From the NCBI RefSeq assembly GCF_018283645.1, contig NZ_JAGSXH010000068.1:1-33411 (forward strand): DNA of 33,411 nucleotides, given 5' to 3'. Source of the stretch: Actinocrinis puniceicyclus (GTDB taxonomy: Bacteria > Actinomycetota > Actinomycetes > Streptomycetales > Catenulisporaceae). Every line of letters begins with the position of its first letter. Positions within the stretch are counted from its first letter, which is position 1. Made by a program: the position numbers and the translations under genes. The notes below the pieces were generated by a model. It was not told the origin of the DNA, did not search any database, and saw only the letters and a list, made by a program, of their open reading frames with translations. Shown here piece after piece: positions 1 to 33,411 of this stretch.

Positions 1-1
1 G

Positions 2-637
2 GGTGCGGGCGCCAGTCCGAGCAGTAGTTCCACGATCATCACACCGGGAGCGGTCCCGACCGGTTCGCTGCCGCCGATAAATTCGTACCCTGTCACCGGG
101 CCGACCGCCTCGGGCACGGCGTCCGCGCCGGCCGGCGGGAGCGGCGGCAACGGCGCGGCGGGCGGTGGCGGCGGTTCCGGAACCGGCGGCGGCAGTGGCA
201 GCGGTTCGGGCTCGGTCGGTGGCGTGCCGGTGGGGTCGACCGGCTGCGTGCTGTCCGTCCAGGTTCAGCTGGACAAGACCTCGCCGAGCGGCCCGCCGGT
301 GTACGCCTCGGGCCAGGACCCGGCCTTCAACGTGATCCTGCGCAACCAGGGGACGGGCAACTGCCGCTTCGACGTCTCGGGCAAGGGCGTGGTGGTGACC
401 GTCACCTCCGTCGATTCGAATGCGCAGGTGTGGTCGAGCGCGATCTGCAACACCAGCAAGGAGGACTTGCGCGTGCTCGGGCCCGCGGACGGCTTCACCG
501 AGCCGGTGAAGTGGACCCGCGTGCAGTCCCCGGCGGGCTGCGCCGCCACACCTCAGCCGGTCGGCGCCGGCTCGTACGCGGTGACCGCGGCGGTGAGCGG
601 GGTGAGCGCGGCCTCGGTGCAGTTCACGCTTCAGTGA
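2..637 (+). CDS. C-terminal part of a secreted or membrane-anchored protein (5' end outside window)
   Basis: The reading frame is open from base 2 to the TGA at 635-637 (211 residues visible), so the gene starts upstream of the window. The first ~75 residues are low-complexity Gly/Ser/Ala/Pro/Thr linker. From about residue 78 there is a compact domain with three or more cysteines and alternating hydrophobic strands, ending in VQFTLQ, which looks like an Ig-like beta-sandwich (BsuPI/DUF4232-like is my loose comparison). A long linker plus a terminal beta-domain is typical of the outside part of single-pass actinobacterial membrane proteins and resembles the ectodomains of the genes at 3490-7079. 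It may be the tail of another such sensor, but the N-terminus that would decide this is missing. It converges on disA. Confidence 0.75.
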   Translation, partial: GAGASPSSSSTIITPGAVPTGSLPPINSYPVTGPTASGTASAPAGGSGGNGAAGGGGGSGTGGGSGSGSGSVGGVPVGSTGCVLSVQVQLDKTSPSGPPVYASGQDPAFNVILRNQGTGNCRFDVSGKGVVVTVTSVDSNAQVWSSAICNTSKEDLRVLGPADGFTEPVKWTRVQSPAGCAATPQPVGAGSYAVTAAVSGVSAASVQFTLQ

Positions 638-645
638 CGGCGCGG

Positions 646-700
646 GGTTCCGCGGGCGAAGCGGCCACGCGCGTCGATCGGCCGGTGCGCCGGCGGAACC
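646..700. terminator. Candidate bidirectional terminator between convergent genes
   Basis: Eight-base arms GGTTCCGC (646-653) and GCGGAACC (693-700) can pair around a loop. A competing smaller hairpin, GCCGG-TGCG-CCGGC, lies at 681-694. The element sits between the convergent stops at 637 and 716. No U-tract is seen, as is usual in high-GC actinobacteria. Confidence 0.35.
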
Positions 701-715
701 GGCGCGAACGCCGCG

Positions 716-1807
716 TCAGACGTAGCGCTCCAGGATCGAGGACTCGGCGAGGCGGGAGAGGCCCTCGCGCACGGTGCGTGCACGCGTCTCGCCGACTCCC
801 TCGACGGCCTGAAGGTCCGCGACGGAGGCCGCGAGCAGTTTCTGCAGTCCGCCGAAGTGCTCCACGAGCCGGTCGATCACCGTGCTGGGCAGCCGCGGGA
901 CCTTCGCCAGCAGCCGGTAGCCGCGCGGAGAGGCCGCCGAATCCAGCGTCTCGGCCGCGCCGCTGAATCCGAGCGCCTTGGCGACGGTGCCCAGCTCCAG
1001 CAGCTCGGGTCGGGTGAGGCGGTCGAGATCGTGCAGCGTGTCCTCGACCGTGCGGTGGCGTCGGCCGCCGCGCTCCGGAAGGTAGTCGCGCGCGACCAGC
1101 TCCCGCTCCGGTTCGACGCCGGCGACCAGCTCGTCGAGTTGCAGCTCGAGCAGCCTGCCGTCCACGCCGAGTTGCACGACATAGCCCTCGATCTCGACCG
1201 CGATCCGGCGCACCATCTCCAGCCGCTGTGCGACCTGGGCCACGTCGCGCGTGGTCACCAGGTCCTCGATCTCCAGCGCGGAGAGCGTCCCGGCGACTTC
1301 GTCCAGGCGCAGTTTGTAGCGCTCGAGCGTGGCCAGGGCCTGGTTCGCCTTGGACAGGATGACCCCGGAGTCCTCCAGCACGGTGCGCTTCTCGTCGTGG
1401 TAGAGCGCGATCAGCCGCATCGACTGGCTGACCGAGACCACGGGGAAGCCGGTCTGCCGATTCACGCGCTCCGCGGTGCGGTGCCGCGTGCCGGTCTCGA
1501 CGGTCGGGATGGCCGGATCCGGCACGAACTGCACGCCGGCGCGCACGATCCGGGTGCAGTCGCGGTCCAGCACCACTCCGCCGTCCATCTTGCACAGCTC
1601 GCGCAGCCGGGTCGCGGAGAACTCCACGTCGAGCACGAAGCCGCCGGTACAGATGCTCTCGACGGTCCTGTCGAAGCCCAGCACGATCAGGGCGCCGGTG
1701 TTGCCGCGCAGGATGCGCTCGAGGCCGTCGCGCAGCGGCGTGCCGGGGGCGAGCGCCGCCAAGGTGGCGCGCTGCGTGTGATCCGCGGCGCGTTCGTGGG
1801 CAGCCAT
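716..1807 (-). CDS. disA: DNA integrity scanning protein DisA, diadenylate cyclase
   Basis: DisA condenses two ATP into cyclic di-AMP and couples this to scanning DNA for branched structures. The 363-residue length fits the family. The N-terminal DAC domain (about 1-140) has the RHR motif at 108-110 (TGTRHRT). The usual DGA motif reads D75-G76-G77. A helical linker follows, then a C-terminal helix-hairpin-helix DNA-binding part (about 295-363, with [12 protein letters not shown]). The ATG at 1807 was chosen because an AGGAG ribosome-binding site lies a few bases upstream and the family N-terminus begins here; the frame stays open further upstream within radA. It lies 59 bases downstream of radA on the same strand, so the two are probably co-transcribed. 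In the families as known, RadA and DisA work on the same recombination intermediates. Confidence 0.95.
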
Positions 1808-1866
1808 GGCGCTCCTGGTCGCAGGGACGGTGTTCGTCGGGGGCTTCGTCGATACTGTTCCCAAGT

Positions 1867-3267
1867 TTACCGGTTGATCATCTGATGAAGTGTGGCCAGG
1901 GCGTCCGCGATGTCTGCGAACTCGACTATCCGCATCCCGTCCGGAACCTTGGGCGCTTCCTGCCCCTCTGCGACCCGCGGGACCAGCGCGGTGCGGAACC
2001 CGAGCCTGGCCGCTTCGGACAGTCTCCGGTTCAGGCCGGTGACCGGCCGCACCTCCCCGGCGAGCCCGACCTCGCCGAAGGCGACGACGGCTGCGGGCAG
2101 CGGCCGGTCCATCGTGCCGGTGGCCATCGCGAGCGCGACCGCGAGATCCGCGGCCGGGTCCACCAGGCGCACGCCGCCGACGGTGGCCGCGAACACGTCG
2201 TGCTTGCCGAGCGGGACGCGCCCGCGCCGTTCGAGCACCGCCATGACCATGGAGACCCGCGAGGAGTCCAGGCCCGAGGTGGCGCGCCGCGGCTGCGGCA
2301 GGTTCGACTGCGCGACGAGCGCCTGCACCTCGCACACGAGCGGGCGGCGGCCTTCCAGGGTGACCGTGACGCAGGTCCCGGACACCGGTTCGGTCCGCCG
2401 GGTCAGGAAGAGACCGGACGGGTCGGGCAGGCCCCTGATACCGGAGTCGTGCATCTCGAAGCAGCCGATCTCGTCGGTCGGCCCGTAACGGTTCTTGATC
2501 GCGCGCACCAGCCGCAACGGGGAGTGCCGGTCGCCCTCGAACTGGAGGACCACGTCCACGAGGTGCTCCAGCACCCGCGGCCCGGCGATCGAACCGTCCT
2601 TGGTGACGTGCCCGACCAGGATCACGGCCAGGTCCCGCTCCTTGGCGACCCGGATGAGCGCGGCGCTGACCTCGCGGACCTGGGTGACGCCGCCGGGTAC
2701 GCCGTCGACCTGCGCCGAGGCGACGGTCTGCACCGAGTCGAGGACCAGGAGGCTCGGCCGCACCTGTTCGATGTGGCCGAGCACGGCGGCCAGGTCCGTC
2801 TCGGCGGCGAGGTACAGGTCGGGGGCCACGGCGCCGATCCGGTCGGCGCGGAGCCGCACCTGCGCCGTGGACTCCTCGCCGGTGACCACCAGGACCGGCC
2901 GGTCCGGCGAGGCGCCGGCCGCGGCGACCTCAAGCAGCAGCGTGGACTTGCCCACCCCGGGCTCGCCGGCCAGCAGGATCACGGCGCCGGGCACGATACC
3001 GCCGCCGAGGACGCGGTCGAGTTCGGGTACACCGGTCGGCCGGGCCTTCGCGGTGGCCGCATCCACCTGGCCGATCGGGCGGGCCGGCGTGGTGACCGGC
3101 CCGGCCTTGACGGTGTGGGGCTTGGGCGCGCCGATCTCCTCGACGGTGCCCCATGCCTGGCATTCGGGGCAGCGACCGACCCACTTGACCGTGGTCATAC
3201 CGCACTCGCCGCAGCGGAACCCGTCGCGTGGTGCGGTGGAGCGGGCAGATCGTGTCGTCGACGCCAT
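1867..3267 (-). CDS. radA: DNA repair protein RadA (Sms), branch-migration ATPase
   Basis: RadA is a hexameric RecA-like ATPase that drives branch migration in recombination and processes stalled forks. The 466 residues show a C4 zinc finger (C19, C22, C33, C36), Walker [10 protein letters not shown] at 101-109, Walker B LLVLDS near 173-178, and the RadA-specific motif, here KNRYG at 258-262 instead of the common KNRFG. A Lon-protease-like C-terminal domain follows (about 290-460). The ATG at 3267 gives the normal N-terminus just before the zinc finger. TACCGT lies 8 bases upstream of it, so the transcript may be leaderless, although an AGGGA could also act as a weak ribosome-binding site. 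The gene is followed by disA and is divergent from the gene at 3490. Confidence 0.95.
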
Positions 3268-3275
3268 GGTCCCTG

Positions 3276-3281
3276 ACGGTA
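3276..3281 (-). promoter_or_regulatory. -10 element of radA, leaderless type
   Basis: TACCGT on the minus strand ends 8 bases before the radA ATG. That spacing places transcription initiation at or next to the start codon. Confidence 0.5.
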
Positions 3282-3321
3282 GCGGGTCGTGGGGACACCG
3301 CGTCCGCCGATACCTCGTGGC

Positions 3322-3330
3322 TGTGGATAA
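3322..3330 (-). promoter_or_regulatory. DnaA-box-like 9-mer in the radA upstream region
   Basis: TTATCCACA on the minus strand is a perfect match to the classical DnaA box. It lies about 55 bases upstream of the radA start in the divergent region with the gene at 3490. It is a single site, so binding is only a possibility. Confidence 0.35.
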
Positions 3331-3476
3331 ACCCGTCGTGCCGCGAGCGGCCCGAATCTGATGCGCGATCAGGTGGTGCTCGGCCGGTGACCGGCATTGC
3401 GGTGCAATTGTCTGTTTCAGGACGTTTTGCGGCCCCGAGTTTGGCTGTGTAGTGGAAGTCAAATCACCCTATGGCT

Positions 3477-3482
3477 TACCTT
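3477..3482 (+). promoter_or_regulatory. -10 element of the sigma-like gene at 3490
   Basis: TACCTT is followed by 7 bases and the GTG at 3490. No Shine-Dalgarno sequence precedes that GTG, which supports a leaderless start. I see no clear -35 element. Confidence 0.5.
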
Positions 3483-3489
3483 GCCTTCC

Positions 3490-4746
3490 GTGACTGACCG
3501 CGAATTGGTTACCGCACTGAGGGCTGGCGACCGGCTCGCGGCCGGCCAAATCTATGACATATACGGAACGCGACTGTACGCGTACTGTCACGAACTGCTC
3601 GGGGACCACAAGGTTGCCGGCGACGCGTTGCGGGACGCCTTCATCGTGGCGGTCAATCGCATTCGCGAGCTGCGTCAGCCCGATGAGCTCGGGGCGTGGC
3701 TCTACGCGCTGACGCGCGCCGAGTGTCATCGCGTCGGAGTCAGCGAGGAGGTCCCGGCGGACGCGGGCGACGCGGCGCGCGGAGACCGGCTCGCCCGGCT
3801 TACGCTCGACTGTTACGCGATGCTGCCGCCGGAGACCCGCGAGGTCCTGGACCTGGCTTTCCGGCACCGCCTCGTGGACACCGACCTGGCGCGGGTGCTC
3901 GGGATCTCCGAGCAGGAGGCGACGGATCAGGTCGGGGTGGCGCAGGCGGACCTTGAGCATGCGCTGCTCGTCGTGCTGGCCGCGCGCACAGGTGACCCGA
4001 AGTGCCAGGAGGCGGCGGAGCTGGGGCGCAGGTTCGACCAGCTCGATGGCCGCGGCGTGGCTGCCTGGGTGCAGTCGGCGATACGGCATGTCGAGAAGTG
4101 CACCGTCTGCAGCGCGACCGTGAAGAACCGCCGGCCGCTGCGCTTGTTCGAGGAGTTGCCGCATTCGTTCATGCCGCCGGGCGTGCGTTCCCGGGTGCTG
4201 GAGAGCCTGCGTGATCCGGCCGGCGCGGCGTTCGCGGCGCGGATCGCGGAGCGGGCCGGCCGGTTCGACGAGAACGGTTTTCCGCTGGCCGGCGCGCGTG
4301 GCGGCGCGAGAGGGGGGCGCAAGTGGCTGGTGCCGGCCGGTTTCGCGGCGGCGGTTGCGGCTCTCGGCGTGCTGCTGTACGTGATGGTGGGCCAGCATTC
4401 GCCCCCGACCAGCCCGGCCGCGAACGCGACCGGCGGTGCCAGCGCGTCGGCGAGTATGACGAACAGCGCGACTCCCACGGATCTACTGCTGCCCTTGACG
4501 CCCTCCGCATCCGCTTCCACGTCGGCATCGGTATCGGCTTCGCCCTCTGCTCAAACGTCGGTTCCGGCGGCCCAGATGACGACGCCGCGGTCGGTCACCA
4601 CGACCACGCCGCCGTCCAAGCCGACCACGAAGCCGCCGTCGAACCCGCCGACGACCACGTCGAGCACACCGCCGACGACACCGTCCTCATCGCCGACTAC
4701 ACCATCTGCGCCCGCGTCTCCGTCGGCTAGCAGCACTACTCCCTGA
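3490..4746 (+). CDS. Membrane-anchored sigma-70-like protein with anti-sigma-like motif
   Basis: The protein has 418 residues. Residues about 1-75 resemble sigma-70 region 2 (TALRAGDRLAAG, LYAYCHELLGD, GAWLYALTRAECHR). Residues about 105-160 resemble region 4 (LPPETREVLDLAF, then an HTH-like LARVLGISEQEA). A zinc-type H200-x3-C204-x2-C207 motif as in ZAS anti-sigma domains follows, then a segment containing PPGVRSRVLESLRDP, a membrane helix at about 279-301, and a Ser/Thr/Pro-rich outer tail. The modules suggest a one-polypeptide sigma/anti-sigma membrane sensor, but the region-2 acidic surface is diverged, so true sigma activity is unproven. GTG 3490 was chosen from the -10 spacing; TTG 3481 in frame is an alternative. 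The next gene is a paralogue. Confidence 0.75.
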   Translation: MTDRELVTALRAGDRLAAGQIYDIYGTRLYAYCHELLGDHKVAGDALRDAFIVAVNRIRELRQPDELGAWLYALTRAECHRVGVSEEVPADAGDAARGDRLARLTLDCYAMLPPETREVLDLAFRHRLVDTDLARVLGISEQEATDQVGVAQADLEHALLVVLAARTGDPKCQEAAELGRRFDQLDGRGVAAWVQSAIRHVEKCTVCSATVKNRRPLRLFEELPHSFMPPGVRSRVLESLRDPAGAAFAARIAERAGRFDENGFPLAGARGGARGGRKWLVPAGFAAAVAALGVLLYVMVGQHSPPTSPAANATGGASASASMTNSATPTDLLLPLTPSASASTSASVSASPSAQTSVPAAQMTTPRSVTTTTPPSKPTTKPPSNPPTTTSSTPPTTPSSSPTTPSAPASPSASSTTP

Positions 4747-4824
4747 CCCGAGTTCGGCAAAGCTCACCCGCGTGAGTGGTTCTACGGTCATGCGTTGTCA
4801 CTCACTCGGGCGATAGACCAGCGA

Positions 4825-4858
4825 GTACGGCATGTCGGCATGCGGTACCGCATACCGT
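4825..4858 (+). promoter_or_regulatory. Palindromic operator candidate overlapping the -10 element of the gene at 4866
   Basis: ATGCGGTACCGCAT (4840-4853) is a perfect 14-base palindrome. It extends to 22 bases with one mismatched pair (4836-4857). CGGCATG occurs as a direct repeat at 4828-4834 and 4836-4842. The palindrome covers most of the -10 hexamer TACCGT (4853-4858), which lies 7 bases before GTG 4866. This arrangement suits a repressor or autoregulator; the protein that binds is unknown. Confidence 0.45.
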
Positions 4859-4865
4859 CACCCTC

Positions 4866-7079
4866 GTGAAGGCTGACGATTCCCGCGACAGGTGGCACGC
4901 CGAAGATCCCGGCGCGCTCGACGTGCTCGGCAAGCCGCTGCGGACCGAGCCGTTCCGTCCGACCGGCGACGCGGCAGACGGCTGGGGTCGAGCTGCGGCC
5001 TACGACGCATACGGGGACGGCCTGCACACGTACGCGATCTGGTCACTCGGCGACCACGATGCCGCGGTCGACGCGCTCTACTGCGCGTTCGTCATCGCGG
5101 ACCGGAATGTCACGCAACTGCGGCAGCCAGACCACATCCAACCCTGGCTCTACGCGATCCTCCGGCACGAGTGCCACCTGCGCAGCGCCGCACCCCGTGA
5201 TTCCGCCGCCGATCCGGCACCGGTCTCCTGGAGGCTGCACCCTCCGGCCGGCGCCGCGGATCCGACCGGGTCGCTGGCGGCGCTGGAGCGCAACCTGCGT
5301 CGCGCCGAGTTCCACTCGCTGGAGTGGCCCGAATCCGAGGGACTGGACCCGGCGCACCGCGAAATCCTGGAACTGACCATCCGGCACGGCCTCGACAGCA
5401 ACGGCCTCGGGCTGGTGCTCGGGCTGGGACAGGGCGCGGCCCGCGGCCGAGAGACCGAGGCGGCGGGCGATGGCGATGGCGACGGCGCCGACGCCCCCGG
5501 CTTCGGCGTGCTCGCGGACGCGTGGCGCGAACTGGAACGCTCACTAGCCGCCGCGGCCGTCGCGAAAGCGTCGCGAGAACACTGCGCGCGACTCGCCGAA
5601 CTGACCCGCGATTGGCCCGGTCGCCTCACGGCGCGGTTGCGGACGCCGCTTACCGATCACGTCGACGCGTGCACACGTTGCCAGCATTACCTGCACACAG
5701 TCATCGGCACTCCATCCGCGCCGACGATCCTGCCTTTCATCGCCGCGCCGCGCTCGCTGCGCAAGCTCGTCCTGGCCGAGTTGCGCGACCCGGACCTGGC
5801 CTCACGCGCCGGCGTCGACCACGACCTGATCGCCGCCCGGATCCGGCGCTTCACGCCGGACGGCTTCCCCAAGACCCCGCCGTCACCGCCCGGACGCGGC
5901 CGCGCCGGCCGCCGAGCCGCAGCACCTCGGTCCGGCGCGGCGCGCCCCGGGCGGACCGAGCCGCCGCCGGACGTCACCGCACCGGTGATCGTCCCCGACG
6001 TGAAGACGGGACGCGTCGTCGAACACCGCGCGGACACCGCCGCACCGCGCGTCTGGCCGCAGGCTGAAAAGAGCTTTGACGCGGAGTCAGCGGACTTCTA
6101 CTGCGCGCCGGGCAGTTGGGCTGCCCGCGTGCTGCCCCCGGACGTGAATGCGCACACCCCGTCGGTGCAACTCGCGGACGTGCGCGTCGTGAATGCGTAT
6201 CCTGCCGTCCCCGGCAACCAGCCCCGTCCGGCGCGGCGCAGACCGCGACCCCTGCGGCAGGCGGTGCTCTCCGCCGTGGCGCTCACCGCGGTCGGTGCCG
6301 CCGCGGCGACCGCGAGCGCGCTGCTCGGGACCGACTCGGACGGTCACACGACGCGGCTCTCGGAATCCACCCCGTCGCAGGGCTCTGTGAGCGTTCCCGG
6401 GGGTGGCGGCCGGCTGACCGCTTCCGTGAGCTCGGCGCCGCTGCCGGCCGCCTCATCGTCAGCCGGCGTGTTGAAGGTGCGTCGTACCGGCGTCCGCGCA
6501 CCCGGGGCCGCCGCCGGAGACCCGAGCGATCCGGCGGGCGGCGCACCGGATCCCGGTTCCGGCCCGGCCTCCGGCCCGAGCGCGGCAGCCGCCGACTTCC
6601 ACGTCAGCGTCAACCAGCGTGCCGCGGACCCGAACAGCGTGACCATCCTGCTGCGCAACACCGGCAGCGCGCCGGTGTCCTGGCAGGCGACGCCGCAGGA
6701 CTCCTGGATCGTGCTCAGCCGCGGTTCCGGCACGCTCGACGGCGGGCAGTCCCTGACGATCACCGCGACGGCCACAGCCGCGGCCCCGACCGGGCCGTGG
6801 ACCAGCAAGGTCGCGTTCGCACCGGGCGGCTCGGTGGTGGTGTTTCAGGGCGGGAGCAGCGACGCATCCAGCGCGCCGGCGAGCCCGTCGGCCTCCGGCG
6901 GCGCGACAGGTTCGACGCCGCCCGGCAGCCCGTCCGGCGGATCGACCGCGCCCGCGCCCCCGACCGCCGACGCCTCGGCGCACAGCGCGCACCCGGCGGC
7001 GGCGCGACTCACGCACACCGTCGCCTTGAGAAGAGGCGGCAGCCGGGGATCGGCCCCGTCGTCGCCGGCCGCCGCATAG
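4866..7079 (+). CDS. Large membrane-anchored sigma-70-like protein with BACON-like ectodomain
   Basis: This 737-residue paralogue of the preceding gene has the same module order: a region-2-like segment (about 41-106, ending PWLYAILRHECHLR), a region-4-like segment (LDPAHREILELTIRHGL, then a degenerate HTH interrupted by a Gly/Asp-rich insert), H265-x3-C269-x2-C272, an LRDPDLASRAG segment matching the LRDP segment of the neighbour, and a long Pro/Arg-rich linker. A membrane helix lies at about 466-486. The outside part is Ser/Pro-rich and holds a beta-sandwich at about 575-662 (SWIVLSRGSGTLDGGQSL), which resembles BACON-type domains. GTG 4866 is supported by TACCGT 7 bases upstream; the frame is open to 4776. 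The sigma-like part is more degenerate than in the neighbour, so it may regulate rather than direct RNA polymerase. Function is inferred. Confidence 0.72.
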   Translation: MKADDSRDRWHAEDPGALDVLGKPLRTEPFRPTGDAADGWGRAAAYDAYGDGLHTYAIWSLGDHDAAVDALYCAFVIADRNVTQLRQPDHIQPWLYAILRHECHLRSAAPRDSAADPAPVSWRLHPPAGAADPTGSLAALERNLRRAEFHSLEWPESEGLDPAHREILELTIRHGLDSNGLGLVLGLGQGAARGRETEAAGDGDGDGADAPGFGVLADAWRELERSLAAAAVAKASREHCARLAELTRDWPGRLTARLRTPLTDHVDACTRCQHYLHTVIGTPSAPTILPFIAAPRSLRKLVLAELRDPDLASRAGVDHDLIAARIRRFTPDGFPKTPPSPPGRGRAGRRAAAPRSGAARPGRTEPPPDVTAPVIVPDVKTGRVVEHRADTAAPRVWPQAEKSFDAESADFYCAPGSWAARVLPPDVNAHTPSVQLADVRVVNAYPAVPGNQPRPARRRPRPLRQAVLSAVALTAVGAAAATASALLGTDSDGHTTRLSESTPSQGSVSVPGGGGRLTASVSSAPLPAASSSAGVLKVRRTGVRAPGAAAGDPSDPAGGAPDPGSGPASGPSAAAADFHVSVNQRAADPNSVTILLRNTGSAPVSWQATPQDSWIVLSRGSGTLDGGQSLTITATATAAAPTGPWTSKVAFAPGGSVVVFQGGSSDASSAPASPSASGGATGSTPPGSPSGGSTAPAPPTADASAHSAHPAAARLTHTVALRRGGSRGSAPSSPAAA

Positions 7080-7132
7080 CCGCGCCGAACCCGTGCCGGT
7101 TCACACCCGGCGCCCGCGCGCGGCTCCCGGCT

Positions 7133-7888
7133 TCAGCGAACCGAGGCCGGGTGCGGCGCGAGCGGTTCCTTCGACGCCAGATGCGAGGCGCACAGTGCGG
7201 CGAGCGTTTCGTAAGCGGCCCGTCCCATCAGCTCGATGAGCTCCGCCTCGTACGACACGTACACTGGATCGGAGGCCGTGTGCGCCTCCGTGTTCCCGGT
7301 GCACCACCAGTTCAGGTCGTGGCCGCCGGGACCCCAGCCGCGCCGGTCGTACTCGCCGATCGTGATCAGCAGCACCTTGCTGTCGTCCGGGCGCTGGATC
7401 CAGTCGTAGGTGCGCCGGATCGGCAGCTGCCAGCACACATCCGGCTTGGTCTCCAGCGGATGGCGACCCTCGCGCAGCGCCAGGGCGTGCAGCGCGCAAC
7501 CCGCGCCGCCGGGGAACCCGGGCCGGTTGAGGAAGATGCAGGCACCCTCCTGTACACGAGTCTGCCGGTCGCCGTCCGGGTCGATCTCGGTGATCGCCAG
7601 CCGGCCGCCGCGCCGGGCCGCCTCGCGGTGGAACTGCCAGGTGTCCGCGGTCAGCCGGCGCGCGGCCTCGCGCACCCGCTTCTCGTCGGCGGCGTCCGAG
7701 TAATGCGCGCCGAGCGTGCAGCAGCCGTCGGCGGGCCGGTCCGCGTGAATGCCCTGACAGCCAGAGCCCCAGATGCACCGCCAGCGCGAGCAGAGCCAGG
7801 TCAAGTCCGCGCGGAAAACCTGCTCGGGGTTGTCCGGATCGGGGAACTCGACCCAGGCTCTGGGGAAGTCGAGGTTTACTTCGGGCAC
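7133..7888 (-). CDS. Conserved Cys-rich actinobacterial protein of unknown function
   Basis: The protein has 251 residues with no signal peptide or membrane segment. Cysteines cluster at 33, 38, 44, 56, 57, 116, 130, 151 and 195, in contexts such as [25 protein letters not shown] and WWCTGN. I recognise it as a widely conserved actinobacterial protein without assigned function. The cysteines suggest a metal or Fe-S site, with a loose resemblance to YkgJ-type clusters; this is inference. The start is GTG 7888: TAGGCT lies 6 bases upstream and there is no Shine-Dalgarno, so it is probably leaderless. It converges with the gene at 4866 and is divergent from the ECF gene at 8042. Confidence 0.8.
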
Positions 7889-7894
7889 AGGTCA

Positions 7895-7900
7895 AGCCTA
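7895..7900 (-). promoter_or_regulatory. -10 element of the Cys-rich gene
   Basis: TAGGCT on the minus strand is followed by 6 bases and the GTG at 7888. Confidence 0.5.
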
Positions 7901-8041
7901 AGAGCGCCCCGGCGGTCCGACCATATGCCGCGCCGGAAAAAACGCCGCACCGAGTGCAACCGGACCTCGCCTTCAGGCGTGAGTTCACGACGGCGTCGTG
8001 GACGTCGCAGGGCGGCGAGGGGATCGAGGAGGGGGGAGGCG

Positions 8042-8584
8042 ATGGGTGATGAGCTCGGATTCGACGAGTTCTACGCCGCATCGTTCCGGAGACTGGTAGG
8101 CCAGCTCTACGCGATGACGGGGAGCTTGGCCGACTCGGAGGATGCGGTTCAAGAGGCATATGCACGTGCCTGGCAACGATGGGACAAGGTACGCGAGTAC
8201 GGCGCTCCCGAGGCTTGGATCAGGACAGTCGCCTACCGGATAGCGGTTTCCGCGGGGCGCAAGGCGAAGAACCGACTGCTGGCGCACGGCAGACACGGCG
8301 AGGGCCGGGGGTTCTCGCCCGGCCTGAGCCCCGACCATCTCGCGCTGATGTCCGCGCTGCGCAGGATCTCCGCCGACCAGCGGCGTGTGATCGTGTTGCA
8401 CTACCTCGTCGGCCTTTCGGTCGACGAGATCGCGGACGAGACCGCGTCGCCCGCCGGAACGGTCAAAGCATGGCTGTCCAGGGGGCGCAAAGCCATGGCG
8501 CCGTACGTATCCGAGTTCGCCGACACTGCGCCCGGAACCCTTCAGACGAAGACGATCCTGCGCACCGAAGCCGGAGAGGAGTAG
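8042..8584 (+). CDS. SigE-family ECF RNA polymerase sigma factor
   Basis: A 180-residue two-domain sigma factor that would redirect RNA polymerase to a stress or envelope regulon. Region 2 covers about 5-75 (FDEFYAASFRRLVGQLYAMTG, DSEDAVQEAYARAWQRW, APEAWIRTVAYR). Region 4 covers about 115-170 (ISADQRRVIVLHYLVGLSVDEIA, then SPAGTVKAWLSRGRKAM). It fits the actinobacterial SigE/SigL-type ECF group. ATG 8042 follows AGGAGG by 9 bases in a purine-rich leader. Only 6 bases separate its stop from the next gene, a membrane protein, so the two form an operon of sigma factor and probable regulator. Confidence 0.92.
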   Translation: MGDELGFDEFYAASFRRLVGQLYAMTGSLADSEDAVQEAYARAWQRWDKVREYGAPEAWIRTVAYRIAVSAGRKAKNRLLAHGRHGEGRGFSPGLSPDHLALMSALRRISADQRRVIVLHYLVGLSVDEIADETASPAGTVKAWLSRGRKAMAPYVSEFADTAPGTLQTKTILRTEAGEE

Positions 8585-8590
8585 AGACCG

Positions 8591-10039
8591 ATGCCTGAAA
8601 GCTTCCAGAATCTGTTGTCCGCCATCGCGCAGAGCGCATCCGCGTCTGCCACGCCGGTAGGCGCCGACGCCGCGCGACGGCGGGGGCGGCAGCGCTCTGT
8701 TCGCCAGCGCGCCGTGGCTTGCGTGGCGGCGACCGTGCTGGTCGGCGGGTCGGCCACAGTGGCCCTGGCCGTTGCCGCCGGACACGGAGGCACGCCGAAG
8801 CCCATCACGAACTCGGGAACCGCGACGCCGGACGCTGGCAGTGCGCCGCCGTCACCCAGCGCCGGCCCGAGCACGCCCGGCTCGCCGAGCGCCGGCGCCA
8901 GCCCCGGCGCCGGTGCCACCGGGTCCGGCATGATCGGCGACCTGAACACCATCGTGCCCGGCGCATGGACCTCTGCCGGCGCGTTCGCGCTCACCCCCGG
9001 CAGTTGGACGGCGAACATGGCCCGGCCCGCGATCCACACGGCCGACCGGCAGTGGTTCTACTCTTGCCACTCCGCCGACACCCTCACGCATCTCGGCGCG
9101 CTGGGATATCAGGAGCTGACGTACGGCGCGACCATGGGCGGCTCTCCGGTCGGGGCGGACCAGGTCCTGTTCTTCTTCCGCTCGAACGGCGCGGCTGAGC
9201 AGGCGCTGGGTACGGTCCAGAACGACTACGCGCACTGCCCCGAACCGGCGACGGGCGTCAACGGTGTACCGATGACCGGAACCGTCCAGCAGACCGAGAC
9301 ACTCGACGGCGGTTACGCCTGGGTACACACCTTCCGCACTGCCCAGGGCAGCCCCGCGCAGCCGGCGGACATCCCCGCCGACAACCACGAGTTCTTCGTC
9401 CAGCGCGGCGACGCCCTCGAAATGGTCTGGTTCGGCGGAAACCCGACGGTGGACGATTCGCGCAATGACCTGACGTTCCTCGCGGATCTCGAAAGCAACC
9501 TGTGCGTGTACGGCGGCCACTGCCCGGCGACCACGCATCCGCTCGCCGCCTCCATCAACGCCACAGGCTCGACGACGCTGCGCCTCGGCGGCAGCGCGAT
9601 CGAGTTCACCGTCGGCGTCACCAACGAGAGCAACGACACGATCCGGAACATCACGCCGGTCGTCTCGCTCGGAAGGTGCACCTGCGTCAACACGCCGCTA
9701 CCGATCATGCCCCCGGGCGTGCTCCAGCGCTGGGACTCGGCAGGCGGCACCTGGAAGACACAGTTCTACGACACCGAGGGCAGCGGTATGGACTTCGTGC
9801 TGAGCCCCGGGGTCGTGCAGGTGCCCCCGTTCGATCTCGGGCCCGGACAGAGCGTGACGTTCCGATACCGGCTCCAGCTCGACCCCGCTTCGTCGGACAA
9901 GCTGCCCGCGCAGTACCACGTGTCGAACGGGACGGCGTCCGTCGGAGTCTCGCTCGTGCATCCGATCGCCAACTCGGCCAATGCCCAGATCGGGAACGCC
10001 TCGGCCGCGAGGCTACCGGTCACGGTCGTCCTGAACTGA
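8591..10039 (+). CDS. Single-pass membrane protein paired with the ECF sigma factor
   Basis: The protein has 482 residues: a short basic cytosolic part (1-40), a membrane helix at 41-64, a Ser/Pro/Gly linker to about 110, then a large outside region. Residues about 120-310 have paired cysteines (YSCHS, AHCPEP, LCVYGGHC) and resemble a PknH-type extracellular sensor domain. About 320-482 is an Ig-like beta domain (LGRCTCVN, LGPGQSVTF). Its place 6 bases behind the ECF gene suggests it controls that sigma factor, but the cytosolic part lacks the HxxxCxxC of ZAS anti-sigma factors and is short, so this role is inference. ATG 8591 has GGAG 9 bases upstream. A strong hairpin follows the gene. Confidence 0.85.
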   Translation: MPESFQNLLSAIAQSASASATPVGADAARRRGRQRSVRQRAVACVAATVLVGGSATVALAVAAGHGGTPKPITNSGTATPDAGSAPPSPSAGPSTPGSPSAGASPGAGATGSGMIGDLNTIVPGAWTSAGAFALTPGSWTANMARPAIHTADRQWFYSCHSADTLTHLGALGYQELTYGATMGGSPVGADQVLFFFRSNGAAEQALGTVQNDYAHCPEPATGVNGVPMTGTVQQTETLDGGYAWVHTFRTAQGSPAQPADIPADNHEFFVQRGDALEMVWFGGNPTVDDSRNDLTFLADLESNLCVYGGHCPATTHPLAASINATGSTTLRLGGSAIEFTVGVTNESNDTIRNITPVVSLGRCTCVNTPLPIMPPGVLQRWDSAGGTWKTQFYDTEGSGMDFVLSPGVVQVPPFDLGPGQSVTFRYRLQLDPASSDKLPAQYHVSNGTASVGVSLVHPIANSANAQIGNASAARLPVTVVLN

Positions 10040-10094
10040 GCGGTGAGCGTTGATCACCGCTTGACCGCGTCCGCGGCAGGGATCGGGATCGCGG

Positions 10095-10133
10095 GCCGTG
10101 TGCGTGTCCACAAGCTGTGGACACGCACACGGC
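10095..10133. terminator. Perfect 18-bp inverted repeat, probable terminator
   Basis: Two perfect 18-base arms (10095-10112 and 10116-10133) flank a 3-base loop AGC, about 55 bases after the stop at 10039, followed by CTTTTCC. This is the strongest simple hairpin in the window and would end the ECF operon before the ppx promoter at 10179. The arms also contain GTGTCCACA/TGTGGACAC, one base off the Streptomyces DnaA box. Confidence 0.7.
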
Positions 10134-10178
10134 TTCGCCTTTTCCCCGGACCTTGCAGCGGGTGAGGCCGCCGTCCAC

Positions 10179-10184
10179 TAGCTT
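10179..10184 (+). promoter_or_regulatory. -10 element of the ppx/gppA gene
   Basis: TAGCTT is followed by 7 bases and the ATG at 10192. Confidence 0.55.
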
Positions 10185-10191
10185 CTTGGGT

Positions 10192-11130
10192 ATGCGGCTT
10201 GGAGTTCTGGACGTCGGATCGAACACCGTGCACCTGCTCGTGGTGGACGCACATCAGGGTGCGCGTCCGCTGCCGGCCTTCTCGCACAAGGTCGAGCTGC
10301 AGCTCGTTGAGCTCATCGGCGAGGACGGCGCGATCACGGATCAGGGCGCCGAGCGGCTGGAGTCCTTCGTCGCGGACTGCGTGGTCATCGCCGAGGACAA
10401 GGGCGTCGAGGAGTTCATCGGCTTCGCCACCTCCGCCATCCGGGAAGCGACCAACGGTGAGCGGATACTGCGCGGGATCAGAGAGCGCACCGGGGTCGAA
10501 CTCAGCGTCCTGGACGGCGAAGCGGAGGCGCGCCTGACGTTCCTCGCGGTACGCCGGTGGTTCGGCTGGTCAGCCGGCCGGCTGCTGGTGCTCGACATCG
10601 GCGGCGGCTCGCTGGAGCTGGCGTCGGGTTTCGACGAGATGCCCGAGGTGTCCCACTCCGGGCCGTTCGGTGCCGCCCGGCTCACCAAGGACTGGCTGCC
10701 GGGCGACCCGCCCGACGAGGACGCGGTGCGCGCGCTGCGCAAGCACGTCCGCGGCGGGATCGCGAAGGTCGTCGGGGACCTGGTGCGATACGGCCGGCCC
10801 GACCGGGTGGTGGCGACCTCGAAGACCTTCCGGCAACTGGCGCGCGTCGCCGGGGCCGCGCCGAGCACCGAGGGCTTCTACGTGCCGCGCCGGCTCGCCC
10901 GCGCGGATCTGCGGGAGTGGCTGCCGAAGCTCGCCCGCATGACCACGGCCGAACGTGCCGCGTTGCCCGGCGTTTCCTCGGGACGCGCCCGCCAGTTGCT
11001 CGCCGGGGCGATCGTCGCCGACGCGGCGATGGACCTGTTCGAGACAGACCAGGTGGACATATGTCCGTGGGCGCTGCGCGAGGGTGTCATCCTGCGGCGT
11101 CTCGACGGTCTGCCGGACGAATGGCTGTGA
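10192..11130 (+). CDS. Exopolyphosphatase / pppGpp phosphohydrolase (Ppx/GppA family)
   Basis: Enzymes of this family remove phosphate from polyphosphate or convert pppGpp to ppGpp. The 312 residues form the short actinobacterial two-domain type without the C-terminal HD domains of E. coli Ppx. ASKHA phosphate-binding motifs are visible: [11 protein letters not shown] at the N-terminus, [13 protein letters not shown], and [10 protein letters not shown] near 133-142. ATG 10192 matches the conserved N-terminus and lies 7 bases after a -10 element, so the frame upstream to 10117 is not used. It starts the conserved ppx - isomerase - proC run. Which substrate it prefers cannot be told from sequence. 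Confidence 0.92.
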
Positions 11131-11156
11131 GCGGCGGTGTGCCCCGGCCGTGCGGG

Positions 11157-11162
11157 TAATCT
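11157..11162 (+). promoter_or_regulatory. -10 element of the TIM-barrel isomerase gene
   Basis: TAATCT is followed by 7 bases and the GTG at 11170. Confidence 0.55.
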
Positions 11163-11169
11163 CGGTGTC

Positions 11170-12084
11170 GTGACTTGGGCGGTCGGCAGCAGCGGCGAAG
11201 TGGCGAGGGTCAACGTGCCCAAAGTCGCACTCTCGACGATCTCGGTCTACCCGGAGAACACGGCCACCGGCTTCGCCACGGCCGCGCGGCTGGGCTACGA
11301 CGGCGTCGAGGTGATGGTCACCAACGATCCCGTCAGCCAGTCGATCGACGCGTTGCGGCGGCTCAGCGACGGGCTCGGCCTGCCGATCCTGGCGGTGCAC
11401 GCGCCCTGCCTGTTCTGGCTGAACCTGCAGCGCGTGTGGGGCGCCGACCCTTGGCTCAAACTGGTCAAGGCCAGGCAGGCCGCGGACGAGCTCGGCGCGA
11501 AGGTCGTGGTCGTGCACCCGCCGTTCGTGTGGCAGACCAAGTACGCCGCTGAGTTCGTGGCCGGGCTCAAACGGATGCAGGACGAGACCGACGTGCGGTT
11601 CGCCGTGGAGAACATGTATCCGTGGCGTACCCCGCGCAACCGGATCGTGCGTGAACGCGGCGTCGAGGCGTACGCCCCCGGCTGGGATCCGACTGAGCAG
11701 GAATACCCGCACTTCACCCTGGACCTCTCGCACACGGCCACCTCGCGCACCGACACGCTCGCGATGCTGGAGCGGATGGGAACGCGGCTCGCGCACCTGC
11801 ACCTGGCCGACGGAAGCGGATCCAACGCCGACGAGCATCTGGTGCCCGGCCGTGGAAACCAGCCCTGCGCCCAGATCCTCGGGCTGCTGGGCCGCAACAA
11901 CTTCGACGGGAACGTCGTGCTGGAGGTCAACACCCGCCGCGCGGTCGACCAGGAGGGCCGGGACGCCGACCTGCACGAGGCGCTCCTGTACGCGCGACGG
12001 CACCTGGCGGGCGCGGCCGAACCGCCGGCCGGGGACGCGGCGCTCACGAGCAGCAACGACGAGGTCGATCAGGCAGTCGGATGA
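11170..12084 (+). CDS. Sugar phosphate isomerase/epimerase-like TIM-barrel protein
   Basis: A 304-residue member of the xylose-isomerase-like (AP endonuclease 2) superfamily. The expected metal-site strands are visible in order: [40 protein letters not shown] and VVLEVN. These supply the Glu, His and Asp ligands. The physiological substrate is unknown. GTG 11170 is favoured by the -10 spacing; a GTG at 11215 (before [12 protein letters not shown]) would give a more compact start. It sits between ppx and proC, as in mycobacteria, and is followed after 49 bases by proC. Confidence 0.88.
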
Positions 12085-12133
12085 CGGCACCTGCCGCGCG
12101 GCGACGAACCGGACCGGAAACGAGGAAGGGCGC

Positions 12134-13003
12134 ATGACGAGTCAGAGCACGGGCATCGCACCCGCGCACGACGGCACCGCCGAGCCCGGCGGCGTTCAGC
12201 ACCAGCGGGTCGCCGTGCTCGGCGCGGGCAAGATGGGCGAGGCGCTGGTCTCCGGCATGCTGCGCGCTGGAAAGCCGGCCGCGGACGTGCTGATCACCGC
12301 GCGGCGGGCCGAGCGGGCGCGCGAGCTGACCGAGCGCTACGGCGTCGCCGCGGCGTCGAACGCGCAGGCGGCGAAAGAAGCCGACACGCTTATCCTGACC
12401 GTCAAACCGCAGGACATGGCCGCGCTGCTGGAGGAACTCGCCCCGCACGTGCCGTCCGACCGGCTGGTGATCTCCGGCGCGGCGGGCATCACCACCGCCT
12501 TCGTCGCGCAGCGCCTCGGCGTGCCCGGGTTGCCGGTCGTGCGCGTCATGACGAACACGCCGGTGCTGGTGGACGAGGCCATGTCCGCGATCTCGGCCGG
12601 CGCGCACGCCACCGACGAGCACCTGCGCCGCGCCGAGGAGATCTTCCGGCCCGTCGGCAAGACCGTGCGCGTGCCCGAGTCACAACAGGACGCGGTCACC
12701 GCGCTGTCCGGGTCGGGCCCCGCGTACTTCTATTTCCTGGTCGAGGCGATGATCGACGCCGGGATCCTGCTCGGTCTGCCGCGCGCCACCGCGCACGAGC
12801 TGATCGTGCAGTCCGCGATCGGCGCCGCGGTGATGCTGCGTGACTCGGGCGAGCACCCGGTCAAGCTGCGCGAGGCGGTGACCTCCCCGGCCGGCACCAC
12901 GATCTCGGCGATCCGCGAACTGGAGCGGCACGGCGTGCGCGCCGCGCTGCTCGCGGCGCTGGAGGCCGCGCGGGACCGGTCGCGGGAGCTGGCCTCGGGC
13001 TGA
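12134..13003 (+). CDS. proC: Pyrroline-5-carboxylate reductase
   Basis: ProC catalyses the last step of proline synthesis, NAD(P)H-dependent reduction of pyrroline-5-carboxylate. The 289 residues show a Rossmann dinucleotide site (VAVLGAGKMGEAL, about 26-38), TVKPQD, the MTNTP segment, and the conserved dimerisation part SGSGPAYFYF with SPAGTT near the C-terminus. About 20 extra residues precede the Rossmann fold. ATG 12134 follows a GAGGAAGG ribosome-binding site. The gene lies 49 bases after the isomerase gene, probably co-transcribed. Confidence 0.95.
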   Translation: MTSQSTGIAPAHDGTAEPGGVQHQRVAVLGAGKMGEALVSGMLRAGKPAADVLITARRAERARELTERYGVAAASNAQAAKEADTLILTVKPQDMAALLEELAPHVPSDRLVISGAAGITTAFVAQRLGVPGLPVVRVMTNTPVLVDEAMSAISAGAHATDEHLRRAEEIFRPVGKTVRVPESQQDAVTALSGSGPAYFYFLVEAMIDAGILLGLPRATAHELIVQSAIGAAVMLRDSGEHPVKLREAVTSPAGTTISAIRELERHGVRAALLAALEAARDRSRELASG

Positions 13004-13029
13004 GCTGATCAGGCCCCTCATACGTGGTG

Positions 13030-13059
13030 GACGGGTGGCGGCGCGCGGCAGCGCCCGTC
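13030..13059. terminator. Candidate terminator after proC
   Basis: GACGGG (13030-13035) and CCCGTC (13054-13059) can pair, with a GGCGC/GCGCC inner stem competing. It lies 27 bases after the proC stop and before the promoter of the export operon. Confidence 0.4.
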
Positions 13060-13129
13060 GGCACGCACGCACGTCTTCGAACCCGATGTCCGCCCACCCC
13101 CGGCTGCGACCCGGCAGGCACACACTGCT

Positions 13130-13135
13130 TACGAT
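13130..13135 (+). promoter_or_regulatory. -10 element of the MacA-like gene
   Basis: TACGAT is followed by 7 bases and the GTG at 13143. The in-frame ATG 13134 overlaps the hexamer and so is unlikely to be the start. Confidence 0.5.
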
Positions 13136-13142
13136 GTATCGC

Positions 13143-14546
13143 GTGAGCAGACTTCGGGTCGGCGCGGGGTTCCTCCTGACACTGACGACGGCCGCCGCGG
13201 CGCTGGCCGGTTGCACTTCGAACTCTGACGCGCAGGTGAAAGTGGCCGCGATCGGGTACGGCACGGTCGCCCAAGTCGTCCAGGCACCCGCGAACATCGT
13301 GCCGAAGGCGCAGGTCGTCCTGTCCGCGGCGGCCGACGGAACCGTGGCGCGGCTCGCCGTGCAGGACGGCCAGCACGTCGCCGCCGGCCAGGTGCTCGCC
13401 GTGCTCTCCTCGCCCGCCGCGCGGCAGCAACTGGCCGAGGCGAAGAAGGCCGCGGACCAGGCCGCCGCCGCGGGCGGCTCCGCCGGTCCGGGCAACACGG
13501 TGCAGACCACCGGCGCCGGGTTCACCCGGGCCGAGTCGGCGGCGCGCGACCGCGCCGACCGGGCCTTCGGCCAGGCGAGGCAGGCGGCGCGTAAGATCAC
13601 CGATCCCGCGCTGCGCAAGGCGCTGCTCGACCAGATCGCCGCGACGCAGAGCTCGTACGACGCCGCCATCAGCGCGGTGGACCAGAGCGTCACCGAGTTC
13701 CAGCAGGGTCTGGCGTCGGCCTCGCAGGTCCTGGCCGCCCTCGGCCAGGCGCAGCAGACCCAGGCACAGGCCGCCGTGGATGTGGCGCAGCGCACCGTGG
13801 ACGCGCTCACCGTGACCGCGCCGATCTCCGGGATCGTCACGCTCGGCACCGGGCAGGCCGGCGCGGGCGCGGCCGGTCTCGGCTCGCTCAGCCAACTGCT
13901 CTCCGGCGCCGGCGCCGGGTCGGCGGCCTCCGCCCTCGGCGCGGCCGCGGGCGGCGGCTCCGGCGGCGCGGGTCCAGCCGGCTCCGGCTCCGGCGCTTCG
14001 GTGATCAGCGTCGGCGGCCCGGTCTCCGGCGGCGGCTCGCTGTTCACGATCACCGACGCCTCCAGCCTGTCGGTGACCGCGCAGGTCGACGAGACCGACG
14101 TGCTGGCGGTCAAACCCGGGGTGAGCGCGCACGTCCAGCTCAACGCGGTGCCCGGCGCGGACTACCAGGGCACTGTCACGGCGGTGGACCCGAACTCCAC
14201 CACCTCGACGCAGGGCGGCGTCACCTACACGGTGCGGATCAGCCTCGCCCGCGGCACCCTCGCCGACGGTTCGACCGCCCCCGCTCCGCTCCCGGGTATG
14301 AGCGCCATCGCAGACCTCGATGTGCTGACGGTCCAACACGCCCTGTCGGTGCCTTCGGCCGCGCTGGTCACGGACGGCAGCGTGACCAGCGTGTGGCTGG
14401 TCAGCGGCGGCGTGGTGCACAAACAGCCGATTCAGCTCGGCGCGCAGGGCGACAAGACGGTGCAGGTGCTCGGCGGCCTGAACGCGGGCGACCGGATCGT
14501 GGTCGCCGGCGCGGACAAGGTCGCCGACGGTGACCACGTTGGCTGA
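13143..14546 (+). CDS. Lipoprotein membrane-fusion (MacA/HlyD-like) adaptor of an ABC transporter
   Basis: The protein has 467 residues. A lipoprotein signal peptide with lipobox LAGC puts the mature Cys near residue 22, so it is anchored outside the membrane. A lipoyl/barrel-sandwich half follows (ADGTVARLAVQDGQHVAAGQVLAVL), then an Ala/Gln-rich helical hairpin, the return lipoyl strand (LTVTAPISGIVT), beta-barrel (VDETDVLAVKPGVSAHV) and a membrane-proximal domain. An unusual Gly/Ala/Ser-rich insert of about 70 residues (about 234-302) interrupts the returning lipoyl part. It overlaps the ATPase gene by 17 bases, giving an adaptor-ATPase-permease operon for efflux or envelope export. Substrate is unknown. 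Confidence 0.88.
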   Translation: MSRLRVGAGFLLTLTTAAAALAGCTSNSDAQVKVAAIGYGTVAQVVQAPANIVPKAQVVLSAAADGTVARLAVQDGQHVAAGQVLAVLSSPAARQQLAEAKKAADQAAAAGGSAGPGNTVQTTGAGFTRAESAARDRADRAFGQARQAARKITDPALRKALLDQIAATQSSYDAAISAVDQSVTEFQQGLASASQVLAALGQAQQTQAQAAVDVAQRTVDALTVTAPISGIVTLGTGQAGAGAAGLGSLSQLLSGAGAGSAASALGAAAGGGSGGAGPAGSGSGASVISVGGPVSGGGSLFTITDASSLSVTAQVDETDVLAVKPGVSAHVQLNAVPGADYQGTVTAVDPNSTTSTQGGVTYTVRISLARGTLADGSTAPAPLPGMSAIADLDVLTVQHALSVPSAALVTDGSVTSVWLVSGGVVHKQPIQLGAQGDKTVQVLGGLNAGDRIVVAGADKVADGDHVG

Positions 14547-15270
14547 CGTCGCGCCCGGCGTCGCGGCCGCGATCGAGGCCCGCGACGTGCGCCGGGTCTA
14601 CCGGCTCGACGGAGTCGACGTCGACGCGCTGCGCGGCGTCTCACTACGTATCGAAGAGGGCGAATACGTCGCGATCACCGGGCCGTCCGGCTCCGGCAAG
14701 TCCACGCTGATGCACCTGCTCGGCTGCCTGGACCGGCCCACCTCCGGCAGCCTGCTGGTCGGTGGCCGCGACATCGCGCGGCTCGGCGACGCGGACCTCG
14801 CGCAGGTGCGCAACGAGGAGATCGGCTTCGTCTTCCAGTCCTTCCAACTGCTCGCGCGCACCTCTGCGCTCGACAACGTGGCGCTGCCGCTGGTGTACCG
14901 CGGCATCGGGCGCGGTGAACGCAGGCGGCGCGCGAAGGAGGCGCTTGAGGCGGTACGCCTCGGCCATCGGCTGGGGCACCGGCCCACCCAGCTGTCCGGG
15001 GGCGAGCAGCAGCGGGTCGCGATCGCGCGGGCGCTCGTCGGCGAGCCGCGAGTGCTGCTGGCGGATGAGCCGACCGGGAACCTGGACACCGTGAACGGCG
15101 ACGAGGTGATGACGATCCTGGAGAGGCTGAACGGTGAACGCGGGGTCGCGGTGGTGCTCGTGACGCACGAGGCCGAGGTCGCGGCGCGGGCGCGCAGGCT
15201 GATCCGCATCCGGGACGGCCTCGTGGTCGAGGACACGATCGTGGCGCACGGCGCGGCGGTCCGGTCGTGA
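14530..15270 (+). CDS. MacB/LolD-type ABC transporter ATP-binding protein
   Basis: The 246-residue ATPase powers the neighbouring permease. Walker A is GPSGSGKST (51-59), the Q-loop lies in VFQSFQLL, the signature is LSGGEQQR (155-162), and Walker B LLADEP ends in D179-E180, with the H-loop in LVTHE. The LLADEPTGNLD sequence is typical of the MacB/LolD/FtsE class, which works with FtsX-like permeases. GTG 14530 overlaps the adaptor stop by 17 bases, and the stop overlaps the permease start (GTGA), so translation is coupled. Confidence 0.95.
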   Translation: MTTLADVAPGVAAAIEARDVRRVYRLDGVDVDALRGVSLRIEEGEYVAITGPSGSGKSTLMHLLGCLDRPTSGSLLVGGRDIARLGDADLAQVRNEEIGFVFQSFQLLARTSALDNVALPLVYRGIGRGERRRRAKEALEAVRLGHRLGHRPTQLSGGEQQRVAIARALVGEPRVLLADEPTGNLDTVNGDEVMTILERLNGERGVAVVLVTHEAEVAARARRLIRIRDGLVVEDTIVAHGAAVRS

Positions 15271-16451
15271 ACCCGCTGGAGTCCCTGCGGGTGGCCGGCG
15301 AGTCGCTGGCCGCCAACCGGCTGCGCTCGCTGCTGACCATGATCGGCGTCATCATCGGCGTCGCGGCGGTGGTCGTGCTGGTGGCGATCGGCGGCGGCGC
15401 CAAGAGCATGGTGGAGAACGAGGTCGAGGGCCTGGGCTCCAACATCATCCTGATCGTGCCGGGCAAGTTCGCGTTCGGCACCGCGCCCTCGCTCTCCCGG
15501 CTGCAGTACTCGGACATCGACCTGGCCGCGCGCGTCGTCGGCTCGCCCGACGACGTGACCGCGAGCATCACCTCCGGGGAGGAGGTGCGCTCCGGCCCGC
15601 TCGACTTCTTCGCCACCGTGCAGGGCCTCACCCAGACCGTGCCGCAGATCTTCAACCGGCCCATCGCGCAGGGCGCATACCTGACCAAGGCCGACGTGGA
15701 CACCGGGGCGCGTGTCGTGGTCCTCGGCGCGGACGTGGCCTCCGCGCTCTTCCCCGGCGAGGACCCGGTCGGCCGGCCGGTCACGATCGCCGGGGTGAGG
15801 TTCCGCGTCGTCGGCGTCGCCGTGCGCCGCGGCTCCGCGTTCGGGGTGAGTCAGGACTCGCAGGTGGACATCCCGATCACCGCGGCGCAGCGGCTGTTCG
15901 GCGTCTCCGCGGTCCAGGACCTCGCGGTCAAGGCGCCGACCCCGGACCGGATCAAGCCGCTGTCGGACCAGTTGGTCGCCGCGCTGAGCGCCAAGTATCC
16001 CGGCGAGCGGTTCTCCGCGGTCACCCAGGACCAGATCCTCGGCACCATCGGCAGGATCCTCTCCCTGCTGACCCTGGTGCTCGCCGCCATCGCCGGGATC
16101 TCGCTGCTGGTCGGCGGCGTCGGGGTGTCGAACATCATGCTGGTCGGGGTCAGGGAGCGCACCCGCGAGATCGGGCTGCGCAAGGCCCTGGGCGCGCGGC
16201 AGCGCGACGTGACGCTCCAGTTCCTGATCGAGGCGGTGCTGTTGACCGCGGTCGGCGGCGCGATCGGCATCCTGCTCGGCGTCGCGATCTCGGCCGCGGT
16301 CGGCGCGCTCAGCCCGCTGCCGACGCAGATCGCCTGGTGGTCGCCCGCCGTGGCCTTCGCGGTGTCCGTCGCGGTCGGCGTCTTCTTCGGCGTGGTGCCG
16401 GCTCGGCGCGCCGGGCGCCTCGACCCGGTGGTGGCGCTGCGCACGGACTGA
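15267..16451 (+). CDS. MacB-like FtsX-family ABC transporter permease
   Basis: The 394-residue permease has the MacB layout: one membrane helix near 18-41 (LLTMIGVIIGVAAVVVLVAI), a large outside MacB-type domain (about 42-260), then three helices near 264-292, 320-342 and 356-378. The motif GVRERTREIGLRKALGA between helices is the standard coupling segment. Like other class VII transporters it probably does mechanotransmission or efflux together with the lipoprotein adaptor. GTG 15267 overlaps the ATPase stop by 4 bases. Confidence 0.93.
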   Translation: MNPLESLRVAGESLAANRLRSLLTMIGVIIGVAAVVVLVAIGGGAKSMVENEVEGLGSNIILIVPGKFAFGTAPSLSRLQYSDIDLAARVVGSPDDVTASITSGEEVRSGPLDFFATVQGLTQTVPQIFNRPIAQGAYLTKADVDTGARVVVLGADVASALFPGEDPVGRPVTIAGVRFRVVGVAVRRGSAFGVSQDSQVDIPITAAQRLFGVSAVQDLAVKAPTPDRIKPLSDQLVAALSAKYPGERFSAVTQDQILGTIGRILSLLTLVLAAIAGISLLVGGVGVSNIMLVGVRERTREIGLRKALGARQRDVTLQFLIEAVLLTAVGGAIGILLGVAISAAVGALSPLPTQIAWWSPAVAFAVSVAVGVFFGVVPARRAGRLDPVVALRTD

Positions 16452-16495
16452 CCGGTCCGGTCCGGTCCGTGCGGACGGTCCGCGGGCCTGACTGC

Positions 16496-16507
16496 GGGTC
16501 CGGACCC
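16496..16507. terminator. Palindrome after the MacAB-like operon
   Basis: GGGTCCGGACCC is a perfect 12-base palindrome 45 bases after the permease stop, within a GGTCC-repeat-rich stretch. It could be part of a terminator; the evidence is weak. Confidence 0.25.
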
Positions 16508-16572
16508 GGCCGGCCGGGTGGGGTAAACGATCAAATCGATCCCATTGCGCTGCCTACCGGACGGCCGCCCGC

Positions 16573-16578
16573 TACCCT
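16573..16578 (+). promoter_or_regulatory. -10 element of the gene at 16585
   Basis: TACCCT is followed by 6 bases and the ATG at 16585. Confidence 0.55.
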
Positions 16579-16584
16579 CGACGT

Positions 16585-17430
16585 ATGAGCGCCCTGGTTC
16601 CGGTCGTCACAGCACGACTCGACCCGACCCGCGAGGCACTGGTCGGGCACCTGACGGCGACCGGGATGGCGGGCCCGGTGGCCACCCCGCGCGAGAACAA
16701 CCTGCTGCACTACCGCCTGCTCGCCGACCGCGACCCGTACTACCTGCTCGGCCTGGACCCCGCCCGGCACTGGACCCGGGACTCGGTGCTCGAGCTCATG
16801 GCGCGCAAGGTCGGTGTCAGCCCTCTGCTTAACCACCGCTCCGGCCAGGACACCATCGACCCGGAGCGCACCGCCGACGCCCTGGATCGCTACGCCGCGC
16901 GCTTCGGCGTGGCGCTGAGGGAACGTCAGCGGGTGCTGTTCGCCACGGGGCATCCGGGCAACCTCGGGCCGCTCTACCGGCGTTTCGCCGCGGTGCTGCG
17001 GGCCGCCGGCGGGATCGTGGTCGAGGCGGCGCGGGGATGGTCCTATGACGCCTCCTCACCGCGCGGGCGGCGCCGCTTCGAGATCGGCTACACGGACGGC
17101 GTCGCAGTGGTCGAAGAAGACCCGAGGGGCCCGGTGCACAGCCACGCGGCCCGGCCGATCCGGGCGGTGCTGACGGAACTGGCCGCGCGCCGCGAGCCGC
17201 TGCCGGACCTCGTGGTGGCCGACCACGGCTGGTGCGGGGGCGCCGCGCAGGCCGGCGTGGACGCGATCGGCTTCGCGGACTGCAACGATCCGGCGTTGTT
17301 CGTCGGCGAAGACGAGGGCACGGTGCAGGTCGCGGTGCCGCTGGACGACGGTCTTGAGCCGGAGCGGTACACGCTGCTGGGCGATTACGTCCTGGCGCGC
17401 GCCCAGTACGTCGCCGCAGGGCGCCGTTAG
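16585..17430 (+). CDS. Conserved actinobacterial protein, annotated as phosphatase in relatives
   Basis: The 281-residue soluble protein resembles a conserved Streptomyces protein that I recall being labelled phosphatase without biochemical proof. Conserved-looking segments are ATPRENNLLHYR, DTIDPERT, LFATGHPGNL, VHSHAARPIRAVL, VVADHGWCGGAAQAG and GFADCNDPALF. The His/Asp-rich segments (TGHPG, VHSHA, ADHGW, DCND) could bind metal; that is inference. ATG 16585 follows a -10 element by 6 bases and has no ribosome-binding site. It lies alone between the MacAB-like operon and the HTH gene. Confidence 0.82.
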   Translation: MSALVPVVTARLDPTREALVGHLTATGMAGPVATPRENNLLHYRLLADRDPYYLLGLDPARHWTRDSVLELMARKVGVSPLLNHRSGQDTIDPERTADALDRYAARFGVALRERQRVLFATGHPGNLGPLYRRFAAVLRAAGGIVVEAARGWSYDASSPRGRRRFEIGYTDGVAVVEEDPRGPVHSHAARPIRAVLTELAARREPLPDLVVADHGWCGGAAQAGVDAIGFADCNDPALFVGEDEGTVQVAVPLDDGLEPERYTLLGDYVLARAQYVAAGRR

Positions 17431-17528
17431 GGCGTCGATCAGCACTCTCACGTACCGACCCGCAAGGCGAACGCGATCAGCGTTGCCTATCAACGCCACC
17501 TGGAACGCAAACCGGCGCAAGTTTCACT

Positions 17529-17560
17529 TTGACAGCGTAATGGCGAGGTAGGGATATCCC
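17529..17560 (+). promoter_or_regulatory. Possible promoter of the HTH gene
   Basis: TTGACA at 17529-17534 is a perfect -35 hexamer. GATATC lies 18 bases later inside a GGGATATCCC palindrome (17551-17560), which could be a regulator site. A second possible -10, TACTGT, lies at 17602-17607. The start used for the gene (17657) would leave a leader in either case. Apart from these elements I see nothing in 17431-17656. Confidence 0.4.
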
Positions 17561-17656
17561 CATAATTCGGAATCGGTCTCCCCATTCGCACCAGGGGCAA
17601 CTACTGTGGGAGACGACACGCACACGCGTATGGACCATCGGACGGAGGGGATGCCG

Positions 17657-17953
17657 ATGGCAACGCGCCTGCGCGAAAGGTGGATGACCCAGATGCCTAA
17701 TGCCCAGTCCTCCGAGCCGGAGTCGGACGACGCCTCGAAGGCGCCGCGGTTGTTCGGCGACGGGACGGCGTTGGAGGACGTGAGCTTTCTCACGGTGGCG
17801 GAGGTCGCCGGGGTGATGCGGGTCTCCAAGATGACCGTCTACCGGATGGTGCACTCGGGAGAGATCAGCGCGGTGCGCGTCGGCCGCTCGTTCCGGGTCC
17901 CGGCAAAGGCGGTCCGCGAGTACCTCTCCGGCGCCTACGTCGGCACCGACTGA
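17657..17953 (+). CDS. Excisionase/MerR-type helix-turn-helix DNA-binding protein
   Basis: The 98-residue protein has an acidic, flexible N-terminus and a winged-HTH excisionase-family domain at about 44-92 (FLTVAEVAGVMRVSKMTVYRM, then GRSFRVPAKAVREYL). It corresponds to Rv0500A of M. tuberculosis and its Streptomyces counterpart by position and sequence pattern; it is not the better-known BldC. It is a probable small transcription regulator. The frame opens at 17606, but ATG 17657 has GGAGG 8 bases upstream, and the TACTGT at 17602 overlaps the earlier GTG. It is followed by the bS22 gene, as in mycobacteria. Confidence 0.85.
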   Translation: MATRLRERWMTQMPNAQSSEPESDDASKAPRLFGDGTALEDVSFLTVAEVAGVMRVSKMTVYRMVHSGEISAVRVGRSFRVPAKAVREYLSGAYVGTD

Positions 17954-18021
17954 GCCGGCCGCTCGGGCCGACACCCGCACCGCGTTATCGGGCGGTGCCG
18001 CGGACGGGTACCCTGGATCCC

Positions 18022-18046
18022 TATCATCACCATCGTGACGAAGTGA
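18022..18046 (+). promoter_or_regulatory. Promoter and three-codon leaderless micro-ORF ahead of bS22
   Basis: TATCAT (18022-18027) is followed by 7 bases and GTG ACG AAG TGA (18035-18046). Initiation at the usual distance would make this a leaderless three-codon ORF whose stop lies 13 bases before the bS22 GTG. It could act as a leader peptide or just reflect the transcription start. Confidence 0.4.
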
Positions 18047-18059
18047 GCGAGGGTTCCAA

Positions 18060-18158
18060 GTGGGCTCGGTCATCAAGAAGCGCCGCAAGCGCATGGCCAA
18101 GAAGAAGCACCGCAAGCTGCTGAAGAAGACGCGCATCCAGCGTCGCAACAAGAAGTAA
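18060..18158 (+). CDS. Small 30S ribosomal protein bS22 (AURKAIP1/COX24-domain protein)
   Basis: The 32-residue, extremely Lys/Arg-rich protein begins [12 protein letters not shown] and contains KKKHRKLL. It matches Rv0500B and the small protein found in the mycobacterial 30S subunit and named bS22. It belongs to the AURKAIP1/COX24 family, whose members sit near the decoding centre. The start is GTG 18060 with a weak GAGGG upstream; the stop is TAA. It lies about 106 bases after the HTH gene. It is easily missed because of its size. Confidence 0.92.
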
Positions 18159-18227
18159 GCCGCGGCGGCACGACGGTCATGAGGCGAGCGGCCGCGGTCT
18201 TGACGTCCGGCGGCGCTCGGGCTCTCG

Positions 18228-18251
18228 CGGGCCCGGGCGCGCTGCGGCCCG
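18228..18251. terminator. Candidate hairpin after bS22
   Basis: CGGGCC (18228-18233) pairs with GGCCCG (18246-18251) around a 12-base loop in the 136-base gap between bS22 and the epimerase gene. The support is only moderate because the region is very GC-rich. Confidence 0.28.
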
Positions 18252-18294
18252 GTCCGCCCCGGTCTCGTGCCGGTGCGAGGAGGCGGGAGCGCGG

Positions 18295-19434
18295 TTGAAC
18301 GGATCCGGGACGATCCTGGTGACGGGCGCCGCCCGGCGCCTCGGCGCGGCCGTGCTGCGGGACCTGCTGCGTCACGGCGTGGCCGGGGATCCGCCCGCGG
18401 ACCGGATCGTCGCGGTGGACCTGCGCGAGCCGTCACCCGAGGACCGGGTCGAGGGCGTCGAGACGCTCTCGGCGGACCTGCGCACCCCTGAAGTCGCCGC
18501 CGTGATCGCCCGGGTGCGCCCGCACACCGTGCTGCATTTGGACGTGCTCGCCGCGCCCTCGCAGGCCGGTAGCCGTACCGCGATGAAGGAACGCAACGTC
18601 ATCGGCACGATGCAGCTGCTGGCGGCCTGCCAGAAGGCGCCGAGCGTGCGTCGCCTGGTGGTCAAGTCCTCCGCCGCCGTCTACGGCTGCGCGGCGCGCG
18701 ACCCGGCGCTGTTCACCGAGGACACCCAGCCGCACCGGCCGCCGCGATCGGGGTACGGCAAGGACGTCACCGAGGTCGAGGGTTACGTGCGGGGGTTTAC
18801 CCGGCGCCGTCCCGACGTCGCGGTGACCGTGTTGCGTTTCGCCAGTTTCCTCGGCCCGAACGTGCAGACCGCCTTCGTGGACTACCTCTCGCTGCCGGCG
18901 CTGCCGACCGTGCTGGGCTTCGATCCGCGGCTTCAGTTCGTGCACATCGACGACGTCGTGCGGGCGGTGCGTTACGCCGCCGGGGATACACATCCGGGCA
19001 CGTACAACATCGCCGGCTCCGGTGTTCTCACGCTCTCCCAGATCGCGCGCCGTCTCGGCAAACCGACCGCGCCGATCCCCGCGTTCGCCACCTCGGCCTT
19101 CGGCGCGCTGCTCAAGCGGATCGGCGCGGCCGACTTCACCGGGGATCAGCTCAATCTTCTGACGTACGGCCGGGTGCTGGACACCGAGCGGATGGTCTCC
19201 CGGCTCGGTCTCAAGCCGCATTACAGCACGGCCCAGGCGGTCGCCGCGCACGCTGAGACCGTCGCGTCCCGCCCGCTGATCGGCCCGGACGCGGTCGCCG
19301 CCGCGGAACGGCGACTCACCTCGCTGCTGGCCGGGCGCGCCGTGCGCCGGGAGAGCCGCACGTTGCGCGACGATGAAGCGCAGCGCGAATCCGACGCGGC
19401 GGTGGACGAGGCCGACTGGAAGGAGGACGGGTGA
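18295..19434 (+). CDS. NAD-dependent epimerase/dehydratase family protein
   Basis: A 379-residue extended-SDR protein equivalent to mycobacterial Rv0501 (named galE2 there, substrate unproven). It has an N-terminal nucleotide-binding segment LVTGAARRLG, the SDR SSAAVYG strand, an active-site-like Tyr-Gly-Lys (SGYGKDVTEVEGY) that departs from plain YxxxK, FVHIDDVVRAV, and a C-terminal tail rich in Arg/Asp/Glu. The start is TTG 18295, chosen because GGGAG lies 5 bases upstream and the Rossmann strand begins 7 residues later. It overlaps the acyltransferase start by 4 bases (GTGA), so the two are translationally coupled. Confidence 0.87.
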   Translation: MNGSGTILVTGAARRLGAAVLRDLLRHGVAGDPPADRIVAVDLREPSPEDRVEGVETLSADLRTPEVAAVIARVRPHTVLHLDVLAAPSQAGSRTAMKERNVIGTMQLLAACQKAPSVRRLVVKSSAAVYGCAARDPALFTEDTQPHRPPRSGYGKDVTEVEGYVRGFTRRRPDVAVTVLRFASFLGPNVQTAFVDYLSLPALPTVLGFDPRLQFVHIDDVVRAVRYAAGDTHPGTYNIAGSGVLTLSQIARRLGKPTAPIPAFATSAFGALLKRIGAADFTGDQLNLLTYGRVLDTERMVSRLGLKPHYSTAQAVAAHAETVASRPLIGPDAVAAAERRLTSLLAGRAVRRESRTLRDDEAQRESDAAVDEADWKEDG

Positions 19435-20354
19435 GCGAGCAGCACACGCCGCCGCACGCGGCCGGCCGACCGCCGACCGATGTGATCGACTCCGTCGGCC
19501 GACTGCTGGGCGGCCCGGACTGGGAGCGGCGCGCCGCGCGCGGCCTGGCCTTTCTGCGCCGGCGCATCACCGGGGACTACGAGGTCGACGAGTTCGGCTA
19601 CGACCAGGAGTTGACCGACAACGTCCTGCTCGGGGCCTGCCGGCCGTTGTACGAACGCTATTTCCGGGTGGAGACCCGCGGCATCGAGAAGGTGCCCGCG
19701 CAGGGTGGGGCGCTGATCGTGGCCAATCACTCCGGCACCCTGCCACTGGACGCGATCATGACGCAGGTTGCCCTCGCCGACCACCATCCGGCGCAGCGGC
19801 GGTTGCGCATGCTGGCCGCGGACGTGGTTTTCACCATGCCGTTCGTCGGTGAACTGGCCCGCAAGGCCGGCCACACCCTGGCCTGCAATCCCGACGCCGA
19901 GCGGCTGCTGTTCGGCGGCGAGGTGGTGGGCGTGTGGCCGGAGGGCTTCAAGGGCATCGGCAAGCCCTTCGCGGATCGCTATCGGCTCCAGCGCTTCGGC
20001 CGCGGCGGTTTCGTCTCCGCGGCACTGCGCACCGGCACCCCGATCATCCCCACCGCGATCGTCGGCGCGGAGGAGATCTATCCGAAGATCGGCGACATCA
20101 AGCCCCTGGCGCGGCTGCTCAACCTGCCGTACATCCCGGTCACCCCGACCTTCCCGTGGCTCGGCCCGCTCGGGCTGATCCCGTTGCCGTCGAAGTGGTA
20201 CATCGCCTTCGGCGATCCGATCGAGACCTCCGGTTACGACCCGGGTGCGGCCGAGGACCCGATGCTGGTGTTCAACCTGACCGACCAGGTGCGTGAGACC
20301 ATCCAGGACACGCTCTACCGGCTGCTGCTCCAGCGCCGCTCGGTGTTCTTCTAG
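19431..20354 (+). CDS. PlsC-type lysophospholipid acyltransferase family protein
   Basis: This 307-residue enzyme probably transfers acyl chains to glycerolipids at the membrane; it matches the Rv0502 family. The catalytic segment is N99-H100-SGTLPL-D107, spacing HX6D rather than the classical HX4D. PEGFKG near 177 is the phosphate-binding block (as in PlsC EGTR), and VGAEEIYP follows. GTG 19431 lies 4 bases after AGGAGG and overlaps the epimerase stop. The stop TAG lies 7 bases before the palindromic element at 20362. Confidence 0.88.
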   Translation: MSEQHTPPHAAGRPPTDVIDSVGRLLGGPDWERRAARGLAFLRRRITGDYEVDEFGYDQELTDNVLLGACRPLYERYFRVETRGIEKVPAQGGALIVANHSGTLPLDAIMTQVALADHHPAQRRLRMLAADVVFTMPFVGELARKAGHTLACNPDAERLLFGGEVVGVWPEGFKGIGKPFADRYRLQRFGRGGFVSAALRTGTPIIPTAIVGAEEIYPKIGDIKPLARLLNLPYIPVTPTFPWLGPLGLIPLPSKWYIAFGDPIETSGYDPGAAEDPMLVFNLTDQVRETIQDTLYRLLLQRRSVFF

Positions 20355-20361
20355 GCCTCTT

Positions 20362-20450
20362 CTAGGCGGTGTTGGGGAATGTATCAAGGCAACGATTCGA
20401 CCGCCGCTTTGTCGGATTCGCCCCTTGAGGCATTCCCCAACACCGCCTAG
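20362..20450. repeat. 89-bp MITE-like palindrome with 20-bp perfect terminal inverted repeats
   Basis: The arms 20362-20381 and 20431-20450 are perfect inverted copies (20 of 20). After two mismatched pairs, a further six bases pair (TCAAGG with CCTTGA). The 41-base core holds GATTCG twice as direct repeats and a small CGAC/GTCG stem. The ends are CTAG, so a TA or CTAG target duplication is possible. TTCTAGGC also occurs as a direct repeat at 20349-20356 and 20360-20367. It lies between the convergent acyltransferase and rsbN genes and may also act as a bidirectional terminator. No other copy was noticed in the window. Confidence 0.6.
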
Positions 20451-20479
20451 GCCGCGTCCGAGAAGCCGCCGCATCCCTG

Positions 20480-20496
20480 ACACGGCCTGACCGTGT
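20480..20496 (-). terminator. Small hairpin just after rsbN
   Basis: ACACGG (20480-20485) pairs with CCGTGT (20491-20496) around a 5-base loop, directly at the rsbN stop. Confidence 0.3.
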
Positions 20497-20497
20497 G

Positions 20498-21718
20498 TCA
20501 GCCGCTCGGCGAGGGGCTCGATCCCGCACCGCCGAGGCCGAGGTCGATCCCGGGCAGGCCGGGCAGCAGCGGCGGCAGGTTGACGCCGGTGGACGGCAGT
20601 ATCGGCAACGGCAGCTGCACTCCTATCGTCGTCGAGGCCGAGGCCGAGGGCCGTGTGCTGGAGCCGGCCGACGGTGAATTCGCCGCCTCGCCGCTGGGTG
20701 GGGCAGGGGATTCCCCGGCGCCGCTCGCGGGCGCGGACGGGTGCGCGGACGGCGACGCGGCTCCCCGCGCAGAGGCTCCCGGACCGGTCGTGGTGCTCGA
20801 TCCCGGCGGTGCGCCCGTCGCCGGCGCGGAACCGGTGTGCTGCGGTACCGCGGCGGCCGCTGCCTGGAGCCTGCGGTACAGATCGTCCATCAGGGCGACG
20901 ATCTGCGGCGGGCGCTGCTGGAGCGTCAGCGGCAACTGCCAGGTCAGGTCCGCCACCCGCTGCCGCTCGGTGAGCAGGAAGTCCGACAGCAGGTGCAGTG
21001 CCTGCTCGTCGCCGTGCTCGCGCACCTGGTCGAGCAGCAGTGCGCCGCCGTCCGAGATCATCGAACGAAGTTCGGTGAGCGCCGGATCCAGGTAGGCCGC
21101 GGTCGGCGAACCTGGCAGCTCGGCGTCGCGCCGCGCCAGCAACGCGTCGATCTCGGACAGCCGGATGTCGGCGAGGTGCAGGTATTGGCCGCCGCGCGCG
21201 GTAGGCGAACCGGGCAGCGACAGCTGGATGTTCTCGAACATCTTCTTCGCGCTGTAGAGCGGATCGCCGGGCACCGCCCCGGCGGACGCGATGGCGATGC
21301 CGCCGACCGAACCGGTCGCCACCGCGACGCCGACGCCCGCGGCCAGCAGCCGGCGCCGCCATGCAGGGGAGACGCCGGCCGGTGAGCGCCGGGTCGCGAC
21401 CGGGCGGCGCAGTCCGGCGTGCCGCCCGCCGCGTTGGGCCGGAAGCCGCGACTGGCCCGCCTGTCCGGCCTGCCCGGACGCGGCGGTCAGTTCCGGGGTG
21501 AGCCGCACCAGTCGCTCGCGCAGCCGCGCCCGGAACGCCTCGTCCATTTCGGGCAGCGGAGAGGCGGCGCCCTCGACCCGGTGCGCGATCGCGACCAGAG
21601 TCGTCATCCGGGCGGCCGGCGGGGCCGTCGAACCGTGCGCCGCGCCCGCCTGGTCACTCGCGTGCGCGCCGCTCAGCGCGAGGTCGAACTCCTGGGCTCC
21701 GCCCCGGTGCCGTGCCAT
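20498..21718 (-). CDS. rsbN: RsbN-like membrane anti-sigma factor of BldN (DUF5667)
   Basis: In Streptomyces, RsbN holds the developmental sigma factor BldN inactive. The 406 residues comprise a cytosolic N-terminal part (about 1-120, with LRERLVRLTPEL), a membrane helix at about 124-147, a DUF5667 domain beginning GDPLYSAKKMFENIQL (from about 151), and a Ser/Pro/Ala-rich outer tail. ATG 21718 has AGGAGG 10 bases upstream. It lies directly downstream of the bldN gene, the arrangement known in Streptomyces, and its upstream gap holds a BldN-type promoter match. An LPSTG string near the C-terminus lacks a basic tail and is probably not a sorting signal. Confidence 0.88.
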   Translation of the reverse strand: MARHRGGAQEFDLALSGAHASDQAGAAHGSTAPPAARMTTLVAIAHRVEGAASPLPEMDEAFRARLRERLVRLTPELTAASGQAGQAGQSRLPAQRGGRHAGLRRPVATRRSPAGVSPAWRRRLLAAGVGVAVATGSVGGIAIASAGAVPGDPLYSAKKMFENIQLSLPGSPTARGGQYLHLADIRLSEIDALLARRDAELPGSPTAAYLDPALTELRSMISDGGALLLDQVREHGDEQALHLLSDFLLTERQRVADLTWQLPLTLQQRPPQIVALMDDLYRRLQAAAAAVPQHTGSAPATGAPPGSSTTTGPGASARGAASPSAHPSAPASGAGESPAPPSGEAANSPSAGSSTRPSASASTTIGVQLPLPILPSTGVNLPPLLPGLPGIDLGLGGAGSSPSPSG

Positions 21719-21935
21719 TCGCCTGCCACCTCCTGTCCCCTCCAGGACGGCCTGGCCGCCCGCCTAAGCCGGCCGCCCGCGGCCGCCGACGCAAGTTTGA
21801 CTCGGCTCGACTGGGCAAGGTTGTGCCCTGATCGGCAACCCGGACGCGATTGGAAAGCTTTTTCACCCGGACGAGTGGATCGTGCAATTGCTCCTGCACA
21901 TTCGATCTTTCCGCGTGTCCGCGTGGTTACCCCGC

Positions 21936-21964
21936 GCAACGACGGCGGCACCGGTCGAGTTACG
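21936..21964 (-). promoter_or_regulatory. Putative sigma-BldN-dependent promoter of rsbN
   Basis: On the minus strand CGTAAC (21964-21959) is followed by 17 bases and CGTTGC (21941-21936). From memory, BldN promoters are about GTAAC-N16-CGTTGA, so this differs by one base and one spacer position. Initiation would give a leader of about 200 bases before rsbN. The rest of the 307-base bldN-rsbN gap shows nothing else I can name. Confidence 0.45.
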
Positions 21965-22025
21965 CGGTTCAACCCCTGCAGGGGGCGCCGGGCGGCGCGC
22001 GCCACCCCGCGGCCGGCGTACGGGA

Positions 22026-22940
22026 TCACCGCAGCGTTTCCGCCGGAAGCAGGCGCGCGAGCGTCCGGATCGCCCGATATTGCAGGGTTTTGATGGCTCC
22101 GTCGTTCTTGCCCATGATCTTCGCCGTTTCGGAGACCGACAGGCCGTGCAGGAAGCGCAGCGTCACACACTCCTGCTGCTGCGAGTTGAGCTGGCAGACC
22201 GCGTCGAGCAGAGCCTTGTTCGACAGGTAGGCCAGCACGCTGTCCTCGGGGGAGGAGACCGTGTCGTCCGAGTCGAGCATCTCGCCGGTCGGCACTTCGA
22301 GCCGGTACCGGCTGGACTTGTAGTGGTCGGCCACCAGGTTGCGGGCGATGGTGACCAGCCAGGCCCCGAAGTCGCGCCCCTGCCAGGTGAAAGTATTGAT
22401 ACGGCGAAGTGCGCGAAGGAAGGTCTCGCTGGTCAGATCCTCGGCCAGGGACCGATTGGAGACCCGGTAGTAGATGTAGCGGTAGACAGTGTCCGAATAC
22501 GCGTCGTAGAGCCGGCCGAAAGCCTCGCCGTCGCCCTCCTGCGCGGACTCCACCAGGGCGAGCATCCGGCGCGACTCCGCGTCCTGAGCGCGCTCGTCGT
22601 GGCGGTCCGGACCGGCGTGCCGCGGGCGCGGCGCACGCGAACGAGGGCGGCTGTGCGAGTGCCGGGGCTCGGGTCCGGGGTCTGCGTCCGAATCCGCGCC
22701 CGCGGCCGGCTGTTCCCCCGGTTCGGGCGGCGCCGGGGGCGGCACTGTGGGCGCCGGGGGCGGCGCGCCCGGCGCACCAGGCGGGGCGGCCGGCGGTTCG
22801 AGCGAGCGCGGCGCGGATCCCGGCCGGTACGGGACCGCCGAGGTCGCCATCGCGGCCACGGCCAGTCGCAGACCGGACAAGCCGACGGCGTCGGCTCTGA
22901 CGTCTCGAAGCACGGGACTCCAGCTGCTCGGGGGCTGCAT
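22026..22940 (-). CDS. bldN: Developmental ECF sigma factor BldN (AdsA) with N-terminal pro-region
   Basis: BldN directs RNA polymerase to genes for aerial hyphae such as chaplins, rodlins and bldM. Of 304 residues, about 125-304 match it closely: region 2 at about 138-205 (SDTVYRYIYYRV, EDLTSETFLRALRRI, FTWQGRDFGAWLVTIARNLVADH) and region 4 at about 245-295 (QQQECVTLRFLHGLSVSE, MGKNDGAIKTLQYRA). The N-terminal ~120 residues are Pro/Ala-rich and begin with a conserved-looking patch (VRADAVGLSGLRL), like the pro-sequence cleaved in Streptomyces but longer than the 86 residues I recall there. ATG 22940 lacks a strong ribosome-binding site; GTG 22913 after CTGGAG is an alternative. rsbN follows. 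Confidence 0.9.
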   Translation of the reverse strand: MQPPSSWSPVLRDVRADAVGLSGLRLAVAAMATSAVPYRPGSAPRSLEPPAAPPGAPGAPPPAPTVPPPAPPEPGEQPAAGADSDADPGPEPRHSHSRPRSRAPRPRHAGPDRHDERAQDAESRRMLALVESAQEGDGEAFGRLYDAYSDTVYRYIYYRVSNRSLAEDLTSETFLRALRRINTFTWQGRDFGAWLVTIARNLVADHYKSSRYRLEVPTGEMLDSDDTVSSPEDSVLAYLSNKALLDAVCQLNSQQQECVTLRFLHGLSVSETAKIMGKNDGAIKTLQYRAIRTLARLLPAETLR

Positions 22941-23354
22941 CAGTTCGCCTGGCGGGGCGTCGGAACGGCGCTCCACCGGCGTTACTGCTTTAACCGACGG
23001 CCTCCGCGCCGCGCATGGCGACATATGCGGAGCGCCGCCGGGGCGCCGGTCCGCGTGGGCTGCGGACCATCGGTCGCGGTCGGTGACGCCGACCGTGACC
23101 GAGCGTGTGAAGGCGGTCACCTTTTGTAGGCCGTTCCCACATCGTAGGGAAAACCGCTCCCTCGCGGGCGGGTTTGGCACGACCGGCCCGGTTGGCCGGA
23201 CGCCACACGAGAATACCGCTTAGTGTCCGCGAAGTTACTCCATGTGTCCGCAGTGGGCTAAGACGCATGTCTCAAGCATGGATGACAGCCTGATGGCGTG
23301 TCACTGCCCAGCGGACGATATGTCAGTTGCCGGGCCGGCTGGGGCCAAGCCCGT
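22941..23354. other. Long intergenic region upstream of bldN
   Basis: 414 bases without a convincing gene, holding the bldN control region on the minus strand. GTGAC/GTCAC strings recur at 23081-23120. A weak BldD-box-like 13-mer (TGACACGCCATCA, minus strand, 23303-23291) matches 6 of 8 fixed positions of the consensus I remember. GGGAAC at about 23136-23131 (minus) resembles an ECF -35 element. None of these is firm. Confidence 0.4.
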
Positions 23355-24242
23355 TCAGCCGGCGACCGAGTCCGTGGCCTCGCGGCGGCGTCCGGCGCGG
23401 CGCAGCGCGGCGCCTGCCGCGACGGCGCTGGCCGTAGCGCCGACGGCGGCTGAGCTAGGCAGACCTATCCGCATCAGGCGCACTCCGGTGCGGTACTCGA
23501 TGACCGGCCAGCCCTGTCGCTGTGCGTGGTGGCGCAGCTTGTGGTCCGGATTGACCGCGTGCGGGTGACCGACAGCGGTGAGCATCGGCAGGTCGTTCGC
23601 CGAGTCCGAATACGCGTGGCAGGAGGTGAGGGTGTATCCCTCGCGCTCGGCCAGCGCGCGCATCGCCACGCCCTTGGCGGGCCCGTGCAATATGTCGCCG
23701 CAGACGCGCCCGGAGTAGACGCCGTCGACCGCCTCGGCGACGGTGCCCAGCGCCCCGGTGAGGCCGAGCCGCTGCGCGACGATGTCCGCCAGTTCGTTGG
23801 GCGCCGCGGTCAGCAGCCATACCGGTTCGCCGCGGTTCAGGTGCGCCTGGGCCAGCGCCCGGGTCCCCGGCCAGATCTTGCGCTCCAGGTAGTCCTCGAA
23901 CACGCTGCGGCAGATTTCCGTCATCTCGGTGACGGCGTGCCCCGCGGCGAAGGACAACGCCCGCCGGCGCGTGGACTCGACCTGCCCGGCGCGCTCGCCG
24001 CGGATGCGGAAGGTCAGCTGGCTCAGGCCGAACCGGGCGATGTCGCGGCCGGTCAGCATCCGGTGCGCGGCCAGGCCGCGGGCCAGGTGGAACAGCGAGG
24101 CGCCCTGGACCAGGGTGTTGTCCAGGTCGAAGAAGGCCGCGGTCCGGGGGCCGTGGCGGCGCGGGTCGGATGCGCGCGGCCGAGCCGCGGAACGCAGCAG
24201 TTCCAGATCGACGAGCGATGGTGCGTCGAGGCCGGGTGCCAT
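23355..24242 (-). CDS. HAD-IB family phosphatase (SerB-like)
   Basis: A 295-residue HAD hydrolase that probably dephosphorylates a small molecule; relatives such as Rv0505c are called SerB1. The nucleophile motif is D39-L-D41-N-T. Motif II is in LLTAAPNELADIV, and motif IV reads YSDSANDLPML. A hydrophobic stretch near the C-terminus (GLPSSAAVGATASAVAAGAAL) followed by an Arg-rich end may anchor it to the membrane. ATG 24242 was chosen because TAGGGT lies 8 bases upstream; an earlier in-frame start at 24266 would overlap the promoter. It is divergent from the glutaredoxin-like gene. Confidence 0.9.
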   Translation of the reverse strand: MAPGLDAPSLVDLELLRSAARPRASDPRRHGPRTAAFFDLDNTLVQGASLFHLARGLAAHRMLTGRDIARFGLSQLTFRIRGERAGQVESTRRRALSFAAGHAVTEMTEICRSVFEDYLERKIWPGTRALAQAHLNRGEPVWLLTAAPNELADIVAQRLGLTGALGTVAEAVDGVYSGRVCGDILHGPAKGVAMRALAEREGYTLTSCHAYSDSANDLPMLTAVGHPHAVNPDHKLRHHAQRQGWPVIEYRTGVRLMRIGLPSSAAVGATASAVAAGAALRRAGRRREATDSVAG

Positions 24243-24250
24243 GCTTCCAG

Positions 24251-24256
24251 ACCCTA
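24251..24256 (-). promoter_or_regulatory. -10 element of the HAD phosphatase gene
   Basis: TAGGGT on the minus strand is followed by 8 bases and the ATG at 24242. Confidence 0.45.
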
Positions 24257-24315
24257 CCCGCAACACGGTAACTCCACGTTCGGCTTTGATGCCTGCTTGG
24301 TTACGGCCTTGCGAC

Positions 24316-24321
24316 TAGTGT
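24316..24321 (+). promoter_or_regulatory. -10 element of the glutaredoxin-like gene
   Basis: TAGTGT is followed by 8 bases and the ATG at 24330. Confidence 0.45.
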
Positions 24322-24329
24322 GCGTGGGT

Positions 24330-24593
24330 ATGGAGTCCCAGCCCGAGATCCAGACCGGGAAACCCAGGATCACGCTCATCGGCAAGCCCGGTTGCCATCT
24401 GTGCGACGACGCCCGCGTCGTGGTCGCCCGGGTGGCCGAGGAGTTGGGCGTCGGCTGGACCGAACTGGACATCACCCGTGACGGCGCGTTGGCTGAGCGG
24501 TACTGGGAGCAGATCCCGGTGACGCTGGTGGACGGTCGCAGACACGACTACTGGCGGGTGGACGAGGCCCGGCTGCGCGCGGCGCTGCAATGA
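24330..24593 (+). CDS. Glutaredoxin-like thioredoxin-fold protein (DUF836 type)
   Basis: The 87-residue protein has a thioredoxin-fold beta strand (ITLIGKPG), the redox motif C22-H-L-C25, and the cis-proline segment IPVTLVDG. It is the small redox protein found before hemA in actinobacteria (Rv0508 by position). It may act in thiol-disulfide exchange, but its partner is not known. ATG 24330 follows a -10 element by 8 bases with no ribosome-binding site, so it is probably leaderless. It lies upstream of rex but is separated by a long gap with the Rex promoter. Confidence 0.9.
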   Translation: MESQPEIQTGKPRITLIGKPGCHLCDDARVVVARVAEELGVGWTELDITRDGALAERYWEQIPVTLVDGRRHDYWRVDEARLRAALQ

Positions 24594-24849
24594 TGCGTGC
24601 TGCAATGGACGCGGTGCCCCAATGAGAGCGTCTGTGGGCCGGCGCGCCGGGGACGTCCTGCGGTGCGGCCGCTGTGCGGCTTCCGGCAATGAGCTGGAAT
24701 TTTCCGCGCAGCAGCGCCGAAGGGCTGTGACTTCAGTCGCATCCGTGGGTCCTTCGGCCCGTCGGACAGGGCCTTCCGGCCTGGTCAGTGCGCAGGTCAA
24801 TGGAAATATCGGCGCATAGTAGACTTTTCCGGCAGTCCGGACAGGCACT
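24594..24849. other. Intergenic region between the glutaredoxin-like gene and the rex promoter
   Basis: About 255 bases. A 65-codon frame (24622-24819) starts at an ATG without a ribosome-binding site and encodes an Arg/Ala-rich sequence I do not recognise, so I do not call it a gene. GCTGCAATG is repeated near the 5' end. The AT-richer part near 24800-24830 (GCATAGTAGACTTTTCC) could hold a promoter or upstream element. Confidence 0.4.
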
Positions 24850-24878
24850 TTGTGCGCGCGTTCACAAGGTCTTACGCT
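24850..24878 (+). promoter_or_regulatory. Rex operator and promoter of the rex-hemACD operon
   Basis: TTGTGCGCGCGTTCACAA (24850-24867) matches the Rex operator pattern TTGTGAAN4TTCACAA except for CG in place of AA in the left arm. TTGTGC as -35 and TACGCT (24873-24878) as -10 are exactly 17 bases apart, so bound Rex would cover the -35 element and spacer. This supports autoregulation of rex and redox control of haem synthesis by the NADH/NAD+ ratio. The rex start lies about 75 bases after the expected transcription start. Confidence 0.85.
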
Positions 24879-24960
24879 GTCGGGCAGGTGCTGAGGCAGA
24901 CCCACAATCCGTGGCGCGCTCCGGCAACAGTCCCACCGCGACAGCGCCTTCAGGAGCACG

Positions 24961-25854
24961 ATGGCCACCTTGCGTACCCAAGGTCCCCCGGGCCGCGGCG
25001 GCGAAGGCTCCACGGGCCGCGCCGCCTCAGCGATCCCGGAGGCGACCGTAGCGCGGCTTCCGGTGTACCTGCGCGCGCTGCGGGCCCTGGCCGAACGCGG
25101 CACCGCGACGGCCTCCTCGGAGGAACTGGCCGCCATCGCCGGGGTCAACTCGGCCAAGCTGCGCAAGGACCTTTCCTACCTCGGCTCGTACGGCACCCGC
25201 GGCGTCGGCTACGACGTCGAGTACCTCGTGTACCAGATCTCCCGCGAACTGGGCCTGTCCCAGGACTGGCCGGTGGCCATCATCGGCATCGGTAACCTCG
25301 GCCACGCGCTGGCCAACTACGGCGGCTTCGTCAGCCGCGGCTTCCGGATCGCCGCGCTGCTCGACGCCGACCCGCGGCTGTCCGGCAACCGGGTCGCCGG
25401 CCTGGTGATCCGGCACATCGACGAACTCGACGAGGCGATCGCCGAGAACGGCATCTCCATCGCGGTGATCGCGGTGCCGCCGGACGCGGCCCAGGACGTG
25501 GCGAACCGGCTGGTGGCCGCCGGGATCACCTCGATCCTGAACTTCGCCCCGGCGGTGGTGACCGTGCCGGACGGGGTGAGCCTGCGCAAGGTGGACCTGT
25601 CCGTCGAGCTGCAGATCCTCGCCTTCCACGAGCAGCGCAAGATCGCCAACCGCGCCGCGCCGGGCGCGCTGCGCACAGCACGCACGGTGCGCAGGCTGCG
25701 GGAAGATCCGGTCAACCCGGGCGAGTTCGACGACGCGAGTGTCTCGACCGCCTATGCCGGCGCGACGAGCCTTCCGGCCGCGGACTGCGTCGCCGACACC
25801 ACACCCATCCCGCGTTACAGCTATGACGAATTCGACGAGGTGAGGCCGGCATGA
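24961..25854 (+). CDS. rex: Redox-sensing transcriptional repressor Rex
   Basis: Rex represses respiratory and related genes when NADH is low and leaves DNA when NADH rises. Its 297 residues contain a winged-helix domain (about 25-85, RLPVYLRALRALAERG, GVNSAKLRKDLSYLGSYGTRGVGY), a Rossmann NADH domain with G109-I-G111-N-L-G114 and LLDAD, and the C-terminal domain-swapping helix (VELQILAFHEQRK). About 60 extra acidic, low-complexity residues follow that helix, making it longer than the ~258 residues I recall for Streptomyces Rex. ATG 24961 follows AGGAG. The stop overlaps hemA by 4 bases. Confidence 0.96.
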   Translation: MATLRTQGPPGRGGEGSTGRAASAIPEATVARLPVYLRALRALAERGTATASSEELAAIAGVNSAKLRKDLSYLGSYGTRGVGYDVEYLVYQISRELGLSQDWPVAIIGIGNLGHALANYGGFVSRGFRIAALLDADPRLSGNRVAGLVIRHIDELDEAIAENGISIAVIAVPPDAAQDVANRLVAAGITSILNFAPAVVTVPDGVSLRKVDLSVELQILAFHEQRKIANRAAPGALRTARTVRRLREDPVNPGEFDDASVSTAYAGATSLPAADCVADTTPIPRYSYDEFDEVRPA

Positions 25855-27218
25855 GCCTGCTGGTGGTCGGCCTGTCCCACCGCACCGCACCGATCCCGCT
25901 GCTGGAGAAGGCGGCGCTGCCGCAAGAGCGGGTGGCGAAGCTGATCGGCGACGCCGTCGGTACCGAGCACGTCACCGAGGCGATAGCGGTGGCCACCTGC
26001 AACCGGCTGGAGATCTACGCCGACGTCACCCGCTTTCACGGCGCGCTGTCCGACCTGTCCGATCTGGTGAGTCTGCACACCGGAATCTCGGTAGAGGAAC
26101 TGACCGAGCACCTTTACGTACATTACGACAACCGCGCCGTACAGCACCTTTTCAACGTCGCCTGCGGCCTGGACTCGATGGTCGTCGGCGAGCCTCAGAT
26201 CCTCGGGCAGTTACGCGGCGCGCTCGCCGCGGGCCAGACCGAGGGCACTGCCGGCCGCGTGATCAATGATCTGACGCAGACCGCGCTTCGGGTCGGCAAG
26301 CGCGCGCACAGCGAGACCGGCCTCGACCGCGCGGGCCAGTCGCTGGTCACCGCAGCTCTCGAACTTGCCGTCCCGCTGATCGAGGGCGGTCGACCGCGGC
26401 GGGCCGTGGTCGTCGGCGCCGGCTCCATGTCCTCGCTGGCCGCGACCACTCTGGCCAGGCAGTTCCCGGGCCTGGAGCTGACCGTGGTCAACCGCAGCCC
26501 GGACCGGGCGGGCCGGCTCGCCGAGAGTGTGGGCGCCCGGGCGCTGAGCCTGGACCGGCTCGCGGAGACTCTGGCCGAGGCGGACCTGGTGATCTCCTGC
26601 ACGGGGGCGGTGGACACCGTCATCGGTGCGGCGCACTTCGCCGCTGGCGGCGTAGCCGAGTCGCTGGGGCATCGGGTCGTCATCGACCTGGCGCTGCCGC
26701 GCGACGTGGCCGCCGAGGTCGCCGAGTTGCCCGGTACGACGGTGATCGACCTGGAGCGCATCGCCGACGCCGAGCGGGAGGGCGCCGCGCGGGTCGAGGA
26801 GGGCAGCGTCGAGGACGTCCGCCGCATCGTCGGCGAGGAGGTTTTCGCCTACGCGGCGGCCCAGCGCGCCGCCACCGTCGGCCCGACGGTCATCGCGTTG
26901 CGAGACATGGCCGCGGATGTCGTCGACGTCGAACTTGCCCGCTTCGACGGGCGGGTGCCGGAACTCGATGCGAAGGCCCGCGCCGAGGTGGCCAACACGG
27001 TCCGGCGCGTCGTGGACAAGCTGCTGCACGAGCCGACGGTCCGGGTGAAGCAGTTGGCCTCAGACCCGGGTGGCACGTCCTATGCCGTGGCGCTGCGGGA
27101 GTTGTTCAACCTCGATCCGGCCGCGCCCGCCGCGGTCAGCCGGGCCGAACCGGTGCCGGCGGGCGAAGAGGGCCCCGCGAGCAAAGAAGGCCCCGCGAGC
27201 AAAGAAGGCACCTTATGA
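25851..27218 (+). CDS. hemA: Glutamyl-tRNA reductase
   Basis: HemA reduces glutamyl-tRNA to glutamate-1-semialdehyde with NADPH, the committed step of haem synthesis by the C5 route. In its 455 residues, the catalytic Cys is C50 in VATCNRLEIY. GLSHRTAP lies at the N-terminus, LRVGKRAHSETG and the NADPH motif GAGSMSSLAATTLA in the middle, and the dimerisation helix at the C-terminus. It ends with a low-complexity tail containing a tandem GPASKE repeat. Codons 121 (26211-26213) and 455 (27213-27215) are TTA, which I found in no other gene here; the second overlaps the hemC ATG. It overlaps rex and hemC by 4 bases each. Confidence 0.97.
   Translation: MSLLVVGLSHRTAPIPLLEKAALPQERVAKLIGDAVGTEHVTEAIAVATCNRLEIYADVTRFHGALSDLSDLVSLHTGISVEELTEHLYVHYDNRAVQHLFNVACGLDSMVVGEPQILGQLRGALAAGQTEGTAGRVINDLTQTALRVGKRAHSETGLDRAGQSLVTAALELAVPLIEGGRPRRAVVVGAGSMSSLAATTLARQFPGLELTVVNRSPDRAGRLAESVGARALSLDRLAETLAEADLVISCTGAVDTVIGAAHFAAGGVAESLGHRVVIDLALPRDVAAEVAELPGTTVIDLERIADAEREGAARVEEGSVEDVRRIVGEEVFAYAAAQRAATVGPTVIALRDMAADVVDVELARFDGRVPELDAKARAEVANTVRRVVDKLLHEPTVRVKQLASDPGGTSYAVALRELFNLDPAAPAAVSRAEPVPAGEEGPASKEGPASKEGTL
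27171..27206 (+). repeat. Tandem 18-bp duplication at the 3' end of hemA
   Basis: The 18-base unit GGCCCCGCGAGCAAAGAA occurs twice in tandem without mismatch (27171-27188 and 27189-27206). It keeps the frame and repeats the residues GPASKE just before the stop. It looks like a recent slippage or duplication in a non-essential tail. Confidence 0.9.
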
Positions 27219-28141
27219 CCGCCCAGGCACTGAGGTTGGGAACCCGGCGCTCCGCCCTGGCCCTGGCGCAGTCCGGGCTGGTGGCCCGCGCGGTGACCGA
27301 GGCCACCGGGCGCCGTGTCGAGCTGGTGGAGATCACCACGCACGGGGACGTCTCCCGGGAGGCGCTGACACAGATCGGCGGCACCGGGGTGTTCGTCAAC
27401 GCGCTGCGCGACGCGTTGTTGGACGGCAGCGTGGACTTCGCCGTGCACTCGCTCAAGGATCTGCCGACCGCCGACCCCGCGGGTCTGGCCTTGGCCGCGG
27501 TGCCGGAGCGCGAAGACGTGCGCGACGTTCTGGTGGCGCGTGAGCAGTTGAAGTTCGCCGACCTGTCGCCGGGCGCGCGGGTGGGCACCGGTTCGCCGCG
27601 CCGCGCCGCGCAGCTCAGGCTCCTGCGCCAGGACTTGGAGATCGTCCCGGTCCGCGGGAACGTGGACACCCGCGTCGGCTACGTCGCCAAGGGCGAACTG
27701 GACGCCGTGGTGCTCGCCTATGCCGGGCTCAGCCGCCTCGGCCGGCTCGGTGAGGTCACCGACTACTTCGACCCGAACGCGCTGCTGCCCGCCCCCGGCC
27801 AGGGGGCCCTGGCGCTGGAATGCCGGGCCGCGGACGGCGCGCTGGCGGCGCAGCTCGCCGCACTGGACCACGGTCCCACCCGGGCCGCGGTCCGGGCCGA
27901 GCGGGCCCTGCTGGCCGCGCTCGAAGCGGGGTGTTCCGCGCCCGTCGGTGGGTATGCCACCGCGACCGCGGACGAACTGCAGTTGACCGGGACCGTGACC
28001 GAGGCGGACACCCCGGACGCCCCGCGGTCGATCAGGATGTCCGTCACCGGCGCCCCCGGCGAGGCCGAGCGGCTCGGGCGCGAGCTCGCCGCGCGGATGC
28101 TCGACCAGGGCGCCGCAGGACTGATGGGGAAGAAGACGTGA
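27215..28141 (+). CDS. hemC: Porphobilinogen deaminase (hydroxymethylbilane synthase)
   Basis: HemC joins four porphobilinogens into hydroxymethylbilane. The 308 residues show GTRRSALALAQ at the N-terminus, the catalytic D82 in VHSLKDLPT, VGTGSPRRAAQL, VRGNVDTR, LPAPGQGALALE, and the dipyrromethane-cofactor cysteine C240 in EAGCSAPVGGY. ATG 27215 overlaps the hemA stop (ATGA), and the stop overlaps the hemD GTG, so the three enzymes are translationally coupled. Confidence 0.97.
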   Translation: MTAQALRLGTRRSALALAQSGLVARAVTEATGRRVELVEITTHGDVSREALTQIGGTGVFVNALRDALLDGSVDFAVHSLKDLPTADPAGLALAAVPEREDVRDVLVAREQLKFADLSPGARVGTGSPRRAAQLRLLRQDLEIVPVRGNVDTRVGYVAKGELDAVVLAYAGLSRLGRLGEVTDYFDPNALLPAPGQGALALECRAADGALAAQLAALDHGPTRAAVRAERALLAALEAGCSAPVGGYATATADELQLTGTVTEADTPDAPRSIRMSVTGAPGEAERLGRELAARMLDQGAAGLMGKKT

Positions 28142-30081
28142 CTGTCACGACCGGAGTAGCGCCGCAGAGCGCGGTTCCGCCGCAGGTCCACGCCCGTGAG
28201 CACGCCGCCGCGGGGTCCGACCTCGCCATCAACGGCACCGCGCTTGAGGGCACCGCGCTGGACGGTTCGTCGAACGGCGTGGACTTCGCCGAGCAGGCGG
28301 AAGCCCCGGATGAGACGGGCGCGGTCCCCGACCAGGACTCCGACGCCGAACCACCGCGCGGCCACTCCACGGCGCGCGCCCGGGTCAGCTTCGTGGGAGC
28401 GGGCCCCGGCGACCCCGACCTGCTGACCGTGCGCGCCGCCGCGTTGCTCGCCGCCGCGGACGTGCTCGTCGTCGACTCCCGGCTGCGCGCCCGGTTCGAG
28501 CCGCGCTGCAGCGACCGGGTCCAGGTCATCGAGATCGCGCCCGCGGTCGACGGCGCCGGCGCGGTGCAAGTCGGCTGCGAAGACGACGGCGCGCGGATCG
28601 GCTGCGCGGCCGATGAGCTCGCGCGCGTCGCGCTTGAGCCGCTCGAGTGCCTGGACGCGATCAGCGCCGCGGTGCGCGACGGCAAGTCCGTGGTGCGGCT
28701 GCTGGACGGAGACCCCGGCCTGTTCGGGTCCTTCGAGGCGGAGGCGGCGGCCTGCGCCAAGGCCGGACTGCCGTTCGAGGTGGTGCCCGGGCTGGCCCGC
28801 GCGACCGCCGTGCCGGTCTTCGCCGGCATCCCGCTGACCAGGGGCGCGATCGGCGACGTGCGGCTGCTGTCCGCGCCGCGCCCGGACGGGAACGCCGACT
28901 TCACCGCCTGGTCGGACTGGCACCGCCAGCTCGGTGAGGCCGGGGCCGCCAGCTCGACGCTGGTGCTGCTCGGCATCGGCGATCGGATCGACGAGGTGGC
29001 CTCGGAACTGCTCGCGGCCGGCCGGCCGGGCAACACCCCGGTCGCGGTGACCGTGGACGGCTCGCTGACCTCGCAGCGCACCGTCACCGGTGCGCTGGAC
29101 CGGATCGCCGCCGCGCTGAAGGCGGAGCACGGCAAGCACTCCGCGGCCGCGCTGAACGGGGATACCGTGGTGGTCGTGGGTTCGGTGGTGGAACGCCGCT
29201 CCGAGCTGTCCTGGTACGAGACCAAGCCGCTGTTCGGCTGGCGGGTGCTGGTGCCGCGCACCAAGGAGCAGGCCGGGGCGCTCAGCGAGCAGCTCCAGTC
29301 CTATGGTGCGGTGCCGCACGAGGTGCCGACCATCGCGGTCGAGCCGCCGCGCACCCCGCAGCAGATGGAGCGCGCGGTCAAGGGCCTGGTCACCGGGCGG
29401 TACGAATGGGTCGCCTTCACCTCCGCGAACGCGGTGAAGGCGGTACGCGAGAAGTTCGAGGAGTACGGGCTCGACGCGCGCGCCTTCGCCGGGATCAAGG
29501 TCGCGGCGGTCGGCGAGCAGACCGCCGGGGCGCTGCGCGCCTTCGGCGTCGTGCCGGACCTGGTGCCCTCGGGCGACCAGTCCGCGGCGGGCCTGCTGGA
29601 GGACTTCCCCGCGTACGACCCGGCCTTCGACCCGATCGAGCGGGTGTTCCTGCCGCGCGCCGACATCGCCACCGAGACTCTGGTCGCGGGCCTGGTCGAA
29701 CTGGGCTGGGAAGTGGACGACGTGACCGCGTACCGCACGGTGCGCGCCGCGCCGCCACCGGCCGAGGTGCGCGAGGCGATCAAGGGCGGCGGATTCGACG
29801 CCGTGCTGTTCACCTCCTCGTCCACGGTGAAGAACCTGGTCGGGATCGCGGGCAAACCGCATGCCTCGACGGTGATCGCGTGCATCGGCCCGCAGACCGC
29901 GAAGACCGCCGAGGAGCACGGATTGCGCGTGGATGTGCTCGCGCCCACGCCGAGCGCCGCGGTGCTCGCCGAGGCGCTGGCGGCCTTCGGCCGGGCGCGG
30001 CGGGAGGCGGCGCTGGCCGCCGGCGAGCCGGTGCTGCGGCCCTCGCAGCGGCGCTCGACCCGGGCCCGCCGCGCGAAGTGA
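28138..30081 (+). CDS. hemD: Uroporphyrinogen-III synthase fused to a diverged SUMT-like domain
   Basis: The C-terminal part (about 365-620) is HemD, which closes and inverts ring D of hydroxymethylbilane; LFGWRVLVPRTKEQA, WVAFTSANAV and VLFTSSSTV are typical. The N-terminal part is a tetrapyrrole-methylase fold: VGAGPGDPDLLTVRAA is intact, but the SAM-binding loop reads RLLDGDPGLFGSF instead of the canonical RLKGGDPFVFGRG, and the VVPGLARATAVP and GIPLTR blocks are only partly conserved. Similar two-domain proteins in Streptomyces are annotated as bifunctional SUMT/HemD; methylase activity is doubtful here. About 80 residues of disordered sequence precede it. GTG 28138 overlaps the hemC stop. 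The protein has 647 residues. Confidence 0.92.
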   Translation: MTVTTGVAPQSAVPPQVHAREHAAAGSDLAINGTALEGTALDGSSNGVDFAEQAEAPDETGAVPDQDSDAEPPRGHSTARARVSFVGAGPGDPDLLTVRAAALLAAADVLVVDSRLRARFEPRCSDRVQVIEIAPAVDGAGAVQVGCEDDGARIGCAADELARVALEPLECLDAISAAVRDGKSVVRLLDGDPGLFGSFEAEAAACAKAGLPFEVVPGLARATAVPVFAGIPLTRGAIGDVRLLSAPRPDGNADFTAWSDWHRQLGEAGAASSTLVLLGIGDRIDEVASELLAAGRPGNTPVAVTVDGSLTSQRTVTGALDRIAAALKAEHGKHSAAALNGDTVVVVGSVVERRSELSWYETKPLFGWRVLVPRTKEQAGALSEQLQSYGAVPHEVPTIAVEPPRTPQQMERAVKGLVTGRYEWVAFTSANAVKAVREKFEEYGLDARAFAGIKVAAVGEQTAGALRAFGVVPDLVPSGDQSAAGLLEDFPAYDPAFDPIERVFLPRADIATETLVAGLVELGWEVDDVTAYRTVRAAPPPAEVREAIKGGGFDAVLFTSSSTVKNLVGIAGKPHASTVIACIGPQTAKTAEEHGLRVDVLAPTPSAAVLAEALAAFGRARREAALAAGEPVLRPSQRRSTRARRAK

Positions 30082-30133
30082 TCGAGTGACAGGGAGAATC
30101 CGGTGAACGTCGGACCGGGTTCGGCGACGCGGA

Positions 30134-30139
30134 TAGGCT
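30134..30139 (+). promoter_or_regulatory. -10 element of hemB
   Basis: TAGGCT is followed by 7 bases and the ATG at 30147. hemB can therefore be made from its own leaderless transcript as well as by read-through from the rex operon. Confidence 0.55.
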
Positions 30140-30146
30140 GGTGCAC

Positions 30147-31130
30147 ATGACGTCGTCTCAGTATCCGAACGTAAGGCCGCGGCGGTTGCGGCGGACGCCC
30201 GCGCTGCGCCGGCTGGTGGCCGAGACCCGGCTGCATCCGGCCGAGCTGGTGCTGCCGATATTCGTCAAGGAGGGCCTGAGCGAGCCCGCGCCGATCGCCT
30301 CGATGCCCGGCCTCGTGCAGCACACGCTCGCCAGTCTGCGCAAGGCCGCGCACGAGGCGGTCGCCGCGGGCGTCGGCGGGCTGATGCTGTACGCCGTGCC
30401 GGAGGAGCGCGACGCGATCGGTTCGGCGGGCGTGGACCCCGACGGCATCCTGCAGCGCGCGATCCGGGAGGTGGCCGACGAGGTCGGCGACTCCACCGTG
30501 ATCATGAGCGATCTGTGCCTCGACGAGTTCACCGACCACGGCCACTGCGGCGTCCTGCGCGCCGACGGCGCCGTGGACAACGACGCGACCCTTGAGATCT
30601 ACGGCGAGATGGCGCTGGCCCAGGCGCAGGCCGGCGCGCACCTGCTCGGCCTGAGCGGCATGATGGACGGCCAGGTCGGCTTCGTGCGCAGGGCGCTGGA
30701 CGCCGCGGGATATCAGGACACCGGCATACTCGCCTACGCCGCGAAGTACTCCTCGGTCTTCTACGGGCCCTTCCGCGACGCGGTCGACTCCCAGCTGAAG
30801 GGCGACCGCAAGACCTATCAGCAGGACCCGGCCAACGGCATCGAGGCACTGCTCGAGGTGCGGCTCGATCTGGCGGAGGGCGCCGACCTGGTCATGGTCA
30901 AGCCGGCCATGTCGTATCTCGACATCGTGCGCCAGATCGCCGACGTCGCGCAGGTGCCGGTGGCGGCGTACCAGGTCTCCGGCGAGTACGCGATGGTCGA
31001 GGCTGCCGCGGCGAACGGCTGGATCGACCGGGAGCGGGCGATCCTGGAGACGCTGACCTCGATCAAGCGGGCCGGAGCCTCGGTCATCCTCAGCTACTGG
31101 GCCCTGGACGCGATCCGCCTGCTCGGCTGA
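30147..31130 (+). CDS. hemB: Delta-aminolevulinic acid dehydratase (porphobilinogen synthase)
   Basis: HemB condenses two aminolevulinate molecules to porphobilinogen. The 327 residues have both Schiff-base lysines, K200 ([15 protein letters not shown]) and K252 ([11 protein letters not shown]). The metal loop reads C124-L-D126-EFTDHGH-C134, so the middle zinc cysteine of the C-x-C type is Asp. This hybrid between zinc and magnesium types leaves the metal uncertain. ATG 30147 agrees with the -10 spacing; a GTG at 30141 is also in frame. It lies 65 bases after hemD. Confidence 0.96.
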
Positions 31131-31153
31131 CCCGGGAGCGCCCTGCCAAGGGT

Positions 31154-31173
31154 GGTTCGGCGCGCCGCGAACC
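31154..31173. terminator. Candidate terminator between hemB and the ABC ATPase gene
   Basis: GGTTCG (31154-31159) pairs with CGAACC (31168-31173) around a GC-rich loop, 23 bases after the hemB stop in a convergent gap. Confidence 0.4.
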
Positions 31174-31225
31174 GGTACGCGCCGTCCGGAAGGGCGCGCA
31201 GCCCGCGGTCGGCGGCGCTGAAGAC

Positions 31226-31963
31226 CTATCCCGGGACCCGGTCGGCAGCCACCGCGAGTTCGAATACCTCGTCGCACACCGCGGCGACCAGGCCGGGATC
31301 GTGCTCGACCAGTACGAGGCTGAGGCCGTCCGCGCGCAGGGCCCGTACCGTCGCGGCGAACTCCAGCACCTGTGTCTCACTCATCCCGGAGGAGGGTTCG
31401 TCGAGCAGCAGCACGCGTGCCCCGGCGGCCATCGCCCGCGCGATCTCGACGAGGCGGGCCACACCGGTCGGCACCGCGGAAAGCGGCTGCCCGGCGAAAT
31501 CCACCAGAGCGAAACGCCGCAGCAGCCGGTGTGCGACGGCGGCCGGGGTTTCCCCGCCCGCGCCGGCCGGCGCGGCTTCCACGTCGGGACCGCGTGGTCT
31601 GAACCGGCCGAGGCGCTCGGGCGGCGTGCCTCGCGTCCCGAATTCGGCCGCCACGAGCAGGTTGTCCGCGATGTTCAGCGAGGTGAACGGTTCCAGGCGC
31701 TGGAACGTGCGCCCCAGGCCGAGGCGCGCGCGCCGGTGCACCGGCAGCCGGGTGATGTCACGGCCGAAGAGCCAGACGCGCCCGGCCGTCGGCCTGAGCG
31801 TCCCGCAGACCACGTCGAGCAGCGTGGACTTGCCCGCGCCGTTCGGGCCGACCAGGCCCAGCACCCGGCCCGGGGCCACCTCGAAGCTCACCCCGCGCAG
31901 CACCGGCACGCCCCGATACCCCGCGGCGATGCCGTCGACCCAAAGCGCGGCGGTTGGGGCCAC
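31226..31963 (-). CDS. LivG-like ABC transporter ATP-binding protein
   Basis: A 245-residue ATPase of the branched-chain amino acid (LivG) family. Walker A is GPNGAGKST at 39-47, the Q-loop is in GRTFQRLEPF, Walker B is LLLDEPSSG near 185-193, and the H-loop is in LVEHD. The signature region reads LSAVPTGVARLVEIARA, a PTG variant of the usual LSGGQ. No permease or binding protein lies next to it in the window, so its partners are unknown. GTG 31963 was chosen because AGGGAG lies 8 bases upstream; GTG 31969 two codons earlier is an alternative. It converges with hemB. Confidence 0.87.
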   Translation of the reverse strand: MAPTAALWVDGIAAGYRGVPVLRGVSFEVAPGRVLGLVGPNGAGKSTLLDVVCGTLRPTAGRVWLFGRDITRLPVHRRARLGLGRTFQRLEPFTSLNIADNLLVAAEFGTRGTPPERLGRFRPRGPDVEAAPAGAGGETPAAVAHRLLRRFALVDFAGQPLSAVPTGVARLVEIARAMAAGARVLLLDEPSSGMSETQVLEFAATVRALRADGLSLVLVEHDPGLVAAVCDEVFELAVAADRVPG

Positions 31964-32075
31964 GTTCACGACTCCCTAGGCTTCGGTTCACAGGCGCCCG
32001 TGATACAAAGCAGACTCTCGCTTATTCGGGGTAGTTGTCACCCGATCGAGGGTGCCGAGCGGAACTGGAGTGCCG

Positions 32076-33386
32076 GTGGACCGAACTCAGCAGCAGGGCC
32101 AAGGGTCCGACGGGGTCCAGGACGGTGCCGCCCGCGTGTCTGATGCCGCCCAGCCTCTACCGTCGTCCGCGGGCCAGGACATCGCATCCGCGCCCGCACC
32201 CGCAGCGGTGCCGCCTGTCTCGCTCGTCGCCGCTCCGGTAGCGCCGCCGGTGCCGCCCGCCACCGCGCCCGGGTTCGCGCCACAGTCTGCCGTCCAGCCT
32301 GCCGAGTCGCCCACCGCCGCGGTGCCCGCCATCTCGCCGCTGCGCGCCTTCGCCGAGGTCGGCGTCGTCTACCTCGTTTCCTTCGGCCTCGGCGTGATCA
32401 GTGCGGTCGGCCTGCTCACCAACCCCACGCTCGCCTCTGACCAGCAGATCCGCTCCTGGGTCGAGGCCGGCAGCGAGATGATGCAGTACATCATGCAGGC
32501 GTGCACCGTGATCTTCGGCGTCGCGTACTTCAGCCTGCGCCGCGGCCTGACGCTCAGCTCGATCTTCGGGCATTTCGCGAAGCCGAGGCCTCCGGCCGTC
32601 TACACGCCATACGCCGCGTACCCCGCGTACGCAGGTGCTGATTACCCGGGCGCCGCATATCCCGGCGCTGCGAACCAGGCGGCGCAAACCCAGTATCCGT
32701 ACCCGGCACAAACACAGCTTTATGCGCCGCCGTATTCCGCCCCCGCACCGTCTGGTTACCAGAGTTACGCGCCCTACCCGCAGATGGGATACGTGCCGAG
32801 CCGTCCGGCCGAACGCGGTCGCGGTTGGCAGTTCACGCGCGCGTTCTTCCTCTCGATGGGCGGGGTGCTCGCCTTCCTGCTGACCGTGGTGATCTACGTC
32901 AACGTCACCGGCCGAACCACCGGAGCGCCGGATCAGGGCAACAGCCTGTGGATGGTCCCGGTCGGCATCGTCGTCGCGCTCTGCGCGGGCTTCGGTGAGG
33001 AAGTGCTGATCACCGCGATGGTCGTCACCGCCCTGGAGCAGGCCGGCTTCGCCCGGCGCGCCTGGGTGATCTACCTGGTGGCGGTCGCGCTGCGCATCCC
33101 GTTCCACCTGTACTACGGCTGGGCCTCGCTCGCGGTGGTCTGCTTCACCGTGGTCAACGTGTGGGTCTACCGGCGGTGGCGGCTGCTGTGGCCGATCGTG
33201 ATCGCCCACGCGGTCTACGACGCGCTGGAGTTCGCCGGCTCGCTCGTGCCCGCTCTGGCCGGACTCGGGCTGATCGCGCTGGGCTTGGCGACCTTCGTGA
33301 TGGTGATCGTGATCGCCGGCATCGAGCTGTCCGACCGCTCGGCCCGCCGCCGCTTCGAGCAGTGGCGAACCGCGGTAGGCGTCTGA
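32076..33386 (+). CDS. CPBP-family intramembrane protease-like protein with Tyr/Pro-rich loop
   Basis: The 436-residue protein has a long Pro/Ala-rich N-terminus (to about 88), a first membrane pair (VYLVSFGLGVISAVGLL and a following helix), then a Tyr/Pro/Ala-rich low-complexity loop (about 172-245), then a multi-helix C-terminal domain. That domain carries CPBP (Abi/CAAX-like) motifs: E308-E309 in GFGEEVLIT, R-x-PFH in RIPFHLYYG, and AHAVYDALEF. The Arg usual after the Glu pair is absent, so activity is uncertain. GTG 32076 has GGAG 5 bases upstream; GTG 32052 and 32070 are alternatives. It is divergent from the ABC ATPase gene. Confidence 0.85.
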   Translation: MDRTQQQGQGSDGVQDGAARVSDAAQPLPSSAGQDIASAPAPAAVPPVSLVAAPVAPPVPPATAPGFAPQSAVQPAESPTAAVPAISPLRAFAEVGVVYLVSFGLGVISAVGLLTNPTLASDQQIRSWVEAGSEMMQYIMQACTVIFGVAYFSLRRGLTLSSIFGHFAKPRPPAVYTPYAAYPAYAGADYPGAAYPGAANQAAQTQYPYPAQTQLYAPPYSAPAPSGYQSYAPYPQMGYVPSRPAERGRGWQFTRAFFLSMGGVLAFLLTVVIYVNVTGRTTGAPDQGNSLWMVPVGIVVALCAGFGEEVLITAMVVTALEQAGFARRAWVIYLVAVALRIPFHLYYGWASLAVVCFTVVNVWVYRRWRLLWPIVIAHAVYDALEFAGSLVPALAGLGLIALGLATFVMVIVIAGIELSDRSARRRFEQWRTAVGV

Positions 33387-33411
33387 GAGACAACCCCGCC
33401 GCCCCCAGACC

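Follow-up and report, generated by a model that had tools for sequence, protein, structure and literature searches.

A conserved tandem pair of diverged ECF sigma/zinc anti-sigma fusion proteins with rewritten promoter-reading surfaces in Catenulisporales

Two adjacent genes in a 33,411-nucleotide stretch of Actinocrinis puniceicyclus DNA (the window, meaning the whole stretch analysed) encode proteins, P1 and P2, which alignment and predicted fold identify as diverged tandem members of the actinobacterial family of ECF sigma/zinc anti-sigma fusion receptors. The fused layout is already known in actinobacteria, and the unusual point is the conserved pair with its rewritten surfaces. Residue patterns and models give about an even chance that P1 and P2 are neofunctionalised pseudo-sigmas of this known family, signalling via protein contact and not by promoter reading.

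Results and discussion

P1 (418 aa, 3490..4746, + strand) has the order sigma2-sigma4-zinc anti-sigma (ZAS) segment-membrane helix-low-complexity ectodomain, and P2 (737 aa, 4866..7079, + strand) the order sigma2-sigma4-ZAS-long linker-membrane helix-BACON domain; the features described below all lie on the same strand. P1 was called from its open reading frame and orthologues and P2 from its open reading frame and its neighbour P1, each opening with a GTG (at 3490 and 4866) that is kept in 8/8 relatives. The two reading frames and their lengths are thus as given in the original prediction, which had been made from the sequence alone.

The sigma region 2-like domain of P1 (residues 1-84, 3490..3741) is an ECF sigma2-like helix bundle and matches Pfam Sigma70_r2 significantly (1.4e-5; 25.2 bits, cut-off 24). 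It is followed by a region 4-like domain with a helix-turn-helix (HTH; residues 105-160, 3802..3969; model helices 130-137 and 141-167), for which the region 4 profile scored 11.7 bits, below threshold. The ZAS segment (residues 161-221, 3970..4152), assigned by family alignment, carries the putative zinc ligands C172, H200, C204 and C207. Next comes the C-terminal clamp, a segment of sequence LFEELPHSFMPPGVRSRVLESLRDP (4153..4224, about residues 222-245), which lies inside family alignment columns 257-285. The membrane helix (about residues 280-303, 4327..4398; hydropathy 2.21 over 19 residues, model helix 283-301) has positively charged residues on its N side, and the ectodomain beyond it (4399..4743) is 82% S+T+P+A+G, with no recognised domain and no Pfam match.

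In P2 the region 2-like domain (residues 38-106, 4977..5183) is recognised from its fold and from BLASTP similarity of 24-35% to the family, the Sigma70_r2 score being 12.6 bits, below threshold. This agrees with the earlier statement that the sigma parts are more diverged in the second gene. The region 4-like domain (residues 141-228, 5286..5549) is assigned by predicted fold, the Pfam region 4 profile leaving P2 unmatched. It contains an insertion at about residues 187-206 (5424..5483), seen in the alignment and modelled with low confidence. A three-sequence alignment had suggested that the HTH of P2 was destroyed; this was rejected, as Catenulispora P2, which is missing the insertion, aligns gap-free and the insertion falls in the HTH turn. 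The ZAS segment (5550..5720) has C240, H265, C269 and C272, all four kept in 9/9 orthologues. By alignment, a clamp segment ending in AELRDP follows (residues 286-308, 5721..5789), and then a long Pro/Ala/Arg-rich cytoplasmic linker (5790..6260), poorly conserved by alignment and dN/dS (0.38-0.94, a near-identical pair excepted). An Ala-rich membrane helix (about residues 470-488, 6273..6329; hydropathy 1.74, flanked by positive residues at its N side) precedes the ectodomain, whose BACON domain core (residues 581-636, 6606..6773; Pfam BACON_2, E 9.5e-9) was found in 7/7 P2 proteins scanned. Of the low-complexity ectodomains described in the original prediction, then, that of P1 is purely Ser/Thr/Pro/Ala-rich but that of P2 carries a folded domain. 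Likewise the HxxxCxxC residues (H200/C204/C207 and H265/C269/C272) were exact, but the site is CHCC, and its first ligand, C172 in P1 and C240 in P2, had been missed.

A search with the Sigma70_r2, Sigma70_r4 and zf-HC2 profiles, proposed as a check, succeeded for region 2 of P1; region 2 of P2 and region 4 of P1 stayed under threshold, zf-HC2 found no match in either protein, and the region 4 profile none in P2. The zinc site is therefore assigned from alignment to family members and the predicted fold. Of the relatives, 7/43 match zf-HC2, and the zinc ligands are kept in 42-43/43. These 43 relatives, spread across Actinomycetota and including a third paralogue, P3, in the source genome, share the order sigma2-sigma4-CHCC-membrane helix-ectodomain; Sigma70_r2 is found in 42, and Hx3Cx2C followed by a membrane helix in nearly all. 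P1 and P2 align with this family along their entire cytoplasmic part. Their sigma homology is secure, since both align with profile-matching members and both are predicted to fold as sigma2 plus sigma4. Single-chain sigma/zinc anti-sigma membrane proteins, with an outside domain tied to an inside sigma-like module, are thus supported, but the domain order is not unique as had been thought, being shared by the 43 relatives and by published fusions.

Nor is fusion of two normally separate proteins a sign of novelty, as ECF48, ECF53 and IutY (PMC8999054) and ECF52 SCO4117 (PMC5826349) are published examples. SCO4117 of Streptomyces coelicolor resembles P1 and P2 in joining sigma, zinc finger and membrane helix in one chain, to which a region rich in Pro and an extracellular domain for carbohydrate binding also belong; many transcripts fall when SCO4117 is deleted (PMC5826349). 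Compared by description, that domain is a smart00776 module, of which the Pfam scan found none in P1 or P2: P1 has no folded outside domain and P2 has BACON_2 instead. P1 and P2 also differ from SCO4117, again by description, in being paired and in having rewritten promoter-reading residues. Their layout agrees, by description, with actinobacterial ECF48 and ECF53, whose members carry within the same chain a ZAS-type zinc finger plus one or two membrane helices (PMC8999054). IutY of Pseudomonas putida (ECF243) likewise joins sigma to a membrane anti-sigma part, but belongs to another sigma group with another signal, acting in iron-starvation cell-surface signalling with release by Prc and RseP (PMC8999054).

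The pair is kept across the order. P1 orthologues (56-74% within Catenulisporales) were compared in the window, two Actinospica and six Catenulispora genomes; P2 adjoins P1 in 8/8 relatives read, and a gene-neighbourhood survey, as suggested in the original prediction, placed P1-P2 beside disA-radA in 9/9 Catenulisporales genomes. A -10-like TANNNT element lies 13 bases 5' of each GTG, TACCTT at 3477..3482 before P1 and TACCGT at 4853..4858 before P2, each in 9/9 orthologues; it may be a promoter element. In P1 orthologues it is placed at -13/-14 in 9/9, against a chance expectation of about 0.03 per sequence. An ECF-type CGTC -10 ahead of both genes was considered and dropped, as the simpler TANNNT fits 18/18 upstream regions. 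Rfam and tRNA scans of the whole window found nothing. The kept pair and shared upstream element bear out the idea that the two genes belong together.

Within lineages, dN/dS of sigma2 is about 0-0.13 in both proteins (0-0.11 in P1), which indicates that purifying selection acts on this domain in P1 and P2. The Ser/Thr/Pro-rich parts of the ectodomains gave 0.45-0.95 in nearly all comparisons. The best-conserved part of P1 is columns 257-285, which hold the clamp (80% between lineages vs 73% for sigma2); within the Actinospica lineage the clamp is 95%, sigma2 82% and the recognition helix only 45% identical. These data already contradict the view that the genes are functionless and decaying. 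Several family-conserved residues are indeed gone and Pfam region 4 matches fail, but the frames are intact and syntenic in nine genomes, sigma2 is constrained, and the replacements are fixed, not random; decay is highly improbable.

Predicted folds were confident, with pTM of 0.80 for P1 and 0.84 for P2, and both models showed the sigma-2 helix bundle and HTH anticipated by the original prediction. In both models sigma2 and sigma4 are arranged in the closed way seen in CnrH/CnrY and SigW/RsiW (4cxf, 5wuq), under a clamp helix, with the difference that those are two chains and each of P1 and P2 is one. The whole P1 model matched CnrH (Z 14.1, 2.6 Å, 154 residues) and SigW/RsiW (Z 13.9, 2.8 Å), and RNA polymerase-bound ECF sigmas (6jbq, 6kop) at about 27 Å rmsd only; the P2 model matched CnrH (Z 10.5, 3.0 Å, 143 residues). 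Z of about 10-14 for helical bundles is not decisive alone, and the closed state comes from predicted models of one family. Sigma4 of both models matches ECF sigma4, the HMM matches staying below cut-off. The CHCC spacing of RsiW is almost that of the pair, C-x26-H-x3-C-x2-C, the first gap being x27 in P1 and x24 in P2. Both chains are thus predicted to be closed, in an anti-sigma-bound-like state, on their own. PhyR was also among the structural matches of P1 (Z 8-10). This cytoplasmic alphaproteobacterial protein uses a sigma-like fold to bind an anti-sigma factor, not DNA; it has a receiver domain and lacks zinc clamp, membrane helix and outside domain, and so is a precedent for the idea only.

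Promoter residues were mapped by alignment onto E. coli sigmaE and M. tuberculosis sigmaH. Family residues for -35 and -10 reading, kept in 80-90% of relatives, are replaced in the pair. The equivalents of sigmaE R176 and R178, which are -35 contacts (PMC6713349), are present in 34/43 and 37/43 family members and lost in P1 and P2. The second of these, the R198 equivalent in the recognition helix, is Gln in 9/9 P1 and Trp in 9/9 P2, and this helix carries a net charge of -4 in P1 and -3 in P2, against +2 in the family. In the -10 specificity loop, 9/9 P1 have Glu in place of R99 and Gly in place of R101. R196 is also lost in some Nonomuraea relatives, so the family tolerates change at that position. 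In P2 the core-binding-motif Asp is Cys (9/9), whereas P1 retains this Asp and the -10-pocket Trp in 9/9. With their promoter-reading surfaces rewritten in a kept pair, P1 and P2 probably do their signalling in some other way than ordinary sigma factors do. Of the roles first envisaged, the residue evidence favours decoy or co-regulator over a released promoter-reading sigma.

The two residues retained by P1 leave room for a sigma with altered specificity. P1 and P2 would then be ordinary self-inhibited ECF sigmas, an outside signal leading to membrane proteolysis and the freed sigma transcribing its own regulon, in the case of P1 with a new promoter specificity. The layout equals that of fusions for which this is proposed (ECF52 SCO4117) or shown (IutY), sigma2 of P1 is strongly constrained, and its predicted fold is closed. 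The explanation nevertheless appears rather unlikely, given the acidic and poorly conserved recognition helix of P1, the acidic helix of P2 with its Trp, the reversed charge of the -10 loop and the missing core motif of P2.

The losses are also complementary: the zinc ligand C204 is Asp in 6/6 Catenulispora P1 and this Cys is never lost in P2, while the core-motif Asp gone from P2 is never lost in P1. After duplication P1 might have become the sigma2 side and P2 the zinc anti-sigma side, with P2 clamping P1 in trans and BACON sensing for both. The constant adjacency of the genes fits, and although a quick tree separates P1 from P2, with long branches meeting, a single P1+P2 clade is not rejected by the AU test (p-AU 0.71). 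Yet the clamp of P1 itself is its best-conserved part (80-95%), pointing to a self-clamp; P1 of the window and of both Actinospica has a complete zinc site; SigW is held by RsiW without zinc (PMC5358783); and each protein alone is predicted closed. Such a re-split is improbable.

For the pseudo-sigma explanation, the following mechanism can be put forward. The sigma module would be held shut at the membrane by its own clamp, which a signal from outside would loosen or cause to be cleaved; for P2 the signal could plausibly be cell-wall or other carbohydrate bound by the BACON domain. The exposed module would act by protein contact, without reading a promoter alone, unlike typical family members. 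P1 probably engages the RNA polymerase core or another sigma or anti-sigma partner through its conserved sigma2, and P2 would be the clamp- and sensor-bearing partner without a core-binding motif.

Conclusions

Fused sigma/anti-sigma receptors are known yet barely tested, with one studied ECF52 member and one IutY. The present pair is noteworthy in being order-wide, with an intact putative self-clamp and reversed charge on its DNA-reading surfaces. It is conceivable, if doubtful, that it forms a Catenulisporales receptor pair in which the fused module is now a non-DNA-reading pseudo-sigma whose signalling works through binding to RNA polymerase or to other sigma/anti-sigma proteins, P1 taking the polymerase side and P2 the zinc clamp and carbohydrate sensor. 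P3 and the P1/P2 pair offer, within one genome, a natural contrast for which receptor surfaces matter. If the explanation is correct, it would show that membrane receptors can take over sigma modules and use them for signalling through protein binding, much as PhyR does in the alphaproteobacterial cytoplasm.

Results and discussion

P1 (3490-4746, + strand; GTG start at 3490, 418 residues) and P2 (4866-7079, + strand; GTG start at 4866, 737 residues), separated by 119 bases, had been described as neighbouring membrane proteins with sigma2, sigma4, a zinc anti-sigma (ZAS) motif, a membrane helix and an ectodomain in one chain, an order considered unique to them. The zinc motif positions were exact in both. 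Pfam profiles bore out the sigma assignment in part: region 2 scored 25.2 bits in P1, above the cut-off of 24, and stayed sub-threshold in P2; for region 4, P1 was sub-threshold and P2 had no match; zf-HC2 matched neither. P2 has a BACON domain on the extracytoplasmic side of the membrane. The genome also encodes a third paralogue, P3 (locus L002), which is far more typical (region 2, 4e-14; region 4, 3e-6; weak zf-HC2 match) and its alignment to P1 and P2 spans the entire cytoplasmic part.

A single scan of 84,980 species genomes gave 58 loci. Leaving aside the P1 and P2 orthologue groups, 43 family members, including P3, have sigma2, sigma4, Cys...HxxxCxxC and a membrane helix followed by diverse outside parts; the domain order is therefore a family trait and not a novelty of the window. 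Fusions have also been published: in the actinobacterial groups ECF48, ECF52 and ECF53 an ECF sigma factor is joined to a probable ZAS domain with one or two membrane helices, and the sigma/anti-sigma fusion IutY is freed by proteolysis (PMC8999054). SCO4117 (ECF52) combines its sigma part with a zinc finger, a membrane helix, a Pro-rich stretch and a carbohydrate-binding module, and acts pleiotropically to activate development and the production of antibiotics (PMC5826349).

Two relatives on Streptomycetaceae megaplasmids, annotated as 'sigma-70 family RNA polymerase sigma factor' and nothing more, have CAP and AbfB (arabinose-binding) outside domains. The AbfB-bearing relative (L072:2471-4045, Streptomyces globosus plasmid) immediately adjoins an arabinofuranosidase gene, suggesting that its outside domain senses the substrate of that enzyme. 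Other actinobacterial tandem pairs of the family were seen at L027:4536-6050 and 6141-7193, and at L041:4564-5874 and 6016-7257; the second L027 copy lies at the end of a very long branch (1.8) and, like P1 and P2, retains neither of the recognition-helix arginines. The Mycobacterium deserti matches at L060, close together on opposite strands (3524-5336 in frame coordinates, - strand; 4980-6257, + strand), are perhaps divergent paralogues.

Two genomes of Actinospica and six of Catenulispora/Catenulisporales contain an orthologue of P1 (65–74% across the cytoplasmic part), each with a P2 orthologue downstream on the same strand (8/8), and P1 was present in all six genomes sampled from the Catenulisporaceae, the window's own included. 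The neighbourhood survey placed the pair beside disA–radA in 9/9 loci; on the other flank, the gene at 7133-7888 and a ppx-type gene are common to most loci with sufficient contig reach. In both proteins, purifying selection on sigma2 is strong (dN/dS 0–0.13 within lineages), the P2 BACON domain is intermediate (0.26–0.62 within lineages) and the Ser/Thr/Pro-rich ectodomain parts, at 0.45–0.95 in nearly all comparisons, are not under strong purifying selection.

The P1 and P2 groups are each well supported in the tree, and their stems are long (1.34 changes per column for P1 and 1.23 for P2) compared with the end branch of P3 (0.22). A quick tree splits P1 from P2, but long branches meet there and a tree holding them together was not rejected (p-AU 0.71). 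It is therefore possible that both arose by a single tandem duplication followed by rapid change.

The GTG starts of both genes are kept in the eight relatives. A TANNNT hexamer starts 13–14 bases upstream of the GTG in all 18 upstream regions of the nine genomes (3477-3482 before P1 and 4853-4858 before P2 in the window), the chance expectation being 0.01–0.03 per sequence, although the genomes are related and the trials thus non-independent. The variants, in the window and in the other loci (L013-L020), are mostly TAACGT, TAGCGT or TACCGT, then C. The hexamer looks like the −10 element of a leaderless transcript, one for each gene, and its occurrence before both suggests shared control.

The window holds further ECF genes. 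A typical ECF sigma (about 8042-8584, + strand; region 4, 1.9e-14) is followed by a 482-residue protein with a likely membrane helix (8591-10039, + strand); this couple was not found at the equivalent place in the relatives read. Another ECF sigma (22026-23180, - strand), with a long N-terminal stretch in the present reading, adjoins a DUF5667 protein (20498-21718, - strand).

P1 and P2 (nine each) were compared with the 43 family members using P3 numbering. Two arginines mark the recognition helix of the family, R196 (in 34/43) and R198 (in 37/43); their counterparts in E. coli sigmaE are by alignment R176 and R178, which contact the −35 element (PMC6713349). R198 is replaced by Gln in all P1 (9/9) and by Trp in all P2 (9/9); R196 is lost in 8/9 P1 and 9/9 P2. 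In the −10 specificity loop, located by alignment to sigmaH (PMC6411747), R99 has become Glu and R101 Gly in 9/9 P1. Net charge changes from +2 in the family to −4 in P1 and −3 in P2 for the recognition helix, and from +1 to −2 and −1 for the loop. The R196 equivalent is also absent from six Streptosporangiaceae members (five Nonomuraea and one MAG; L024, L029, L035, L046, L058, L062), possibly a second case of drift from −35 reading.

One chief rival explanation is that these are ordinary released ECF sigmas with a new specificity. A conserved recognition helix would be expected of a sigma with a fixed promoter, and that of P1 is poorly kept: no other cytoplasmic element of P1 is less conserved (45% within the Actinospica lineage; sigma2 82%, clamp segment 95%). 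Among Mycobacteriaceae and Nocardioides relatives, conservation of this helix is 69–76%.

ECF sigmas have a QD/E core-binding motif, whose Asp is retained in P1 and is Cys in 9/9 P2. The zinc ligands, present in 42–43 of the 43 family members, are kept in 9/9 P2, and C204 of P1 is Asp in 6/6 Catenulispora. The losses in P1 and P2 are complementary, which suggests the other chief rival, a re-split pair with P1 as sigma and P2 as anti-sigma. RsiW holds SigW without zinc (PMC5358783), and so the loss of C204 need not open the clamp.

AlphaFold2, given sequences from the window and loci only, produced confident models of P1(1-315) (pLDDT 86.7, pTM 0.80) and P2 (pLDDT 86.7, pTM 0.84) that superpose on ECF sigma2 and sigma4. 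Both sigma domains of P1 superposed simultaneously on the anti-sigma-bound ECF sigmas of CnrH/CnrY (Z 14.1, 2.6 Å, 154 residues) and SigW/RsiW (Z 13.9, 2.8 Å), and on RNAP-bound sigmas (6jbq, 6kop) only at ~27 Å, i.e. the relative domain placement differs. The P2 model also adopts the anti-sigma-bound arrangement, with a looser fit (Z 10.5, 3.0 Å, 143 residues). Used by itself, Foldseek matched neither model at E <= 0.001; its top-ranked entries were the same anti-sigma-bound ECF sigmas (probability 1.00 for P1). In the closed SigW/RsiW arrangement the −10 surface is buried against sigma4 and the −35 surface is covered (PMC5358783). Because the models match this arrangement, a self-clamped resting state is predicted for P1 and P2.

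Conclusions

We propose that P1 and P2 are self-clamped membrane receptors descended from ECF/ZAS fusions, in which the sigma module may have moved from promoter reading to protein contact. The proposal is based on the architecture, the conservation and the fixed replacement of DNA-facing residues, together with the closed fold predicted by modelling. With the membrane orientation suggested by the positive-inside rule, sensing would occur via the P2 BACON domain and a signal would release or open the module, whose partner may be core RNA polymerase, a different sigma or anti-sigma factor, or P1 and P2 mutually. The pair first noticed is real, well conserved and partly as described, but a variant of a known layout. 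The fused layout itself is known; what is new in P1 and P2 is the proposed pseudo-sigma character of the pair.
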